DNA from: Arcticibacter pallidicorallinus
GTDB lineage: Bacteria; Bacteroidota; Bacteroidia; Sphingobacteriales; Sphingobacteriaceae
Length of the DNA stretch: 64,000 nucleotides
Direction of reading: 5' to 3'
Assembly: GCF_003002875.1 (NCBI RefSeq)
Contig: NZ_PVTH01000012.1
Coordinates: forward strand, 1 to 64,000
Shown here: positions 1 to 64,000 of the stretch, one piece after another
Position numbering within the stretch: the first letter of the stretch is position 1
Layout of the letters: every line of letters begins with the position of its first letter
The notes under the pieces: model-generated
Told to the model about the DNA's origin: nothing
The model's input: the letters and a program-made list of their open reading frames with translations, nothing else
The model's database searches: none
Made by a program: the position numbers and the translations under genes

Positions 1-186
1 TTCCTCTTTTCAATCTCTCACTTAGCCTTGCGCCTCGCTTTCCCTTGTTCGTTTTGGGACTGCAAAGATGGGAACTTTTTGTATTCCCTGCAAGTCTTTA
101 AGGCTTTTATTTGTGAAATAATGAAACTTTCTGCCATAAGCGTTTCTCAAGTTTTGTTAATCAGGCTTTTAGACAAAAGGAAGATT

Positions 187-1479
187 TTAAAATACCTTTT
201 CGTACTTTTTCATCTTTTCTAAAATCGGCGCTAACTGGTCCGAAGGATCCCCATCTGAGGCAATTAACTTCTTCATCTTGTCGATGGCCTCTTCTCTCCG
301 CTGCGCCTTATATAAAAGAGCTGCCTCCTGAAAAAGATATCTTGATATATTATTCCCTTCGGCTATAACCATCGCCTTTTTCACCCAGCCTAAAGCATTT
401 TCTGCGCATTGAGTATCGACTGGCGCGTTAACGACCGAATGTATATACATGTAAATTTGATCGGCATCGACTTTGTCACCATACTTGTTGATGAAAGCGT
501 TTGTATGAGCACAAAACCTAGACCAATCCTTCTGCCATTCAAAATACATAATCTGAGAGGCCATCACCACCTCCTCAGCCAAATCAGGAAAACGGTTGGA
601 AACCTGATTTCTCAGTGTATCCCAATTAACATGCTCACTTATCTCTCCGGTATAAATTACAAATTCCTTCATAAACCCGTGCCTAGTCATTTTTCCACCG
701 TTCCTTAAAAATGGCACTGCTATCTCCTCCATTATAATGTCCCTGACCATCCTGGCTGCCTTGGCTCTTTCCGACAGCGAGGCCGCTTCCCTTGAACGCT
801 TTAATAAAACATTGAAACCAACATCAGACATTTTGAAAGATGCGGCACTTAAAAGATTAACCTCATCTGTTGTTAAAGGGTCTGTTCGCTGAGAAAGATA
901 CGCATTCGCTATGGGGGTATAATCTGCACTTTCACGTACGGCAAAAGCGACATTCAGCAAGTTTCGCAAGAACGGAGCACCTCTCTGCCCATTATCAAAC
1001 ATAGCCTTGAGTCTGTAATATTGGCCATCTGGATTCAGGGCCGCTTTAGATTGCGTAAGAAACACATCCCCATCCAATCTTCCTTTAATCTTATGCACCA
1101 ACTTGCCATCCGGATTGAAGAAAAGATAGGTAGGATAGCTGTCGATAGCAAACCTGGCTGTAAGGTCCTTTACGTCGGCATACCAGCGTCTCACTTCTTC
1201 ATTATCATTCTTTGTACTATCAAACTGTGCCTTTACGTTAATAAAACTCGCATTAAAAAAGTCACCTACATTCTTCCTGGTAAATACCTCCTGATCCATT
1301 AACTTACAGGGGCCGCACCAGGTAGTGAAGCAATCCAGGAATATATACTTATTCTCTTTCTTAGCTTTTTCCCTGAGCTGCGCCCAGCTAAGTCCTTTCT
1401 CAAATTTGATGCCTGCCGGCTCCTGTGCTGATGAGGTACTACAAAACAGGAATACCGCTAATAGAATGATAAGTCTCAT
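187..1479 (-). CDS. Secreted thioredoxin-fold protein with long C-terminal helical region
   Basis: A 430-residue protein with an N-terminal signal peptide (hydrophobic core at residues 3-13, likely cut after SSAQ), so it should act in the periplasm. Residues 25-150 form a thioredoxin fold: the redox motif WCGPC lies at residues 54-58 and a cis-proline-type SYPTYLFF stretch follows. The family is known to reduce or oxidise disulfides, or to sense redox state. The remaining 280 residues are mostly helical, carry no motif I recognise and may bind a partner. The gene is monocistronic in view: nothing follows it within the window and the next upstream gene is separated by a terminator. The ATG start at 1479 gives a good signal peptide. 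The domain call is firm; the substrate is unknown. Confidence 0.8.
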   Translation of the reverse strand: MRLIILLAVFLFCSTSSAQEPAGIKFEKGLSWAQLREKAKKENKYIFLDCFTTWCGPCKLMDQEVFTRKNVGDFFNASFINVKAQFDSTKNDNEEVRRWYADVKDLTARFAIDSYPTYLFFNPDGKLVHKIKGRLDGDVFLTQSKAALNPDGQYYRLKAMFDNGQRGAPFLRNLLNVAFAVRESADYTPIANAYLSQRTDPLTTDEVNLLSAASFKMSDVGFNVLLKRSREAASLSERAKAARMVRDIIMEEIAVPFLRNGGKMTRHGFMKEFVIYTGEISEHVNWDTLRNQVSNRFPDLAEEVVMASQIMYFEWQKDWSRFCAHTNAFINKYGDKVDADQIYMYIHSVVNAPVDTQCAENALGWVKKAMVIAEGNNISRYLFQEAALLYKAQRREEAIDKMKKLIASDGDPSDQLAPILEKMKKYEKVF

Positions 1480-1590
1480 AAGGCTTGTTTTAGGTTTTTA
1501 GTTAGTAAATAACAAACACAATATACAATTAGTCGATTGATTATTAAAACGTTAAACAGTATTATAAGTACATGCAAGATTCATTTCAAA

Positions 1591-1620
1591 CAAAAAAGCC
1601 CCCTGCTAACGCAGAGGGCT
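1591..1620 (-). terminator. Rho-independent terminator of the DegP/HtrA gene
   Basis: On the minus strand a GC-rich stem (AGCCCTCTGC paired with GCAGGGGGCT, loop GTTA) is followed directly by TTTTTTG. It lies about 20 bases after the stop codon of the protease gene and ends its transcription. Confidence 0.85.
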
Positions 1621-1641
1621 CGAAATACATATATAATATTA

Positions 1642-3183
1642 TTAGTCAGCCAAAGGGAAAGTCATCATTACCCTGGAACCATCCGGAGAAATTCCGTTAA
1701 TACGCAACATATTATTCTTGCTTGCAGATAACGCTCCGTCGATATCGTCAATCTTGTTGATCGGCTTCTCATTGATACTGGTAATAATGGTTCCCCGCTC
1801 GATTCCGTAGCTGTTAAACAAACCACCACGACGAGAATCCGTAACCACTAAACCACCATTGATACTGTACTGCTTCTTTTGTGCGGCGGTAACCGGACTA
1901 AAGCTTGCACCCAGGGTATTATATATTTCCGTTACCGAACGGGTGCTCTTCGCAACATTAAGCTGTTCATCTCCCTTAAGCGTAACAGATACGGATCTTT
2001 CCTTATCGTCACGCAGGTATGAAAGCTGCACTTTGTCGCCAGGGCGCAGACGACCAACTTTTTCCTGAAGGTCGGCAGATGACATGATTTTCTTACCATC
2101 AACCTTGGTAATGATATCACCTTTTTTCATACCCGCAGCTGCTGCTCCACCACCTTCTACAACAGAGTTAACCAACAGACCGCTAATTTCCTTCAGCCCA
2201 AGCTCTTTTGATATACTCGCGTTTAGTTCTTGGAAAGTCACACCCACAAAACCACGCTTCACAGCACCGAACTTAATAAAGTCATCCATGATCTTCTTGG
2301 CCAGATTCACAGGAATAGCAAATCCGTATCCCGCGTAATATCCGGTCTGAGATGCAATCGCAGCATTGATACCAATCAGTTCACCCCTCGTGTTTACAAG
2401 AGCTCCACCGCTATTTCCTCTGTTGATCGCTGCATCCGTCTGAATAAATGATTCAATCGCAGAACTTACCGCAGGTCCCTGAGTGCCGCCGCCTCTTCTC
2501 GGCTCAGCCTGCTGCTCATTCAAAATACCGATACTTCTTCCCTTCGCGCTCACAATACCGGCTGTAACAGTAGTATTCAATGTCAGCGGATATCCCACTG
2601 CAAGAACCCACTCTCCAACCTGAACATTATCCGAGTTTCCAAGTTTAACAACAGGCAATCCTGTCGCCGCTACCTTTAATAAAGCAAGATCCGTATTCGG
2701 ATCGCGCCCGATAACCTTAGCTTCAAATGATCGGTTGTCTGTAAGTATTACCTCAATCTTATCTGCATTTTCCACCACGTGGTTGTTGGTAACAATATAT
2801 CCGTCATCCGTTACAATAACACCAGAACCTGATGCCCTGCTTGGCTGGCTCTGCGTGTTACCTCTGGGCCCGCCGAAGAAATCGCGGAACATCTCCTCGA
2901 AAGGATCTCCGCTCCCCTGACTACCTCTTGACCTGGAGCCAGAGCCTCCATACATGGTCTGGATATGCACTACACCAGGAGTTACCGCTGCTGCTGCCTG
3001 AACGAAATCCACATCCCCCGCGGATGATACACTGCTTGGATTGTTGGTGAAGAAAACTTTTTGCTTTTCTTCTATTCCCATTTTGCCCGAGGTTTTATCT
3101 TCAATAAGCTTATAGCCCCCTATTGCGACCGCACCCCCAAAGATGGCAGTCAAAAGTGTTATACCTATTTTTTTCATATTCAT
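1642..3183 (-). CDS. DegP/HtrA-family periplasmic serine endoprotease (Do-like)
   Basis: A 513-residue protease/chaperone that degrades or refolds damaged envelope proteins. An N-terminal membrane segment (about residues 5-22) acts as signal or anchor. The trypsin-like domain shows the catalytic triad His135 (NNHVV), Asp165 (NTDLALL) and Ser258 (NRGNSGG). Two PDZ domains follow, the first starting near residue 300 with GFVGVTF. The total length matches DegP/DegQ. An ATG six bases inside (3177) is an equally good start. A -7 box lies about 20 bases upstream and a terminator follows, so the gene is a single transcription unit. Whether it is the DegP or DegQ orthologue cannot be decided from the sequence. 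Confidence 0.93.
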   Translation of the reverse strand: MNMKKIGITLLTAIFGGAVAIGGYKLIEDKTSGKMGIEEKQKVFFTNNPSSVSSAGDVDFVQAAAAVTPGVVHIQTMYGGSGSRSRGSQGSGDPFEEMFRDFFGGPRGNTQSQPSRASGSGVIVTDDGYIVTNNHVVENADKIEVILTDNRSFEAKVIGRDPNTDLALLKVAATGLPVVKLGNSDNVQVGEWVLAVGYPLTLNTTVTAGIVSAKGRSIGILNEQQAEPRRGGGTQGPAVSSAIESFIQTDAAINRGNSGGALVNTRGELIGINAAIASQTGYYAGYGFAIPVNLAKKIMDDFIKFGAVKRGFVGVTFQELNASISKELGLKEISGLLVNSVVEGGGAAAAGMKKGDIITKVDGKKIMSSADLQEKVGRLRPGDKVQLSYLRDDKERSVSVTLKGDEQLNVAKSTRSVTEIYNTLGASFSPVTAAQKKQYSINGGLVVTDSRRGGLFNSYGIERGTIITSINEKPINKIDDIDGALSASKNNMLRINGISPDGSRVMMTFPLAD

Positions 3184-3204
3184 CTATTCTTGTGTTTACA
3201 TCAT

Positions 3205-3212
3205 CAAATGTA
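3205..3212 (-). promoter_or_regulatory. Bacteroidota -7 promoter box for the DegP/HtrA gene
   Basis: TACATTTG on the minus strand matches the TAnnTTTG consensus of the Bacteroidota housekeeping sigma factor. A TTG that could serve as the -33 element lies 21 bases upstream. The expected 5' leader is about 15-20 nucleotides. Confidence 0.5.
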
Positions 3213-3354
3213 ATACCACTTAAACGGTAAAAGCAACCAAACGATGTCATGAGCAGTGTTAAAAAATGTTAAACACGCCAAACAGGCTTCAGTTTTAAGA
3301 TAATGCTTGTCATCGAATTTTTGTAATCTTGTAATGAATTGAATAACAATACCA

Positions 3355-4137
3355 ATGGAGATGCACTTTTATAAATACCAGGGCGCGGGCAATGATTTCA
3401 TACTTGTTGACAACAGAGATCGGGCCATAAACCATGAAAACCCCGCCTGGATAGCTTCCATCTGCGATAGACGGTTTGGCGTTGGTGCTGATGGAATGAT
3501 GTTTCTGCAACTTACAGGTGCTTACGACTTCGAGATGATCTATTATAATTCGGACGGACAGCCTTCCAGCATGTGCGGAAACGGCGGCCGATGCATCGTA
3601 GCATTCGCGAAACATTTAGGGGTGATTGATCTGGAAACTACCTTTTTGGCAGTAGATGGCCCTCATTATGCCAAAATTTCAGAAGAAGGGAACTGGGTTA
3701 GCCTGCAGATGATTGACGTTCAATCCATCAAGACCGACGGATCGGCGCAAGTACTCAATACAGGATCACCTCATTACGTAGTCCCTGCATCCCGGCTGGC
3801 AGAAAAGGATGTGCGATCAGAAGGACGAGCGATCCGATATAACGAAACCTATAAAGAAGAAGGAATCAATATAAACTTTGTCGAGGACAAGAACGATCAC
3901 TATTTCGTCCGCACTTACGAGAGAGGGGTAGAAGACGAAACCTTCGCTTGCGGAACCGGCGTTACCGCTGTTGCCCTGGCCATGGCTAAATCAAAAGACC
4001 AGCGGGGTGACATATCCACCAAAGTCCGGGTACTGGGCGGCAATCTTAACATCCGCTTTCATTATGATGGCAAAAAGTTTACCAACATCTTCCTCGAAGG
4101 TCCGGCAGAATACGTCTTCGAAGGCGACATACGGTAG
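3355..4137 (+). CDS. dapF: Diaminopimelate epimerase
   Basis: A 260-residue cytoplasmic enzyme that converts LL- to meso-diaminopimelate for lysine and peptidoglycan synthesis, without a cofactor. The two catalytic cysteines are visible in their signature motifs: Cys74 in MCGNGGRC and Cys199 in FACGTGVTA. The two similar halves of the fold and the overall length are normal. Two ATGs are possible, 3355 and 3361; the second gives the N-terminus MHFYKYQG usual for the family. It stands alone, 90 bases before aspS on the same strand, and is not in a dap operon here. Confidence 0.95.
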   Translation: MEMHFYKYQGAGNDFILVDNRDRAINHENPAWIASICDRRFGVGADGMMFLQLTGAYDFEMIYYNSDGQPSSMCGNGGRCIVAFAKHLGVIDLETTFLAVDGPHYAKISEEGNWVSLQMIDVQSIKTDGSAQVLNTGSPHYVVPASRLAEKDVRSEGRAIRYNETYKEEGININFVEDKNDHYFVRTYERGVEDETFACGTGVTAVALAMAKSKDQRGDISTKVRVLGGNLNIRFHYDGKKFTNIFLEGPAEYVFEGDIR

Positions 4138-4200
4138 TTCCACGTGGAATTACATCTATACAATCTGATAAAACAATAGAAACATACCCTCAGAAGTATT

Positions 4201-4208
4201 TACTTTTG
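4201..4208 (+). promoter_or_regulatory. -7 promoter box for aspS
   Basis: TACTTTTG fits TAnnTTTG and lies 19 bases before the aspS ATG, giving a leader of roughly 15 nucleotides. No convincing -33 TTG is seen, so this rests on the -7 match and its position. Confidence 0.45.
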
Positions 4209-4227
4209 CAGGTCTAACAAAACTTTT

Positions 4228-5973
4228 ATGCATAGAACGAATACTTGCGGTGAATTAAATCTTAATGATTTAGGTAAAGAAGTTATACTGGCCGGATGGG
4301 TACAGAAGTCTCGCGATCTTGGCGGAATGACATTTATCGACGTCCGCGACAGATACGGAATTACGCAGCTGGTGTTTAATATGGATGAGGATAAAGACTT
4401 ATGCGCCCAGGCACGTGAGATTTCCCGCGAGTATGTAATTAAGGTAACCGGCAAGGTTGTCGAGCGTTCCAATAAGAACCCCAAAATACCAACAGGCGAA
4501 ATCGAGCTAAAGGTCTCCGCACTTGAAGTATTAAATGCTGCGAAGCTTCCTCCCTTCCTTATCGAAGACGAAACTGATGGTGGCGACGACCTTCGCATGA
4601 AATACAGGTATCTTGATCTGAGACGTGCCCCACTTCGCAACAATATGATCCTTCGCCACAAGATGGCACAGGAGATCAGAAAGTATCTCGACAATCAGAA
4701 CTTTCTGGAAGTGGAAACACCGGTCCTTATTAAGTCGACACCTGAGGGTGCAAGAGACTTTGTGGTGCCTAGCCGCATGAACCCGGGGGAATTTTACGCG
4801 CTTCCGCAGTCTCCTCAAACCTTCAAGCAATTGCTGATGGTTTCCGGATTTGACCGCTACTTCCAGATCGTAAAGTGTTTCAGGGATGAAGATCTGCGCG
4901 CAGACCGTCAGCCTGAATTCACACAAATTGATTGCGAAATGGCGTTTATCGAACAGGAAGATATCCTTAACCTGTTTGAAGGTTTAACCACTCATTTGTT
5001 CAAAAACGTCAAAGGTATCGAGATTGGTGATTTCCCGCGTATGTCTTACGCAGATGCCATGCGTCTTTATGGATCCGACAAACCGGATACCCGCTTCGGC
5101 ATGCAGTTCGTTGAACTGAATGAGCTCGCTAAAGGCAAGGGATTTCCTGTTTTTGACGGTGCGGAGCTGGTAGTCGGCATTAACGCGAAAGGCTGCGCTC
5201 ACTATACCCGCAAACAGCTGGATGAACTTACAGATTTCATCAAAAGACCCCAGGTAGGCGCAACCGGAATGGTATATTGCCGATTCAACGCCGACGGTAC
5301 CCTAAAATCCTCTGTAGATAAATTTTACAATGAAGAAGACCTGAAAGCATGGTCTGCTGCATTTAACGGCGAGCCTGGCGACTTGTTCCTGATCCTGAGC
5401 GGCAATGCCGATAAGGTACGTAAACAATTAAACGAACTGCGCCTGGAAATGGGCAACCGTCTCGGTCTGCGCGATAAAAATAAATTCGCACCTCTCTGGG
5501 TCATTGACTTCCCATTGCTTGAGTGGGATGAAGAATCAGGCCGCTACCACGCGATGCACCACCCCTTCACCTCTCCGAAACCCGAAGACATTTCCCTTTT
5601 AGACACCAATCCTGGTGAAGTCAGGGCAAACGCTTATGATCTTGTAATTAACGGGACGGAAATTGGCGGCGGTTCCATACGTATCCACGATCGCACATTG
5701 CAGTCCCTTATGTTCAAGCATCTTGGTTTCTCTAAAGATGAGGCACAGAAACAATTCGGCTTTTTACTGGATGCCTTCGAATATGGTGCCCCTCCACATG
5801 GCGGTATCGCCTTCGGCTTCGACCGTTTGGTATCGATATTCTCAGGACTTGACTCTATTCGCGATGTCATCGCATTCCCTAAGAACAACTCAGGAAGAGA
5901 CGTCATGATCGACTCTCCTTCTACGATTGCCGACAATCAGATGAAGGAACTTCATATCAAGACAACCGTATAG
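4228..5973 (+). CDS. aspS: Aspartyl-tRNA synthetase
   Basis: A 581-residue class II aminoacyl-tRNA synthetase that charges tRNA-Asp. The order is an N-terminal OB-fold anticodon-binding domain ([20 protein letters not shown]), the class II catalytic core with motif 2 ([20 protein letters not shown]), the bacterial GAD insertion domain, and motif 3 ([10 protein letters not shown]). The length is typical of bacterial AspRS. The ATG at 4228 opens directly on the conserved [11 protein letters not shown] strong hairpin terminator follows. Confidence 0.97.
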
Positions 5974-6003
5974 CCATAGAAACAACTATGAGCTATTAAG
6001 CAA

Positions 6004-6042
6004 GAAGCCCCGGAACAACGAAATGTTCCGGGGCTTCTTTTT
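6004..6042 (+). terminator. Rho-independent terminator after aspS
   Basis: A perfect 14-bp inverted repeat (GAAGCCCCGGAACA and its complement, loop ACGAAA) is followed by TTTTTAT. It lies between the convergent aspS and DUF3109 genes. The minus-strand read-out has a weaker T-tract, so it may work in both directions. Confidence 0.9.
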
Positions 6043-6616
6043 ATATCGTAGCCTCAGGGCCTTCAACCGAAGTCTCCAGCTCCGTATACCATTCCTCTCC
6101 ATACTTTCGGATAAGTGGTTCTTTCAGGAATCTATATACAGGTATCTTCAGTTCTTTCCCGAATGAGCAGGCAGGTTTACAAATATGCCAGCGATCATAA
6201 TTCAAAACATCAAATTCGGGATATGCAGTAACGCGGATAGGGTAAAGATGACAGGAGATCGGCTTTTTCCAGTGGATCTTACCATCCAGGTAGGCTCGTT
6301 CAATGGCACATTTGCTGATCCCATTTTCCCACATCACATAAGCACATTCCTTATTGTCGTCGACACATGGAGTCGTGTAATCGCCTTCAAAGTCTTTAAC
6401 CCAGGTACCGGTCCGCTCAATAGTCGCAATACCAATATCTGTCATGTATGGTTTTACATGCGGATAGATATCCTCCAGAATCTTCAATTCAGACATTTCC
6501 AACGGCGCTCCGGAATCACCCTCCACGCAGCATGCGCCTTTACACTTATCCAGGTTGCAAACAAAATTCTCACTTAAAACATCCTCATGCACCAGGGTTT
6601 GCTGTACTTCTAACAT
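6041..6616 (-). CDS. DUF3109 family Cys-rich protein
   Basis: A 191-residue soluble protein of the DUF3109 family. It is rich in ordered cysteines: [11 protein letters not shown] near residues 20-30, then [26 protein letters not shown] and [10 protein letters not shown]. This arrangement resembles the metal-binding Cys-cluster proteins of the YkgJ type, so binding of a zinc or iron-sulfur centre is inferred. Function is not established for the family. It lies 57 bases downstream of the DUF3108 gene on the same strand and may be co-transcribed with DUF2480 and DUF3108. Family assignment is confident; the role is unknown. Confidence 0.82.
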
Positions 6617-6673
6617 ATCATTCTGAATTTGAGCGCAAAGGTCGGAATAAATGGGCAGAAAAAAAGCCCATTC

Positions 6674-7429
6674 TCAATATCGCAAACCTTTGGCAGAAGT
6701 AAGCTCGAGAGTAACTGAGCCCACCAGGATCTCAACCTGTGCTTTGACAGGGATACGGTTGCCGTCATCTGTGATCCACAGATACAGCTTACTATCCTTC
6801 TTGAAGATACGGCCCGGCTTGATAGACGGGTTGAACTTCAGGCAGTTCACCGTTCCTATTGCTGTCTTTACCTGTTCTTTTCCAACATAGGTAATCTTAA
6901 GTTCAGACACTTCATCATCAAGAAAATAGGGTATTGAGAATACAGTACCCACTTTGATGCCATTAAGATCAAGACTGCGTGCAAAGTAAAATGCTGATAC
7001 CAGGTCAAACGTCTTATCCTTACCATTAAAAGTTCCCTTCCTACCGGTAATCTTATTCGTTTGCTGATTGAACCTTACCCTATCCTGTCTCCGGTAGTTC
7101 GCTTCACGAATGTTCTCCGTATACAGGTAAGGCAATAGTGTAGTCTGGTCGATATACGAATCATATCGGTTCCGGACCTTGTAGAACAAATTAAATGATG
7201 CAGCAGTACGACCCTGTGCCAGCAGATGGTAGACCGACCGGTTATCAAACTTCGTATCTGTCGCCAGCACACTTAAAGTCGCCTCAGCGGCAGTAATAAA
7301 TCCATAACGGAGCCTGTATTTCAGCTCTTCTCCCGGCTTGAACGCCGGTTCCTTTCTATAGTCAAGGCTTTGAGAGAAAGTCCCCGTGATCCACAAGACG
7401 AGTGGTAAAACCAACAACAATCTCTTCAT
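6674..7429 (-). CDS. DUF3108 domain exported protein
   Basis: A 251-residue protein with a signal peptide (MKRLLLVLPLVLWITGTFSQ) and a DUF3108 domain over almost the whole mature chain, starting with KPGEELKYRLRYGFITAAEA and ending with the beta-rich IPVKAQVEILVGSVTLEL. It should be periplasmic or outer-membrane associated; no activity is known. The ATG at 7429 is preferred over an in-frame TTG at 7438 because it gives a clean signal peptide. It begins only 9 bases after the stop of the DUF2480 gene, so the two form an operon. Confidence 0.8.
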   Translation of the reverse strand: MKRLLLVLPLVLWITGTFSQSLDYRKEPAFKPGEELKYRLRYGFITAAEATLSVLATDTKFDNRSVYHLLAQGRTAASFNLFYKVRNRYDSYIDQTTLLPYLYTENIREANYRRQDRVRFNQQTNKITGRKGTFNGKDKTFDLVSAFYFARSLDLNGIKVGTVFSIPYFLDDEVSELKITYVGKEQVKTAIGTVNCLKFNPSIKPGRIFKKDSKLYLWITDDGNRIPVKAQVEILVGSVTLELTSAKGLRY

Positions 7430-7438
7430 GCTATTCAA

Positions 7439-7954
7439 TTAGTCTTTACGCTTAAAAATGGGCACAGTAGAGCAAGGCTCACCGTACATAATACTCTTGG
7501 CAACTGCACTGAGTCTTCTGGTCAGCTCAGCATACGCAGATACCGGCACCGGTATTTCCCCGCAGCCTTTGATAACAACACGCTGATCCCTGTATTGTTC
7601 CATATCGATAGCCTGAACCGCCCGGTCAAACAGAACTGCTTCCAGGGTTTCCAAAGACCCAAAAACTACCGTAGAAGCATAAGGCTCCATTTTATTCGCC
7701 AGCAGCATATAAGCCCAGGTAGGCACAATAGCATCCGAAGAGCAGGTCAAAGCAATATGCTTCCCTTGATACTGACTCCAGTCGTGTTGTTTGATAAATT
7801 CTCTGAAATCCTTTTCACGCAGAAGAAGGCCATGAAAGAGGTTTTCCTTTATATCGTACACCACCCGCTCACCTTCCGCATACAGCACAGCCGGATCAAA
7901 GCTGATCAATCCACTTAATGCAACCCTATTTACTATGTTTTCCTGTATTTCCAT
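7439..7954 (-). CDS. DUF2480 family protein
   Basis: A 171-residue soluble protein of the Bacteroidota family DUF2480. It has no signal peptide or membrane segment. Visible features are the conserved N-terminal NRVALSGLISFDPAVLY, an internal LTCSSDAIVPTWAYMLL and VVIKGCGEIPVP near the C-terminus. It is the first gene of a short minus-strand run with DUF3108 and DUF3109. Function is unknown. Confidence 0.8.
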   Translation of the reverse strand: MEIQENIVNRVALSGLISFDPAVLYAEGERVVYDIKENLFHGLLLREKDFREFIKQHDWSQYQGKHIALTCSSDAIVPTWAYMLLANKMEPYASTVVFGSLETLEAVLFDRAVQAIDMEQYRDQRVVIKGCGEIPVPVSAYAELTRRLSAVAKSIMYGEPCSTVPIFKRKD

Positions 7955-8060
7955 TTCAATCCACTAAACAACAAATGTCGTGTTTGTTCAACGATTTGTT
8001 ATAAGTCTAAAGTAAAAACTTAAAACGGCATATTGTTTTAGCATTAAGGCTACAAACTAA

Positions 8061-8090
8061 AAAATCCCGAAGATAACTCTCCGGGATTCC
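8061..8090 (-). terminator. Terminator of the PpiD-like gene
   Basis: On the minus strand AATCCCG and CGGGATT pair across a loop of about 12 bases and are followed by TTTTTTAG. It sits 25 bases beyond the stop codon of the foldase gene. Confidence 0.75.
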
Positions 8091-8112
8091 TTTATGTGCA
8101 TACTGATTAAGT

Positions 8113-10224
8113 CTAGAAGAATCTCAATCTGTAATCTTTAACCTCTGCCAAATCACGCAACACTTCCAATACCTGGCCCTGTGCACGCTGATCCAATGCC
8201 TGCGCAATTTGTTGTTTCTGATTAATGGTGTTAGTCAACGGTGCAGGATTAGTAAACCCATTTACCTGAACAACATAAACACCCTGCTCTCCTCTGATCA
8301 CCTTGGAAAGCTTCTTAGGCTGAAGGCCAAAAACAGTTCCGACAACTTTGTTTTCCTGAGCAACACCTGGAAGAACCGGATTTGCAAACACAACGTTCTG
8401 TACAGGAGTAACCGGACGGCCAACTTTGGAAGCCACCTGGTTGATAGAAGACGCTCCTTCAAGAGCCTTTTCTAATTTCTCAGCCAGCATCTTCGCTTTA
8501 GCACGGTTACGCACTACAGGCTCTATCTGAAGCTTAACTTTCTCTAATGGCAGTGTTCCAACTTCACGAACATCAGTAACTCTTGCCACTACGAAACGGT
8601 CGCCCACTTCGAATACTTTTTCAGAGATATCACCTTCTTCAGACTCAAATACCCAGCGAACAAGCTCACGTGGATTCTCAAACCCTGGAATATTCGCTTG
8701 TGATGGCGTTAAATTCTCTGCTAATAACTTAGTGACTTTATCTTTCTTCGCTCGCTCGTCAAATGACTTTGCATCCTTTACATCCGAAAGAAAAGCGGAC
8801 GCCCTGGAGAAAGCCGTTGATTGTGTCTGGCTACTGCTGATCACGGCCTTGTCTACGATTGCCACCTTAGCAACTCTTGATGAACCTACCTGTCTGTCAA
8901 TACGGATAACATGCGTTCCATACTCCGTAGTCACTACTTTCAGATCACCGGGCTTGCCGTTAAAAACTGCCTCTTCGAAAGTCGGGATCATAGATCCTCT
9001 TCCAAAAGTTCCCAGATCACCGCCTTTATCTTTTGTTGCATCGCTACCAAAACGTGAAGCAAGCTCAGCAAAGTTCCCGCCGTTTCTGATAACGTTGTAG
9101 ATTGAATCTGCTTTTGCTTTAGCTCTTTCCGGACTTCCTTCTGTCGCCGGGCTGATCAGGATATGACTTGCCTTCACAGAGTCAGGACTCATGCGCGTAT
9201 CAACCAGCTTAGCCAGTTTGTACGATCCGTTTGTAAATATCGGACCCACAACTGTACCTACTGAAGTATTAAATACAACCGAATCCAGCGCAGGCTCTAA
9301 TTGACCCTTCTTCACATAGCTTAGAGGCATCTTGGTATCCGCATTAATGCTTACGAATAACGAGTCGTTAGGTGTGGTTTTGAAATCAGCAGCAATCCTG
9401 TTGATCGCCTGAAGCGCAGCTGCTGTATCACTTTTCGAAGGACTTGCATCAAACGCTACATATTCGATTGTGCGTGATTCCTCTTTATTGATGAATAAGT
9501 TCTTATTCTCATTATAGTACTCAGAATAATCTCCGTCAGTAAGTTTTACCTGGTTGTCCGGCAGAGATGAATACTCCAGATTAACATAATTGAAATCTGC
9601 CAGTTTATTACGCTGAGTGTATTCTTCACGCGCTTCCAGCGAAGTCACATAAATACTGTTCTTCACCAGGTTGTTATATTTCTGGAACAAGCGATTGCGT
9701 TGGATAGATAACAGGAAGCTCACCCATTGCTGACGAACCGGACTGTTAGGGTCCTGGCTTTTCAGATTGTTCTGAAAGTTAGTCAACTGAGCTCTGTCAA
9801 GCTGTCCCGTTTCCGGGTTACCGAAAGCCTGAACGATCTGCGGATCAGGATTCTTTCCTGAAACAAGGTCTTCACGTTCCTGCTCTCCTACACTCAATCC
9901 AAGTCTCTCGACTTCCTTATTTAGCAGTACCTCAGAAATTTTTTGGTTCCAGGTATTCTCCAAAACATAAGATGCCATCTGTGGGTTCAGTGTAGCCTGC
10001 CCCATTTGTTGTTTGAAATTCGCTTCGTTTTGATCTACCTGAGCTTTGAATTCATCGAAGCTGATCTTTTCGCCGGCAACTTCACCAACAGTAGTACGGT
10101 CACCACCCATGAATGATCCTCCGTAGCTTACTACATCCCCTACCAAAAATGCAACAATTGCAAAACCTATAGCTCCTACCAGGATAAATCCGGCACGGTT
10201 TCGCAAGAAACTCATTATTCCCAT
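8113..10224 (-). CDS. PpiD/SurA-type periplasmic peptidyl-prolyl isomerase
   Basis: A 703-residue inner-membrane-anchored foldase for secreted and outer-membrane proteins. It begins with a short cytoplasmic tail and one membrane helix (about residues 10-30), then a SurA N-terminal-like chaperone region (VGEVAGEKISFDEFKAQVD onward). A parvulin PPIase domain follows in mid-protein (KASHILIS to GTHVIRI, including GGDLGTFGRG). A second, poorly conserved parvulin-like repeat near the C-terminus is possible. The layout matches PpiD, and the length suits Bacteroidota homologues. The ATG at 10224 is preferred to an in-frame TTG at 10230. It lies downstream of lptC on the same strand, in keeping with an envelope-assembly cluster. 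Confidence 0.9.
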   Translation of the reverse strand: MGIMSFLRNRAGFILVGAIGFAIVAFLVGDVVSYGGSFMGGDRTTVGEVAGEKISFDEFKAQVDQNEANFKQQMGQATLNPQMASYVLENTWNQKISEVLLNKEVERLGLSVGEQEREDLVSGKNPDPQIVQAFGNPETGQLDRAQLTNFQNNLKSQDPNSPVRQQWVSFLLSIQRNRLFQKYNNLVKNSIYVTSLEAREEYTQRNKLADFNYVNLEYSSLPDNQVKLTDGDYSEYYNENKNLFINKEESRTIEYVAFDASPSKSDTAAALQAINRIAADFKTTPNDSLFVSINADTKMPLSYVKKGQLEPALDSVVFNTSVGTVVGPIFTNGSYKLAKLVDTRMSPDSVKASHILISPATEGSPERAKAKADSIYNVIRNGGNFAELASRFGSDATKDKGGDLGTFGRGSMIPTFEEAVFNGKPGDLKVVTTEYGTHVIRIDRQVGSSRVAKVAIVDKAVISSSQTQSTAFSRASAFLSDVKDAKSFDERAKKDKVTKLLAENLTPSQANIPGFENPRELVRWVFESEEGDISEKVFEVGDRFVVARVTDVREVGTLPLEKVKLQIEPVVRNRAKAKMLAEKLEKALEGASSINQVASKVGRPVTPVQNVVFANPVLPGVAQENKVVGTVFGLQPKKLSKVIRGEQGVYVVQVNGFTNPAPLTNTINQKQQIAQALDQRAQGQVLEVLRDLAEVKDYRLRFF

Positions 10225-10322
10225 ATTCAAACTAAATTATTCTCCCTTAAAAAGAGGGCGCAAGATACAATTTTTAAAAAAATATACGAATACAAAATAC
10301 TTGGTTAGATGTACTTCATATT

Positions 10323-10883
10323 TTACTGCATTAAACCAGCCCCCGACGGAAAATTTCCGGTTGCATTGAAGATTCTTGACTTCTTAAAAGTCTCGTCACT
10401 TTCAAATCCGGTCCCGAACAACACGTTGCCGTTTTTTTGTGTAACCTGAACCATCTTATTGGAATAGAACTTACGTTGTTTCTCATCCCAGATCAGTTCA
10501 TCTGACTTATAAACGTCGCCTTTTGTATTGGTTGCTACCACATTCTTCCTGAGCTCTACCAAGCCCTCGGCCTCTCGCCTTATGGCATAATCGGATACAA
10601 TCCGGCTGGTTTCCTGTTGGTTTTCATCATAAAAGATGAGCGTGACCCCTTTTACCATCTCATCGTATTTTTTGTCTTTATAGCGGTCAACCTGCGGAGC
10701 GAGCATTTTCGCCTTTACAATGGCAGAGTCACTATAAATTACCTCCACGCCGTAAGACTTGTCTACGGGCAGCAGACTATTGTCAGCCGATACCTTCTCC
10801 ACATCCCGGAGATCGTTCTCACAAGACTGGAGGCAAATCGAAATCATCAAACAAGCAAATGCCCAGATTCTGACTTTTTCCAA
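10323..10883 (-). CDS. lptC: LPS export ABC transporter periplasmic protein LptC
   Basis: A 186-residue LptC-like protein, the periplasmic bridge that hands lipopolysaccharide from LptB2FG to LptA. The N-terminus is a lipoprotein signal with lipobox LQSC (Cys at residue 21), so it is probably tethered as a lipoprotein rather than by a transmembrane helix as in E. coli. The mature part is beta-jellyroll-like (GVEVIYSDSAIVKAKMLAP, EGLVELRKNVVATN). Translation must start at the TTG at 10883: the only internal ATG (10847) would cut the signal peptide to nine residues. It begins 2 bases after the upstream stop codon, so the genes are tightly coupled. Confidence 0.85.
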   Translation of the reverse strand: MEKVRIWAFACLMISICLQSCENDLRDVEKVSADNSLLPVDKSYGVEVIYSDSAIVKAKMLAPQVDRYKDKKYDEMVKGVTLIFYDENQQETSRIVSDYAIRREAEGLVELRKNVVATNTKGDVYKSDELIWDEKQRKFYSNKMVQVTQKNGNVLFGTGFESDETFKKSRIFNATGNFPSGAGLMQ

Positions 10884-10885
10884 CT

Positions 10886-12178
10886 TTAATCAAATTTATA
10901 CCTTCTGAACCACTGATCATTCAGTGTAAAGCCGATAGAAAAGTTAACGTATTTCTCGCGCACCAGCGATGCCGAGTTAGGACCACGTTGCCCCAGTTCA
11001 GCAGCGAAATTCACTTTATAAAAAGTAGTCCGCGTTGGACTAGCCTGTAACGGGAAACCAAATCCCAGAGTTACCGCCATATCCTTAATGTCTGTATTGT
11101 CAAGATTCATATAAGTCTTGTCGTACCTGAATCCTAAGCGGTAGTCGACTACCTTCAAATAACTGCCTACCGAATTGATATCCGGAGTGATCTGGGTCCC
11201 TATCGAAACACCGTAGGAGTTGCTGAGGCCCGGATTAATACCAGCTTCCCTGTAATCTTTCCATTTGCCGTATTTGAAATCTGCTCCGAACAACCAATTA
11301 TTCGCTTTTTCAATAACGAAACCACCTGTATGCATCATAGGCAATTTGATGGTAGATTTTCCTCTTTCGTTTAAATAGGTAGTATCTGATGCCACATCCT
11401 CACCCTCTGAAGCTTTCAGATAACGGGATGCGACTGTGCTTCTTTCCAGATCCAGGTTGGGGCCCGAGCTTCCATTATATCCAAGGGTAAGCCTCACCTT
11501 TGGAGAAAGGTTAGTGAAGTATTGCAGACCATAGTCAAAGTTAAACCCTCCGATGGAGTTGTTATCCTGAATTCTGGTATTGTAGGCGGTAAAATCATTC
11601 GGGAATTCGACTGATTGAGTTTTCTCCAGCTTCCCGAAGAGATACCCGGCGTTGAATCCCACGCTCAGGTGCTTGCCTATCTGAAGACCGTAACCAATAT
11701 AAAACTTCGATAATCCACCGTCACCCGCATATATCTTATCGATGGCTGTGGTGTCAACGTTACGACTTTGTCTTGACTGATAACCGAGACTGCTGTACGG
11801 TAAGAGGCCAAAACTCATCGCCGATTTCTTACTAACAGGTATCGCGAAGAGCAAATGGCTCAATGACCCGGTAAAATCAGTTTCTGATACCCCTGCCCTG
11901 CTTCTGTTCATATACTCCGTGGATATTCCCCCATCAAAAGTGGTCATCCTGATCGAAGAATAGGAAGCTGGATTAGCCAGGTTAATATTGTTATATGACC
12001 CGGGCTTGCGCAAACCTGCAGAGATTCCGCCCATCGCACGGTTCTGCGGAAGCAAAGGTCCGGTGAGAGCGCCAACCCCGAATTGCGAATAAACAGAACT
12101 TGTAGTCGTCTGTGATGAGACACTCAATCCGCTGAAAATGGTTACTACAAATAATATATTTTTAAGAATTTTTGTCAT
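10886..12178 (-). CDS. Outer-membrane beta-barrel protein of unknown function
   Basis: A 430-residue exported protein with a signal peptide ending near SVSSQ. The mature chain alternates amphipathic strands and Gly/Asn turns and ends in an aromatic-rich strand (FSIGFTLNDQWFRRYKF), as expected of a barrel related to the OMPP1/FadL group. The early motif YSQFGVGAL with an NRAMGG turn resembles Bacteroidota PorV/FadL-like proteins. Its place between coaX (17-bp overlap) and lptC is a recurrent Bacteroidota arrangement, which suggests an envelope role, perhaps in lipid or LPS transit. That role is inference. Confidence 0.72.
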   Translation of the reverse strand: MTKILKNILFVVTIFSGLSVSSQTTTSSVYSQFGVGALTGPLLPQNRAMGGISAGLRKPGSYNNINLANPASYSSIRMTTFDGGISTEYMNRSRAGVSETDFTGSLSHLLFAIPVSKKSAMSFGLLPYSSLGYQSRQSRNVDTTAIDKIYAGDGGLSKFYIGYGLQIGKHLSVGFNAGYLFGKLEKTQSVEFPNDFTAYNTRIQDNNSIGGFNFDYGLQYFTNLSPKVRLTLGYNGSSGPNLDLERSTVASRYLKASEGEDVASDTTYLNERGKSTIKLPMMHTGGFVIEKANNWLFGADFKYGKWKDYREAGINPGLSNSYGVSIGTQITPDINSVGSYLKVVDYRLGFRYDKTYMNLDNTDIKDMAVTLGFGFPLQASPTRTTFYKVNFAAELGQRGPNSASLVREKYVNFSIGFTLNDQWFRRYKFD

Positions 12179-12914
12179 TATACTGATGAATAACTTCGTT
12201 TAAACCAATAAGCACCAGGTTCGGCTCGGGTTCAACAATGTGCGCAAAGATGCTATTTTTCAGCCGACTGACAAAAAAATTCGCATCCCCTCCGCATATC
12301 AGCACCTTAAGATCCGGAAACCTTGTTATATAACTATTTATGAAGCCAAACAGCTCATGATAAGTCCCCGTCATGGCGCCCGCTAATATCGCCTCTGATG
12401 TGTCTCTGCCATAATCCGCATGGAACTCCTTTTCTATCGGCACCAAAGGCAACCTTTCTGTAAATGCATTCATGGACCTCAGCCTCATTTGTAGTCCGGG
12501 TGCGATTACCCCGCCAAAGTATCGTCTTTCCGAATCAATGAAATCATACGTAATGCAGGTTCCGGCGTCAATGACTAAACAATTACTCTCCGGATACAAA
12601 GCTGCGGCACCTATTATGCCTGCCAGTCTGTCGAGACCCAGCGTATTGGGAGTTCTGTAACGGTTATCAATCCACCAGGAGTCTTCTGCAGAGAAACGGA
12701 GCAGAGGTACATTTCCTTCAAAAACGTCTTTGTAATCCTCCGGATTCTCTTTCACCGACGAAATGATAGCATTGTCAATACTCCGCAACTTCAATAAATT
12801 CCGAACCTCTTCTTTGGCGCCCCCGCCAAACACATGGGTTTCTTTCAAATCGTACCCATTGAACAGCGCAACTTTAGTCAGAGTATTACCTATATCTATA
12901 ACAAAGTTTAGCAT
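12162..12914 (-). CDS. coaX: Type III pantothenate kinase
   Basis: A 250-residue cytoplasmic enzyme that phosphorylates pantothenate, the first step of coenzyme A synthesis. It belongs to the ASKHA fold: the phosphate-binding DIGNTLTK is at residues 7-14, the pantothenate loop NTLGLDRLAG is in the middle, followed by DAGTCITYDFI and GGVIAPGLQMR. The ATG at 12914 starts exactly before the conserved LNFVIDIGN, so an in-frame TTG 12 bases upstream is rejected. Its 3' end overlaps the barrel-protein gene by 17 bp, so the two should be translationally coupled. Confidence 0.94.
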   Translation of the reverse strand: MLNFVIDIGNTLTKVALFNGYDLKETHVFGGGAKEEVRNLLKLRSIDNAIISSVKENPEDYKDVFEGNVPLLRFSAEDSWWIDNRYRTPNTLGLDRLAGIIGAAALYPESNCLVIDAGTCITYDFIDSERRYFGGVIAPGLQMRLRSMNAFTERLPLVPIEKEFHADYGRDTSEAILAGAMTGTYHELFGFINSYITRFPDLKVLICGGDANFFVSRLKNSIFAHIVEPEPNLVLIGLNEVIHQYNDKNS

Positions 12915-13027
12915 TGCGTTATACAAAGTCGCGGAATCGGCCTGAATCTCATATCACAAAATTATCTAAATTTTGATTGCTATCGGCTGGTGAATTGTTA
13001 AAAAAGGTTAATGAACCGAGCCGTAAT

Positions 13028-14005
13028 TTAAAAAATCTGAAAATAAATAATACAGCCTACCAGTATTAGATAAAGGGATTCGTAAAACCAACGTTTTTGC
13101 GCGGAGATGAAATAATGCGCAAGGAAGATCGCTAACGGCGGAAGTGTGAGGATGAAGTGATAGATATTGTACTCCGACTTAATGTAAAATGATAATGCGG
13201 CAAAAAGAAACATAATCAGTAAGGTCAAATAAGATTTCCTTACATGCACATTACTTCTATTCAGCTTCTGACTGATCGTAAGAAAAGACAGAAAGGAAAG
13301 TGCTATAACGGGCACCAGCACGGTGTAATCATACAAATTAACCGCAAAATCATTCGGGAAGGTCGTTGCGAAAGGAAAAGCCGTTGCCGAAAGAACGCCC
13401 CAGGAATCGTTAAGATAGTTCAGCACCGCAAGGAAAAGACAGACAGTCAGAAACCCGGTAATGCCCGAAACCCACTCCCGCCAGTTAAAAGGCCTGAAGA
13501 TCAGCAGCACAATCCATAACAGGAGCAGCATGGCTATAAACGGGAAATAAACCAGGGTACCGGCGCCAACAATCATTCCCATATCAAAAACCACGGCAAT
13601 AACATGGTCTTTCCTGTATATACTCAGGAATTTCTCAATCAGCCATAACAGAAAAAAGTTGGCGATAAGTACCGGACTGAGTACTACGAAAGGAGTAATC
13701 AGCGCGGTTAGAGTAACATACATCAGCGCGGGAAGAAAGGTGGGCTTGGGCAACAGGTTGTAATTATTAACCATTCGGTTAAGTATCAGCGCCTGAATAA
13801 CCGATATGATCACAGCGTAGAACACGCTGCTAAAGGGACTGAAAAAATCGGCAGGTAGCTGCAGCAGTACACCCGTATAGGGTTCCACCAACAGCACATT
13901 CAACGACTCAGGCAAATTGAATAATACCCCCACTCTTATGAGCACAGCTACAATAAGCAGGAGTAAGATATTGATGGGATTTATTGTTCTGAACTGATTG
14001 ATCAT
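13028..14005 (-). CDS. DUF6427 family multi-pass membrane protein
   Basis: A 325-residue integral membrane protein with about nine or ten hydrophobic helices and a short N-terminal MINQFRTINPIN before the first helix. It fits the Bacteroidota family DUF6427, which often sits beside upp, as here. Function is unknown. It starts 28 bases after the DinB-like gene ends, at the end of the run upp > HAD > DinB > DUF6427. Confidence 0.7.
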   Translation of the reverse strand: MINQFRTINPINILLLLIVAVLIRVGVLFNLPESLNVLLVEPYTGVLLQLPADFFSPFSSVFYAVIISVIQALILNRMVNNYNLLPKPTFLPALMYVTLTALITPFVVLSPVLIANFFLLWLIEKFLSIYRKDHVIAVVFDMGMIVGAGTLVYFPFIAMLLLLWIVLLIFRPFNWREWVSGITGFLTVCLFLAVLNYLNDSWGVLSATAFPFATTFPNDFAVNLYDYTVLVPVIALSFLSFLTISQKLNRSNVHVRKSYLTLLIMFLFAALSFYIKSEYNIYHFILTLPPLAIFLAHYFISAQKRWFYESLYLILVGCIIYFQIF

Positions 14006-14033
14006 GCGGGTTGTCCCTGAATAAAGCGCAATA

Positions 14034-14549
14034 TTAGGAACTTTTTCTTATCCTTTCTAACTGCTTCAAATGATGCCGTGTATGAATGTCGATGAATTTT
14101 AACCATTCTTCGCAGTTCAGCATCCCAAGACGGGCATGCCGTGTCCGCTGATGCGCAGGAACTTTCATCAATTTGGGCAACAAATCCTGAAGCTTGTTGC
14201 AAAAAACAAGCATGTCATTTCTGGCCTCCTCTTTAGTTACGGGTTTCACTATCGACACCACTTTTGCATGTGCTTTTATCTTCAGCGGAGGAAACTTGCC
14301 CATATAAAGAATGAGTCGCGCAATAAGATTAGGGCCAGATGTCCGGTGACCAAACTTCGCGTAAATACATCTCTCGGCGGCAAGCATCGATCTCACGTTT
14401 ACCTGTATAACATGGCAAAAGACTTCCGAATAAGACCAGCCTCCACCGGGCGGCGACTGAACAAACTCGTCCTCATCTATCTCCTTAAGCCAGGCAAGAT
14501 AACTTGCTAAGGCATCTTTGATAGACGATGCACTGGCTTGCAGACTCAT
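14034..14549 (-). CDS. DinB-like four-helix metalloprotein
   Basis: A 171-residue protein of the DinB/YfiT fold. Candidate metal ligands are a His in the helix SYSEVFCHVIQV near residue 48 and the C-terminal pair in HTRHHLKQL near residue 159. The three-His spacing fits known DinB-like proteins. Members include thiol-dependent transferases, but most, like this one, have no known substrate. The start ATG overlaps the stop of the upstream HAD gene by 4 bp, showing translational coupling. Confidence 0.78.
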   Translation of the reverse strand: MSLQASASSIKDALASYLAWLKEIDEDEFVQSPPGGGWSYSEVFCHVIQVNVRSMLAAERCIYAKFGHRTSGPNLIARLILYMGKFPPLKIKAHAKVVSIVKPVTKEEARNDMLVFCNKLQDLLPKLMKVPAHQRTRHARLGMLNCEEWLKFIDIHTRHHLKQLERIRKSS

Positions 14550-15238
14550 AAGATCTCGATTAAGTCTTCCAGGTGATTGATCTGCATTTTCACATCATCC
14601 GGCACATCTTGTCTCCCTGGGTTGAAAAATATGGCGTCGATGCCATAACCCATAGCACCCCTGATATCAGCCTCTATACTATCGCCTATCATCACGCTTT
14701 TCTCCTTAACCGCTCCGGCACCTGCCAGGGCATACTCAAATATCCTGCTGTGTGGCTTGTTCACACCCACGTTTTCTGAGATGACGATCGTGTCGAAGTA
14801 CTTGCCGAGGTCTGACCGCTCAATCTTCGTTTGAGCCTGTTCTTTGAACCCGTTAGTGATTAAATGTAGCTTGTATTTTCCCGAAAGGTAGGAAAGCGTC
14901 TCGTGCGCCTTGGGAAACAAATTCGTTTTGGTAGGACAGGTACGTACGTACAGATCTTCGAAGCCTTCCGGTATGAGACTTCCACAAACACCCATATCTT
15001 CGAAAGCGAGTCTGAACCGTGCTTCCCTCAGTTGCTCCTTAGTGATATTCCCCAGATGATACGAAGACCAGAGCGAATGATTATGGTAGGTATATTTTTC
15101 GATGAACGTATTCACGCAACCGATGCCCAGCTCCTTCAGCGAATAAGATACATAAAGTTCCTGAAGCGTCTCTTCTGCATTCTTGTCAAAGTCCCAGATC
15201 GTATGATCCAGGTCGAAAAATATGTGATTGTATTTCAT
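14546..15238 (-). CDS. yjjG: YjjG-type noncanonical pyrimidine nucleotidase (HAD superfamily)
   Basis: A 230-residue HAD phosphatase that in this subfamily dephosphorylates noncanonical pyrimidine nucleotides. Motif I is FFDLDHT with Asp9 as nucleophile and Asp11 as acid, motif II is the LITNGF segment, and motifs III and IV are the Lys in VNKPHSR and the GDSIEADI acid cluster. The helical cap lies between residues 15 and 95. It starts 8 bases after upp ends and overlaps the DinB-like gene. Pairing with upp fits pyrimidine salvage and clean-up. Confidence 0.88.
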   Translation of the reverse strand: MKYNHIFFDLDHTIWDFDKNAEETLQELYVSYSLKELGIGCVNTFIEKYTYHNHSLWSSYHLGNITKEQLREARFRLAFEDMGVCGSLIPEGFEDLYVRTCPTKTNLFPKAHETLSYLSGKYKLHLITNGFKEQAQTKIERSDLGKYFDTIVISENVGVNKPHSRIFEYALAGAGAVKEKSVMIGDSIEADIRGAMGYGIDAIFFNPGRQDVPDDVKMQINHLEDLIEIL

Positions 15239-15246
15239 GAAGCAAA

Positions 15247-15888
15247 TTAATCCTTAATTCCGTAGGCCAGATCACCTGCATCTCCAAGTCCGGGCACGAT
15301 ATAAGCTTTGGTCGTCATCTCCTCATCTATATCGCCTAACCAAAGGCGGGCGCGCGGCAGGTTCGCCTTAACATGGGCTACACCTTCTGTACTCGCTATT
15401 AAAGAAACGATATGAAGTTGCTTAATCTTATACTTGTCCATTAATTCTTTGCAGGTAAGCACCATACTGCGTCCCGTAGCCAGCAAAGGATCGGCAACGA
15501 TCACTATTTTACCATCAAGGTTCGGTCCGCTCACATACTCTTTCTGGATCACAAATTTACCATCCTTACCGGTCTTTCTATAAGCCGCGATGAAGGACGA
15601 ATCGGCCCGATCGAAAAAGTTAAGCAAGCCCTGATGGAGCGGTAAGCCGGCTCGCAGAATGGTGGCCAGTACCGGGTAATTTTCAACCACCGATACAGAA
15701 GCGGTTCCAAGCGGCGTCTCGAATTCCGTTTCCACGTAATCCAGCGTCTTGCTGATCTCATAGGCGAAGATTTCACCCAAACGTTCTATATTTCTACGAA
15801 ATCGCATGCTATCCTGCTGGATTTGGGCGTCTCGTAGTTCCGCAAGAAAATTATTGCCTATGGTCGGATTTTCAGTTAAAACAAACAT
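15247..15888 (-). CDS. upp: Uracil phosphoribosyltransferase
   Basis: A 213-residue salvage enzyme that makes UMP from uracil and PRPP. The PRPP-binding loop VIVADPLLATGRSM is clear, as are ILRAGLPLHQG and the C-terminal uracil-binding GLGDAGDLAYG. The length is normal. It is the first gene of a tight minus-strand operon with the nucleotidase, DinB-like and DUF6427 genes, and is divergent from uvrB. Confidence 0.95.
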   Translation of the reverse strand: MFVLTENPTIGNNFLAELRDAQIQQDSMRFRRNIERLGEIFAYEISKTLDYVETEFETPLGTASVSVVENYPVLATILRAGLPLHQGLLNFFDRADSSFIAAYRKTGKDGKFVIQKEYVSGPNLDGKIVIVADPLLATGRSMVLTCKELMDKYKIKQLHIVSLIASTEGVAHVKANLPRARLWLGDIDEEMTTKAYIVPGLGDAGDLAYGIKD

Positions 15889-15995
15889 CGGGTAAAATTA
15901 CAGATTTTAGGAGATCAACACTAATATTCAGTTGATTTGAAGTAAATATATGTCCGGAACAACGCTATCCTCTGGACATTGATCCCGATAATATG

Positions 15996-16003
15996 TATTT
16001 TTG
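15996..16003 (+). promoter_or_regulatory. -7 promoter box almost touching the uvrB start
   Basis: TATTTTTG matches TAnnTTTG and ends only 5 bases before the uvrB ATG. With the usual distance from box to start site, the transcript would begin at or within a few bases of the ATG, that is, nearly leaderless. No -33 TTG lies at the standard spacing; one is 14 bases upstream. Confidence 0.4.
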
Positions 16004-16008
16004 AATAG

Positions 16009-18048
16009 ATGGATTTTAAATTAATATCGGATTATCAGCCGATGGGTGATCAGCCCGAAGCGATAAGACAATTGGTAGAGGGTGTGCGCGGGGGAGAAAA
16101 CTATCAAACCTTATTAGGGGTGACCGGCTCCGGTAAAACCTTCTCCATTGCGAATGTCATTGAGCAAACGCAAAAACCCACCCTGATCCTAAGTCATAAC
16201 AAAACTCTGGCTGCGCAGCTTTACGGTGAGTTCAAGCAGTTCTTTCCGGAGAACTCCGTTAACTACTTCGTATCGTATTACGACTACTACCAACCGGAAG
16301 CATATATAGCCACCACGAATACCTATATCGAGAAAGACCTCCAGATCAACGAGGAGATTGAGAAGCTACGTTTACGAACCACCTCCTCCCTAATGTCGGG
16401 CCGGAGGGATGTCATCGTTGTTTCTTCCATATCCTGTATATACGGTATGGGAAACCCCGAAGATTTTCACAACTCCGTGTTCAGTTTCGCCGTAGGAACC
16501 CGGATCGCCAGGAATGCTTTTCTCCACAGGCTTGTGGAAATCCTCTATGCACGTACCACAGCAGATTTCAAGAGGGGAACTTTCCGGGTAAAAGGCGACA
16601 CAGTAGATATATACCCCGCCTATCTGGACCACGCCTACCGCATATCGTTTTTTGGCGATGATATAGAGGAGCTTACAGCAATCGATCCGGCCAGCGGAAA
16701 AACAATCGAAAAGATGACCCATATGGTTGTCTATCCGGCAAATCTTTTCGTCACTCCGCGCGAACGCTTTACTGAATCTATCTGGGCAATCCAGGAAGAG
16801 CTGGAGACACGCAAGAAGCAGTTAGTTGATGAACAGCGCTTCCTGGAAGCGAAACGACTGGAAGAAAGGGTGAACTATGATCTCGAAATGATGCGTGAGC
16901 TGGGCTATTGCAGTGGGATAGAGAACTATTCACGCTTCTTCGATGGCAGGCTACCCGGAATGCGTCCATTCTGCCTGCTCGATTATTTTCCTGACGATTA
17001 CCTCATGGTCATCGATGAGAGTCATGTTACCGTGCCACAGATAAGAGCAATGTACGGCGGTGACCGATCGCGCAAGATTGCTCTCGTAGACTATGGATTC
17101 AGATTGCCGGCTGCACTGGACAACAGGCCGCTCAACTTCGAAGAATTTGAAAGGCTCGCTCCACAGACGATATATGTAAGTGCCACTCCCGGCGACTTTG
17201 AGCTGGAAAAATCAGACGGTGTTGTTGTAGAGCAGGTAATACGTCCGACCGGACTACTAGACCCGCCTATCGATATCCGCCCGGTTATTAACCAGGTCGA
17301 TGATCTTCTTGACGAAGTTGATAAAACGGTGAAGATGGGAGATCGCGTGCTGGTCACCACCCTGACCAAGCGAATGTCCGAAGAGCTCGCCAAATACATG
17401 GACCGGCTCGGAATCAAGGTTCGCTATATTCACTCAGAAGTAAAAACCCTCGAAAGGGTAGAAATCTTGAGAGGACTACGCCTTGGAGAATTCGATGTGC
17501 TGATCGGGATTAACTTGCTGAGGGAAGGACTTGACTTACCGGAAGTATCACTTGTAGCCATTCTGGATGCAGACAAAGAAGGTTTCCTGAGATCACACCG
17601 CTCCCTGATCCAGACCATCGGTCGTGCCGCGCGAAACGACCATGGGCGGGTGATCATGTATGCCGACAATATCACCGACAGCATGCGCATCACCATAGAA
17701 GAAACCAACCGCCGGCGCGACAAGCAGATTCAATACAACGAGTTGCATGGCATCACTCCTACCACTGTAGGAAAATCCAAGGAAGCCATCATCGAGCAGA
17801 CCTCGGTTGTAGACTTTAAGGGCGGACTTCAAAAAGTATATACCGGTATGGATGAGGCTGTCAGTATAGCAGCAGACCCTATCGTACAATACATGACGAA
17901 GGCCGAACTGAAGAAGGCAATAGAAAAGAGCAAGAAAGACATGATGGTAGCAGCCAAAGATATGGACTTCCTGATGGCAGCCAAGATGCGCGACGAGATG
18001 TACGCATTGGAGAAAATGATGGAAGAACGCTTTGGACAAAAGAAATAG
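16009..18048 (+). CDS. uvrB: Excinuclease ABC subunit B
   Basis: A 679-residue DNA-damage recognition helicase of nucleotide excision repair, partner of UvrA and UvrC. The Walker A motif GVTGSGKT is at residues 37-44. The beta-hairpin that clamps DNA ([11 protein letters not shown]) follows, then DESHVT (motif II), [46 protein letters not shown] (motif VI) and a C-terminal UVR domain ([21 protein letters not shown]) that binds UvrC. Full length. The YwbE-like gene starts 3 bases after its stop. Confidence 0.97.
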
Positions 18049-18051
18049 AAC

Positions 18052-18258
18052 ATGAACGGACAGAACAGAAAAGATATATATCCCGGACTTGAGGTAGACA
18101 TTATCCTCAAGCAGGACCAGCGCAGCGGAAAATTAACAAGGGGGATAGTGAAGAACCTTCTGACCAGCGCAACATACCATTCAAGAGGCATAAAAGTACG
18201 TCTGGAGGACGGACAGGTCGGTCGCGTAGCCAATATTCCCGATCAGGATGAAGACTGA
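18052..18258 (+). CDS. YwbE family protein
   Basis: A 68-residue basic/acidic protein of the YwbE (DUF2196) family, with the conserved DIYPGLEVDIILKQDQRSGK and HSRGIKVRLEDGQVGRV. It looks like a single small beta-barrel, SH3/KOW-like. Function is unknown. It begins 3 bases after uvrB, so it is co-transcribed with it. Confidence 0.85.
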   Translation: MNGQNRKDIYPGLEVDIILKQDQRSGKLTRGIVKNLLTSATYHSRGIKVRLEDGQVGRVANIPDQDED

Positions 18259-18335
18259 CGAGGGTCTTCAAAATGTAATTCTTAGCTTACACTTGTAATA
18301 ATTCACCTATTTTATCGTCATATTTGCATTAGACT

Positions 18336-18620
18336 ATGACAGCATTACTTAAATTTTTACTGATAACGATCTGCGTGATGTGGCTTTTGCGAATGCTTGC
18401 AAAGCTGTTACTACCTTTTCTTTTCAAAAAAATGGTCAGCAAAGCGCAGGAGAAGTTCAAAACTTCCTACAATCAGCAAACGTTTGGCGGACAACAGCAA
18501 TATCGTTCAGAACCTCGTAATAATGGTAAGATCAGTATCGATTTTATCCCCCCAAAAGATAAAGAAGCACGTGCTGCAGATAAAGCCGGTGATTTCATTG
18601 ACTTCGAAGAGGTAAAATAG
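18336..18620 (+). CDS. DUF4834 family small membrane protein
   Basis: A 94-residue protein with one N-terminal transmembrane helix (about residues 4-27), a basic stretch, a Gln/Asn-rich linker (NQQTFGGQQQ) and a charged tail with the conserved ISIDFIPPKD and DFIDFEEVK. It matches the Bacteroidota family DUF4834. It lies between the uvrB/YwbE-like pair and the yfhO-like gene with its own short upstream gap. Function is unknown; a membrane-tethered cytoplasmic tail is inferred. Confidence 0.75.
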   Translation: MTALLKFLLITICVMWLLRMLAKLLLPFLFKKMVSKAQEKFKTSYNQQTFGGQQQYRSEPRNNGKISIDFIPPKDKEARAADKAGDFIDFEEVK

Positions 18621-18640
18621 CCACTATTCCATATAAGGTA

Positions 18641-18670
18641 TTTGCCATACCCTAAAAAGTTCTATTTTTG
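18641..18670 (+). promoter_or_regulatory. Promoter of the yfhO-like gene
   Basis: TTTG and TATTTTTG are separated by 18 bases, close to the Bacteroidota consensus TTTG-N19-TAnnTTTG. The box ends 21 bases before the ATG, giving a short leader of about 15 nucleotides. This is the best full promoter match that I found in the window. Confidence 0.65.
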
Positions 18671-18691
18671 GTCTCCAATTAAAAAGATAGA

Positions 18692-21175
18692 ATGAGTAAC
18701 TGGTTTAAACGAAATGGCATACATCTGGCCATCATTGCGCTCTTTATAGTATTATGCTTTATCTATTTCAGCCCTGCACTTCAGGGTAAGGTGCTCTACC
18801 AGAGTGACGTGATGCAGGCAAAAGCGATGCAGAGCGAGATCATGAAGTATAAAGCGGAAGACGGAAAGGCTCCCTTGTGGACGAATTCCATGTTCGGAGG
18901 AATGCCCGCTTATCAGATCTGGGCACAGTTTCCAAAGAACTTAACCTCTTACGTCGTTTCCTTCTTCAGCGCGGTGTTCCCTAACCCGGTCTATAACGTA
19001 TTACTCTATCTTTTGGGTGGCTATCTGATGTTCATCGCGTTAAGGGTTAAACCATTGCTCGCTGCCGCAGGTGCCATTGCCATCGCATTCTCGTCTTACA
19101 ACTTCATTATCATTGAAGCAGGACACACCAATAAAGCATTCGCTATTGCCTTCTTTGCTCCGATTGTTGCAGGTGTATTGATGACGCTCAGAGGACGCTA
19201 TCTGTGGGGATCAGTTATTACGGCGTTTTCCCTCGCCATGGAGATCAGAGCCAACCATATCCAGATGACCTATTATCTGTTCCTGGCTCTTCTGATCCTT
19301 GCCGGCATTGAATTATACCATGCCTACAAGAATAAAACACTACCAGCATTTGGTAAATCTATCGGATATCTGGCTGGCGCGGTTATTTTAGCGGTAGCTG
19401 TAAACGCGAGCATGCTATGGGTAACCTATGAATATGGACAGGAAACCATCCGCGGCAAGTCGAACCTGAGTCAGGATGCCTCCGCAGGGAAGCCATCTTC
19501 AGGTCTTGACCGTGAATATGCCTATACCTGGAGCCAGGGCGTCGGCGAGAACATTACGTTCTTAATTCCCAACGCCTATGGCGGGGAGTCAGGCCACCGT
19601 CTGGATAAAGATTCTGAAGTAGGTAAGACACTGGCAGCGAAGGGAATTCCTCAGGAGCAGGTTGAAGCCGCTGTGCAGCAGTTGCAGCAGTACGGCCTGA
19701 TCAACACCTATTGGGGAGATAAACCATTTACTTCCGGTCCGTACTATTTCGGCGCCATCGTCTGCCTGCTCTTTGTACTGGGTCTTTTTCTGATCCGCGA
19801 TCGTATCAAGTGGTGGATAGTTGCTGCAACAGTTCTCAGCTTATTCCTTTCATTTGGTAAAAACCTACCGTTTATCTCCGACCTTTTCTTCGATTACTTC
19901 CCACTGTATAACAAGTTCAGGGCGGTTGAATCCATTTTGGTCATCGCCGGCCTCCTCGTTCCCATACTTGCAATCATGGCGATTCAAGAGCTTGTTTCGG
20001 GTAAGCATGAAACAAAAGTACTTCTGAAGAAAGCTGCCTACTCGGTTTATATTACCGGGGGCATTATTTTGGTTATCCTGATTCTTCCCGGACTATTCCT
20101 AAGCTTTAAGGCGAGTAACCACCAGCAGGTGATTGAAGGGCTGACGCAGGCGGTAGGCGATCAAGGATTTGCCAACTCACTAGCCAACGCACTTATTGAA
20201 GACCGTACGAGCATGGCACGTGCAGACGCGTTGCGCTCCTTAATATTTGTCCTTATTGGTGCCGGACTTGTATGGGCGCTTATCAAGAAGACGATCAAGC
20301 AGGAGTACATATATGCCATATTTGCAATTGTAATACTGATCGACATGTGGGGAGTTGATCGTCGCTACCTGAATAACGAAAAATTTGTTGAGAAAAACAC
20401 CCTTGAGCAGAGCTTCCAGCCTCGCCAGGTTGACGAGCTGATCCTTCGCGATCCAAGCCTCAACTACCGGGTTCTGGACCTAACCACGAATACCTTCAGT
20501 AACGCAACCGCTTCCTACTTCCATAAGACAGTGGGTGGCTATCATGCTGCGAAGCTGAAGCGATTCCAGGAAGTGCTGGATAAGCAATTCAATAATGCCA
20601 TCAACGAAGACGTACTCGATATGCTGAATACCAAGTACGTCATCACCAATGATGAAAAAAACCAGTCTCAACGTATACAGAACAGAAGCACGGCCTGCGG
20701 AAACGCCTGGTTCGTATCTAACGTTCTTTGGGTGAAGAGTGCTGATGAAGAAATGCAGGGAATCAACAGCTTTGATCCTAAGAAAGAGGCTATTGTACAC
20801 GAAAGCTTCAAGTCACTTATCGATGTTAGAAAAGCAGGTGTCCCTGATCCGAATGCGAAAATTACTTTGACGAAGTATCACCCGGACCACCTGACCTACG
20901 AATACACCGCAGGCAAGGATATGATCGCCGTATTCGCTGAGGTATGGTATGATAAAGGCTGGAATGCCTATGTGGATGGTGAAAAGATTCCGTATTTCAG
21001 AGCGAATTATATTCTTCGTGCCGCTCAACTCCCTGGTGGAAACCACACCCTGGAGTTCAAGTTCGAACCGGTATCTTATTATGCAGGAGAAAATATTTCT
21101 CTGATCGCATCTATTCTTCTGATTGGAGGAATCGGATTCGCCGGTTACCGCGAACGTAAGAGAGGGAACAAGTAA
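18692..21175 (+). CDS. YfhO family multi-pass membrane protein (GT-C-like)
   Basis: An 827-residue integral membrane protein with about a dozen hydrophobic helices and large extracytoplasmic loops. It fits the YfhO family, whose Gram-positive members add sugars to lipoteichoic acid. Helix 1 spans residues 11-27, followed by an acidic first loop. The extracytoplasmic C-terminal domain (from about residue 620) contains KYVITNDE and EVWYDKGWNAYVDGE, typical of Bacteroidota YfhO proteins, and one last helix closes the chain. The substrate here is unknown; a lipid-linked sugar donor is inferred from the family. It has its own promoter and terminator. The convergent neighbouring operon also makes glycans. 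Confidence 0.85.
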   Translation: MSNWFKRNGIHLAIIALFIVLCFIYFSPALQGKVLYQSDVMQAKAMQSEIMKYKAEDGKAPLWTNSMFGGMPAYQIWAQFPKNLTSYVVSFFSAVFPNPVYNVLLYLLGGYLMFIALRVKPLLAAAGAIAIAFSSYNFIIIEAGHTNKAFAIAFFAPIVAGVLMTLRGRYLWGSVITAFSLAMEIRANHIQMTYYLFLALLILAGIELYHAYKNKTLPAFGKSIGYLAGAVILAVAVNASMLWVTYEYGQETIRGKSNLSQDASAGKPSSGLDREYAYTWSQGVGENITFLIPNAYGGESGHRLDKDSEVGKTLAAKGIPQEQVEAAVQQLQQYGLINTYWGDKPFTSGPYYFGAIVCLLFVLGLFLIRDRIKWWIVAATVLSLFLSFGKNLPFISDLFFDYFPLYNKFRAVESILVIAGLLVPILAIMAIQELVSGKHETKVLLKKAAYSVYITGGIILVILILPGLFLSFKASNHQQVIEGLTQAVGDQGFANSLANALIEDRTSMARADALRSLIFVLIGAGLVWALIKKTIKQEYIYAIFAIVILIDMWGVDRRYLNNEKFVEKNTLEQSFQPRQVDELILRDPSLNYRVLDLTTNTFSNATASYFHKTVGGYHAAKLKRFQEVLDKQFNNAINEDVLDMLNTKYVITNDEKNQSQRIQNRSTACGNAWFVSNVLWVKSADEEMQGINSFDPKKEAIVHESFKSLIDVRKAGVPDPNAKITLTKYHPDHLTYEYTAGKDMIAVFAEVWYDKGWNAYVDGEKIPYFRANYILRAAQLPGGNHTLEFKFEPVSYYAGENISLIASILLIGGIGFAGYRERKRGNK

Positions 21176-21193
21176 ATTTTGATAAACATCTTG

Positions 21194-21237
21194 AAAAGGG
21201 ATAGTCGGTGATAACGGCTATCCCTTTTTCTTTTTAA
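21194..21237 (+). terminator. Terminator after the yfhO-like gene
   Basis: An AAAAGGGATAG arm pairs with CTATCCCTTTT across a 13-base loop, followed by more T residues. It lies 18 bases after the stop codon. Confidence 0.85.
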
Positions 21238-21266
21238 ATCTCTTTATGATTGTTTTCAGGCTTGAT

Positions 21267-21574
21267 TCTGAGCTTCTTTGGAACTTTTCTGAATTTCTTT
21301 CTGAACTTCTTCAGACCCTCTTTCGATCTCCTTCGGAACAACTGCAAATCTTCTTTCGACCCCTTTCTCAACTCCTTCCAGGCAGCCTCTTAGTCTCGCG
21401 CATATTAGCATTTCCCAAGAGTCGACTTATTGACGCAGCTGCTCCCTCTTTGGGTCGTATTACCTTCGACATTTATCGAAGCTGGTACGACGTTGGTACG
21501 GAGTTGACTCGAACCTGATACGGAATTTATAAAAGCATAGTCAAAGTATTCCCGAAAAGGGTATGGTAAGATAG
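21267..21574. repeat. Degenerate 11-bp periodic repeat array
   Basis: The 350 bases between the yfhO-like terminator and the glycosyltransferase gene hold no convincing gene. Instead they show an 11-bp periodicity. The first ten units (21267-21376) fit TCTGAACTTCT loosely: T in column 11 of nearly every unit, a G at or near column 4 and A residues at 5-6. From 21465 the same register continues with units of the form TACGACGTTGG, TACGGAGTTGA and CTCGAACCTGA. The centre is more decayed. Eleven bases is close to one helical turn. A 51-codon reading frame (21256-21411, minus) within it is Glu/Lys-rich and probably a by-product of the repeat. Confidence 0.6.
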
Positions 21575-21592
21575 TACAGCCTAGGGGGACGA

Positions 21593-23617
21593 TTAATCGT
21601 TAGTACGTTTGTGAAGGAAATAGTAAGCAGCGAGCTTCATACTGATGACAACATGGTTCAGGATATTCGATACAGTACCGTAGTGCTTGCTAAAGATCTG
21701 GAAGCGTTCTATAAGGCTCTGCCTGTGCTTGCGCTTGGACATCCCACCTACAAGGTATTTGGCCACATACATACCTGCAAACTGGGTTTTTTTAGCCTTT
21801 TTGATGGCATTTAGTATCCAGTCGATATCGGCGCTTAGCTGATAACGGGGATCATAGGGTATAACAAGCGAGCGGCGGATATAAATGGCCTGGTGACTGA
21901 CACTCATGCCGTAGCGGAAACTGGAATGCCTTAATCGTTCAGGAGCCTGATGGCGCCTGCGACCCAAACTTTCCCAGCGTTCGTTATACATCTCCGTCTC
22001 TCCGTAATAGATATCGGCATTATCTGCCGACGCGAAGATCTTGGCTACCGTGTCGGGAGCATATATCTCGTCGCCGGAGTTCATAAACAGCACGTAGTCG
22101 CCGGTGGCGAGTGCGAGTCCTTTGTTCATGGCATCGTAAATGCCGGCGTCTTTCTCGCTGATCAGCTTACTGATCCTGGATTCATGACGATGAAGGATGT
22201 CCAGTGTACCATCAGTAGATCCCCCATCAATAACGATATACTCGATGTTCTGATAGGTTTGATCGACCACAGAACGAATGGTACGCTCGATGTCTTGTAC
22301 ATTGTTGTAAACTACGGTAACGACCGACAGAAGGGGCTTAAACTTTGAATTCTTGCCTTTACCGGATACCTCATTATATAGAGCGATGTGTTTAGCTGCA
22401 ATTACGCTTTCAGAAAAGCGGGTCAGTACGGCTTCCCTCGCCGCTATATTCAACTGGTTGCGGTCCGTACGTCCGTATATCCAGGAGATTCCATTGGCAA
22501 AGTCATCTGCGGACTTGTACTGAGCAAGGTATCCATTTTCATGATGAGTAACCATGTCGGGGATACCGCCGGTGGTAAAGGCCACAACGGGAGTTCCGCA
22601 GGAAAGGCTCTCCATGACGGTATTAGGCAGATTGTCTTCGAGCGATGGGGTCAGAAATACGTCGGCAGCGCTGTAACACATGCTGAGTTTCTCATCATCG
22701 GATATCGTGCCCAGGAATGTCGTGTTGACGGCAAATTCTGGCACATTGGCTGTGTCCTTATTTCCGAAGATGATCAGCTCGACATCTTGCTTGTCGACCA
22801 TTCCTTTGTCGACGAGTATCTGCAAGGCTTCCAGCAGGTAAGGTGTTCCCTTATGCAGATCTTTGCGGGAAGGCATAAAGCCACTTAACATGATAAACTT
22901 ATCCTCAGGCAGTCCGAGGGTTTTTCGGGCAACTTTCTTATCCCAGGGCTTGAATATTGTCGTTTCGAGGGTATTGGGGATAACTTCTACCCTGGAGTGC
23001 TTCAGCAGAGAACTGCGACGGATGGAATCGTGCATCCAGCGGCTCGGAGCTACGATGGAGAAATTCAGTTGCTGATAGGCCTTATTTTTCCGCTTCCAGA
23101 TCTTGTGCGACTGGTCGTCAGGATTTTCATTTTTAAGAAGGGGACAATTGCCGCATTCATTTTCGAAATGGTCACAGCTATAGCGAACATGACACCCGCC
23201 GGTGAAGGCATTGCTGTCATGAAAAGTCCACACCACAGGCTTACCCAGCTTACTGAGGCTGGCCAGGTCTTCGGGACGCAGGAAGGCGTGATTTATCCAG
23301 TGAATATGGATAATATCGGCGTCTTGCACAGCCTTGTTTCGAGTGATATTCTTTCCCCAAAGCGCTGCCGAGAACGGAATCTTCAGGGGTTTTGATATGT
23401 AAGAAGAGTAATAGCGTTCGAATAAGATACCGAATGCGGACAGGCCACGGGATATCAGTGAGGATGAAAAGGTTTGAACCTGTGGATTAGAGCCGAATTT
23501 ATAGCTAACCCAGACTTGCGATTGCAGGCCTTCGGCAAGCAAAGCCTGATGCAGCCGGAGACATGCGCGGCCTGCACCCCCATTCCCATCGTATGTGTTT
23601 ATATGAACTACCTTCAC
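21593..23617 (-). CDS. Two-domain glycosyltransferase (GT4 + GT2 fusion)
   Basis: A 674-residue protein made of two complete transferases. Residues 1-395 are a GT-B fold GT4 enzyme: an N-terminal acceptor domain with NTYDGNGGAGRACLRL, then VEVIPNT and a donor-binding segment with PSLEDNLPNTVMESLSCGTPVVAF. Residues about 402-674 are a GT-A fold GT2 enzyme starting LLSVVTVVYNN, with DGGSTDGT and MNSGDEIY as the metal/nucleotide motif. It should add two sugars in succession to a surface glycan. The start codon is GTG. It is the last gene of the glycan operon, 20 bases after the previous gene. Acceptor and sugars are unknown. Confidence 0.85.
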   Translation of the reverse strand: MKVVHINTYDGNGGAGRACLRLHQALLAEGLQSQVWVSYKFGSNPQVQTFSSSLISRGLSAFGILFERYYSSYISKPLKIPFSAALWGKNITRNKAVQDADIIHIHWINHAFLRPEDLASLSKLGKPVVWTFHDSNAFTGGCHVRYSCDHFENECGNCPLLKNENPDDQSHKIWKRKNKAYQQLNFSIVAPSRWMHDSIRRSSLLKHSRVEVIPNTLETTIFKPWDKKVARKTLGLPEDKFIMLSGFMPSRKDLHKGTPYLLEALQILVDKGMVDKQDVELIIFGNKDTANVPEFAVNTTFLGTISDDEKLSMCYSAADVFLTPSLEDNLPNTVMESLSCGTPVVAFTTGGIPDMVTHHENGYLAQYKSADDFANGISWIYGRTDRNQLNIAAREAVLTRFSESVIAAKHIALYNEVSGKGKNSKFKPLLSVVTVVYNNVQDIERTIRSVVDQTYQNIEYIVIDGGSTDGTLDILHRHESRISKLISEKDAGIYDAMNKGLALATGDYVLFMNSGDEIYAPDTVAKIFASADNADIYYGETEMYNERWESLGRRRHQAPERLRHSSFRYGMSVSHQAIYIRRSLVIPYDPRYQLSADIDWILNAIKKAKKTQFAGMYVAKYLVGGMSKRKHRQSLIERFQIFSKHYGTVSNILNHVVISMKLAAYYFLHKRTND

Positions 23618-23637
23618 AGCCCCTAAAAATACATCTT

Positions 23638-24549
23638 TTACCTGGCTTTGAGCTTGGTGATGACATGGTTGAGGTAGCGGATACCGCGTTTGAGTAAGCT
23701 TCCTTTACGGTTTTTAAGGAAATCTTTCAATACGGCGAAGGCTTCGGGGTGCTCCTCTATGACTTCAGGGTAACTGCTTATTCTCTTTGGATAGATCGGG
23801 CTGCGATAAATCTCACCGACTGCGGAGTGTACACCGCTGCCATCGTGGCCGATATTATCGATTAAAGAAACCCGCGGGTTCAGGGAAAGACCCTTATTCA
23901 GAAACACGGACGCGTACCAGCGGATAGCCCAGGAGTTGTTTTTACCCTCCTTGAAATGCTTCATGTGCTTCCAGAAGTTCATGGCCCCTTCGACCTCGAA
24001 TGCATGCTTAGACTCCCGGTCGAACTTGCTCATCAGCAAATCGATATCCGGCTCAAAGAACTTCCACGCCCGGTCCCAGGTGGCCCAGGCTTGACTGCTT
24101 GCTATTCGCAGGAAGAAGGTTTCGGGAAGATTGTTCTCTTTGAGGTTGTACATATAGGCCGTGATATGCATCACCTGGTCGACATGCTCGTACTTTCTTA
24201 GTCCCTCATTAAAATACTGAAGCGTATGTGGCGAGGTGATGACGTCGTCTTCCAGGACGATCACCTTTCCGTACTCTTTGGAAAGTCGGGTAACGCCATC
24301 AATAACTGAATTGGCTAATCCGTAATTATGCGGGCGCTTTACCACCTCCACACTTTTAAAGCCCTCTACGCCGGCAATCATTTCACGAACTTCGTTTACC
24401 TTTTCCTCATCACCGGGTCGGGCAGCGTCTGAAAATATAAACAGGCGTGATTCTTCGGCCAGATAGTTTTTCTTGAGAAAAGCGATCGTACGGCGCGCAT
24501 GATCGGGACGATTGTAGACAAATAAAGCTATAGGTGCCGGATTTTGCAT
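23638..24549 (-). CDS. GT2-like glycosyltransferase
   Basis: A 303-residue GT-A fold protein with no signal peptide. Visible motifs are PIALFVYNRPDHARRTIAFL at the N-terminus, IFSDAARPGDE, a DXD-like VLEDDV near residue 95 and ASSQAWATWDRAW in the acceptor half. This pattern is shared by a group of Bacteroidota glycan-cluster transferases loosely related to GNT-I-type enzymes. The ATG at 24549 is preferred to an in-frame TTG 18 bases earlier. It lies between the flippase and fusion-transferase genes. The donor sugar cannot be told. Confidence 0.8.
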   Translation of the reverse strand: MQNPAPIALFVYNRPDHARRTIAFLKKNYLAEESRLFIFSDAARPGDEEKVNEVREMIAGVEGFKSVEVVKRPHNYGLANSVIDGVTRLSKEYGKVIVLEDDVITSPHTLQYFNEGLRKYEHVDQVMHITAYMYNLKENNLPETFFLRIASSQAWATWDRAWKFFEPDIDLLMSKFDRESKHAFEVEGAMNFWKHMKHFKEGKNNSWAIRWYASVFLNKGLSLNPRVSLIDNIGHDGSGVHSAVGEIYRSPIYPKRISSYPEVIEEHPEAFAVLKDFLKNRKGSLLKRGIRYLNHVITKLKAR

Positions 24550-24597
24550 AGTATGCAAAACTAACAATTTTCTCTATCCGTAAGCAGTGAAAGATGA

Positions 24598-26091
24598 TTA
24601 CTTGATACCTGCTTTTACAAGTGCGTTGCGGTATAATTGGTTGATATCTTCGGAAATATTGAACCCGAGCACCGAACCGGTGAATACCAGGGTAGCAGCC
24701 GCTGAGCGAAGGGCTATATCCACCACAATATTATCGAAAAGAGGTATGTAGATGCCGATGGCAAGGCTTACTGCCGAGATCAGCAGCACCGCCAGGTATT
24801 TGCTATCGAAGGGCTGCAGCTTGAACTTGACCAGAATGAACAACCAATAGAGAAAGTTGAGGATGACCATGATCAGCAGGTAGGATAAGGCGGCACCGAC
24901 GAGACCGAAATGTGGAATCAGCAGCCAATTGAGAAAAGCACAGACAAAGACTGCGGCAGTGATCATGTAGGTGGTGTAGCGATAATACCTGGAGAAGTTG
25001 ATGATCTGCCCGTTTAAGCCTCCGGTAATATCCACCAGGAAGGTCAATCCTACAATAACAAAGACCCAGAAGTACTGCGCATATTCAGGCCGGTTCATCA
25101 GGAAGAGAATGTGGTCGTAGTTGATGAGCAGCCCGATGAGCAACAGGCAGCCAATGATGAACTGGACAAGCGAAGTCTTTTTATAGATGCGATCAATCTT
25201 TTTGAGATCGTTCTGCGCCCACGCTTCGGAAACGATTTGGTAAGAGGTGCGTCCGAGGGCCTTGGCGGGTAAACTGATGACAACGGCGATTCCAAAGAAT
25301 GTTCCGTAAATCCCTACAAGCTCCAATGATCTGTCGGCAATTACGCTGAGCATCAGCACGGCCATACCCTGGACCAGACCAAAAGAGCCTCCGCTGATTA
25401 CTGAGAACAGCCCGTAGTTCAAAAGCTCCTTGCGTTGTGATTTTACTTCCCGGGTGATGGGCGCCAGTTTAAAATGCTTGCCCTTAGCGATATTGTACCA
25501 GAGCAGGAATGCGATTAATGCGTTTGCGACGAGGTAGGCATTGAGAAAGCCGTCGTAACCGAACCAGGCAGCGGCCATCATCAGCACGGTAATGCTGGTA
25601 ATGAACCGGAGAAGGAATTCTTTGAGGAAGGCTGAAAACACGTTCTTAAAAACTGTGCGCGCAAGGCTTTCCAGAACTGTGAACAGAAGGGTTAAAAAGG
25701 ATATCGGGATGAGGTAATAGTAATGCTGTACCATTAGTCCGCCGCCTGCCTTGTCTTCATATTGGTTCATCACGAAGCCCTTGAATAGTAGGAACAGCAG
25801 GGTGAAGGCCAGAAAGCTGAGTGTGCTCCATAACACCACCAGGGAAATAAAGCCTTTATGGGTTTTGTCTTCTGTGCGGAATACCGGAAAATACTTCAGA
25901 ATTACGCCGTTGATGCCCAGGGAGGCAATCTGGGCATACAGTCCGGAAACCGTTATCACCAGCGTATAAAAGCCTATCTCCTCTTTGGTAAGGATGCGTT
26001 GAAAGAGAATGACCAGGTTCAGAAAACCGAGTACAGTACCTGCGTATAAGATAATGCTGTTATAAAACCCCTGCTTCTGTAATAGATTCAT
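24598..26091 (-). CDS. Wzx/MATE-like polysaccharide flippase
   Basis: A 497-residue membrane protein with about 14 helices, of the polysaccharide biosynthesis (Wzx/RfbX) family in the MOP superfamily. It moves undecaprenyl-linked oligosaccharides across the inner membrane. Typical features are the first helix YAGTVLGFLNLVILF followed by LTKEEIGFYTLV, and paired helices across the chain. Its ATG overlaps the stop codon of the upstream GT4 gene by one base (TAATG). No Wzy polymerase or chain-length regulator is seen nearby, so its cargo may be a single short oligosaccharide. Confidence 0.88.
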   Translation of the reverse strand: MNLLQKQGFYNSIILYAGTVLGFLNLVILFQRILTKEEIGFYTLVITVSGLYAQIASLGINGVILKYFPVFRTEDKTHKGFISLVVLWSTLSFLAFTLLFLLFKGFVMNQYEDKAGGGLMVQHYYYLIPISFLTLLFTVLESLARTVFKNVFSAFLKEFLLRFITSITVLMMAAAWFGYDGFLNAYLVANALIAFLLWYNIAKGKHFKLAPITREVKSQRKELLNYGLFSVISGGSFGLVQGMAVLMLSVIADRSLELVGIYGTFFGIAVVISLPAKALGRTSYQIVSEAWAQNDLKKIDRIYKKTSLVQFIIGCLLLIGLLINYDHILFLMNRPEYAQYFWVFVIVGLTFLVDITGGLNGQIINFSRYYRYTTYMITAAVFVCAFLNWLLIPHFGLVGAALSYLLIMVILNFLYWLFILVKFKLQPFDSKYLAVLLISAVSLAIGIYIPLFDNIVVDIALRSAAATLVFTGSVLGFNISEDINQLYRNALVKAGIK

Positions 26092-27224
26092 TAAGAGTGG
26101 TTGTGTTTTTTTGCAATGGCTTCTTCGAGAATAGCATTTAGCCGGGCGATGCGATCGGAGAGCGTATAGTTCTGCATGATATGCTTCCTACCCTCGCGGC
26201 CCATTTCGGCTGCCTGCTCAGGAGAGGAAAGGATCGCGACCATCTTCTCTGCCATGCCTGTGGTGTCGTATTCGTCGACCAGATAGCCTGTTTTTCCTTC
26301 GATAACGGCTTCCTTGATTCCGGCGTGCCGGGTGCTAACAACAGGCAGAGCCGCTGCTGCAGCTTCAAGAATGGTGTTAGGCGTGCCTTCCATGTCTCCA
26401 TCGGGAGGTGTGACCGAGTGTTGGACGAAGCAACAGCTCTGTTTGAGCAGTTGGCTGATCTCATCGGATGGCAGCACCCCTGGGAAGTTCACCTTATCGG
26501 CAATACCCAATTCCTGGGTTAGTGTCTTTGATTCTTCTAATAGAGGACCGCCCCCTGCCATGATGAGCCTCGCCTCAGGAGAACGTTTGAGAACTTCGTA
26601 AAACGCTTTTATAGTGGTCTGTGGCGATTTCTTGCTGACAAAACGACCAACGAAGAGAAAGCTGTTACTGCGGTTTGTATTTTCATGCGCAGGAGCGAAA
26701 CGTTCGGTGTTGATACCATAGGGATTGAGCACCAGTTTTTCCCTGGGCGCGCCGAGCCGCTGCAGGCTATTGATCATATCATTAGATACCCCGATGATGG
26801 TGGAAGCGTATTGAAAGGCGCGCCGATACCAGTCTTGGTATTCGTTGATGGTTGAATGATGATGCGCATCGGCTCCATGAAAGTGGATGACCAGGGGAAC
26901 ATCGGCCAGCTTACAGGCTTCGGCTACCATCGCCCCTGTAGTACCGTACTCTGCCAGTACAACGTCTACCTTTTCTTTCCGGAGATAGGACACGAGCGCT
27001 TTTGTGCGCACGGGAATATCTCTTTTCTTTAGAGCCCGCTTCTGAAAAAGGTAGCTGGCGATACCCCAAAAGGTAGGAATGAGGAAAGATCCATCTTCCT
27101 TGTAAAGCGGGAAGACACCTCCGTAGAGGATTTTCTTTTCCATCGGGAGGAAATCAACATGCGACTGGATGAAAGTTTCCGAATACGTGGAGGGGTTTGG
27201 CTTGATAATGCAGAGTTTAGCCAT
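26091..27224 (-). CDS. GT4 family glycosyltransferase
   Basis: A 377-residue GT-B fold retaining transferase. The N-terminal half has KPNPSTYSETFIQSHV, seen in colanic-acid WcaL-like enzymes, and VIHFHGADAHHHS. The C-terminal donor domain has NRSNSFLFVGRFVSKKSPQ, then PDGDMEGTPNTILEAAAAALPVVST with the EX7E-type acidic pair. It acts on the cytoplasmic face of the membrane. It begins 2 bases after the methyltransferase gene ends and overlaps the flippase start, so it sits in the middle of a tightly coupled operon. Confidence 0.88.
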   Translation of the reverse strand: MAKLCIIKPNPSTYSETFIQSHVDFLPMEKKILYGGVFPLYKEDGSFLIPTFWGIASYLFQKRALKKRDIPVRTKALVSYLRKEKVDVVLAEYGTTGAMVAEACKLADVPLVIHFHGADAHHHSTINEYQDWYRRAFQYASTIIGVSNDMINSLQRLGAPREKLVLNPYGINTERFAPAHENTNRSNSFLFVGRFVSKKSPQTTIKAFYEVLKRSPEARLIMAGGGPLLEESKTLTQELGIADKVNFPGVLPSDEISQLLKQSCCFVQHSVTPPDGDMEGTPNTILEAAAAALPVVSTRHAGIKEAVIEGKTGYLVDEYDTTGMAEKMVAILSSPEQAAEMGREGRKHIMQNYTLSDRIARLNAILEEAIAKKHNHS

Positions 27225-27226
27225 GT

Positions 27227-27991
27227 TTATTTCAGCTTATTTCTGACATAGGTACGTCGGAGCAAACTGCCCAGCTTGTAAATGCCTTTATTAATGATGC
27301 GCTTTGATCTCTGCTGCAGCGTTACGGGTTTCTGATGAAAGAAGGCGGCTTCGAAATCGTCGTTCTTTTCGAAGACAATGTGTGCGTAATCTCCCTGGTT
27401 CCAGATGTCCTTGATCTGATAGAGCAGTACGTCGGCCCCGATATCAGCAGCCAGCTTCCCGATTACGTCGAATGAAATATGCTCATCGACCGGCTGCATG
27501 GTTTCGGGCTTGTGTTTTGCCGACCATTTGAGGTAATGAGGAGTTGGCACAGACAGAAAGAGGCGGCCTTTGTTATTCAGCAGCTTTTTGATGGAAGCGT
27601 GTACGACGGGGCGGTCTGGTATGGAAATATGCTCGTAGACATCCATGAAGACAATGAGGTCGAAAGTGGTGTCGTAAGTATCTTCTGTAAGAATGCCACT
27701 TTTGAACTTCAGCCGGGAGCTCCCGAACAGCTTGTCTGCCATTTGGATCGAGTGCGTACTGATGTCAATACCATGTATTTCGGCATCGGGCCACTGTTTA
27801 CCCATGCGGGCGCAAATACTGCCTATTCCGCAGCCTACTTCGAGTATACGAAGCGGTTTCTGGGGTGCATACCGGACGAGCGTATTCCAGGCTTCCTCAA
27901 TTCTGGGATTAACCTTGATATAGTCGTTCAACTTGTTTTGAACGTGCTCGTTATAATAGGTAATTACCTGTTCGGCTGACTGCTCCTGCAT
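27227..27991 (-). CDS. Class I SAM-dependent methyltransferase
   Basis: A 254-residue enzyme with a Rossmann-like SAM-binding fold. Motif I is ILEVGCGIGSICARMG, the acidic end of strand 2 is IHGIDIS, and FDLIVFMDVYEHI is the post-I/II region. The basic C-terminal 40 residues may touch membrane or acceptor. It is the first gene of the glycan operon, so O-methylation of a sugar (perhaps chain capping) is a reasonable inference, not shown. Confidence 0.85.
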   Translation of the reverse strand: MQEQSAEQVITYYNEHVQNKLNDYIKVNPRIEEAWNTLVRYAPQKPLRILEVGCGIGSICARMGKQWPDAEIHGIDISTHSIQMADKLFGSSRLKFKSGILTEDTYDTTFDLIVFMDVYEHISIPDRPVVHASIKKLLNNKGRLFLSVPTPHYLKWSAKHKPETMQPVDEHISFDVIGKLAADIGADVLLYQIKDIWNQGDYAHIVFEKNDDFEAAFFHQKPVTLQQRSKRIINKGIYKLGSLLRRTYVRNKLK

Positions 27992-28109
27992 TTTTAGTAG
28001 ATTAATCTTCGAAAATACTAAGATTCCCCATAACGGAAATAAAAAAGTACAGCTGAGGTAATATCAGCCAGGAAGCTAAGAAAATTTACTTATACGATAT
28101 CGTTATACA

Positions 28110-28142
28110 AAAAAAGGCTGGATCGTTATGAACCAGCCTTTT
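28110..28142 (-). terminator. Terminator of typA
   Basis: On the minus strand AAGGCTGG pairs with CCAGCCTT around a loop of about 11 bases and is followed by TTTTTTG. It lies just after the typA stop codon. Confidence 0.85.
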
Positions 28143-28164
28143 AAACTATTTATTAAATGATCGA

Positions 28165-29970
28165 CTAAACAAATTTCTTTGCGTTGATCTTACGTTCGCC
28201 TTCATTTAGGTAAATCTTGCGAAGACGCATGCTCTTTGGAGTGATCTCGATGTACTCGTCGCTTTGGATATATTCCATTGCTTCTTCCAGAGAGAACTTA
28301 ATAGCTGGTGCGATACGTGTATTATCGTCAGTACCTGAGGCGCGCATGTTGGTAAGCTGCTTTCCTTTGGTCAGGTTGATAACCAGGTCATTCTCGCGAA
28401 TGTGCTCTCCCATGATCTGTCCTTCATAAACATCAGCTCCCGGATCGATAAAGAAACGGCCTCTGTCTTGTAGTTTATCAATCGCATAAGCAGTGGTAGT
28501 ACCTTTGTCCATAGAAATCAATACACCGTTTGATCTTCCAGGAATGGCACCTTTCCATGGCTCGTAAGCCTTGAAACGGTGTGCCATGATTGCTTCACCA
28601 GCAGTTGCTGTAAGAACGTTATTTCTTAAGCCAATAATACCGCGGGCAGGAATATCAAATTCCAGGTGCTGCAAGTCGCCCTTAGGCTCCATAATCAACA
28701 GTTCACCTTTACGCTGCGTTACTAATTCGATAACCTTACCGGAAACCTCTGAAGGAACGTCAACGATTAGGACTTCAATTGGCTCACATTTTACTCCATC
28801 AATTTCTTTCAGAATAACCTGTGGTTGTCCTACCTGAATCTCATAACCTTCGCGACGCATCGTTTCAATCAATACAGATAAATGGAGGATACCTCTTCCG
28901 TAAACCAAATAGGCATCGGGAGATTCTGTTTCAATAACCTTTAATGCAAGGTTTTTTTCCATCTCCTTGTAAAGGCGGTCACGAAGGTGACGTGAGGTAA
29001 CGAACTTGCCCTCTTTACCGAAGAATGGAGAGTTATTGATGGTAAACAACATGTTCATTGTTGGCTCATCAATATGTATAATTTCAAGCTGCTCAGGATT
29101 TTCGAAGTCGGCGATGGTATCACCAATATCAAATCCGTCAATACCTACTACAGCGCAGATATCACCAGCTTTAACTTCTTTTGCTTTGATTTTTCCGAGA
29201 CCTTCGAAAGTGTAAAGCTCTTTAATACGGGATTTTTGGATGGTACCGTCGCGCTTTACTAAAGACACAGGCATGTTCTCTCTGATCTCGCCTCTTGCAA
29301 CGCGACCGATAGCGATACGTCCAACGAAAGAAGAGTAATCAAGAGAAGTGATCTGCATTTGAAGCGTTCCTTCTGAAACTGGAGCCGGAGGAATGCTTTC
29401 TAAAATTGCATCTAGTAATGGGAAAATGTCTTCTGTTTTTTGTTTCCAGTCAGTACTCATCCATCCTTGTTTAGATGAACCGTAGATAACCGGGAAGTCT
29501 AGCTGATCTTCTGTTGCTTCAAGATTGAAGAACAATTCGAAGATAGACTCATAAACTTCTTCAGGGCGGCAGTTTTCTTTGTCAACTTTGTTTACAACAA
29601 CGATAGGCTTAAGTCCTAGTGCAAGCGCCTTCTGTGTTACGAAACGTGTCTGCGGCATTGCTCCTTCGAATGCGTCAACAAGCAAAATAACACCGTCAGT
29701 CATCTTAAGAACCCGCTCTACCTCTCCGCCGAAATCGGCGTGACCCGGGGTATCGATGATATTAATTTTTACTCCCTTGTAGTTTACGGATACGTTTTTC
29801 GCTACAATAGTTATTCCTCGCTCACGCTCAAGATCGTTATTATCTAGAATTAACTCTCCTGTTTGTTCGTTGTCTCTGAATAACTGACAAGAGTGTAAAA
29901 TTTTATCAACCATTGTAGTTTTACCATGGTCAACGTGTGCTATAATTGCAATGTTTCTGATATTCTGCAT
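28165..29970 (-). CDS. typA: Translational GTPase TypA/BipA
   Basis: A 601-residue ribosome-binding GTPase of the EF-G/LepA group, involved in stress adaptation and ribosome assembly. The G domain shows [13 protein letters not shown] (G1), the switch region ERGITI (G2), [11 protein letters not shown] (G3) and VNKVDKE (G4). A beta-barrel domain, two alpha/beta domains and the TypA-specific C-terminal domain ([17 protein letters not shown]) follow. The length is standard. It has its own promoter and terminator. Confidence 0.96.
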
Positions 29971-29993
29971 GTAATGCCCTAAAAAATTTTTTG

Positions 29994-30001
29994 CAAAGGT
30001 A
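29994..30001 (-). promoter_or_regulatory. -7 promoter box for typA
   Basis: TACCTTTG on the minus strand fits TAnnTTTG exactly and ends 23 bases before the typA ATG. The -33 region is AT-rich without a clear TTG. Confidence 0.5.
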
Positions 30002-30069
30002 CGATTTAATTCATAAAATCCCGCGTTTGAACATTAAAATATCATGACAATCAGGGAGTAATAAAACTT

Positions 30070-30077
30070 TATCTTTG
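30070..30077 (+). promoter_or_regulatory. -7 promoter box abutting the small Cys-rich gene
   Basis: TATCTTTG fits TAnnTTTG and ends 3 bases before the ATG at 30081. If used, it would give a leaderless transcript. No TTG is present at standard -33 spacing. Confidence 0.35.
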
Positions 30078-30080
30078 TAT

Positions 30081-30230
30081 ATGGATACACAGGAGATTAT
30101 CGTTTTGATCTTGTTCCTCCTCGCAATAGCGTATATAGGGCGGCTAGTTTTCAGAAGTTTGCGTTCCAATAAAGGCTGCGCGAGCGGTTGTAATAAGTGC
30201 GGAGTTGACTTTACTGATGTTAAGCCTTAA
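30081..30230 (+). CDS. 49-residue Cys-rich membrane peptide (FeoB-associated type)
   Basis: A short frame encodes one N-terminal transmembrane helix (about residues 6-22, IIVLILFLLAIAYIGRLVF), a basic hinge (RSLRSNK) and a cysteine cluster GCASGCNKCG. This layout is that of the small Bacteroidota proteins annotated as FeoB-associated Cys-rich membrane proteins, but no feoB is in the window. It is divergent from typA and overlaps the end of the convergent ispF by 11 bases. The start is fixed by the -7 box just upstream. Metal binding by the cysteines is an inference. Confidence 0.68.
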   Translation: MDTQEIIVLILFLLAIAYIGRLVFRSLRSNKGCASGCNKCGVDFTDVKP

Positions 30231-30708
30231 CGTCTTTTTCTATTAGGCAGACCGCGTAGGCAACCACTCCTTCTTCCCTGCCGATGAATCCCATGGTTTC
30301 ATTGGTGGTCGCTTTTATGGAGATATCATCCTCGCTGATACCTGCTGCCTCGGCTATGTTTTTTTTCATTGCAGGAACATGGGGATTTATTTTGGGGGCT
30401 TCCAGGCACAGCATGGCGTCAATGTTTCCTATTCTCCAACCTTTTTCTGCGATCAGGCGAACACACTCCGTTAACAGGAGAGCACTGCTGATTCCTTTCC
30501 AGCGGTCATCGGTATTGGAAAAGTGAAAACCTATATCTCCCAGGTTCGCTGCACCGAGCAGTGCGTCGCTAATGGCGTGCAGTAAGACGTCGGCATCTGA
30601 ATGTCCGAATGCTCCGGAGTGATGATCAAGATGAACTCCTCCAATGATGAAGGGGTGGTTTTTCTTCAATTGATGTACATCGAAACCAAATCCAACTTTT
30701 ATTTTCAT
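30220..30708 (-). CDS. ispF: 2-C-methyl-D-erythritol 2,4-cyclodiphosphate synthase
   Basis: A 162-residue enzyme of the MEP isoprenoid pathway that cyclises CDP-ME 2-phosphate with release of CMP. Zinc ligands and active-site motifs are seen: GFDVHQL near residue 10, the long GHSDADVLLHAISDALLGA motif at residues 34-52, and the ATTNETMGFIGREEG C-terminal motif. It acts as a homotrimer in the cytoplasm. It lies 168 bases downstream of porV on the same strand, without an ispD partner. Confidence 0.95.
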   Translation of the reverse strand: MKIKVGFGFDVHQLKKNHPFIIGGVHLDHHSGAFGHSDADVLLHAISDALLGAANLGDIGFHFSNTDDRWKGISSALLLTECVRLIAEKGWRIGNIDAMLCLEAPKINPHVPAMKKNIAEAAGISEDDISIKATTNETMGFIGREEGVVAYAVCLIEKDVKA

Positions 30709-30876
30709 TATGGTATAATTTGTTTTTTTATGGTAATGAAGCTATCATGAACGTATTCGTTGCTGCTTTTGAGCGGCGCGCTCCGGATGGCTTCGTTTCT
30801 GTTTTTTATCAAACCTACTAAACTTTAATGGATCAACCTTCTTTTAGGGCTTTAATCGTTATCTGCTGAAACTTCG

Positions 30877-32043
30877 TTAGTTGAATGCGTACATAAGCGA
30901 GACGCGGAGGGAGTTGGCTAGTGGATTGTTTCTAATGGTGGAGAAAAGGTAGGAGAAGTCGATTTGCAGTGAGGAATATCGATAGCCTGCCCCTGCTGTA
31001 AGGTATTGCCTGTTGCCTTTGTCGGGACTCTCATATTGATAGCCGCCACGGACACCCAATTGCTGAGATAGCAGATATTCGAGTCCCAGCCCAACGCTTA
31101 CCTCGCTGATTTCCTCACCGAGCCCTCCGGGCGCATCGGCGAAAGAACCAAAGATGCCGGAGGCCACTGAGCGGTCGTCATTTCGTCCGGCCACGATGTC
31201 ACCATCTTCATTGAATCTGGGGGGCGTCGGTACAAGGAGTTTGTTTAAATCTACTGCAATGAGCAGCTGCTGAGGAGAACCGGGGTTAACAGTGAGCGCA
31301 GATCCGAGCTTGAGGTTTGTGGGTAAGAACATCTTTTCTCCGGCATTGACATAGGATAGTTTATTTCCAATGTTTGAGACGTTGATCCCAAAAGCGATAT
31401 TATGCGAACGATTTCCGATGATTAACTCAATTTGGTGGTACGCGGAGACGTCGACGGCCAGGGCCGTTGCGGAGAGGGATGACTGCCCCTCGGCGCCTGT
31501 ACCATCTGGAACGTTTGACGAAATAAAGCGAACGGTGGTGGCCAGAGCCAATGACGAGCCAAAGAGTCGCGCGTACGTGGCATCAAACGCCAGATCGTTT
31601 GGTCGGTATGTTCCCAGAGAAGAGAAGAGCTCATCGCGAAGTTGAATGTCGCCCATAGAAAAATATTTTGCGGAAATTCCCAGGGTACTTTTTTTATCTA
31701 TTTTATGATAGCCGCTCAGGTAAGTGATGTACATATCTGTTGTAAGATTGCGCAACCAGGGACTGTAGGAGATGGCGACAGCTGCTCTATCCTTCGCATA
31801 GGCAATTTTCGATGGGTTAGCGTACAAGGCGTTGGGGTCTGAAGGAGTTGCTGCACCTGCGTCTCCCATTGCTCCGGTTCTGGCATCGGGACTTATCCGC
31901 AAGAAAGGTACTGCTGTTTGGATTCTTCCGGATATGACTTTGGAAGATGGGGTATTTACTGTAGGTTGAGCGACCGTTTCGAGTCCCCGGAGCCAAAGCA
32001 GGACAAAGACAGTGAAGAAACTTCGAAACGAGCAAAAGATCAT
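30877..32043 (-). CDS. porV: T9SS outer-membrane protein PorV (LptO)
   Basis: A 388-residue FadL-fold outer-membrane barrel that in T9SS carries cargo from the SprA translocon and, with the PorU sortase, to the attachment complex. The signal peptide ends near TVAQ. The mature start has the PorV hallmark TAVPFLRISPDARTGAMGDAG followed by DPNALYANPSKIAYA. The last strands end in LRVSLMYAFN, a typical barrel C-terminus. The ATG at 32043 is chosen; an in-frame TTG 48 bases upstream would spoil the signal peptide. It is divergent from gldJ, and no porU gene is next to it. Confidence 0.9.
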   Translation of the reverse strand: MIFCSFRSFFTVFVLLWLRGLETVAQPTVNTPSSKVISGRIQTAVPFLRISPDARTGAMGDAGAATPSDPNALYANPSKIAYAKDRAAVAISYSPWLRNLTTDMYITYLSGYHKIDKKSTLGISAKYFSMGDIQLRDELFSSLGTYRPNDLAFDATYARLFGSSLALATTVRFISSNVPDGTGAEGQSSLSATALAVDVSAYHQIELIIGNRSHNIAFGINVSNIGNKLSYVNAGEKMFLPTNLKLGSALTVNPGSPQQLLIAVDLNKLLVPTPPRFNEDGDIVAGRNDDRSVASGIFGSFADAPGGLGEEISEVSVGLGLEYLLSQQLGVRGGYQYESPDKGNRQYLTAGAGYRYSSLQIDFSYLFSTIRNNPLANSLRVSLMYAFN

Positions 32044-32149
32044 AGATAAATGTAGAATATATTTAGGAAGAACGCCATATATAGACACCAATCTCTTCTG
32101 GTTTTAAGTGATTATTCCTATTATTGCAGTTCTCTGTTTTATATACTGA

Positions 32150-33721
32150 ATGAAAAGATTATCAATACTTTTTACAACCGGAATTTTAGGGCTTGCTTGT
32201 TTAGGGGTTGGCTGTAAAAGCAAGGTTTCTTCGAATACAGGCTGGGCTTATAACGATAGCAAAAACGGGGGATTTACCGTCGCCCAAAACATAAAGCCAG
32301 CACCGGGACCGGGGCTTATCCCGATCGAGGGAGGAACGTTTGTAATGGGAGGCAGTTTGCAACAGGATCTGGCTTACGAAAACGATAATCTGAGAAGGCG
32401 GGTTACAGTTCCGTCTTTTTATATGGACGAGACAGAGGTATCTAATGTAAACTGGGGTGAATATCTTTACTGGATACAGAGAAATTTCCCGGACGACCGC
32501 GAATATTATTACAATGCTCTTCCGGATACGCTTGTATGGCGTCGCCCTCTTTCTTACAATGAGCCTTATGTAGAGAATTACCTGCGGCACCCTGCCTATC
32601 AGGATTACCCGGTAATTGGAATCAGCTGGGAACAGGCAAAAGAATATGCAGAATGGCGTACAGACAGGGTAAATGAACAAATCCTTCGTGCCCGCGGAAT
32701 AATGGTCGATTTTAAAACGCTCGCCAACAAGGGAAATAAGGTTGAAGCCACGAACGAACCGTTTAATACGGACATCTACCTCAATGGTCAGTATCAAGGG
32801 GAGGGTATCAACGGAAAAAGAATGCCAAGAGACCTGAATCCGGCTGCAGGGGCGGAAGGTTCGCGGGGAAGTGCGAATGTTCGCAGACCGGTGAGAAAGG
32901 AAGATGGGGTGCTGCAGGAGCATTACCGCCTGCCTTCTGAAGCGGAGTGGGAGTATGCTGCGCTGGCGCTTGCGGGAAACACTTCTGACGAAAATATTGC
33001 AGATGGAAAGATCTATCCCTGGAGCGGTCTTGGCGTTCGCTCCTCATCGAGGAGAACTCAGGGTCTGATTATGGCGAACTTTAAACGGGCCGCGGGAGAC
33101 AACATGGGTACTGGCGGAGCTTTGAACGACAAGGCGGATATTACCGCTCCAGTGAGAAGCTATATGCCGAATGACTTCGGACTGTATAATATGGCCGGAA
33201 ATGTAAACGAATGGGTTGGTGACACTTATCGGAAGATGTCATATGAAGAGTTCGATGACTTCAATCCGTTTCGCGGAAACGAATACGTAAATAAGCGTAT
33301 TGCCGACGTTAATAAGGGCACATTTGCGAAAGATAAGTACGGTAGGCCAATTAAAGAACCAGCCACTTCACGCAGGAAGCAAACCTGGGCGGAGCTTAAC
33401 GGACAGGTTGATACCACCAGAGAAAACTCTGAAGCAAAGTTTAATTATGACCTGCGTGGCTATAAGGATACAGTGAACCAGGAACTTTACGGTGTTACTA
33501 CACTTGTGAACGATCGGTCAAAGGTGTATAAAGGTGGATCATGGAACGATCGGGCGTACTGGCTCAACCCGGCGACCCGCAGGTTCATGCAACAGGATGA
33601 AACGAGTGCTGAGGTAGGCTTCAGATGTGCAATGAATATGGTTGGCTCTGCTGAAATTAATAGTGTAGGTAAGAAAAAGTTTAAGCAACCGCGCTCCCGA
33701 ACCAATACTAAAGTAAGATAA
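32150..33721 (+). CDS. gldJ: Gliding motility/T9SS lipoprotein GldJ
   Basis: A 523-residue lipoprotein with lipobox LGVGC (Cys22) and the GldJ-type N-terminus NTGWAYNDSKNGGF. The rest is a formylglycine-generating-enzyme (SUMF1) fold: IPIEGGTFVMGG, SFYMDETEVSNVNWGEYLYW, LPSEAEWEYAALA, NMAGNVNEWVGD, and the C-terminal VYKGGSWNDRAYWLNPATRR. GldJ-family proteins keep this fold but act structurally, stabilising GldK and the T9SS motor rings at the outer membrane. A long insertion lies between residues 185 and 260. It is divergent from porV. Confidence 0.9.
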   Translation: MKRLSILFTTGILGLACLGVGCKSKVSSNTGWAYNDSKNGGFTVAQNIKPAPGPGLIPIEGGTFVMGGSLQQDLAYENDNLRRRVTVPSFYMDETEVSNVNWGEYLYWIQRNFPDDREYYYNALPDTLVWRRPLSYNEPYVENYLRHPAYQDYPVIGISWEQAKEYAEWRTDRVNEQILRARGIMVDFKTLANKGNKVEATNEPFNTDIYLNGQYQGEGINGKRMPRDLNPAAGAEGSRGSANVRRPVRKEDGVLQEHYRLPSEAEWEYAALALAGNTSDENIADGKIYPWSGLGVRSSSRRTQGLIMANFKRAAGDNMGTGGALNDKADITAPVRSYMPNDFGLYNMAGNVNEWVGDTYRKMSYEEFDDFNPFRGNEYVNKRIADVNKGTFAKDKYGRPIKEPATSRRKQTWAELNGQVDTTRENSEAKFNYDLRGYKDTVNQELYGVTTLVNDRSKVYKGGSWNDRAYWLNPATRRFMQQDETSAEVGFRCAMNMVGSAEINSVGKKKFKQPRSRTNTKVR

Positions 33722-33766
33722 GTGTTCTACACTAACCCTCTCTGAGCTCCAAATGAAAACGTCTGT

Positions 33767-34429
33767 TTATTGACTAAACGTGAACTGGAGGATGTTTGCG
33801 CCCATTTTTAAGGCTTTAAGTCGCGTAGCTTCCGAGTCTCCCGGATAAGTTCCGGCATCTTCCCAGCCATTGCCAAGGTCTGCCTCATATGTATAATAGC
33901 ATACTACCCTGCCTTTATATATAAGCGCGAATCCTTGCGGTCTTTTTCCGTCATGTTCATGTATCTTAGGCAGACCTGCCGGGAAAGAGAACTTCTGATG
34001 GTAAAGAGGATGTGAGGATGGCAGCTCCACAAAGTCAAGCTCGGGAAATACCTTCTTCATCTGCGGACGAATGTATTGGTCTAATCCGTAGTTGTCATCA
34101 ATATGGAGAAATCCGCCTCCCAATAGGTAATTCCGAAGATTCCTTGCTTCTGAATCAGAAAATTGAACGTTCCCATGACCTGTCATGTAGATGAATGGGT
34201 ACTGAAACAGTGTTGAGCTACCGACGTCTGCAATCGCCTCTTCCCGATCAATATTTGTCCCTAGCTGGGAATTAGAAAACGTAATTAAGTTTGTGAGCGC
34301 CGTACGGTTTCCATACCAGTCACCGCCGCCATTGTACTTAAGCCTGGCTATTTTATAAGAGGAGCTAAAGCTAAATGCCATGATCAACGGCAATACAAGA
34401 GGTACTACCAATGACCATCTGCTTATCAT
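33767..34429 (-). CDS. DUF4159 domain exported protein
   Basis: A 220-residue protein with an N-terminal signal or anchor (residues 5-22). The DUF4159 domain follows: IARLKYNGGGDWYGNRTALTNL, YPFIYMTGHGNVQFSDSEARNLRNYLLGGGFLHIDDNYG and a GWEDAGTYPGDSEATRLKAL tail. The fold is predicted to be like class I glutamine amidotransferases. Function is unknown. Its start overlaps the rsmE stop by 4 bp, so it is translationally coupled. It is convergent with gldJ. Confidence 0.85.
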   Translation of the reverse strand: MISRWSLVVPLVLPLIMAFSFSSSYKIARLKYNGGGDWYGNRTALTNLITFSNSQLGTNIDREEAIADVGSSTLFQYPFIYMTGHGNVQFSDSEARNLRNYLLGGGFLHIDDNYGLDQYIRPQMKKVFPELDFVELPSSHPLYHQKFSFPAGLPKIHEHDGKRPQGFALIYKGRVVCYYTYEADLGNGWEDAGTYPGDSEATRLKALKMGANILQFTFSQ

Positions 34430-35124
34430 CTATTCAAAAAGTTAATTTCAAAACATGCTTCAAGGGCTGCGGTTTCCGTCCGGAGCCTACTGGTACCCAA
34501 AGTGATAGGCTGACACCCATAATTTAACGCTGAATCCAGCTCCGATGAAGTAAAATCACCTTCAGGACCAATTAAAATTGTGTAATGGCCGCTTGGGGTG
34601 ATCAAATCTTTAAGGGGAACTTTTTCACCGTCCATACAGTGAGCTATGTACCTATCGCCGGAGATATTCTTAATAAAATCCCTATACTTTTGGGGTTCAT
34701 TAAGCTTAGGATGGTAAGCTTTAAGAGATTGTTTTACAGCAGATGTTATGACCCTTTCCAGACGCTCAGTCTTCACCTCTTTTCTTTCGGACCTGTCACA
34801 AATAACTGGTGATATCTCGTCAATACCGATCTCAGTGGCTTTCTCTAAGAACCATTCCAATCGCTCGATGTTTTTTGTTGGAGCGATGGCGATATGTAAA
34901 TAGTGATTCCTTTTTTGATACTCCCTTGTCTCACGGACAACTTTAAGCTCAGTTCTTTTGGCGTCGGGATTGACGATAACAGCTTCGAAAATACCGCCAC
35001 GACCGTCAATCAACTGAACAATATCATCTTTTTGCAATCTAAGCACCCGAACGCAATGTTTGCTTTCGTCTGGATTCATGATATAAACATCTCCAGCAAT
35101 ATCCGGTGTGTAGAATAAATGCAT
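34426..35124 (-). CDS. rsmE: 16S rRNA (uracil-1498-N3) methyltransferase
   Basis: A 232-residue SPOUT-class enzyme that methylates U1498 of 16S rRNA. The N-terminal PUA-like domain includes ESKHCVRVLRLQKDDIVQLIDGRGG. The SPOUT domain has YLHIAIAPTKNIERLEWFLEKATEIGI, PVICDRSERKEVK and the knot IGPEGDFTSSELD. Normal length. It lies 5 bases downstream of the hemolysin-type gene and overlaps DUF4159. Confidence 0.93.
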   Translation of the reverse strand: MHLFYTPDIAGDVYIMNPDESKHCVRVLRLQKDDIVQLIDGRGGIFEAVIVNPDAKRTELKVVRETREYQKRNHYLHIAIAPTKNIERLEWFLEKATEIGIDEISPVICDRSERKEVKTERLERVITSAVKQSLKAYHPKLNEPQKYRDFIKNISGDRYIAHCMDGEKVPLKDLITPSGHYTILIGPEGDFTSSELDSALNYGCQPITLGTSRLRTETAALEACFEINFLNR

Positions 35125-35129
35125 AAGAG

Positions 35130-36455
35130 CTACCGTTCGTCAATCATATCCTCCTGATTTATAACCAGGTCAAGCTTTACAGACTCAATATTCTGCTCTG
35201 TTTTTTTCATGATAGTGATGATATAACCGTAAAATTCTTTACGTTCACCCACCTCCGGTATCTTACCGAACAGGTCACCAACCAGACCACCTACCGTATC
35301 ATAGTTTTCATCTTCGGGCAGGTCATGAGGCAAATATTCATTCACATCATGTATGGACGCGGATGCGTTAACAATGAATTCATGTTCTGAAACCTTCTCA
35401 ACGATAGGTTTCTCCTCATCAAATTCGTCTTGAATTTCTCCGACCAGCTCTTCCACGATATCTTCAAGAGTCACCATTCCTGCAGTTCCGCCAAACTCAT
35501 CAAGAACAATTGCAATCTGGATACGGTTTAGCTGAAATTCGCTAAGGAGATCATTGATCTTCTTCGTTTCGGGAATGAAATATGGCTTCCTGATGATATC
35601 AGAAACCAACATGCTTTTCTTGTCCGCGAGGATTGGCAAGATATCCTTGGCATGAATCACTCCGACGATCTTATCAATGGTCTCGTCGTAGACAGGTATT
35701 CTGGAATAGCCCTCGCGTACAACTGTGGCAATCACATCTTCAGGAGTAGCAGCAATTTCAATAGCTGAAATCTTAGTACGAGGTACCATTATATTCTTAA
35801 CAACGCGCTCATTGAAGTCAAAAACATTTTTGATCAGCTCATGCTCATTGCTATCTAAAGCCCCACTCTCCTTTCCTTGTTCAAGTAAATATTGAAGCTC
35901 CTCAGAACTGTGTGCTGCTTCATGTCCGCTTATCGCATGTATACCAAGAAGTCTTAGCAGAAAATTCGCAAAGCCGTTCAAGAGCCAGATAAAAGGCCTG
36001 AAAAGCATGTAAAAGAAGTGAAGAGGCAGCGATATCGCCATGGTCACGCCAATAGGTTTCTGGATCGCAATGGACTTAGGAGCAAGCTCCCCGAAGACGA
36101 TGTGAAGGACGGTAATGGTACCAAACGCAATTATCGGTGCAGCGGTTTTAGTAAATGAGGCCACGAACTCAGGATCTGAACCAAACGCAAATAAAATATT
36201 TTGCAGGATATGCTCCATCACCTCTTCTCCGACCCAGCCCAGACCCAGAGATGCAAGCGTAATACCTAACTGCGTTGCCGCAAGATACCCGTCTAAATGC
36301 TGAGTAATGTGCTTAGCTGTCTTAGCTATCCGGTTACCAGACTTCGCATGAATTTCAATTTGTGAAGCCCTGACTTTGACGATAGCAAATTCAGCTGCTA
36401 CGAAAAAGCCGTTCAGTAGAACAAGGAAAAAAGTCAGAAATATCTGGAATCCCAT
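35130..36455 (-). CDS. Hemolysin family CNNM/CBS/CorC protein
   Basis: A 441-residue membrane protein. An N-terminal CNNM (DUF21) domain with three or four helices (residues 1-180) includes FAIVKVRASQIEI and LGLGWVGEE. Two CBS domains follow (VVKNIMVPRTKISAIE; ILADKKSMLVSDIIRKPYFI), then a C-terminal CorC_HlyC transporter-associated domain (LPHDLPEDENYDTVGGLVGDLFG). Members include Mg/Co efflux proteins and GldE; the name hemolysin is historical. It is 8 bases after ppa and 5 before rsmE, within a five-gene run from dedA. Confidence 0.88.
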   Translation of the reverse strand: MGFQIFLTFFLVLLNGFFVAAEFAIVKVRASQIEIHAKSGNRIAKTAKHITQHLDGYLAATQLGITLASLGLGWVGEEVMEHILQNILFAFGSDPEFVASFTKTAAPIIAFGTITVLHIVFGELAPKSIAIQKPIGVTMAISLPLHFFYMLFRPFIWLLNGFANFLLRLLGIHAISGHEAAHSSEELQYLLEQGKESGALDSNEHELIKNVFDFNERVVKNIMVPRTKISAIEIAATPEDVIATVVREGYSRIPVYDETIDKIVGVIHAKDILPILADKKSMLVSDIIRKPYFIPETKKINDLLSEFQLNRIQIAIVLDEFGGTAGMVTLEDIVEELVGEIQDEFDEEKPIVEKVSEHEFIVNASASIHDVNEYLPHDLPEDENYDTVGGLVGDLFGKIPEVGERKEFYGYIITIMKKTEQNIESVKLDLVINQEDMIDER

Positions 36456-36463
36456 TTACTATG

Positions 36464-37003
36464 CTATCCTTTATATGTTTTATCGTACAACTCGATAGAC
36501 TCCTGAATGACCCGGTACGCTTCCTCTTTGCCCATCAATTGTTCTATCGTTACGTTTTTATGCTCCAAGGCTTTATAATCTTGGAAAAAACGTACGATTT
36601 CTTTCATTGTATGGGGAGGCAGAGCAGAGAGGTCATCAATATAGTTTACCGACATATCGTTTTTTGCAACTGCTATAATCTTGTCATCCTGCTCACCGTT
36701 ATCCACCATGTGCATCACACCTATAACCTTTGCTTCAATGAGAGACATCGGAAATACGTCAGCTGAACACAATACGAGGATATCCAACGGATCTTCGTCA
36801 TCGCAGTAGGTCTGCGGAATGAAGCCGTAATTAGCTGGATACATCACTGAAGAAAAAAGTATGCGGTCGAGGCGTAATAAACCCGATTCCTTATCTATCT
36901 CATATTTTGCTTTTGACCCCTTTGGGATCTCAATGATTGCGTTAACAAATTCAGGTAGTTGTTTTCCTGGTGTTACACTATGCCAGGCATTAGAATTGCT
37001 CAT
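36464..37003 (-). CDS. ppa: Inorganic pyrophosphatase
   Basis: A 179-residue family I enzyme that hydrolyses pyrophosphate and so drives biosynthesis. Active-site motifs are KAKYEIDKESGLLRLDR, YPANYGFIPQTYCDDEDPLDILV (metal-binding Asp cluster) and DNGEQDDKIIAV. Soluble and cytoplasmic. Its start overlaps the 3' end of dedA by 14 bp, so the two are coupled. Confidence 0.95.
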   Translation of the reverse strand: MSNSNAWHSVTPGKQLPEFVNAIIEIPKGSKAKYEIDKESGLLRLDRILFSSVMYPANYGFIPQTYCDDEDPLDILVLCSADVFPMSLIEAKVIGVMHMVDNGEQDDKIIAVAKNDMSVNYIDDLSALPPHTMKEIVRFFQDYKALEHKNVTIEQLMGKEEAYRVIQESIELYDKTYKG

Positions 37004-37664
37004 TGTCTTGATTATTTTCGTTGGCTTGAATACGTTCTTTTTTGTTGTCTTTTTTGAAATAGGCTAGTACTAGCGGGATGGCAGTTATAACTATAAATCC
37101 CACGATAATGTATAACAAATATTGGTCAATTTGTTTCTCGAATCTTTTGCCTAAAAAGAATCCCAGCAAGGTCAATGAACCGACCCACAATATGGCCCCT
37201 GACACATTATATAAGGCAAACTTTCGGCTATCCAACTTGATCATTCCTGCTACTATAGGAGCAAAGGTCCTTACAATCGGGATGAATCGCCCCATAATCA
37301 GAGCAAAAGCACCTTGCTTTCTGTAATATGCCTCGGCTGCGATCAGGTATTTCTTCTTGAAGAACATAGTATCCTTCCTGAGATAAAGTACTGGCCCCGT
37401 TTTTTTTCCGAACCAATAGCCAACAAAGTTGCCGGCAATGGCTGTAGCCATCAGGCCAAATATTAAAGTGTAGATGGATACATCTAACTTATCAGTGGCT
37501 ACAAATAATCCTGCTAGAAACAGAAGGTAATCCCCTGGTAAAAAAAAACCGAAAAACAATCCTGTTTCTGCGAAAACCACAAATAACAGAAGATAGAACC
37601 CTCCTTCTCGAAGTAGAAGCTCAGGGTTTATAAGATGTTGGAGATAATCCCAGAATTCGTACAT
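36990..37664 (-). CDS. DedA family membrane protein
   Basis: A 224-residue integral membrane protein of the DedA/SNARE-associated (VTT) family, some members of which flip undecaprenyl phosphate or phosphatidylethanolamine. It has a re-entrant motif with FFGFFLPGDYLLFLAGL and the conserved GRFIPIVRTFAPIVAGM, and four or five hydrophobic segments. The highly charged C-terminus (KKDNKKERIQANENNQDN) overlaps the ppa start. A perfect palindrome lies 4 bases upstream of the ATG. Confidence 0.9.
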   Translation of the reverse strand: MYEFWDYLQHLINPELLLREGGFYLLLFVVFAETGLFFGFFLPGDYLLFLAGLFVATDKLDVSIYTLIFGLMATAIAGNFVGYWFGKKTGPVLYLRKDTMFFKKKYLIAAEAYYRKQGAFALIMGRFIPIVRTFAPIVAGMIKLDSRKFALYNVSGAILWVGSLTLLGFFLGKRFEKQIDQYLLYIIVGFIVITAIPLVLAYFKKDNKKERIQANENNQDNEQF

Positions 37665-37668
37665 AATG

Positions 37669-37692
37669 AATATTCGTAAATCTACGAATATT
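37669..37692. promoter_or_regulatory. Perfect palindrome between nuoN and dedA
   Basis: A 10-bp arm AATATTCGTA and its exact complement TACGAATATT flank a 4-base spacer (AATC). It ends 4 bases before the dedA ATG. It could be a repressor operator or an RNA hairpin covering the dedA ribosome-binding region. It lacks the GC content of a terminator, although a T-run lies upstream of it on the coding strand. Confidence 0.5.
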
Positions 37693-37709
37693 AAATAATT
37701 TTTTTAACG

Positions 37710-39089
37710 TTAAATCAAGCCTGCGATAAAATCTGGATATACTCCCAATACGATTGTTACCAAGGCCGACAACCCTAGAACGAACTTGAAAAACACCGGA
37801 ACGGAAAGCTCTTTACGATCCTCTTGTTTAAAGTACATAGCTACAATCACGCGGAAATAGTAGAAGATGCCGACGATTGCATTCAATACTGCAAACACAA
37901 CTAACACGACGTGATAAGAGGCTAGTGCTCTTGAGAACATCATGAACTTCCCTATAAAACCAGCTGTAAGCGGAATGCCTGCTAAAGACAACATAGCTAT
38001 GGTAAGCGTAAGGGCAAGAAAAGGGTTCTTCTTTGCCAGACCATTGAAGCTGTCAAAGCTATCATTCCCAACCTGTTTCTGCATTAGAATAAGCACTCCA
38101 AAAGCAATGATAGAAGCAACCGAATACGCCGCAGCATAAACAAAAACTGCATTATCAGAGGATCCATTTAATGCTAGCAACGAAAACAGCATATAACCAA
38201 CATGTGATATACTAGAGTAAGCTAGCATTCTCTTAAAATGCTGCTGATACACAGCCGTTACGTTGCCGATCAACAGTGAAAGGACTGCTAGGGTAATGAT
38301 GATTGGCACCCAGAAATCCTGAATTGGGGCGAAGGAAAACATGATTAATCTTAAAAAGGCAGCAAAGCCAGCTGTTTTAACCACGGTGCTCATATAAGCG
38401 GTAATAAGCGATGGTGAACCTTCATAAACGTCCGGAGCCCAAAAGTGAAAAGGGGCCGCCCCTACCTTGAACGCTAACGCGATGATCAGCAAGGTAATCC
38501 CTGTATATAACAATGGTGATACTCCTGCCGGATCATTCAAGATATACTGCTTAATCATCTCAAGATCAAATGATCCAGATGCGCCATATATAAGTGTTAT
38601 TCCAAACAATAAGATACCCGTAGAAAAAGCACCCATTAAAAAGTATTTCAACGCAGCCTCATTGGAAGCGAAGTCTTTCTTTTTGATACCTGCCAGAATG
38701 TACATACATATCGACATGATCTCTATACCGATGAACAACATCGATAAATTATGGTAGGATACCATTAGGATGATCCCTGCCAGAGAGAAAAGGATCAGGG
38801 CATAATACTCGGCAACGTTAGAGCTGATTCGCTCAAAATAATCCTTCGACAGTGCAAGAATCAAAATAGTGGAAAAGATAGTGATTCCTGAAAAAGCAAC
38901 TGCAAAATGATCGTAAAGCATCATTCTGCTGAATATTGGCTCCGCATTTGCACCCCACTCCATCAAAGAAAGAACTAAGGCAACGACAAGACCTATCAAT
39001 GCAACGGGCAATAATGCCTTGCTTGCTTTGAATAAGCCCAGGTATAATAGAATTAATGCTAAAACAGTTATCGTAATTAATGCGCTCAT
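37710..39089 (-). CDS. nuoN: NADH-quinone oxidoreductase subunit N
   Basis: A 459-residue antiporter-like membrane subunit of complex I, with about 14 helices. Signature stretches are KFGxAPFHFWAPD-like FKVGAAPFHFWAPDVYEGSP and YSSISHVGYMLFSLLAL around the proton-channel lysine helices. It is the last gene of the nuo operon, 31 bases after nuoM. It forms one of three proton channels in the membrane arm. Confidence 0.96.
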   Translation of the reverse strand: MSALITITVLALILLYLGLFKASKALLPVALIGLVVALVLSLMEWGANAEPIFSRMMLYDHFAVAFSGITIFSTILILALSKDYFERISSNVAEYYALILFSLAGIILMVSYHNLSMLFIGIEIMSICMYILAGIKKKDFASNEAALKYFLMGAFSTGILLFGITLIYGASGSFDLEMIKQYILNDPAGVSPLLYTGITLLIIALAFKVGAAPFHFWAPDVYEGSPSLITAYMSTVVKTAGFAAFLRLIMFSFAPIQDFWVPIIITLAVLSLLIGNVTAVYQQHFKRMLAYSSISHVGYMLFSLLALNGSSDNAVFVYAAAYSVASIIAFGVLILMQKQVGNDSFDSFNGLAKKNPFLALTLTIAMLSLAGIPLTAGFIGKFMMFSRALASYHVVLVVFAVLNAIVGIFYYFRVIVAMYFKQEDRKELSVPVFFKFVLGLSALVTIVLGVYPDFIAGLI

Positions 39090-39120
39090 TTTTTCTTTAT
39101 TCTGTGTCCCTCGTTCGTAA

Positions 39121-40599
39121 TTAGAATGTGGTACTCACTCCATGTAATTTACCATCTACAAGCTCGACCAGTGACTTTACCGTAGCTTCGGATATATCAA
39201 GAATAGGATTCGGATATACACCTATCAGTATGACCAGGGCACAAACAATACCCAAGACAAGTTTCTCTGTCCCATCGATCTCGCTAAATGTCGACGTCTG
39301 TGCATTGGTGGTCCCAAGCATTATCCTTTGGTACATGCGAAGCATATAAACGGCACCGAAGATGATGGTCAGACCAGCAATTGCGGCTGCCCAGATACTA
39401 TGCTGGTATATACCCATAAGAAGCAGGAACTCACCGATAAAACCGTTGGTTAAAGGCAATGCAACTGTTCCCAGTAGAATAATCAGAAAAGCCACGGCAA
39501 ATTGTGGAGCAACCTTAGCTATTCCTCCAAGTTCGAAACTGTCTCTTGTCTTCATTCTTCTTATAATGATATCAAGCACGAAAAACATTCCAAACACGTT
39601 AATTCCGTGATTCACCATTTGAATCATCGCTCCTTGCAGACCATTAGTGTTCCATACAAAAATACCGGCAGCTATCAGACCAACGTGAGAAATTGACGAA
39701 TAGGCAACGAGTCTTTTGATATCCTTCTGCGTAAAAGCTATCAACGCGGCATAAACGACTCCAATAATTGAAAGAATCAATGCCAACTGACCCCATTGTG
39801 CAAAACCCAAGGGAGCAACAGGAATTAGCCACCTTATTACTCCATAAATCCCCATCTTCAACATAATACCTGACAATAACATCGTTCCCGTAGTCGGAGC
39901 TTCCGTATACGTATCGGGTTGCCAGGTATGAAAAGGAAATACGGGCATTTTTACCGCAAAGGCAATGAAGAAAGCCCAAAAAATCCAGCTTTGTTCTGAT
40001 GAGCTTAAAGCCAACTGGTAGAAGGATTGCACATCATAGCTGCGATCAGGGGTCTGTAAATACAAGTATAGGATGCCGATGAGCATGATCAAACTACCCG
40101 CGAAAGTGTAAATGAAGAATTTCATGTTCACTTTGATGCGGTTTTCACCGCCCCATAAAGCGCAGATAAAATATATAGGGATTAAAGCAGCTTCCCATCC
40201 TACGTAGAACAGGAATGCGTCAAGTGCCGTAAACACCAGTAGTAATGCACTCTGCATAAGAAGAATCAATCCATAAAACGCACCAGGACGGGAATAGGCA
40301 TGTTTAAAACTTGATAGGATGATCAGCGGCATCAACACATTAGTGAGGAGAACGAGTATCATGCTGATACCATCTATACCTGCTTTGAACCTAACGCCAA
40401 AGTAACTTAACCAAGGCTGATCGATAACAAATTGGGGTATAGAGCTTGCAGTGTCGAATCCCGATAAAAGATAAGCTGTCAGCACTAACGATAATAGTGA
40501 CCAAATGAAAGCTACAGTCTTTACCTGCTGCGATCCACCAAATAAGAATGAGATCAAAGCACCAGCTAAAGGCAAAAATATGAGCAGTAAAATTTCCAT
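39121..40599 (-). CDS. nuoM: NADH-quinone oxidoreductase subunit M
   Basis: A 492-residue antiporter-like membrane subunit of complex I. Conserved segments are FYVGWEAALIPIYFICALWGG, VKMPVFPFHTWQPDTYTEAPT and YSSISHVGLIAAGIFVWN. About 14 helices and normal length. It lies 20 bases after nuoL. Confidence 0.96.
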   Translation of the reverse strand: MEILLLIFLPLAGALISFLFGGSQQVKTVAFIWSLLSLVLTAYLLSGFDTASSIPQFVIDQPWLSYFGVRFKAGIDGISMILVLLTNVLMPLIILSSFKHAYSRPGAFYGLILLMQSALLLVFTALDAFLFYVGWEAALIPIYFICALWGGENRIKVNMKFFIYTFAGSLIMLIGILYLYLQTPDRSYDVQSFYQLALSSSEQSWIFWAFFIAFAVKMPVFPFHTWQPDTYTEAPTTGTMLLSGIMLKMGIYGVIRWLIPVAPLGFAQWGQLALILSIIGVVYAALIAFTQKDIKRLVAYSSISHVGLIAAGIFVWNTNGLQGAMIQMVNHGINVFGMFFVLDIIIRRMKTRDSFELGGIAKVAPQFAVAFLIILLGTVALPLTNGFIGEFLLLMGIYQHSIWAAAIAGLTIIFGAVYMLRMYQRIMLGTTNAQTSTFSEIDGTEKLVLGIVCALVILIGVYPNPILDISEATVKSLVELVDGKLHGVSTTF

Positions 40600-40619
40600 T
40601 TATTTCTTATCCTTCTCTG

Positions 40620-42533
40620 TTATATATTATAAAATCCGTAAACCAGTAATGCCACAATTCCGGCCAGCATCATGAATATGTAAAAGCCAACGTTACCCGA
40701 TTGCAGGAGACGTAGAACCTTACTCCCTTCTGAGGTTGCTTTTCCTAACCCGTTGACTAACCCATCAATTGCAGCCTTGTCTACAACCTTGAAGAAGAAG
40801 TAAGACAGCAGATTTAAAGGTTTGGTTACTATTGCATCATAAAGCTCATCAATATAAAATTTATTGTAAGATAGCTTTGCGAACAATCCTCTTGACGCCT
40901 CATCGGGGGCTGGGATATGATGGGCCTTAGCATATCTGGAGTAAGCGTAGATCGCGGAAATCAACGCTGCCATAACGGAAATACCCATCAACAGATATTC
41001 TGTGCTGTGATCCAGGTGGATAACAGATGCGGTAGACAGTCCCTGATGCTCAAATACCGGCGCCATGAAACTCGCCAACCAATGTCCACCACCTAATACC
41101 GCGGGAACATTTAATAATCCGCCGAACACTGATAAGATAGCCAGAACAATCAGCGGAATCGTCATCGACTTTGGAGACTCATGCAGATGACTTGCCTGCT
41201 CTTGGGTTCCCCTAAACTCTCCAAAAAATGTCAGGAACAGCATACGGAACATGTAAAATGATGTTAATAATGCGCCTATCACTCCCAAGACCCACAGCAG
41301 TTGATTTTCCTGATAGGCATGAGCAAGAATTTCGTCCTTAGAGAAGAAACCAGAAAATGGAGGCAGTCCTGAAATTGCCAGAGTTCCTGCAAGCATGGTC
41401 ATAAACGTTACAGGAAGTTTCTTTCTTATCCCACCCATCTTGCGCATGTCCTGCTCATTACTCATCGCATGGATCACAGAACCCGCACAAAGGAACAGCA
41501 GCGCCTTAAAGAAGGCATGGGTAATTACATGAAAGAAAGATCCGGTATAAGCACCTACGCCCAGGCCGAGGAACATGTAACCCAACTGTGAAACTGTAGA
41601 GTACGCAAGAACTTTCTTGATGTCAGTCTGACTTACAGCAATAGCTGCTGCCAGAATCACGGTAATAATGCCTATTACGGCTATGATATCCATCGTCAGA
41701 GGAGACAATGAGAAAAGCAGATTCGAACGAGTAATCATATAAATACCTGCTGTTACCATTGTAGCAGCGTGTATCAAAGCAGAAACCGGAGTTGGTCCGG
41801 CCATAGCATCCGGTAACCACGTAAAAAGTGGAACCTGAGCCGATTTACCTATAGCACCTACGAATAGTAGCAGCGTAATCAGGAGGAGCGTCGAATCCCC
41901 CGATTCGAGCCTCGCAGCGCCCATAAATACATCCCCGAATTCAACACTTCCGAAAGTAGTAAAGATCACAAAAATGGCGATCAGAAACCCAAGGTCTCCT
42001 ATGCGGTTCATAACAAAGGCTTTCTTAGCAGCACTCGCATATGATGGATTAGTGAACCAAAAGCCGATTAACAAATATGAGCACAGGCCAACACCTTCCC
42101 ATCCTATGAACATCACAACATAGTTGGATCCCAGGACCAGAAGTAGCATAAAGAAAATAAAGAGATTCAAATAAGCGAAAAACTTGCCGAATCCTTTATC
42201 ATGACTCATATAACCAATTGAATACACATGAATAAGAAATCCTATTCCGGTGACGATCAACAACATGATCGAGCTGAGAGGATCAATCTGGAAAGCGAAA
42301 GGTATTTTGACAGAACCGGTATTTATCCAATCGAAAAGAGGTATATAAAATGCCTTGATTTCTGAAGCCGATAACTCCGAAAAGATTCCCACACTAACGA
42401 TGAATGAGAGCAGTACAGAAATACTACCTAAAGATCCAATAACAGCTTTTGGCAATACATTCCTGCCCAATCCATTGATCAGAAAGCCAATCAAAGGGAA
42501 CAAAGGAACCAACCAAACTAAATTTATTATCAT
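40620..42533 (-). CDS. nuoL: NADH-quinone oxidoreductase subunit L
   Basis: A 637-residue antiporter-like subunit at the tip of the complex I membrane arm. Conserved parts are FIGWEGVGLCSYLLIGFWF, KSAQVPLFTWLPDAMAGPTP and STVSQLGYMFLGLGVG. The long lateral helix and final transmembrane helix occupy the last 120 residues. Full length. It follows nuoK after 54 bases. Confidence 0.96.
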   Translation of the reverse strand: MIINLVWLVPLFPLIGFLINGLGRNVLPKAVIGSLGSISVLLSFIVSVGIFSELSASEIKAFYIPLFDWINTGSVKIPFAFQIDPLSSIMLLIVTGIGFLIHVYSIGYMSHDKGFGKFFAYLNLFIFFMLLLVLGSNYVVMFIGWEGVGLCSYLLIGFWFTNPSYASAAKKAFVMNRIGDLGFLIAIFVIFTTFGSVEFGDVFMGAARLESGDSTLLLITLLLFVGAIGKSAQVPLFTWLPDAMAGPTPVSALIHAATMVTAGIYMITRSNLLFSLSPLTMDIIAVIGIITVILAAAIAVSQTDIKKVLAYSTVSQLGYMFLGLGVGAYTGSFFHVITHAFFKALLFLCAGSVIHAMSNEQDMRKMGGIRKKLPVTFMTMLAGTLAISGLPPFSGFFSKDEILAHAYQENQLLWVLGVIGALLTSFYMFRMLFLTFFGEFRGTQEQASHLHESPKSMTIPLIVLAILSVFGGLLNVPAVLGGGHWLASFMAPVFEHQGLSTASVIHLDHSTEYLLMGISVMAALISAIYAYSRYAKAHHIPAPDEASRGLFAKLSYNKFYIDELYDAIVTKPLNLLSYFFFKVVDKAAIDGLVNGLGKATSEGSKVLRLLQSGNVGFYIFMMLAGIVALLVYGFYNI

Positions 42534-42587
42534 GAATGTTGTTCGTATTATGTATATAACTAAAGTAGGTACTTCAAAAAAAGAAAA

Positions 42588-42917
42588 TTACCACTTCAAC
42601 CTGTTGAGTATGTTTATATCTGTCGAATTCGTATTTCTGTAAATCATCGTCAGGATAGCCAGACCAATGGCAACCTCAGCTGCGGCCAGGGCCATAATGA
42701 AGAAAACAAACACTTGCCCTGAAGCATCCCCTCTGTATACGGAGAAAGCAGCTAACAGAAGATTAACTGCGTTTAACATTAATTCTACTGACATCAGAAT
42801 AATGATCGCGTTTCTGCGGATCAGAACGCCAATCGTTCCAATCGTGAAAATGATCGAACTCAGAAGAATATAGTGATTTAAAGGTACACCCTGAATTGAT
42901 TGAGTAATTGTTTCCAT
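42588..42917 (-). CDS. nuoK: NADH-quinone oxidoreductase subunit K
   Basis: A 109-residue three-helix subunit. Conserved glutamates in the membrane are visible in MSVELMLNAVNLLLAAF and AAAEVAIGLAILT. Its ATG overlaps the nuoJ stop codon by one base (TAATG), showing coupled translation. Confidence 0.95.
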   Translation of the reverse strand: METITQSIQGVPLNHYILLSSIIFTIGTIGVLIRRNAIIILMSVELMLNAVNLLLAAFSVYRGDASGQVFVFFIMALAAAEVAIGLAILTMIYRNTNSTDINILNRLKW

Positions 42918-43414
42918 TATACGTTATTTGGATCCTTCTTAGCTAATAAAACTGCCCCGACCATTGCTGCAAGAAGCAGAATTGAGGACACCTCGAACGG
43001 TAACAAAAAGTCTTTGAATAATACCTTTCCTAAATTCTTTACCAGGCCGATGTCAGGGTTCTTCAATAACACTGGATCTGACACATGCACGAGCTTAAGT
43101 GATCCCGCCAACGTCAGTAGTAAACAAAGACCAGCAATCACTCCAGCAACCTTCAATAGGTTTGATTTCATTGGCTCAGACTCCTTATTCAGGTTTAAGA
43201 GCATGAGTACATATAAGAACAGGACTAATATGGCACCCATATATACAATAAAATTCACAATCGCCAGAAACTGTGCATTCAGTAAAATGTAATGTATCGA
43301 GAACGTAAAAAAGGTGACGATCAGATATAACACGCTATACACTGGATTTTTAGTAAAAATCACCAGGAGCGAAAAGAAAATGGATAAAAAAGCAACTAAA
43401 TAGAAAAGATTCAT
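42917..43414 (-). CDS. nuoJ: NADH-quinone oxidoreductase subunit J
   Basis: A 165-residue membrane subunit with five helices. The conserved helix 3 is FIVYMGAILVLFLYVLMLLN, with the pi-bulge region important for coupling. It begins 53 bases after nuoI. Confidence 0.94.
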   Translation of the reverse strand: MNLFYLVAFLSIFFSLLVIFTKNPVYSVLYLIVTFFTFSIHYILLNAQFLAIVNFIVYMGAILVLFLYVLMLLNLNKESEPMKSNLLKVAGVIAGLCLLLTLAGSLKLVHVSDPVLLKNPDIGLVKNLGKVLFKDFLLPFEVSSILLLAAMVGAVLLAKKDPNNV

Positions 43415-43467
43415 TAATTCCTCTGTTTGACTTTGACAGCCTTAAACCTGTTCAAAGGTATGATATT

Positions 43468-43965
43468 TTACGATTTCAATGGTTCCTCAACAAGCTTATC
43501 TTTTCCGAAGATGAAGTCCTTCCGCAAATAATCCGCCTCGAGAAACGGACCATCGAGGTATATTGCTTCTTTCGGACATGCTTCCTCACACAGGCCGCAA
43601 AATATGCAACGAAGCATGTTTATCTCGTAAACGGCAGCATACTTTTCCTCTCTATAAAGCCCTTCCTCTCCCTTTTTACGCTCAGCCGCAGTCATGGTGA
43701 TAGCCTCAGCCGGACAAGCAAGTGCACACAATCCGCAGGCGGTACATCTTTCCCTGCCTTGCTCATCTCTCTTAAGCGAGTGTAATCCCCTCCAGTTTTC
43801 AGAAACAGGTCTTTCCTGCTCCGGATAAAAGATCGTTTCGCGCTTTTTAAATATATGTTTGAAGGTAATAGCCAAGCCCTTGGCAATAGAAGGGAGATAG
43901 ATTTTCTCCCCAAATGTCATTGGCTTTTGCTCCAGTACTTTTTTTCTATTACTTAAGGATTCCAT
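43468..43965 (-). CDS. nuoI: NADH-quinone oxidoreductase subunit I
   Basis: A 165-residue peripheral-arm subunit carrying two 4Fe-4S clusters (N6a and N6b). The motifs are CTACGLCALACP and CIFCGLCEEACP, both complete. An amphipathic N-terminal helix (SIAKGLAITFKHIF) contacts the membrane arm. It starts 4 bases after nuoH. Confidence 0.96.
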   Translation of the reverse strand: MESLSNRKKVLEQKPMTFGEKIYLPSIAKGLAITFKHIFKKRETIFYPEQERPVSENWRGLHSLKRDEQGRERCTACGLCALACPAEAITMTAAERKKGEEGLYREEKYAAVYEINMLRCIFCGLCEEACPKEAIYLDGPFLEADYLRKDFIFGKDKLVEEPLKS

Positions 43966-43969
43966 AATT

Positions 43970-45019
43970 CTACATTAAATCTTTAACTGTAATCCAGATC
44001 CCTGTCAACACAATATTTGCAATCGAAAGAGGGATCAACACTTTCCAACCCAAATTCATCAGCTGATCATATCTGAACCGCGGAATTGTCCAGCGAATCC
44101 ACATGAAAAAGAAGATGAAAAAGAAAATCTTCGCGAATAAGAACACAACCCCAAGTATAGTGACCACATTATCGGAAAGCCCGAGGTGATTCATGAATGG
44201 GAAATTATATCCACCAAAATATAACGTAGACATTACCGCAGACGCCACGAACATGTTAATGTACTCTGAAAAGAGGAATGCTCCAAGCTTGAACCCTGAA
44301 TACTCTGTATGATATCCGGCCACCAGCTCGTTTTCACTTTCGGGTAAGTCAAAAGGTGTTCTGTTACATTCAGCAAACGAACAGACAAGGAAAATCAAGA
44401 AGCCCAACGGCTGACAAAACACGTTCCAGGAAAACCAACCATTTTGCCAGAAACCAGCTTGCTGCTCGGCAATGCCCCTTAAAGACAAGGTTTGGGTCAC
44501 CATCAGTAATGCAATAAGGGAGAGTCCCATGGCGATCTCGTAGCTGATATTCTGTGAAGCAGCACGTATTGCACCCATTAGGGAATACTTATTATTCGAT
44601 GCCCACCCACCAATCATGATACCATATACCCCCAGAGAAACGATTCCAAAAATATACAAGATACCCACGTTGATATCAGCAACCTGCAATTGAATAACCC
44701 GGTCTCCTATAACTAAATCCTGTCCCCAGGGAATAACTGCACTGCCTATACTGGCTGTGAGCAAAGCCAGACAGGGGCCGGCTATAAACAACCAGGGATT
44801 TGATTCGGCTGGAATGATTTCCTCTTTAAAGAACATCTTACCACCATCGGCAAGTGGTTGAAACATACCTGAAGGTCCCGCCCGATGCGGACCAACACGG
44901 CCCTGAATGAACCCGGCAATCTTTCGCTCAGCTAACGTCGAATACGCAGCTATTCCCAGGGTGATAAGGAATATGACCGTAACTAAGACTACTTTTTCTA
45001 TAACAAATGCTAGTTCCAT
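43970..45019 (-). CDS. nuoH: NADH-quinone oxidoreductase subunit H
   Basis: A 349-residue membrane subunit that forms much of the quinone chamber. Conserved loops are AERKIAGFIQGRVGPHRAGP, the acidic CNRTPFDLPESENELVAGYHTEYSG and FFFMWIRWTIPRFRYDQLM. Eight helices. Its ATG overlaps the nuoG stop (TAATG). Confidence 0.96.
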   Translation of the reverse strand: MELAFVIEKVVLVTVIFLITLGIAAYSTLAERKIAGFIQGRVGPHRAGPSGMFQPLADGGKMFFKEEIIPAESNPWLFIAGPCLALLTASIGSAVIPWGQDLVIGDRVIQLQVADINVGILYIFGIVSLGVYGIMIGGWASNNKYSLMGAIRAASQNISYEIAMGLSLIALLMVTQTLSLRGIAEQQAGFWQNGWFSWNVFCQPLGFLIFLVCSFAECNRTPFDLPESENELVAGYHTEYSGFKLGAFLFSEYINMFVASAVMSTLYFGGYNFPFMNHLGLSDNVVTILGVVFLFAKIFFFIFFFMWIRWTIPRFRYDQLMNLGWKVLIPLSIANIVLTGIWITVKDLM

Positions 45020-46023
45020 TAATATCTTATTACTCTTTCAAATTGCTCTTTATTAGCTTCTTTAAGAGCAGGGTTCTTTCTAATAACCGGAGGAGGAGCC
45101 AGTTGCTCGTAATGGTTTGCTGAGATAACCGAGTGTTTTGATATCTTTCTCGGACCTTCAATAACCCAATCGCTCGTTTTTTTCTTCTCAAAACGGCAGT
45201 CGTTACAGATAAACGACTCGACTTCGCCATACTCGTCCTTGCGGGCTGTTACACGTATAACATCTTCACCCTTATACCATAAAGTAACTTTCCCTGAGCA
45301 TTTGTCGCAATTGCAATGGGCATCCACTGGTTTGGTGAACCAAACGCGATTTTTGAACCGGAACGTTCTATCAGTAAGTGCTCCAACCGGACAAACGTCA
45401 ATTACGTTACCCGAAAAATCATTCTCAATAGCCTTTTCTATATAAGTCGAGATCTCTGCTGCATCGCCTCTTCCAAGAACACCATGCTCACGTCTATCGG
45501 TAATTTGATCGGCCACGTATACGCAGCGGTAACATAAGATGCATCTGGTCATATGGAGCTGAATTTTATCTCCTATATCCCTTCTTTCAAAACTTCTGCG
45601 GTCAAACTCATACCGCGTCGCTGCGGATCCATGTTCATAGCTTAAATCCTGCAAATGACATTCGCCAGCCTGATCACAGACCGGACAGTCCAGCGGATGA
45701 TTAATGAGAAGAAGCTCCACAACGCCCTTTCTTGCCTCCTTCACTTCAGGTGAGGTGATATTCTGAACCTCCATCCCTTCCATAACCGTAGTGCGGCAGG
45801 ATGCAACAAGCTTCGGCATTGGACGAGGATCTTTTTCAGAGCCTTTGCTCACTTTTACCAAACAGGTACGGCATTTTCCGCCACTACCTTCCAACTTGGA
45901 ATAATAGCACATTGCTGGAGGTACAATCTCTCCGCCAATAAGTCTTGCTGCATTCAGGATAGTTGTTCCCTGCTCTACCTCAACACTTATTCCATCTATC
46001 GTAACTTTAACTCTTTCAGACAT
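45019..46023 (-). CDS. nuoG: NADH-quinone oxidoreductase subunit G, short form
   Basis: A 334-residue iron-sulfur subunit, about a third of the usual 700-900 residues. It keeps the 2Fe-2S site N1b (Cys39, 51, 54, 76), the N5 site (His109, Cys113, 116, 122) and the N4 site (Cys161, 164, 167, 211). A further Cys set (237, 239, 242, 273, 276) aligns with the N7 ligand region of E. coli NuoG. The chain then stops, so the whole molybdopterin-like domain is missing. No frameshift remnant follows: nuoH begins in the stop codon. Short NuoG proteins are usual in Bacteroidota, as far as I recall, so this is a natural form rather than a pseudogene. Confidence 0.92.
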   Translation of the reverse strand: MSERVKVTIDGISVEVEQGTTILNAARLIGGEIVPPAMCYYSKLEGSGGKCRTCLVKVSKGSEKDPRPMPKLVASCRTTVMEGMEVQNITSPEVKEARKGVVELLLINHPLDCPVCDQAGECHLQDLSYEHGSAATRYEFDRRSFERRDIGDKIQLHMTRCILCYRCVYVADQITDRREHGVLGRGDAAEISTYIEKAIENDFSGNVIDVCPVGALTDRTFRFKNRVWFTKPVDAHCNCDKCSGKVTLWYKGEDVIRVTARKDEYGEVESFICNDCRFEKKKTSDWVIEGPRKISKHSVISANHYEQLAPPPVIRKNPALKEANKEQFERVIRY

Positions 46024-46039
46024 GTTAAAGGACCATTAA

Positions 46040-47407
46040 TTAATTAGCAGCAACTGTTTCAGCCTTTGGCAAAGGATCTGCGTACCGTGCCAGGCCGTAA
46101 TTTCTTTCTATTGCTTCAGCAGGATGAGATACATGCCATTCAAATTCGTCTCTAAAGTGGCGGATAGCACTGGCCACTGGCCATGCAGCCGCATCTCCTA
46201 ACGGACAAATTGTATTTCCTTCTATCTTTTTCGCTACATCAACCAGAAGATCAAGATCGCTCATCTTACCATGACCGTACTCTAAGCGATGAAGAACTTT
46301 TTCCATCCAGCCGGTACCTTCTCTGCAAGGTGAACACTGACCGCAGCTCTCGTGATGATAAAATCTTGAAAAGTTCCATGTATTTCTCACGATACACTGA
46401 TCTTCATCAAAAGCCACGAATCCGCCGGATCCCATCATGCTGCCAGTAGCAAAACCGCCTTCAGCAAGAGATTCATAAGACATCAGCCTGCTTTCTCCAG
46501 TTGCTGTCTTCAAAATCAGGTTTGCCGGGAGTATTGGAACGGAAGACCCTCCTGCTACCACCGCCTTAAGACGCTTGCCATTCGCTATACCACCGCAATA
46601 TTCGTCGGAATAGATAAATTCTTCAACCGGAATCCCAAGTTCGATTTCATAGACGCCCGGCTTGTTTAGATTTCCAGATGCCGATATGAGCTTTGTTCCT
46701 GTACTGCGTCCAATACCTACCTTCGCATATTCATCAGCGCCATCATTGATAATCGGCACGACAGCCGCGATCGATTCCACGTTGTTTACAACCGTCGGAC
46801 AGTTATAAAGGCCTGATATTGCAGGGAAAGGTGGCTTAATCCTAGGATTTCCTCTTTTACCCTCTAATGATTCGATTAAAGCAGTTTCTTCTCCGCAAAT
46901 ATACGCACCTCCTCCCGGCTGAACATATAATTCAAGATCATAGCCTGACCCTAAGATGTTCTTTCCAAGGAAACCAGCATTCTTCGCTTCAGCAATAGCT
47001 CTCTCCAAAATCCGGATCTGAGGCATCATCTCACCCCGGACATATATATAGGAAGTTTTTGCACCCAATGCATAGCTGGATACAATCATTCCCTCAATAA
47101 GTAAATGAGGAATGTGAGTCATTAAAAAGCGGTCCTTGAATGTACCCGGCTCCGACTCATCTCCGTTACAAACCAGATACCGTGGTTTTCCTTCAGGCTT
47201 GGCCAAAAAGCTCCACTTCATACCGGTTGGAAAACCGGCACCACCCCTTCCTCTAAGTCCAGATTTCTTCACTTCTTCAACAACATCGTCTGTGGACATG
47301 GTTTTTAAAGCCTTCTCCACAGCACGGTAACCACCATGCTGACGATACACTTCAAAAGTGTTGATTCCGGGAACGTTTATATTTTCGAGTAATAATTTCC
47401 GCCCCAT
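46040..47407 (-). CDS. nuoF: NADH-quinone oxidoreductase subunit F
   Basis: A 455-residue subunit holding FMN, the NADH site and cluster N3. FMN/NADH motifs are GLRGRGGAGFPTGMKW and the glycine-rich ETALIESLEGKRGNPRIKPPFP segment. The N3 ligands are in ESCGQCSPCREG plus Cys in NTICPLGDA. Full length, 16 bases upstream of nuoG. Confidence 0.96.
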   Translation of the reverse strand: MGRKLLLENINVPGINTFEVYRQHGGYRAVEKALKTMSTDDVVEEVKKSGLRGRGGAGFPTGMKWSFLAKPEGKPRYLVCNGDESEPGTFKDRFLMTHIPHLLIEGMIVSSYALGAKTSYIYVRGEMMPQIRILERAIAEAKNAGFLGKNILGSGYDLELYVQPGGGAYICGEETALIESLEGKRGNPRIKPPFPAISGLYNCPTVVNNVESIAAVVPIINDGADEYAKVGIGRSTGTKLISASGNLNKPGVYEIELGIPVEEFIYSDEYCGGIANGKRLKAVVAGGSSVPILPANLILKTATGESRLMSYESLAEGGFATGSMMGSGGFVAFDEDQCIVRNTWNFSRFYHHESCGQCSPCREGTGWMEKVLHRLEYGHGKMSDLDLLVDVAKKIEGNTICPLGDAAAWPVASAIRHFRDEFEWHVSHPAEAIERNYGLARYADPLPKAETVAAN

Positions 47408-47410
47408 ATA

Positions 47411-47947
47411 TTAAATAATTTGAGCTTTTTCAACTGTTGTTAGACGTAAGCGATCTATCAGGTCATCCACCGTGTCGGCGGTTAAATTCTCATAGAACGT
47501 GTAATCCGGACCGATCTGAAGCACTGGCCCCATTCCGCAGGCAGCGAGACATTCGACGCCTCTCCAGCTGAATAAGCCATCAGGTGTTATCTCCCCTTCC
47601 TTCACGTTCAGCTTCGCTTCAATATGCGTCATAATCTTTTCGGCACCTACCAGGCAGCAAGGCCCGGTACGGCATACTTCAAGGACATACTTTCCCTGAG
47701 GCTTAAGAAAAAACATGGTGTAAAAAGAAGCAACTTCATAGACCTCTATAGGCTTCAGATTCAGAAAATCTGCGACTTTATCCATTAAAGGCGTACTCAC
47801 CCAGCCATATTCTGCCTGAACAAGATGAAGCACAGGAAGCAACGCAGATTTCTGCTTGTCTTCAGGATATCTTAATAAAATCTCGTTGAACTTAGCAATA
47901 AGCTCAGGAGTGAAAATAATTTCGTCTGTTTTGGAAATCTTAAGCAT
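47411..47947 (-). CDS. nuoE: NADH-quinone oxidoreductase subunit E
   Basis: A 178-residue thioredoxin-like subunit with the 2Fe-2S cluster N1a. Ligands are in CRTGPC and CLAACG, in the normal spacing. An N-terminal helical bundle precedes them. Its start overlaps the nuoD end by 8 bp; nuoF follows after 3 bases. Confidence 0.95.
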   Translation of the reverse strand: MLKISKTDEIIFTPELIAKFNEILLRYPEDKQKSALLPVLHLVQAEYGWVSTPLMDKVADFLNLKPIEVYEVASFYTMFFLKPQGKYVLEVCRTGPCCLVGAEKIMTHIEAKLNVKEGEITPDGLFSWRGVECLAACGMGPVLQIGPDYTFYENLTADTVDDLIDRLRLTTVEKAQII

Positions 47948-49148
47948 CTAATTCTCCTGCAATTACATTTAAACTACTTAAATTAATTATCGCATCCGAA
48001 AGAAGCATTCCACTACTCATGTGAGCATACATCTGGTAGTTTATAAAACTAGGTCTCCTAAAATGTAATCTGTAAGGAGTGCGTCCTCCGTCATTTACAA
48101 GATAAAAACCGAGCTCTCCGTTTCCTCCCTCGACACAATGGTAAACCTCGGTCTTCGGACTGTCGACTTCACCCATTACAATCTTGAAATGATAGATCAG
48201 GGCTTCCATATTGTTATAAACCTCCTCCTTTGGCGGAAGATAAATATCCGGAACATCTGCATGGAAGACCCCTTTAGGCTCCTTCTCAATCTTGTCCAGT
48301 GCCTGCTCTATAATACGTATACTCTGATACATCTCTTCATTACGAACCATATAGCGATCATAAACATCGCCTGTGGTACCTACTGGAATATCAAAGTCGA
48401 AGTCCTCGTATGAAGAATACGGCTCATTTGCCCTAACATCATAATCGACACCACAAGCACGTAAAATTGGTCCGGTCCAGCTATAGTCAAGGGCAGTCTG
48501 GGCATCCACAGCAGCAACCCCTATGGTTCTGTCCATAAAAATCCGGCTCCTTGTAAACAAGTCTTCAAACTCCTTAAGTACCGGAACATAGTCCTTAACG
48601 AACTTCTTGATCTTAGCGAAAGCGATATCGTTGAAGTCACGTTCAAATCCTCCAACCCTCCCGATATTAGTAGTCAGACGCGCTCCGCAGATCTCTTCAT
48701 AGATCTCATAAATATGCTCTCTCTTTTCCATGAGGTAAAGGAAGCCCGAATAAGCCCCCGTATCCACACCGAGAATGCCGTTACATACAAGGTGATCTGA
48801 GATCCTGGCCAGCTCCATAATGATAACGCGCATGTAGTCTACGCGTTTAGGAGTTTGAATACCGAGCATCTTCTCAACCGTCATGTGCCACCCCATATTA
48901 TTTATTGGAGACGAACAATAGTTCATACGATCCGTTAACGGAGTGATTTGATAAAAGGGCCTGTGTTCGGCAATCTTTTCAAATGCCCTGTGTATATATC
49001 CGATGGTAGATACGCCACTAACAATACGCTCACCGTCCATCTCCAGAACATTTTGAAACACACCATGCGTCGAAGGATGGGTTGGTCCAAGATTAAGTGT
49101 AGTTGTCTCTTTGCGATCTAAATTTTTTATGATAGCCGGTTCGTTCAT
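47940..49148 (-). CDS. nuoD: NADH-quinone oxidoreductase subunit D
   Basis: A 402-residue subunit related to NiFe hydrogenase large subunits; it forms the quinone-binding site with NuoB. Conserved segments are NLGPTHPSTHGVFQ with the quinone-contact His, GYIHRAFEKIAE and RAPS-like FRRPSFINYQ at the C-terminus. It is separate from nuoC here, not fused as in E. coli. It starts 2 bases after nuoC. Confidence 0.96.
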   Translation of the reverse strand: MNEPAIIKNLDRKETTTLNLGPTHPSTHGVFQNVLEMDGERIVSGVSTIGYIHRAFEKIAEHRPFYQITPLTDRMNYCSSPINNMGWHMTVEKMLGIQTPKRVDYMRVIIMELARISDHLVCNGILGVDTGAYSGFLYLMEKREHIYEIYEEICGARLTTNIGRVGGFERDFNDIAFAKIKKFVKDYVPVLKEFEDLFTRSRIFMDRTIGVAAVDAQTALDYSWTGPILRACGVDYDVRANEPYSSYEDFDFDIPVGTTGDVYDRYMVRNEEMYQSIRIIEQALDKIEKEPKGVFHADVPDIYLPPKEEVYNNMEALIYHFKIVMGEVDSPKTEVYHCVEGGNGELGFYLVNDGGRTPYRLHFRRPSFINYQMYAHMSSGMLLSDAIINLSSLNVIAGELDA

Positions 49149-49150
49149 AA

Positions 49151-49648
49151 TTATCTTCCGAAGAAAAAGTCCTTTTTATCGACACGGTTTGGGTCCTCAA
49201 GCGGAAATTCCTTCCGCATAGGGAACGCTACCATGTCATCCATATTAAGAATACGCCTAAGATCCGGATGCCCTTCAAACTGAACACCAAAGAAATCATA
49301 CGTTTCTCTCTCCATCCAGTCTGCACCTCTCCAAAGATTGAAGGCTGTAGGTATAGTTGGCTGTTGCTCTTCAAGAAATACCTTGATCCTGACACGAACA
49401 TTTTGACGGAAGCTATGTAGATGATAGATCACCCCGATAGGCAACTCCTGTTCAGGATAATGTATCCCTGTAATATCAGTAAGAAAATTAAAATCAAGAT
49501 CATTTTTCAGGAAAGTCAACACCTCGATAATCTCCTCTTTCGAAGTTTCGAAGGTCAGCAGCCCTGTTGGCTCGCTGAAAGCAAATACGCGATCGGCAAA
49601 CCTTGAAGATATCTTCTGTATTAATTCCTGATTACTAATCTTTCCCAT
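49151..49648 (-). CDS. nuoC: NADH-quinone oxidoreductase subunit C
   Basis: A 165-residue peripheral-arm subunit (30-kDa type). The signature is WRGADWMERETYDFFGVQFEGHPDLRRILNMDD, here seen near residues 107-139, ending with FPLEDPNRVDKKDFFFGR. Its ATG overlaps the nuoB stop codon by one base. Confidence 0.95.
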   Translation of the reverse strand: MGKISNQELIQKISSRFADRVFAFSEPTGLLTFETSKEEIIEVLTFLKNDLDFNFLTDITGIHYPEQELPIGVIYHLHSFRQNVRVRIKVFLEEQQPTIPTAFNLWRGADWMERETYDFFGVQFEGHPDLRRILNMDDMVAFPMRKEFPLEDPNRVDKKDFFFGR

Positions 49649-50190
49649 TACTGAATTCCGTATTTATTTAACAGTTCCTTATACTCATCAGAATTTCTCC
49701 TCCTCATCGGCTCGTTTCGCACCAAATCCTGAAGACGAAGCACACCACTCAAAATGGCTTCAGGTCTTGGAGGACAACCGGGGACATATACGTCAACCGG
49801 AATTACCTCATCTATTCCCTGGAGCACGGAGTAGCTGTCAAATATACCACCACTGGTAGCACAAGCGCCAACAGCGATCACCCAACGCGGCTCAGCCATC
49901 TGTATATATACCTGCCGCAGGACAGGTGCCATTTTCTTTGCAATCGTTCCCATAACGAGCAACATATCAGCCTGACGAGGCGAAAATGAAGGTCGCTCTG
50001 ACCCAAATCTAGCCAAGTCATAATGTGCACCCATGGTGGCCATAAACTCAATTCCACAGCATGATGTAGCAAATGGAAGTGGCCATAGCGAGTTAGCTCG
50101 GGCCAGGCCGACTACTTTGTCAAAAGATGTTGCAAAAAAGCCAGACCCTTCAATGCCCGGAGGCGCTTCAGCTAATTTTATATCACTCAT
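49648..50190 (-). CDS. nuoB: NADH-quinone oxidoreductase subunit B
   Basis: A 180-residue subunit with the terminal 4Fe-4S cluster N2 that reduces quinone. Its four ligands are the tandem pair in ATSCCGIEFM, the Cys in GACATSGG and the Cys in GCPPRPEA. I choose the ATG at 50190 (MSDIKLAEAPPG) because a purine-rich AAAAAGAGA lies just before it and the family usually begins there. The in-frame ATG at 50220 lies inside the arm of a perfect hairpin and would add ten residues. It is separated from nuoA by the longest gap among the first six nuo genes. Confidence 0.93.
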   Translation of the reverse strand: MSDIKLAEAPPGIEGSGFFATSFDKVVGLARANSLWPLPFATSCCGIEFMATMGAHYDLARFGSERPSFSPRQADMLLVMGTIAKKMAPVLRQVYIQMAEPRWVIAVGACATSGGIFDSYSVLQGIDEVIPVDVYVPGCPPRPEAILSGVLRLQDLVRNEPMRRRNSDEYKELLNKYGIQ

Positions 50191-50207
50191 CTCGTCTCTT
50201 TTTGAAG

Positions 50208-50243
50208 TAAAAAGGCTCATTTCAATGCATATGAAATGAGCCT
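50208..50243 (-). terminator. Hairpin with U-tract between nuoA and nuoB
   Basis: On the minus strand AGGCTCATTTC and GAAATGAGCCT form a perfect 11-bp stem with a 9-base loop, followed directly by TTTTT. It looks like an intrinsic terminator or attenuator, or a processing hairpin, inside the nuo operon. It also buries the upstream candidate ATG of nuoB. Confidence 0.55.
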
Positions 50244-50299
50244 CAAAGTTACTAATTAAGTATTGCTATGTTATAACACCTAAGTTATTTAGAACCATT

Positions 50300-50674
50300 C
50301 TACTTATCCCATTCCAGTGCTTTCTTCTTTATCACATAGATAAATCCTAAAAGAAGAGTACCCATGAATATGAACATCTCAATCAGTCCCTGAACTCCGA
50401 ATTCACGGAAATTTACTGCCCATGGATACATAAAGATTACCTCAATATCAAAAAGCACAAACAGTATCGCTACCATGAAATACTTAATTGAAAAAGGGGC
50501 TCTGGCATTTCCTATGACTTCAATACCCGACTCGAAAGGGCTCAGTTTGTCGGCAGTCTTTCTCTTCGGACCAATGAGGTGCGTAATCGACATCGTTAAC
50601 GCAACGAAGCCGAGAGCTACAAACATTTGAAATAGAATAGGAACGTAGTCTACTGGGGCGCTGTGAACATCCAT
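50300..50674 (-). CDS. nuoA: NADH-quinone oxidoreductase subunit A
   Basis: A 124-residue subunit with three membrane helices. The conserved loop KLSPFESGIEVIGNARAPFSIKYFMVAILFVLFDIEVIFMYPWAV is fully recognisable in segments (PFESG, FDIEVIF). It is the first gene of the 14-gene nuo operon and has a -7 box just upstream. Confidence 0.95.
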   Translation of the reverse strand: MDVHSAPVDYVPILFQMFVALGFVALTMSITHLIGPKRKTADKLSPFESGIEVIGNARAPFSIKYFMVAILFVLFDIEVIFMYPWAVNFREFGVQGLIEMFIFMGTLLLGFIYVIKKKALEWDK

Positions 50675-50690
50675 GATATAGAATTTGTCG

Positions 50691-50698
50691 CAAACTTA
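50691..50698 (-). promoter_or_regulatory. -7 promoter box of the nuo operon
   Basis: TAAGTTTG on the minus strand fits TAnnTTTG and ends 16 bases before the nuoA ATG. The -33 region has no clear TTG at 19-20 bases. Confidence 0.5.
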
Positions 50699-50758
50699 GA
50701 AAAAAACAGTCATATGTACAGAATAAAAGATAAACCCGCTTATCAGGCGGTAAAGACC

Positions 50759-50797
50759 AAATGAAGAAGGCCTGCAAAAAACAGGCCTTCTTCATTT
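50759..50797 (-). terminator. Long hairpin between the TPR gene and nuoA
   Basis: A perfect 16-bp inverted repeat (AAATGAAGAAGGCCTG and its complement, 7-base loop) lies 18 bases after the TPR gene stop. It likely ends the ExbB-TonB-TPR operon and separates it from nuo, although the T-run after the stem is short. Confidence 0.7.
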
Positions 50798-50814
50798 AGA
50801 TACAACAGATATAG

Positions 50815-52476
50815 CTATTTAAGCGTCTTTAAAACACTCAATGCATATTCGTTAGCCGGATCAAGTGCAATAGCCTTGTTAAACAAATCCTTTGCCTTGG
50901 CCTGATCTGTTCTGATATAATAAGCACCCAGATTATTGTAGGCCTCAACCAGATTCTTTTTGTTTCTTGCATCAGCAAGACCGTCAGGCTTAGCGGCAAT
51001 CACTTCTATGTACTTTTCAAAGTGAGGAACCATCAGTCCTTTCGGATTTGAATCATCGTCCAACAATCTGTTGGTTCTCGCACGGTACAGATAGGCATCA
51101 GCAGTACTCGGAGATTTCTGAGATACTAAACTGAATGCAGAGTCCGCTTTTACAAGATCTTGGCGGCTAGCTTTCTGAACTTCTGGAGTCTTGGTAGCAT
51201 AATCAAAATAGTTAGCCATACCCAGGTAGAAGTAGTCAAACAAATAAGTCTTAGAAGCTGCATTCTTAACAGCCAACTCATATAGATCTGCAGACAGCGC
51301 ATATTTCCTTTCCCCAAACTGTGCTTTAGCCAACTCGCTGATAGGTTCAGCATATGCTGAGTCTATCTCGACAGCCTTCGCCAAGCTTACCACGCCTGTA
51401 GAATCACCTGCTTTAAGTTGCGCCTGACCGAGGTATAAATAATCCTGCGCAATCACACGCTTAGGATCAACTTTACTCATAAAGTCCTTCAACGCCTGAA
51501 CGCTACCTGCAAAGTTACCATTCTCATAAAGTGAATAGCCTAAGTAACGGTAAATACGCGGATTAGCCTTGTCTTGTTTAGCCATCTCCTGTGCTTCAGC
51601 CTCAAGAGCTTTATATTCTCCCGACAAAACGAGGAAATCTGCATAACGCATTCTTGATTCCAATGAACGGTCAGTTAAATCAAGATACTTGGTGTAATAT
51701 CCTAACGCTTCTTTGATACGTGCATCATATTGTTGAGGCTCTGCTTTTGCCCACAAATAATAGGTCTCAGCCAATTCCCTGTATGCTGGTGCATAATTAG
51801 CATTAACCGCTAATACACTCTTAAACTTGTCAGCCGACTCCTGGAAAGCCTTTGACTGCTTAATCAGAATCCCTTGCTCTATTTCCGCCCTCAACAGGGT
51901 CTTATCCATATCAAAAGCAGTACGGTAAGCTCCGAATGCCTCACTATTCTTTTTTGAACCCCGGTAAGCGTCACCTAAAGCCAAAAATACTTCTGCATCT
52001 TTCTCATTGATCTCTTTCGCCTTTTCTAAGCTGGCAATGGCGGCAGTATAATCTGCTGGATCGGCATTGGTGTATGCCTTTCCAATATAAAGATATGGAC
52101 TGTTGTCTTTACGCTTAGCTAAAGATATCGCTTTGTCGAAGTTCGCTTTTGCCCCGGAAGCATTTTTTGCTTCTAAATCAACAGCACCTAAACCAACATA
52201 GTTCAACGGGTAAGCTGCTTCAGCAGACACACCCTTAGTATAAGTGGCTTTTGCTGAATCAACATAGTCATCTCTCAAATATATATTTCCCAAATAGAAA
52301 TAATTCTCTCCCTTGGCGGCATCAGACGAAATCAGTTTCTTAAGAATAGTTTTAGCCTCTTGAAACTTCTCAGCGTCGATCGCCTTTTTCGCATCGCCCA
52401 GACTCTGTGCAAAAGCCGTTGTCCCCACAACTCCTACCAACAGGCTTGCTTGTATTGCTCTTCTTAGTACATTCAT
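50815..52476 (-). CDS. Periplasmic tetratricopeptide-repeat protein
   Basis: A 553-residue exported protein (signal peptide ending TTAFAQ) built almost wholly of TPR helices. Repeats can be followed from SLGDAKKAIDAEKFQEAKTILKKL through ENYFYLGNIYLRDDYVDSAKATY to the C-terminal EAYNNLGAYYIRTDQAKAKDLFNKAIALDPANEYAL. No catalytic domain is present. It is the last gene of the ExbB-ExbD-TonB operon, 18 bases after the PstS-like gene. A scaffold role for the envelope complex is inferred from context. Confidence 0.85.
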   Translation of the reverse strand: MNVLRRAIQASLLVGVVGTTAFAQSLGDAKKAIDAEKFQEAKTILKKLISSDAAKGENYFYLGNIYLRDDYVDSAKATYTKGVSAEAAYPLNYVGLGAVDLEAKNASGAKANFDKAISLAKRKDNSPYLYIGKAYTNADPADYTAAIASLEKAKEINEKDAEVFLALGDAYRGSKKNSEAFGAYRTAFDMDKTLLRAEIEQGILIKQSKAFQESADKFKSVLAVNANYAPAYRELAETYYLWAKAEPQQYDARIKEALGYYTKYLDLTDRSLESRMRYADFLVLSGEYKALEAEAQEMAKQDKANPRIYRYLGYSLYENGNFAGSVQALKDFMSKVDPKRVIAQDYLYLGQAQLKAGDSTGVVSLAKAVEIDSAYAEPISELAKAQFGERKYALSADLYELAVKNAASKTYLFDYFYLGMANYFDYATKTPEVQKASRQDLVKADSAFSLVSQKSPSTADAYLYRARTNRLLDDDSNPKGLMVPHFEKYIEVIAAKPDGLADARNKKNLVEAYNNLGAYYIRTDQAKAKDLFNKAIALDPANEYALSVLKTLK

Positions 52477-52494
52477 AGTTTATATGTCCTCTGT

Positions 52495-53391
52495 TTATTT
52501 TCTAATTATTATTTCTCTTGGTGGCATACTGTCGGGCAATAGTCCTGATTTTAAAATTACCCGTTGCCCTACATCTCCCGCCAAAAAAGCAGCGAATCCG
52601 AGGCCTAAACCTCCGCCACCCTGGCAATTGATGATGTACAAGTTACGGCTCAAAGGATAATTTTCCAAAGCGAGGTTATCCTGACTAGGCCGATAAAATT
52701 TATCAGAACCAGATTTCCCCGGCAGACCTTTCACACCCATTATCTTCAATCCCGCAACTAACGGTTCTAGTTCTACTGTAGGTTGCTTAATCCAGTTAAA
52801 ACCTATAACACCAATTGACCCTAAATTATTGTGTACATACTTAATTACTTCTGCATTAGAGTTCAACGCATAGATTCCCTTTGCTGGAAGCGAGCTAATC
52901 TCAGCCAATTCCATCAGATATCTGACGATACTGGAGTTGGGATTATCAAATACCAGCTGACGTCCGGATGGCACCCCCTTAAGTATGTCAATGATCTCCT
53001 GAACAGTGATAACGGTGTCTGCCGAGTTTTTATTGGATACAAACGTCACAGCGTCTACCGCAAACCGGTTAACCCGGACTTTCATATCCCTTTTCTCTAT
53101 CACAGCGACCTCTCGCGGTGTCAGCATCCGGGATGTAATCGCAATCTTTGTACTATCAGTCAAAAGATCATTAATCACTGCCTTTTCGTGCTTATACTCA
53201 GCCTCTATATCAGCATTCTTATAAATATTTTCAAAAACAATCACCTGATCTTCTACAATCGGCATGAGGCTTTCGTCTGCCACCAAGCGGGTACTCCCCG
53301 TAGTCTCTGTTTGTTTACTGTTCTCACATGAACTAAGGAAAACAAGACTCAGTAAAATAACAGTGAATGATTGCTTCATACTAATCTTCAT
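52495..53391 (-). CDS. PstS-like substrate-binding lipoprotein in the Ton operon
   Basis: A 298-residue lipoprotein (lipobox LSSC) with a periplasmic-binding-protein type 2 fold of the PstS group: RLVADESLMPIVEDQVIVFENIY, KIAITSRMLTPREVAVIE, VDAVTFVSNKNSADTVITVQEI and SIGVIGFNWI. No pst permease genes are near. The phosphate-loop motif of true PstS proteins is not obvious, so the ligand may differ. The ATG at 53391 overlaps the small membrane gene by 11 bp; another ATG at 53379 starts 2 bases after that gene and gives the signal peptide MKQSFTVILL. Its place between the tonB cluster and the TPR gene is recurrent in Bacteroidota. Confidence 0.8.
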   Translation of the reverse strand: MKISMKQSFTVILLSLVFLSSCENSKQTETTGSTRLVADESLMPIVEDQVIVFENIYKNADIEAEYKHEKAVINDLLTDSTKIAITSRMLTPREVAVIEKRDMKVRVNRFAVDAVTFVSNKNSADTVITVQEIIDILKGVPSGRQLVFDNPNSSIVRYLMELAEISSLPAKGIYALNSNAEVIKYVHNNLGSIGVIGFNWIKQPTVELEPLVAGLKIMGVKGLPGKSGSDKFYRPSQDNLALENYPLSRNLYIINCQGGGGLGLGFAAFLAGDVGQRVILKSGLLPDSMPPREIIIRK

Positions 53392-53608
53392 CACGTCTTG
53401 TTTGGATTAATCTAACCATCCTCAAAAATGAGTACATAATTAAAAAAGAACCGAAAACGATTCGGTAAGTTTTAGTTAGCTCCAGTGGTATATCCTCCCA
53501 AAATAAGATTGCAAGGCCCAACACGAAGTAGAACACAAACATCACTGACCCTAAAATAAACAAAAATCGCTTTTGGGGCGATTTTTGCTGATTTTGTCTT
53601 TTAAACAT
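53381..53608 (-). CDS. Small two-helix membrane protein of the Ton operon
   Basis: A 75-residue protein with a basic N-terminus (KRQNQQKSPQKR), two transmembrane helices (about residues 14-36 and 46-64) and a charged C-terminus (QTRRDED). I do not recognise a named family. It lies 3 bases after tonB and overlaps the PstS-like gene, so it is part of the operon and perhaps of the membrane complex. Confidence 0.72.
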   Translation of the reverse strand: MFKRQNQQKSPQKRFLFILGSVMFVFYFVLGLAILFWEDIPLELTKTYRIVFGSFLIMYSFLRMVRLIQTRRDED

Positions 53609-53611
53609 TTT

Positions 53612-54442
53612 CTATTGTCCCTCCAGGTTCAACATGATCGGTAAAGTGTACTGAACACGAACAGGTCTACCATTCTGGATACCCGGCTTCCATTTTGGCG
53701 CCTTTTTAAGCAACCTGATAGCCTCATCTCCTGTACCCATTCCTAAATCCCTTAACACCTTAATATCTGTTAAACTTCCATCTTTCTCCACTACAAAGCT
53801 CATGATCAAACGACCTGATACGCCTTGCTCTCTTGCTGCAGCAGGATAGGTATAGTTTTTACCAACATAGGCATAAAACTTAGGCATACCTCCAGGGAAA
53901 TCAGGCATCTGCTCAATGCTCGAGAAATCATAAACTGCGTTGTCTTCAACAACCGCTGCCTTGGTTGGAGGCGCCTCACCTACAGGCTCATCAATTCTGA
54001 TGTCTGCGTTAGGATCTCCGGCGATAGTCTTCTGACCAGGGTCAGCTACCTTCAGCTCTTCTACTGTTGGCGGCTCTTCATCTCTAACTTTTTCCGCAGG
54101 AACAACAACCGGAGGCGGGAAACGCACCTGGTCAACCCTTGGCTTAGGAGGTTCCGCAGCTGGTGGAGGTGGCGGAGCTGCCTCGTCAACCGGAGGAGGA
54201 GGAGTTAGAACCACCTCAGTTTGAATAATATTATTGCTATCCTCGTCCGGAGCCATACCCTTAATATACTTGGCAATCAGAGGCGAGCTCATACCCAGTA
54301 TAAAAACGATACTTCCAAACAGCAAAGCTCTGTTCGTGGTCTTAGCGTTGTTCTTACGTAACTGGTAAGCACCATAAGCTTGGTTCCTCCCAGTGAAGAC
54401 AACGTCAATCCACTCGCGGTTAAAAATATCTAATTTTGCCAT
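53612..54442 (-). CDS. TonB family energy transducer
   Basis: A 276-residue protein that carries proton-motive-force energy from ExbB/ExbD to outer-membrane receptors. The N-terminal cytoplasmic part has the Bacteroidota motif WIDVVFTGRNQAYGAYQLRK, then one membrane helix (residues 40-60), a proline-rich periplasmic spacer (TPPPPVDEAAPPPPPAAEPP) and a C-terminal TonB domain with FPGGMPKFYAYV, YPAAAREQGVSGRLIMSFVV and APKWKPGIQNGRPVRVQYTLP. Complete. It is 39 bases after the second exbD. Confidence 0.92.
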   Translation of the reverse strand: MAKLDIFNREWIDVVFTGRNQAYGAYQLRKNNAKTTNRALLFGSIVFILGMSSPLIAKYIKGMAPDEDSNNIIQTEVVLTPPPPVDEAAPPPPPAAEPPKPRVDQVRFPPPVVVPAEKVRDEEPPTVEELKVADPGQKTIAGDPNADIRIDEPVGEAPPTKAAVVEDNAVYDFSSIEQMPDFPGGMPKFYAYVGKNYTYPAAAREQGVSGRLIMSFVVEKDGSLTDIKVLRDLGMGTGDEAIRLLKKAPKWKPGIQNGRPVRVQYTLPIMLNLEGQ

Positions 54443-54481
54443 TTTTATCTTATTTCATCAATGGAGTTTTCCATCAGTCTT

Positions 54482-55027
54482 TTAGTAAACACCATCGCGT
54501 TTAAGCAATTCTATCTCCGGTGTATTGATGTCAACAATCGCGTACTGTTTAATGTTCGTGATCTTCATCTCATCCAGGATATCTACAAGGTTTTTGTAGT
54601 TAGACTTATCGCTGGGCTTGATGATAACAATCATATCCTTCCCCGTTGATGCCTTAATATCTTTGGATTTTTCGATGATCGCCTTACGAATACCATTCTT
54701 GCCATAATCCTCTACAGTAGGAGCCGATATCGGGTTGTCAGCAAGACCAACAAACCACTCGATTTTGTTCTTACTACCAAGCAAGACAGTCATGGTACGC
54801 GTGTCCGCAACATCTAACTGCTCATCTTTGTTCTTATCGTCTTTGTCTGGCATCGCCAGGTCCATCGCCTGGGGTTTTGCAAGCGTAGTCGTTAGCATGA
54901 AGAAAGTGATCAGTAAGAACATTAAATCCACCATCGGGGTCATATCCACCCGTGTAGACTGCTTCTTACTTCTTACCTTGCCACCCTTTTTACCACCGCC
55001 GCCGCCGTCACTATTTAATTCTGCCAT
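54482..55027 (-). CDS. ExbD/TolR-type biopolymer transport protein (second copy)
   Basis: A 181-residue ExbD-like protein. A Gly/Lys-rich cytoplasmic tail (residues 1-28) precedes one membrane helix containing the proton-carrying Asp in DMTPMVDLMFLLITFFML. A periplasmic TolR-like domain follows, with IVIIKPSDKSNYKNLVDILDEMK. It works with ExbB and the other ExbD as the stator that powers TonB. It starts 27 bases after the first exbD. Confidence 0.92.
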   Translation of the reverse strand: MAELNSDGGGGGKKGGKVRSKKQSTRVDMTPMVDLMFLLITFFMLTTTLAKPQAMDLAMPDKDDKNKDEQLDVADTRTMTVLLGSKNKIEWFVGLADNPISAPTVEDYGKNGIRKAIIEKSKDIKASTGKDMIVIIKPSDKSNYKNLVDILDEMKITNIKQYAIVDINTPEIELLKRDGVY

Positions 55028-55054
55028 TTTATTATTCTACGTTTTCTGTAATAA

Positions 55055-55675
55055 TTAGTCGGCACCTTCCATGGAAGTAACCAGACTAAACTTATTAACT
55101 TTTTGTTTTTGTAAAATATCAATTATCTTCTTAATTGTCGGATACTCTTCCTTAGCGTCTCCTTTGATGGAAATCCGAAGAGATTCGTCATTAATTTCCT
55201 TCGTGGCAACACGAGCCTGATAAATCCACTCGTGAAGCTGTGAAGCCGCACCTGCTACAGAATCTACCGGGATGCCGGGTTGCAAACCTTCTTTATTTCG
55301 GTCCGCACCTTTCATATCGATAACCTGCTTCAACTGATTTATCGGAACTCCGAAGTTATCCATCAAAGAAAATCGCTTTATATCTTCCGCACTAAACGGA
55401 ACTTTATAGCGCTCTGACATTTTCTGTAACACCCTTTCGCGAATAGGCTGACCCTGAACTCCGAAGAAAACCTTGCCCTGACCTACCGTAATAGTGGCAA
55501 TATTTGATTCCGGAAGCTTGATCTTAACCGTCGAAGTAGGCGTATCTACAGTCAACGCTTCTGGTTGACGGGCAGTTGCTGTTAAAATAAAGAATGTTAA
55601 CAACAAGGAAGCCACATCACACATTGCCGTCATGTCAATAGCGGTACTCTTTCTAGGTACTTTTACTCTAGGCAT
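55055..55675 (-). CDS. ExbD/TolR-type biopolymer transport protein (first copy)
   Basis: A 206-residue ExbD-like protein. The helix DMTAMCDVASLLLTFFIL holds the key Asp. The periplasmic part is longer than usual, with an insertion (about residues 80-150) before the conserved SIKGDAKEEYPTIKKIIDILQK. Two unlike ExbD proteins per operon is the Bacteroidota norm. It lies 92 bases after exbB. Confidence 0.92.
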   Translation of the reverse strand: MPRVKVPRKSTAIDMTAMCDVASLLLTFFILTATARQPEALTVDTPTSTVKIKLPESNIATITVGQGKVFFGVQGQPIRERVLQKMSERYKVPFSAEDIKRFSLMDNFGVPINQLKQVIDMKGADRNKEGLQPGIPVDSVAGAASQLHEWIYQARVATKEINDESLRISIKGDAKEEYPTIKKIIDILQKQKVNKFSLVTSMEGAD

Positions 55676-55767
55676 TGTAATATTTTAAATTGATTCCTTT
55701 ATCTGTATATCTCATTGATGAAATAATTCCGGATATTCCATAAGTGATCCGGAATTATTTTTCAATA

Positions 55768-56583
55768 TTATTTGTGGGTACTTGCGTAAGTCTGAACAAT
55801 CGAGAAGCCTGCTTCGTCAATTGAATAAGTCAGCTTATCAATTTTTGAGGTAAAGATGTTGTACATAATGATCGCAATAGTAGATACCGCGATACCTGTA
55901 GCCGTGTTAATCAATGCCTCAGAGATACCGTTTGCTAACGCAGCCTGGTCAGGCGCACCTGCAGTTGCAAGAGCCGCAAACGATTTAATCATACCTGTTA
56001 CTGTTCCTAACAGACCAACCAGCGTACCTACTGATACCAAAGTTGCGATAATTGTCAGGTTCTGCTCCAACATTGGCATTTCCAAAGCGGTAGCTTCTTC
56101 AATGTCCTTCTGGATTGCTAATGAAGCCTGCTCAGTATCGATACCCTGATCTGCTTCAACTTCTCTGTATTTTTTCAAACCTGACTTAATCACGTTTGCT
56201 ACAGATCCTTTTTGTTTGTCACACTCAGCCATTGCTGACTCAATGTTTCCTGCAGATAATAAAGTTTGAATTTTTCTTACGAAAACCTCAACGCTTCCAG
56301 ATCCGGCAGCTTTAGAGATTACGATGTACCGCTCGATTGAAAAAACGATTACCATTAAAAGCATTCCGAATAATAACGGTACAATAACACCGCCTTTATA
56401 GATCATCCCAGGAAAGTTCCCCGGTAGTGGTTGTCCATCTTCGCCGAAATTACCAGGATGTCCCATTACGAACTTCCAGATTAGTACTCCAATAATAATA
56501 CAGATAACGATGGTCAAACTTGCGAAAAGGTTTGAACCAGTGCTTTCTTTCTTAGCAGTTGTTGGTTTTGGTGCGGTTGCCAT
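55768..56583 (-). CDS. ExbB/TolQ/MotA-type proton channel protein
   Basis: A 271-residue membrane protein with an N-terminal helix (residues 20-42), a second helix (VPLLFGMLLMVIVFSIERYIVI) and a conserved pair towards the C-terminus (IIATLVSVGTLVGLLGTVTGMIKSFAAL and ALINTATGIAVSTIAIIMYNIF). It forms the pentameric stator that uses proton flow to move TonB. It is the first gene of the seven-gene operon, with a -7 box about 70 bases upstream. Confidence 0.93.
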   Translation of the reverse strand: MATAPKPTTAKKESTGSNLFASLTIVICIIIGVLIWKFVMGHPGNFGEDGQPLPGNFPGMIYKGGVIVPLLFGMLLMVIVFSIERYIVISKAAGSGSVEVFVRKIQTLLSAGNIESAMAECDKQKGSVANVIKSGLKKYREVEADQGIDTEQASLAIQKDIEEATALEMPMLEQNLTIIATLVSVGTLVGLLGTVTGMIKSFAALATAGAPDQAALANGISEALINTATGIAVSTIAIIMYNIFTSKIDKLTYSIDEAGFSIVQTYASTHK

Positions 56584-56653
56584 TCTTCTTGAAATTTAGT
56601 TTTTAGTTTTAATTTAATATAATAGTTGCTACTTATTTGCAATGATACGATAA

Positions 56654-56661
56654 CAAAAATA
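56654..56661 (-). promoter_or_regulatory. -7 promoter box of the exbB operon
   Basis: TATTTTTG on the minus strand fits TAnnTTTG. It would give a leader of about 65 nucleotides that is AT-rich. The -33 region has T-runs but no clear TTG. Confidence 0.45.
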
Positions 56662-56865
56662 GAATTTTGAAATTAATAAAAATGTGATTTAAATTACATT
56701 TATAAGGCCGTTTTCAGACATTCTTTTCATCAGCTTATTCACTCCTCTCTCATTTTTCAGGTAACTTTCTTAATAATCGGATACAATAAAAACCATTTTT
56801 TTCTGGAAATGCAAACATCTGAAATAAAAAGGCGCCTGATTTGGCTCACAATTTGACTTCTAGAC

Positions 56866-57207
56866 TCATCCCCCTGATTTTTTCACTTTATAACCTTCAG
56901 ATTTTAAATATTCTAAGATCTTTTCTCTAAAATCTCCTTGCACAATAATTTCCCCATTCTTCGCTGAGCCCCCCGCTCCGCATTTGGACTTTAATTTTTT
57001 CCCTAAGTCCTGAAGGTCCTGCGCCGTTCCTCTGAAACCGGTTATCAAAGTAACGGCCTTTCCTCCTCTCTGCTTCTTGTCCAGCTGAACACGCAGGTCC
57101 TGCTGAGACGGAGGCAGTGTATCTTCTTCCTGATCCGTTTCGTATGTGTATTCGAAATCAGGATCCGTGGAAAAAACCACTCCGTTTATGTTACTTCTCT
57201 TAGACAT
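56866..57207 (-). CDS. yciH: SUI1/YciH-family translation factor
   Basis: A 113-residue protein with a C-terminal SUI1 (eIF1) domain: LDKKQRGGKAVTLITGFRG, LGKKLKSKCGAGGSAKNGEIIVQGDF and ILEYLKSEGYKVKKSGG. The first 45 residues are acidic and flexible (DQEEDTLPPSQQD). Bacterial YciH affects start-codon selection and stress translation. The ATG at 57207 is chosen over an in-frame TTG 21 bases upstream. It starts 6 bases after the lipid-kinase gene. Confidence 0.9.
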   Translation of the reverse strand: MSKRSNINGVVFSTDPDFEYTYETDQEEDTLPPSQQDLRVQLDKKQRGGKAVTLITGFRGTAQDLQDLGKKLKSKCGAGGSAKNGEIIVQGDFREKILEYLKSEGYKVKKSGG

Positions 57208-57212
57208 AAGAG

Positions 57213-58085
57213 CTAATATAGCACACAAAGAGATAACGGGTCAATAGAAATACAAATTTCTTTTTCAATCATTTTGGCCTCACCGTCGATATGCACCAAT
57301 GAATTAGTAACAGATTCAATACGTACAGATTCGCCTTTTATTATTTCAACATACTTAGATTGCTCAGAAGTTTTTGCAAACATTCTCAAACCCATTGAGA
57401 TAAAGAGATATAAAGGAAATGGTTTAATGATACATATATCAAGTATTCCGTCGTCCAGCAGTGCTTTCGGAGCGATATGCGCATCATTTCCATATTGACT
57501 TGAATTTGCAAAACTGATCATGAACGCTTCCCTCTCCAGTGTTTTCCCGTCAATCTCAAGTGTGTACTGTCCGGGTTTATAATTCAATACCTCCGAGAAA
57601 GCCTTCTTTACATACCCGGTTAGCCCTCTTCCTTTTAATGCGGCAAATTCATTACTGATGTGCGCATCGAAGCCAAGGCCCGCCATGTTGAAAAAACGAA
57701 ACTCATTTAAGATGCCGGTATCAATGCGGCGTGATCGAAATTCGTTGAGTCTCATTACCGCTTTCTTCCAGCTCAACGGAATACCCAGCGCTCGTGCCAG
57801 CCCGTTTCCCGATCCGCAAGGGACTATACCCATCTTCGTATCAGTCCCCATAATCGCTGAGCCAACCTCATTGATAGTCCCGTCTCCTCCAACAGCTACG
57901 ACTACATCTATGTTTTCCTTCACTGCTTTTTGCGCCAGATCATACGCATGCCTGGGATAATTCGTGTAAATGAATTCGGAATTATACTTACGCATATCCA
58001 GATGCGCTTTTGCCATTAAAGGGAAATCTCGCTTGTTTTTACCCCCCGATATAGGGTTTATTATAAATAATATATTCTTTTTCAA
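57213..58085 (-). CDS. Diacylglycerol/lipid kinase family protein
   Basis: A 290-residue DagK-like enzyme that phosphorylates a membrane lipid. The nucleotide-binding motifs are INPISGGKNK near the N-terminus and VVAVGGDGTINEVGSAI at about residue 65, followed by GIVPCGSGNGLARALGIP. No ATG exists upstream of the first motif. The TTG at 58085 gives the family N-terminus (M)KKNILFIINP and the usual length, so I take it as the start. A longer frame back to 58208 would run into the metK promoter and riboswitch region on the other strand and adds no recognisable sequence. Confidence 0.88.
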   Translation of the reverse strand: MKKNILFIINPISGGKNKRDFPLMAKAHLDMRKYNSEFIYTNYPRHAYDLAQKAVKENIDVVVAVGGDGTINEVGSAIMGTDTKMGIVPCGSGNGLARALGIPLSWKKAVMRLNEFRSRRIDTGILNEFRFFNMAGLGFDAHISNEFAALKGRGLTGYVKKAFSEVLNYKPGQYTLEIDGKTLEREAFMISFANSSQYGNDAHIAPKALLDDGILDICIIKPFPLYLFISMGLRMFAKTSEQSKYVEIIKGESVRIESVTNSLVHIDGEAKMIEKEICISIDPLSLCVLY

Positions 58086-58151
58086 TAAGTTACAAGTAGT
58101 TCTTTTCGTTGCTAAATTAGGTTTTAATTTCTCATAATATAAAAAATCTTC

Positions 58152-58159
58152 TAAATTTG
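58152..58159 (+). promoter_or_regulatory. -7 promoter box of metK
   Basis: TAAATTTG fits TAnnTTTG exactly. The expected transcript start (about 58164) lies just before the first arm of the riboswitch-like element, which supports both calls. The -33 region has no clear TTG. Confidence 0.55.
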
Positions 58160-58166
58160 CAGTGCT

Positions 58167-58236
58167 AAGTGGACTGATTTGCTTTGTTCCTCCGGAATAA
58201 GATTGCAACCACGTAAAAAAATTGCTAATTCATGCT
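58167..58236 (+). promoter_or_regulatory. SAM-II (metA-type) riboswitch upstream of metK
   Basis: The leader contains the conserved blocks of the SAM-II aptamer in order. These are P1 5' arm GTGG (58169-58172), TGATTT (58175-58180), ATTGCA (58202-58207), P1 3' arm CCAC (58209-58212) followed by GTAAA, and GCTAA (58224-58228). GCAA after the loop can also pair with TTGC (58222-58225) to close the pseudoknot. A small hairpin (TTCC/GGAA) enlarges the first loop. SAM-II elements sense S-adenosylmethionine and turn off methionine/SAM genes, and metK makes SAM, so the context fits. The 3' part reaches an ATG at 58232 rather than metK itself. Confidence 0.72.
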
Positions 58237-58324
58237 TTCTTTTACACTTGCTGGTCTTAGCCTGATCGTCTTCCTTAAGCATTATATCTTAAACTATAAA
58301 TATGCCGTATTTATTTACCTCTGA
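58232..58324 (+). CDS. Possible 30-residue hydrophobic leader peptide overlapping metK
   Basis: A small frame opens 3 bases after the last conserved riboswitch block, begins MLSFTLAGL and is largely hydrophobic. It ends with TGA 22 bases inside metK in another frame. Its ATG lies where a SAM-II pseudoknot normally hides the ribosome-binding site, so it could be the directly controlled start, with metK coupled to it. It may equally be chance. Confidence 0.3.
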
Positions 58325-59555
58325 GTCAGTGTCTGAGGGTCACCCGGACAAAGTCGCTGACCAAATATCAGATGCATTAATTGATAATTTTCTGGCTTGG
58401 GATGCTGATTCGAAGGTTGCTTGCGAAACGCTCGTAACAACCGGGCAGGTAATTCTTGCTGGAGAAGTGAAATCAAATACGTATTTGGACGTGCAGAAAA
58501 TCACCCGCGACGTTATCCGGAAAATTGGCTATACCAAATCTGAATACATGTTTGAGGCAAATTCCTGCGGAATTCTGTCTGCCATCCATGAACAGTCAGC
58601 AGATATTAATCAGGGAGTTGACCGCCAGGAAAAACAACAGCAGGGAGCAGGAGATCAGGGAATGATGTTTGGATACGCTTCCAGCGAGACGACCAACTAT
58701 ATGCCGCTTGCTTTAGACCTGGCTCACAAAATCCTGATTGAACTTGCTGCATTGCGCAGGGAAAATAAGGAGATATCATACCTCCGTCCCGACGCTAAAT
58801 CACAGGTAACTATTGAATACAGTGACGATCACAAGCCTGTCCGCATCGATACCATCGTTGTATCCACCCAGCATGATGATTTTGCTTCGGAAGTGGAAAT
58901 GCAGAATAAGATCAGGGAAGACATCATCTCCATACTGATCCCCCGGATCAAGTCAATGCTTCCTGCCGAGACACAGAGCCTGTTCAATGACGAAATCAAA
59001 TACCATATCAACCCAACCGGCAAATTTGTTATAGGCGGCCCTCATGGGGATACTGGATTAACCGGAAGAAAGATCATTGTCGATACTTATGGTGGCAAAG
59101 GAGCACACGGTGGAGGCGCTTTCTCCGGGAAAGATCCTTCAAAAGTTGACCGCTCTGCTGCCTACGCTACGCGCCACATCGCAAAAAACCTCGTTGCGGC
59201 CGGAGTTTGCAGTGAAATTCTTGTGCAGGTATCCTATGCAATAGGTGTGAAAGACCCAATGGGCGTGTATGTAAACACATACAACACAGCTAATGTAGGT
59301 CTTACCGATGGAGAAATAGCTGAAAAGATCCTGGAGATCTTTGATCTAACTCCCTATGGTATTGAAACCCGCCTAAAGCTAAGAAACCCAATTTATTCCG
59401 AAACAGCTGCTTACGGACATATGGGTCGTAACCCTGAAACAATAACGAAAGTGTTTGAAGCTGCTAATGGTGAAAAGAAGTCCATAGAAGTGGAACTTTT
59501 CACATGGGAGAAACTCGATTACCTCGAGAAGGTAAAAGCTGCCTTCGCACTGTAA
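58302..59555 (+). CDS. metK: S-adenosylmethionine synthetase
   Basis: A 417-residue enzyme that makes SAM from methionine and ATP. Conserved motifs are [20 protein letters not shown] near the N-terminus, [12 protein letters not shown] (ATP-binding hexapeptide region) and [19 protein letters not shown] (P-loop-like). A normal tetrameric MAT. Its leader holds a SAM-II-like element, which predicts end-product repression. A terminator follows. Confidence 0.97.
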
Positions 59556-59574
59556 AACAATGTTCAAATAAAGA

Positions 59575-59607
59575 AAGCCTTCTGCATCAAATCAGAAGGC
59601 TTTTTTA
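59575..59607 (+). terminator. Terminator after metK
   Basis: AGCCTTCTG and CAGAAGGCT pair around an 8-base loop and are followed by TTTTTT. It lies 20 bases after the metK stop and just before the NUDIX gene. Confidence 0.9.
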
Positions 59608-59619
59608 TTACTTTGCAGC

Positions 59620-60180
59620 ATGATTAATGAGGACAAGAATCCCTGGCAGATCTTATCGCAAAAGGAGATATATACAAATCCCTGGATCAACGTAACTGAG
59701 TTCAATGTTATTAATCCGTCTGGCGGAAAAGGCATATACGGCAAAGTCCATTTTCAGAATTACGCTCTGGCTATTATTGCCCTCGATGAGCAACAACACA
59801 TCTGGCTGGTCGGTCAATATAGATTTCCAATCAATCAATACAGCTGGGAACTTCCCGAAGGAGGAGGGCCCCTCCACCTCTCACCTCTCGAATCGGCACA
59901 GAGAGAGCTTATGGAAGAAACCGGGCTCACAGCAGAAAGCTGGACGGAACTTCAGCACATACACCTTTCAAACTCCGTGTCTGATGAACTCGGCATTATC
60001 TATCTGGCCAGAAACCTGAGCATGGGCCAGGCGGAACCGGAAGAAACGGAAGAACTCCAGTTAAAAAGGATCCCCTTTGAAGACGCGTATCAAATGGTCA
60101 TCAACAATCAGATTACTGATTCTATGAGCATAGCTGCCATACTGAGATTAAAGATTCTGTTATTAGAAAACCAACTATAG
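59620..60180 (+). CDS. NUDIX hydrolase, ADP-ribose pyrophosphatase-like
   Basis: A 186-residue hydrolase of nucleoside diphosphates linked to another group. The Nudix box is present as G-x13-RELMEETGL near residues 88-110, with the catalytic RE and EE residues intact. The first conserved Glu of the box is replaced by Leu (HLSPLESAQREL), a position that is not directly catalytic. The upstream VGQYRFPINQYSWELPEGG is typical of ADP-ribose pyrophosphatases. plsC follows after 4 bases, so the two share a transcript. Confidence 0.88.
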   Translation: MINEDKNPWQILSQKEIYTNPWINVTEFNVINPSGGKGIYGKVHFQNYALAIIALDEQQHIWLVGQYRFPINQYSWELPEGGGPLHLSPLESAQRELMEETGLTAESWTELQHIHLSNSVSDELGIIYLARNLSMGQAEPEETEELQLKRIPFEDAYQMVINNQITDSMSIAAILRLKILLLENQL

Positions 60181-60184
60181 CATA

Positions 60185-60916
60185 ATGAAAAGGCTTTTAG
60201 GTTATATTTTCAGTCCCATCCACTATCTTGCATTTCTTCTCTTTCTACTGATATTCCATCCAATACAATGGCTGTCTCTCAAAGTCGGCGGATATTCTGC
60301 ACATAAAAGATCAGTTGACGTGCTGAACTTCTTCCTGGTCAGCACCTACTATCTGATCGGATGCCGCGTTAGCTTTATCAACCCTTACAAGCTACCCGAG
60401 GGCAGATCAATCATCTTCGTTGCCAACCATCAGAGCATGTTCGACGTGCCTGCGATGATCTGGTTCCTTCGCCGGTATCATGCTAAATTTGTCTCGAAGA
60501 TAGAACTGACCAGGGGTATCCCAAGTGTCTCCTTCAACCTGAAGCATGGAGGTGCCGCCAACATTGACAGGAAAGACCCAAAACAGTCGATTTCCGAAAT
60601 ATTAAAGCTCGCAAAGAGAATGAGGGAAAACGTATGGTCCGCAGCCATATTCCCTGAAGGAACCCGGTCAGGCGATGGAGTCATGAAGACATTCATCCCC
60701 GGCGGAGCTACAACCCTTATCAAAAAAGTCCCTGAGGTCCTGGTTGTTCCCGTAGCCATAGAAAACTCCTGGAAAATCACCCGCTTCGGCAGATACCCGC
60801 TGAGCTTTGGTGAGCACATGAAGATCACCATTCTCAAGCCGTTAGAGACAGAGGGGTTTTCGCCCGAAGAAATACTAAAAGATGCCGAAACAGCAATCAG
60901 AAACCATATCGTCTAA
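60185..60916 (+). CDS. plsC: 1-acyl-sn-glycerol-3-phosphate acyltransferase
   Basis: A 243-residue membrane enzyme that makes phosphatidic acid from lysophosphatidic acid. One or two N-terminal hydrophobic segments (residues 8-30) anchor it. The acyltransferase motif NHQSMFD (HX4D) is at about residues 78-84, and the glycerophosphate-binding FPEGTRS is at about 160-166. Its end overlaps the convergent response-regulator gene by 4 bp. Confidence 0.92.
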   Translation: MKRLLGYIFSPIHYLAFLLFLLIFHPIQWLSLKVGGYSAHKRSVDVLNFFLVSTYYLIGCRVSFINPYKLPEGRSIIFVANHQSMFDVPAMIWFLRRYHAKFVSKIELTRGIPSVSFNLKHGGAANIDRKDPKQSISEILKLAKRMRENVWSAAIFPEGTRSGDGVMKTFIPGGATTLIKKVPEVLVVPVAIENSWKITRFGRYPLSFGEHMKITILKPLETEGFSPEEILKDAETAIRNHIV

Positions 60917-61626
60917 ATATTTCTGTCCTGTATCTTATTAAAAAATCCTTCCCTGTAGGTGTCTCCTATCGGTATGATTTTGTCCCCAATCTGAATGCGG
61001 CCTCTCTCAATGCTTTCTATCTTGGGGATGGCGACGATATAAGACTTGTGAACCCTGACGAATATATCCGACGGCAGTGCTTCTTCCATCTTTTTCATAT
61101 ACTGCAGGGTGATGATCCGCTCCTGGGGTGTAAAAATCGATATATAATCCTTGAGCCCTTCTATATACAGGATGTCGTTGATGTAAATCTTCTGAATCCG
61201 GTGCTCTGTTTTAACAAAAATAAAATCCTGAACGCCCGAACTTGCCTTTTCGGGAATTATAACGGGTTTCTCCTGTATTTGCTGCTGAACTTTTGATACC
61301 GCCTTATAAAACCGGTCGAAAGCTATTGGCTTCAACAGATAATCAGCCACATCCAGATCATAACCCTCCAGTGCATATTGTGGATAGGCCGTAGTTAGAA
61401 TCACCCGGCATTTTCCTTTTATGATCTTCAATAACTGAATTCCCGTAAGTTCCGGCATCTGTACATCCAGAAAAATCAGATCCACTTCTCCTGTTTGCGC
61501 AATAGCCAGGGCTTCGAATGCACTAGTGGTCGCTTTAATCAACTCCAGACTAGATACTTTTTCAATATAGTCTACAAGGATGTCTAAAGCCAGTGGTTCA
61601 TCATCTACAACTAAACATCGTATCAT
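60913..61626 (-). CDS. LytTR-family response regulator
   Basis: A 237-residue two-component regulator. The receiver domain has VDDEPLALDIL, the phospho-acceptor Asp54 in IFLDVQMPELTG and the Lys in YLLKPIAF. The C-terminal LytTR DNA-binding domain (residues about 135-237) shows FVKTEHRIQKIYINDILYIE and FVRVHKSYIVAIPKIESIE. It starts 2 bases after the kinase gene and is the output half of the pair. The target genes are unknown. Confidence 0.93.
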   Translation of the reverse strand: MIRCLVVDDEPLALDILVDYIEKVSSLELIKATTSAFEALAIAQTGEVDLIFLDVQMPELTGIQLLKIIKGKCRVILTTAYPQYALEGYDLDVADYLLKPIAFDRFYKAVSKVQQQIQEKPVIIPEKASSGVQDFIFVKTEHRIQKIYINDILYIEGLKDYISIFTPQERIITLQYMKKMEEALPSDIFVRVHKSYIVAIPKIESIERGRIQIGDKIIPIGDTYREGFFNKIQDRNI

Positions 61627-61628
61627 GG

Positions 61629-62642
61629 TTATAAATGTAAAATTAATTTACAATAGTAGATAAGCCGTCCGTTTTCTATGGTCAGCTCATATCTTCCTGC
61701 ATAAGCTAACTCAAGACGTCGTTTCACATTGCTCAATCCTATACCTCCAAGAACATCTTTATTCTGGAGGTTCTTCTTGTTTCTTACTTCAAACGTCATC
61801 TTGCTTGCCTGAACCTGCAATTTAATATCAAGCGGACTAGCCTCTTCTGTCACGATACCGTGTTTGAAACAGTTCTCCACAAATGCAATCAGGATTAGCG
61901 GAATAATTTGCATATCCTCGTTCACGCCGGAATAACTAAAGTTAACAAACGCGCCATCTTTGAAGCGCAGTTTCTGTAGCTCAATATAATTTTGTAAATA
62001 ACGCATTTCGCGTTCCAATGGCACCGTCGGCTCATTACTATCCTGCAGCATATACCTCATAATCTCCGAGAGCTTAAGAATAGCAGCAGGTGTCTTTTCT
62101 GAACGCTGATAAGCGAGGGAATAAATATTATTGAGTGAATTAAAAAGAAAATGAGGATTTATCTGCGATTTCAGAAAGGCAAGCTCCGCGGTGAGCTTCT
62201 CATTCTCCAAATTCTTTCTCACCTTCTCATTTTGAAACCAGTCCCCAGCAAACTTAAGGGCTGTACTGATAAAAACAAAAAATGCTCCGGTGATTAGAGC
62301 GATGACGACATACTCCCAAAAGCTAACATAATAATCCCTGTTCGGCCCCCGGACCAGCACAATTTCCCTGAAGAAGGACGCAACTGCATACTTAACTACT
62401 GCAGACGATGCTATTAGAAGAAGAATACTCACAGCACAACCCAGGTACCTTCGGCTATTTAAATAGCTAGGCAGTATATAGAGGTAATTAATATAAAAGA
62501 CAGCGATATTGATCAGGCCGAAATAAAAAAATATCACCACAGAGCTCGCGAGATTTCCACCGCGGCTGCTGATATAAACAAACAGAATTAATATAAGAGC
62601 CCAAAGCAATGCATGCAGACAAGCTCTTTGCAAATTATTCAT
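61629..62642 (-). CDS. LytS/YehU-type sensor histidine kinase
   Basis: A 337-residue membrane kinase. Four hydrophobic helices occupy residues 10-130 without a periplasmic sensor domain. A short coiled region leads to the His_kinase domain with phospho-acceptor His164 in SQINPHFLFNSLNNIYSL. The ATP-binding N box follows (LILIAFVENCFKHGI) and a G box (GIGLSNVKRRLELAY). It partners the LytTR regulator immediately downstream. The signal is unknown. Confidence 0.92.
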   Translation of the reverse strand: MNNLQRACLHALLWALILILFVYISSRGGNLASSVVIFFYFGLINIAVFYINYLYILPSYLNSRRYLGCAVSILLLIASSAVVKYAVASFFREIVLVRGPNRDYYVSFWEYVVIALITGAFFVFISTALKFAGDWFQNEKVRKNLENEKLTAELAFLKSQINPHFLFNSLNNIYSLAYQRSEKTPAAILKLSEIMRYMLQDSNEPTVPLEREMRYLQNYIELQKLRFKDGAFVNFSYSGVNEDMQIIPLILIAFVENCFKHGIVTEEASPLDIKLQVQASKMTFEVRNKKNLQNKDVLGGIGLSNVKRRLELAYAGRYELTIENGRLIYYCKLILHL

Positions 62643-62720
62643 CGTCCTAAAATACCTGAAAGATGTTGCATTTTAAGACACATTAGACAAACCGTCGATA
62701 TTTATCTGCCAACCACCACC

Positions 62721-62757
62721 AAAAAAGAAGAGGCTGTCCCTTTCGAAACGCCTCTCT
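62721..62757 (-). terminator. Terminator of ackA
   Basis: On the minus strand AGAGGC and GCCTCT pair around a 15-base loop and are followed by TCTTTTTT. It lies 18 bases after the ackA stop codon. Confidence 0.7.
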
Positions 62758-62774
62758 CCATTTTATGATTTTAA

Positions 62775-63974
62775 TTAATTCTGGATCAGCTCAAAGCACT
62801 GTTTGGCGATTTCCAGCTCCTCGTTCGTAGGTACTACCAGCACTTTAACCCTGGAATCCGGAAGATTAAGTTCTCTTAGGCCCTTTGCACGGATCTTATT
62901 TTCTTCTGCGTTAAACGTGATGCCTAGAAACTCCATATCACAACATACCATCTCGCGGAGGTCGGGATCATTCTCACCGACGCCAGCAGTAAAAATAATT
63001 GCATCCAGGCCGTTCATCGCGGCAGCGTACGATCCGATATATTTCTTAATGCGATAGGCATACATATCATACGCAAGTTTGGCATTTTTATCGCCAGCGT
63101 CAATCGCCTTCAGGATATCCCTCATGTCGCTGAAACCCGTCAACCCAAGCATACCACTGCGCTTATTGAGCAATGTATCCACCTGGGCGATGTCATATCC
63201 CAATTGATTAACCAGGTAAAAGATCACAGATGGATCAATATTTCCGCTGCGAGTACCCATGATCAAACCGTCCAGAGGTCCCAAGCCCATACTGGTATCG
63301 ATACACTTGCCACCGTCTACTGCTGCCATGCTGCAACCATTACCTAAATGAATAGTGATCAGCTTAGCGTCAGGCTTGTTCAGGTGCGCAATAGCCTCTT
63401 CACTCACATACTTATGACTCGTTCCATGAAAACCATAAACACGCACACCGTAATCTTTGTAAAAATTCTCTGGAATAGCATAGCGGAAAGCTTTTTCAGG
63501 CATCGTTGAGTGGAAAGCAGTATCAAATACAACCACATGAGTTGCCTTACTGAAGATATGCTCTGCTACGTTAATACCGACATAGTGACCCGGGTTATGC
63601 AAGGGCGCTAAAATGGCCAGGCGTTTGATCTCCTCCTTAACATCAGGAGTTACCTTGCAGGTTTCCACGAAAGACTCGCCCCCGTGAACGATCCGGTGCC
63701 CCACAACTTCGATCTCTTCTGGATTCTGGATAACCCCGATTCCGGGCTCTGTAAGCAACATACCTACTTCCTTCATCCCCGCATCATGATCCGGCAATTC
63801 CAATACGCGTTTAATCACCTGTTCTTGATCGTTAACAAACACTTTATGCGTAATGATCGATTCCTCCAGGCCGATACGTTCCACCAGTCCGGAGCAGATT
63901 GGACTTTCAGACGGCCACTTAAACAACTGGTATTTTATTGAGCTGCTTCCGCAGTTTACTACAAAAATATTCAT
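62775..63974 (-). CDS. ackA: Acetate kinase
   Basis: A 399-residue ASKHA-fold enzyme that interconverts acetate plus ATP and acetyl phosphate. Motifs are VNCGSSSIKYQLF at the N-terminus, HRIVHGG, THLGNG-like TIHLGNGCSMAAVDGG, the conserved DTSMGLGPLDGLIMGTRSGNIDPS and IFTAGVGENDP. Complete. A pta partner is not in view and may lie beyond the right edge, upstream of ackA. Confidence 0.96.
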   Translation of the reverse strand: MNIFVVNCGSSSIKYQLFKWPSESPICSGLVERIGLEESIITHKVFVNDQEQVIKRVLELPDHDAGMKEVGMLLTEPGIGVIQNPEEIEVVGHRIVHGGESFVETCKVTPDVKEEIKRLAILAPLHNPGHYVGINVAEHIFSKATHVVVFDTAFHSTMPEKAFRYAIPENFYKDYGVRVYGFHGTSHKYVSEEAIAHLNKPDAKLITIHLGNGCSMAAVDGGKCIDTSMGLGPLDGLIMGTRSGNIDPSVIFYLVNQLGYDIAQVDTLLNKRSGMLGLTGFSDMRDILKAIDAGDKNAKLAYDMYAYRIKKYIGSYAAAMNGLDAIIFTAGVGENDPDLREMVCCDMEFLGITFNAEENKIRAKGLRELNLPDSRVKVLVVPTNEELEIAKQCFELIQN

Positions 63975-64000
63975 GCTTTTCTATTAATTTTAGCTCTGTT

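Follow-up and report, generated by a model that had tools for sequence, protein, structure and literature searches.

What is the periodic sequence that lies between a YfhO-like gene and a glycosyltransferase gene in the 64,000-nt stretch of Arcticibacter pallidicorallinus DNA analysed here (the window)? A sequence-only reading had laid about 28 degenerate 11-bp units end to end across nucleotides 21267-21574, and had suggested curved DNA, a site for a phased binding protein, or a decaying family of genomic repeats. We have compared this junction with the rest of its genome and with related genomes, and on balance we think it rather probable that the sequence is a decayed member of a dispersed, intergenic family of palindromic repeats of the Sphingobacteriaceae, copied in trans by a putative machinery.

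Organization of the junction

The 11-bp periodicity is genuine and greatly exceeds what chance would give. Over nucleotides 21267-21574, the identity of bases 11 apart was 0.414, vs 0.258 in 1000 dinucleotide-preserving shuffles, none of which scored as high (z 6.1), and identities at lags 22 and 33 were likewise raised; the periodicity thereby withstood the autocorrelation test that the sequence-only reading had named as its own check. When 308-base segments were ranked through the whole 64-kb window, the top lag-11 value was obtained for the segment starting at 21242. The second-highest lag-11 stretch of the window, 56470-56780, is A/T-rich.

The 11-bp units do not, however, run on without interruption as had been proposed. 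Two periodic arrays, of approximately 14 and 8 units by length, flank a 70-bp aperiodic spacer (Table 1), and the segment from 21546 to 21592 is not periodic either (lag-11 identity 0.194, p 0.83). The accompanying claim, that left and right units share one register, agrees with our finding that the left-array profile fits the right array best at a phase shift of 0 of 11, an outcome that chance alone would give 1 time in 11. The left part is pyrimidine-rich on the + strand (0.66) and the right part on the - strand, and the complement of the left array resembles the right array as judged by eye, as an inverted arm would. At the best palindrome centre, 43% of the positions in 100-bp arms are paired; 0.02% of the centres throughout the window do as well. 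As RNA, the window copy folded no better than shuffled sequences on either strand, and a further comparison with shuffles gave z -0.5.

Table 1. Features of the YfhO/glycosyltransferase junction and of the window copy of the element
Feature	Position	Strand	Observations
YfhO-like gene	18692-21175	+	Left neighbour
Hairpin resembling an intrinsic terminator, downstream of the YfhO-like gene and not part of the element	21194-21236	+	Read directly
Element as a whole, ~350 bp	21237-21592		Additional to what G004 and G003 have at this junction; ends approximate
Left array, degenerate 11-bp units of type TTCTGAACTTC	21236-21390	-	Periodic, lag-11 identity 0.472 vs 0.287 shuffled, p 0.001; higher-order 33-bp repeat (21267-21390), z 7.2; TRF period 12 at 21266-21311
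Spacer without 11-bp periodicity	21391-21460		Lag-11 identity 0.254, p 0.53
Best palindrome centre (~21472/21473), imperfect hairpin GTCGTA..TATCGAAGCTGGTACGAC	21454-21491		Best of 160 centres tried; also in RNA fold
Right array TCGAAGCTGG TACGACGTTGG TACGGAGTTGA CTCGAACCTGA TACGG	21461-21545	+	Periodic, lag-11 identity 0.50 vs 0.251 shuffled, p 0.001; TRF period 11 at 21477-21506
Dispersed core, at nine more places in the genome; outer right-arm module of the P. koreensis complete element	21476-21501	+	BLAST and pattern searches
Glycosyltransferase gene stop	21593-21595	-	Right neighbour, convergent

Intrinsically curved DNA, produced by phased A/T runs, would be expected to show a period such as the one observed. 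The AA/TT power at periods of 10, 10.5, 11 and 11.5 bp, which was the only test of curvature run, was nevertheless not above that of shuffles in the window copy (p 0.25 to 0.66), and we regard this suggestion of the earlier reading as highly improbable. We would give equally little credence to a remnant of a protein with 11-residue repeats. The 90-codon ORF at 21246-21518 is open through both arrays, and the left array holds a 33-bp repeat that is stronger than the 11-bp one (lag-33 identity 0.63); against this, the ORF had no Pfam match and a PHROG match only at E 0.059, the period of 11, which is no multiple of 3, is itself strong, and the core recurs at nine other places, none within an ORF of >97 codons as called.

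The position given by the sequence-only reading was correct: the YfhO-like gene is followed by a terminator-like hairpin and then, beyond the element, by the end of the glycosyltransferase gene. A tblastn search of plasmids with the YfhO-like protein yielded nothing useful. Rfam gave no match on the arrays themselves; the one feature anywhere in the window that reached its gathering score was a SAM-II riboswitch at 58163-58238 (+). The start of the window contig (1-112) is the same as the starts of L015 and L016 (1-252), and it resembles an outward-reading rRNA-operon promoter; these shared contig starts are probably assembly breaks at rRNA operons.

Copies of the right-array core in the same genome

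A BLAST search of this genome with the junction sequence found parts of 21464-21524 again in ten other matches, which fall at nine places; against 30 relatives there was no match at E 0.001. BLAST and pattern searches together located the right-array core at ten places in this genome, window included (the reversed control pattern had one match). TCGAAGCWGGTACGACGYTGGTACG can be read at all ten of these GGTACG-type places, and the likeness among the nine copies that were aligned falls off outward from that core. None of the places overlaps an ORF of >97 codons as called; shorter ORFs overlap two of them, the window copy and C3. Where both neighbouring genes are known (seven places), these are divergent at five, codirectional at one, and convergent at one, the window. 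For eight other copies of this type that were folded, z ranged from 0.02 to -3.4. Two of the copies, at L012 6235-6571 and L014 10510-10972, are within about 350 bp of a tRNA-Pro and a tRNA-Met gene.

Complete palindromic elements in the Sphingobacteriaceae

The pattern GGTACGN5GGTACGN5GG found other versions of 11-bp arrays in two genomes of the same genus, G003 and G002, and had no match in three more, G001, G004 and G005. Across the family this pattern was unspecific, with matches in 90 of 201 genomes and with reversed-pattern controls that were similar in size in many of them. When a collection covering 84,980 species, from which records of the present genome were perhaps excluded, was searched with a 23-base motif (20 fixed bases), a single contig matched; by our estimate, chance would supply about 0.5 matches. 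The contig is from Parapedobacter koreensis (G041), a member of the Sphingobacteriaceae, and the motif there makes up the outer part of a long palindrome phased at 11 bp. The window copy and this complete element have the outer-arm motif GAAGCNGGTACGACNNTGGTACG in common, in the same 11-bp phase.

A second pattern, TGGACTN5TGGACTN5TGGA, was found in 37 of the 201 family genomes; in G086 alone it had 51 matches, vs 0 for the reversed pattern. The complete element is an imperfect palindrome of ~200 bp, with an A/T-rich centre (TTTTT-N4-AAAAA) and arms of 11-bp units. Complete copies, when read in 11-mers, proceed from outer left units through inner left units GTGAGTCCA to the centre TTTTTNNNNAAAAA, which is followed on the right by 2-5 inner units TGGACTCANNN and then by CGAAGAAAGTACGAAG or a similar unit. 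The inner-arm unit TGGACTCANNN takes the form TGGCCTCANNN in this genome. The outer-arm units, which one subfamily has as GGTACGANNNN, keep to the 11-bp phase of the inner ones. A TGGACT-type array was seen at 39 of 40 loci.

We made a sequence profile, R1, from 26 right arms of complete elements; its TGGACT columns are biased, because the source elements had been chosen by the TGGACT pattern. At E 0.001, profile R1 matched 35 of the 201 family genomes, which represent 7 of 25 genera and include all six genomes of the genus, and it matched ten places in the present genome. Many of the places listed were matched on both strands side by side, as expected of two arms. Among 296 genomes drawn from the phylum, two were matched, namely the present genome, which is counted in both sets, and, weakly, G490; at least seven other genomes of the same family in this draw had no R1 match, and the filters of both searches drop weak matches. 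Of the places with GGTACG arrays, three of nine in G003 and one of six in P. koreensis lay within 200 bp of an R1 match listed, whereas none of the five in G002 did. In the window and 20 further stretches, R1 had no match up to E 10 under default filters.

Nine of the ten complete elements of this genome (all but L265) were each compared with 60 shuffles, and every one folded far better than these (z -4.3 to -11.0). Nine complete copies have identities of 0.61-0.90 within ~50 bp of the centre, falling to background beyond ~100 bp. Because the window copy has no R1 match and folds no better than shuffles, its membership in the family rests on the outer-arm motif, the phase and the dispersal; in our reading it belongs, in decayed form, to the GGTACG subfamily, and the copy would descend from the family that includes the complete elements. 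The third suggestion of the earlier reading, a decaying repeat family, is thereby favoured: the core is at ten places in this genome, complete relatives are found family-wide, and the window copy lacks both a profile match and a stable fold.

Arrays of quite different units, AGCGGAGAACG and GGTAAGGAAAG, also with a period of 11, were present in P. koreensis. Four long AGCGGAGAACG arrays in that genome (L089, L092, L095 and L106) have flanks that are partly common and neighbouring genes that differ. In G002, three arrays of the GGTACGGCCAT type (L038, L041 and L044) lie ~600 bp upstream of 16S rRNA genes, and in G003 an array (L034 1500-1940) lies ~200-250 bp upstream of a cobalamin riboswitch. 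Three viral contigs from IMG/VR (L066, L067 and L068), two of which have common surroundings, bear GGTACGA arrays at 11-bp spacing. Several arrays of relatives are traversed by ORFs of ~114 to 551 codons, which we have provisionally taken for chance.

Empty sites and the pace of gain

Comparison of the same junction in relatives, which had been recommended for sister strains, was made here between species of the genus. The flanking genes are kept and the element is absent in G004 and G003, the intergenic gap being 417 bp in the present genome, 54 bp in G004 and 25 bp in G003. (The YfhO-like gene of G003, L257, has one in-frame TAA, from an error or a pseudogene.) In G001, G005 and G002, other sequence without an array is located downstream of the YfhO-like gene (highest lag-11 identities 0.42, 0.41 and 0.47). 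A second junction, between genes that we take to be RecF-like and TPR-like, measures 452 bp here and carries a complete element; the corresponding gaps in relatives, of 110, 110, 149, 351 and 336 bp, are without a visible element (highest lag-11 identities 0.36, 0.44 and 0.35 in the three long gaps; the two short gaps were judged by eye), and the relatives retain the sequence that precedes the TPR-like gene. Both of the two junctions are therefore empty in relatives that keep them, an insertion polymorphism between species rather than strains. We infer that the empty sites reflect gain in this lineage and not loss in the relatives, which would need several events. No clean target duplication was found at the occupied and empty junctions read, whose flanks are too diverged for placing the ends of the element.

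In the close pair G001 and G005, the element is at the same place for six of nine G001 sites, among the ten G005 loci fetched; both genomes have more matches. Movement is accordingly slow, and copies, so it appears, arise at new places on the scale of the genus and then stay. In all six orthologous pairs the 110-bp core was more alike (0.78-0.95) than the flanks (0.55-0.77), with gaps scored as mismatches and with pairs chosen since both members match R1, a choice that favours a conserved core.

We also considered co-variation of the two arms. When arms were reassigned among copies, p was 0.0002 for G086 (11 copies), 0.02 for G082 (9), 0.02 for a mixed set from one genus (13), 0.13 for G131 (6) and 0.06 for the copies of this genome (10). 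This was not borne out by the orthologous pairs, in which compensatory double changes were few (3, vs 29 single breaks; 44 pairs gained and 257 kept).

Relation to neighbouring genes

A bidirectional terminator, or a transcription insulator between genes, would suit the window copy, which separates convergent genes and is pyrimidine-rich on opposite strands in its left and right parts, and it would suit the strong hairpins of complete copies in this genome. We consider it quite improbable on two grounds. The YfhO-like gene has a terminator-like hairpin that is outside the element, and G004 has its own hairpin after that gene, without an element. Also, 42 classified arrays from several genomes lie in 22 codirectional, 12 divergent and 8 convergent gaps, which approximates the background of 105, 48 and 29 for gaps of at least 200 bp; neither a terminator-like nor a promoter-like preference shows, nor does the tendency of the GGTACG-type places of this genome towards divergent gaps. 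This count derives from 53 loci, of which 10 lacked a neighbour on one side and 1 had no core found; array-overlapping ORFs were left out.

Mechanisms of dispersal and conservation

Occurrence in many copies between genes is a property by which MITEs are recognized; this genome has 10 places of the GGTACG type, which overlap no ORF of >97 codons, and 10 of the TGGCCT type. Conserved terminal inverted repeats, another such property, were not found, identity being highest in mid-element and at background at the ends. This fading of conservation towards the ends is the opposite of what is expected of a transposon that needs its ends. Also, 150 of the 166 flanking proteins listed gave 182 Pfam families, and the 25 most frequent of these include no transposase. 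REP sequences or REPINs mobilised by a RAYT would likewise be dispersed and palindromic, with units that vary by species. However, REP palindromes are of 20-40 bp according to the part of the account cited (PMC3733652), as opposed to the 11-bp arrays found here, and the Y1 transposase (PF01797) was not found in 12 of the 15 genomes searched (the present genome, G000, with G001-G005, G041, G086, G082, G076, G049 and G012) and found in 3. We therefore see very little prospect for a RAYT-driven origin. Both REPINs and a classical MITE recognized by its ends are disfavoured, because no Y1 transposase was found in this genome, because no transposase is among the most frequent families of flanking proteins, and because conservation peaks in the middle of the element.

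Copying in trans, as in the reading that we favour, would deliver the element to new intergenic sites and would keep its middle and not its ends. The arrangement that fits best is one in which a hairpin or cruciform centre would be read by a putative factor, with the units of the arms facing the same side of the helix. With units one helical turn long, the arms would present identical contacts on a single face of the duplex or of an extruded hairpin, and a multimeric protein, such as the phased binding protein that the sequence-only reading suggested, could bind there.

Units of unrelated sequence (TGGACTCANNN, AGCGGAGAACG, GGTAAGGAAAG, TCGATGAATTC and GGTACGACGTT) all repeat at 11 bp, and the complete copies have inverted arms and an A/T-rich centre. 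It is conceivable, although we would not presume it, that selection keeps the period and not the sequence, so that the element would work through helical geometry (wrapping, a cruciform or a same-face multimer) while its letters drift freely between species. Regulators of the OmpR/PhoB type and gyrase also relate to ~11 bp; a literature search for gyrase with 11-bp wrapping found nothing. A period of ~11 bp is the one usually tied to negatively supercoiled DNA (PMC4132750).

That link is one of several observations consistent with a site of chromosome architecture, selected by the host for wrapping or binding (by gyrase, a nucleoid protein or a ParR-like multimer), of which new copies would come from selection and conversion instead of a mobile system. 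Others are the retention of period 11 by unrelated units, the more conserved core in six of six R1-chosen, and hence biased, orthologous pairs, the three G002 arrays upstream of 16S rRNA genes, and the requirement of the ParR protein of plasmid R1 for two 11-bp repeats (PMC9426499, as far as the portion cited describes it). Yet profile R1 matches just 35 of 201 family genomes, the sites differ among species of one genus, and there is neither an orientation preference nor a common neighbour family; we consider this explanation unlikely.

Comparison with known repeat families

The closest published kind that we found is the BrickBuilt MITE of Porphyromonas, and the present family seems to be new. 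According to the part of the report cited (PMC4596501), BrickBuilt occurs as 19 copies in P. gingivalis ATCC 33277, always intergenic, with a minisatellite body and no internal transposase. The two families are alike in having a Bacteroidota host, intergenic sites and a body of tandem repeats. They differ in the unit, which is 23 nt in BrickBuilt vs 11 bp here, and in the short IS5-like terminal inverted repeats of BrickBuilt: a search of the window element together with nine complete copies found no BrickBuilt/ISPg3-type 12-mer within 2 mismatches, and one at 3 mismatches. The same part of that report (PMC4596501) has no account of inverted arms of the same units, such as those seen here, and it describes BrickBuilt from P. 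gingivalis and P. gulae only, vs several genera (7 of 25) for the present family.

ERIC, RUP, NEMIS and other bacterial MITEs, which have no coding capacity, are, in the cited parts of their descriptions (PMC10969869, PMC3733652), similarly short, mostly intergenic, present in tens of copies and able to form stem-loops once transcribed. They bear terminal inverted repeats, whereas here the centre is conserved, the ends fade and the arms are phased by helical turn. The pneumococcal BOX element resembles ours as a composite with a variable number of internal tandem modules, but its boxB modules lie between boxA and boxC and, in the section cited, are not described as one-turn units in inverted arms (PMC3049150). 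The parC locus of plasmid R1 has 11-bp direct repeats, at least two of which are needed for ParR binding; as described in the portion cited, it is a plasmid locus upstream of parM, in contrast to repeats dispersed over a chromosome (PMC9426499). Our literature search, which covered few subscription journals, found no description of the present repeat family.

If our reading is true, one family of Bacteroidota bears dispersed palindromes with arms ruled in helical turns, for which we found no description. With such palindromes one could readily ask whether selection in bacteria acts on the phase of DNA independently of its letters, and a protein that reads them might be sought upstream of rRNA genes (in one genome) and in the divergent gaps that hold five of the seven GGTACG-type places considered in this genome.

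Other periodic arrays

Averaged over the intergenic DNA of a genome, the lag-11 signal was weak: z was 2.6 for P. koreensis and 1.5 for the present genome, and lag 9 was higher in both. In a scan of all periods through 1.27 Mb of stretches, window included, period 11 accounted for 12 strong arrays, although 4 of these 12 stretches were merely A/T-rich. Other common periods were 7 (26 arrays), 21 (14), 6 (12), 14 (11), and 15 and 18 (8 each), followed by 9 and 28 (7 each), 27 (6), 12, 22 and 24 (5 each) and 30 (4); periods 5, 8, 10, 13, 16, 17, 19, 20, 23, 25, 26 and 29 had 0 to 3 arrays each. Separate 7-bp periodic repeats (14, 21, 28), for example CAACCTTCAACTTT, were observed in L274 822-1157 and in stretches of G002, G003 and G012.
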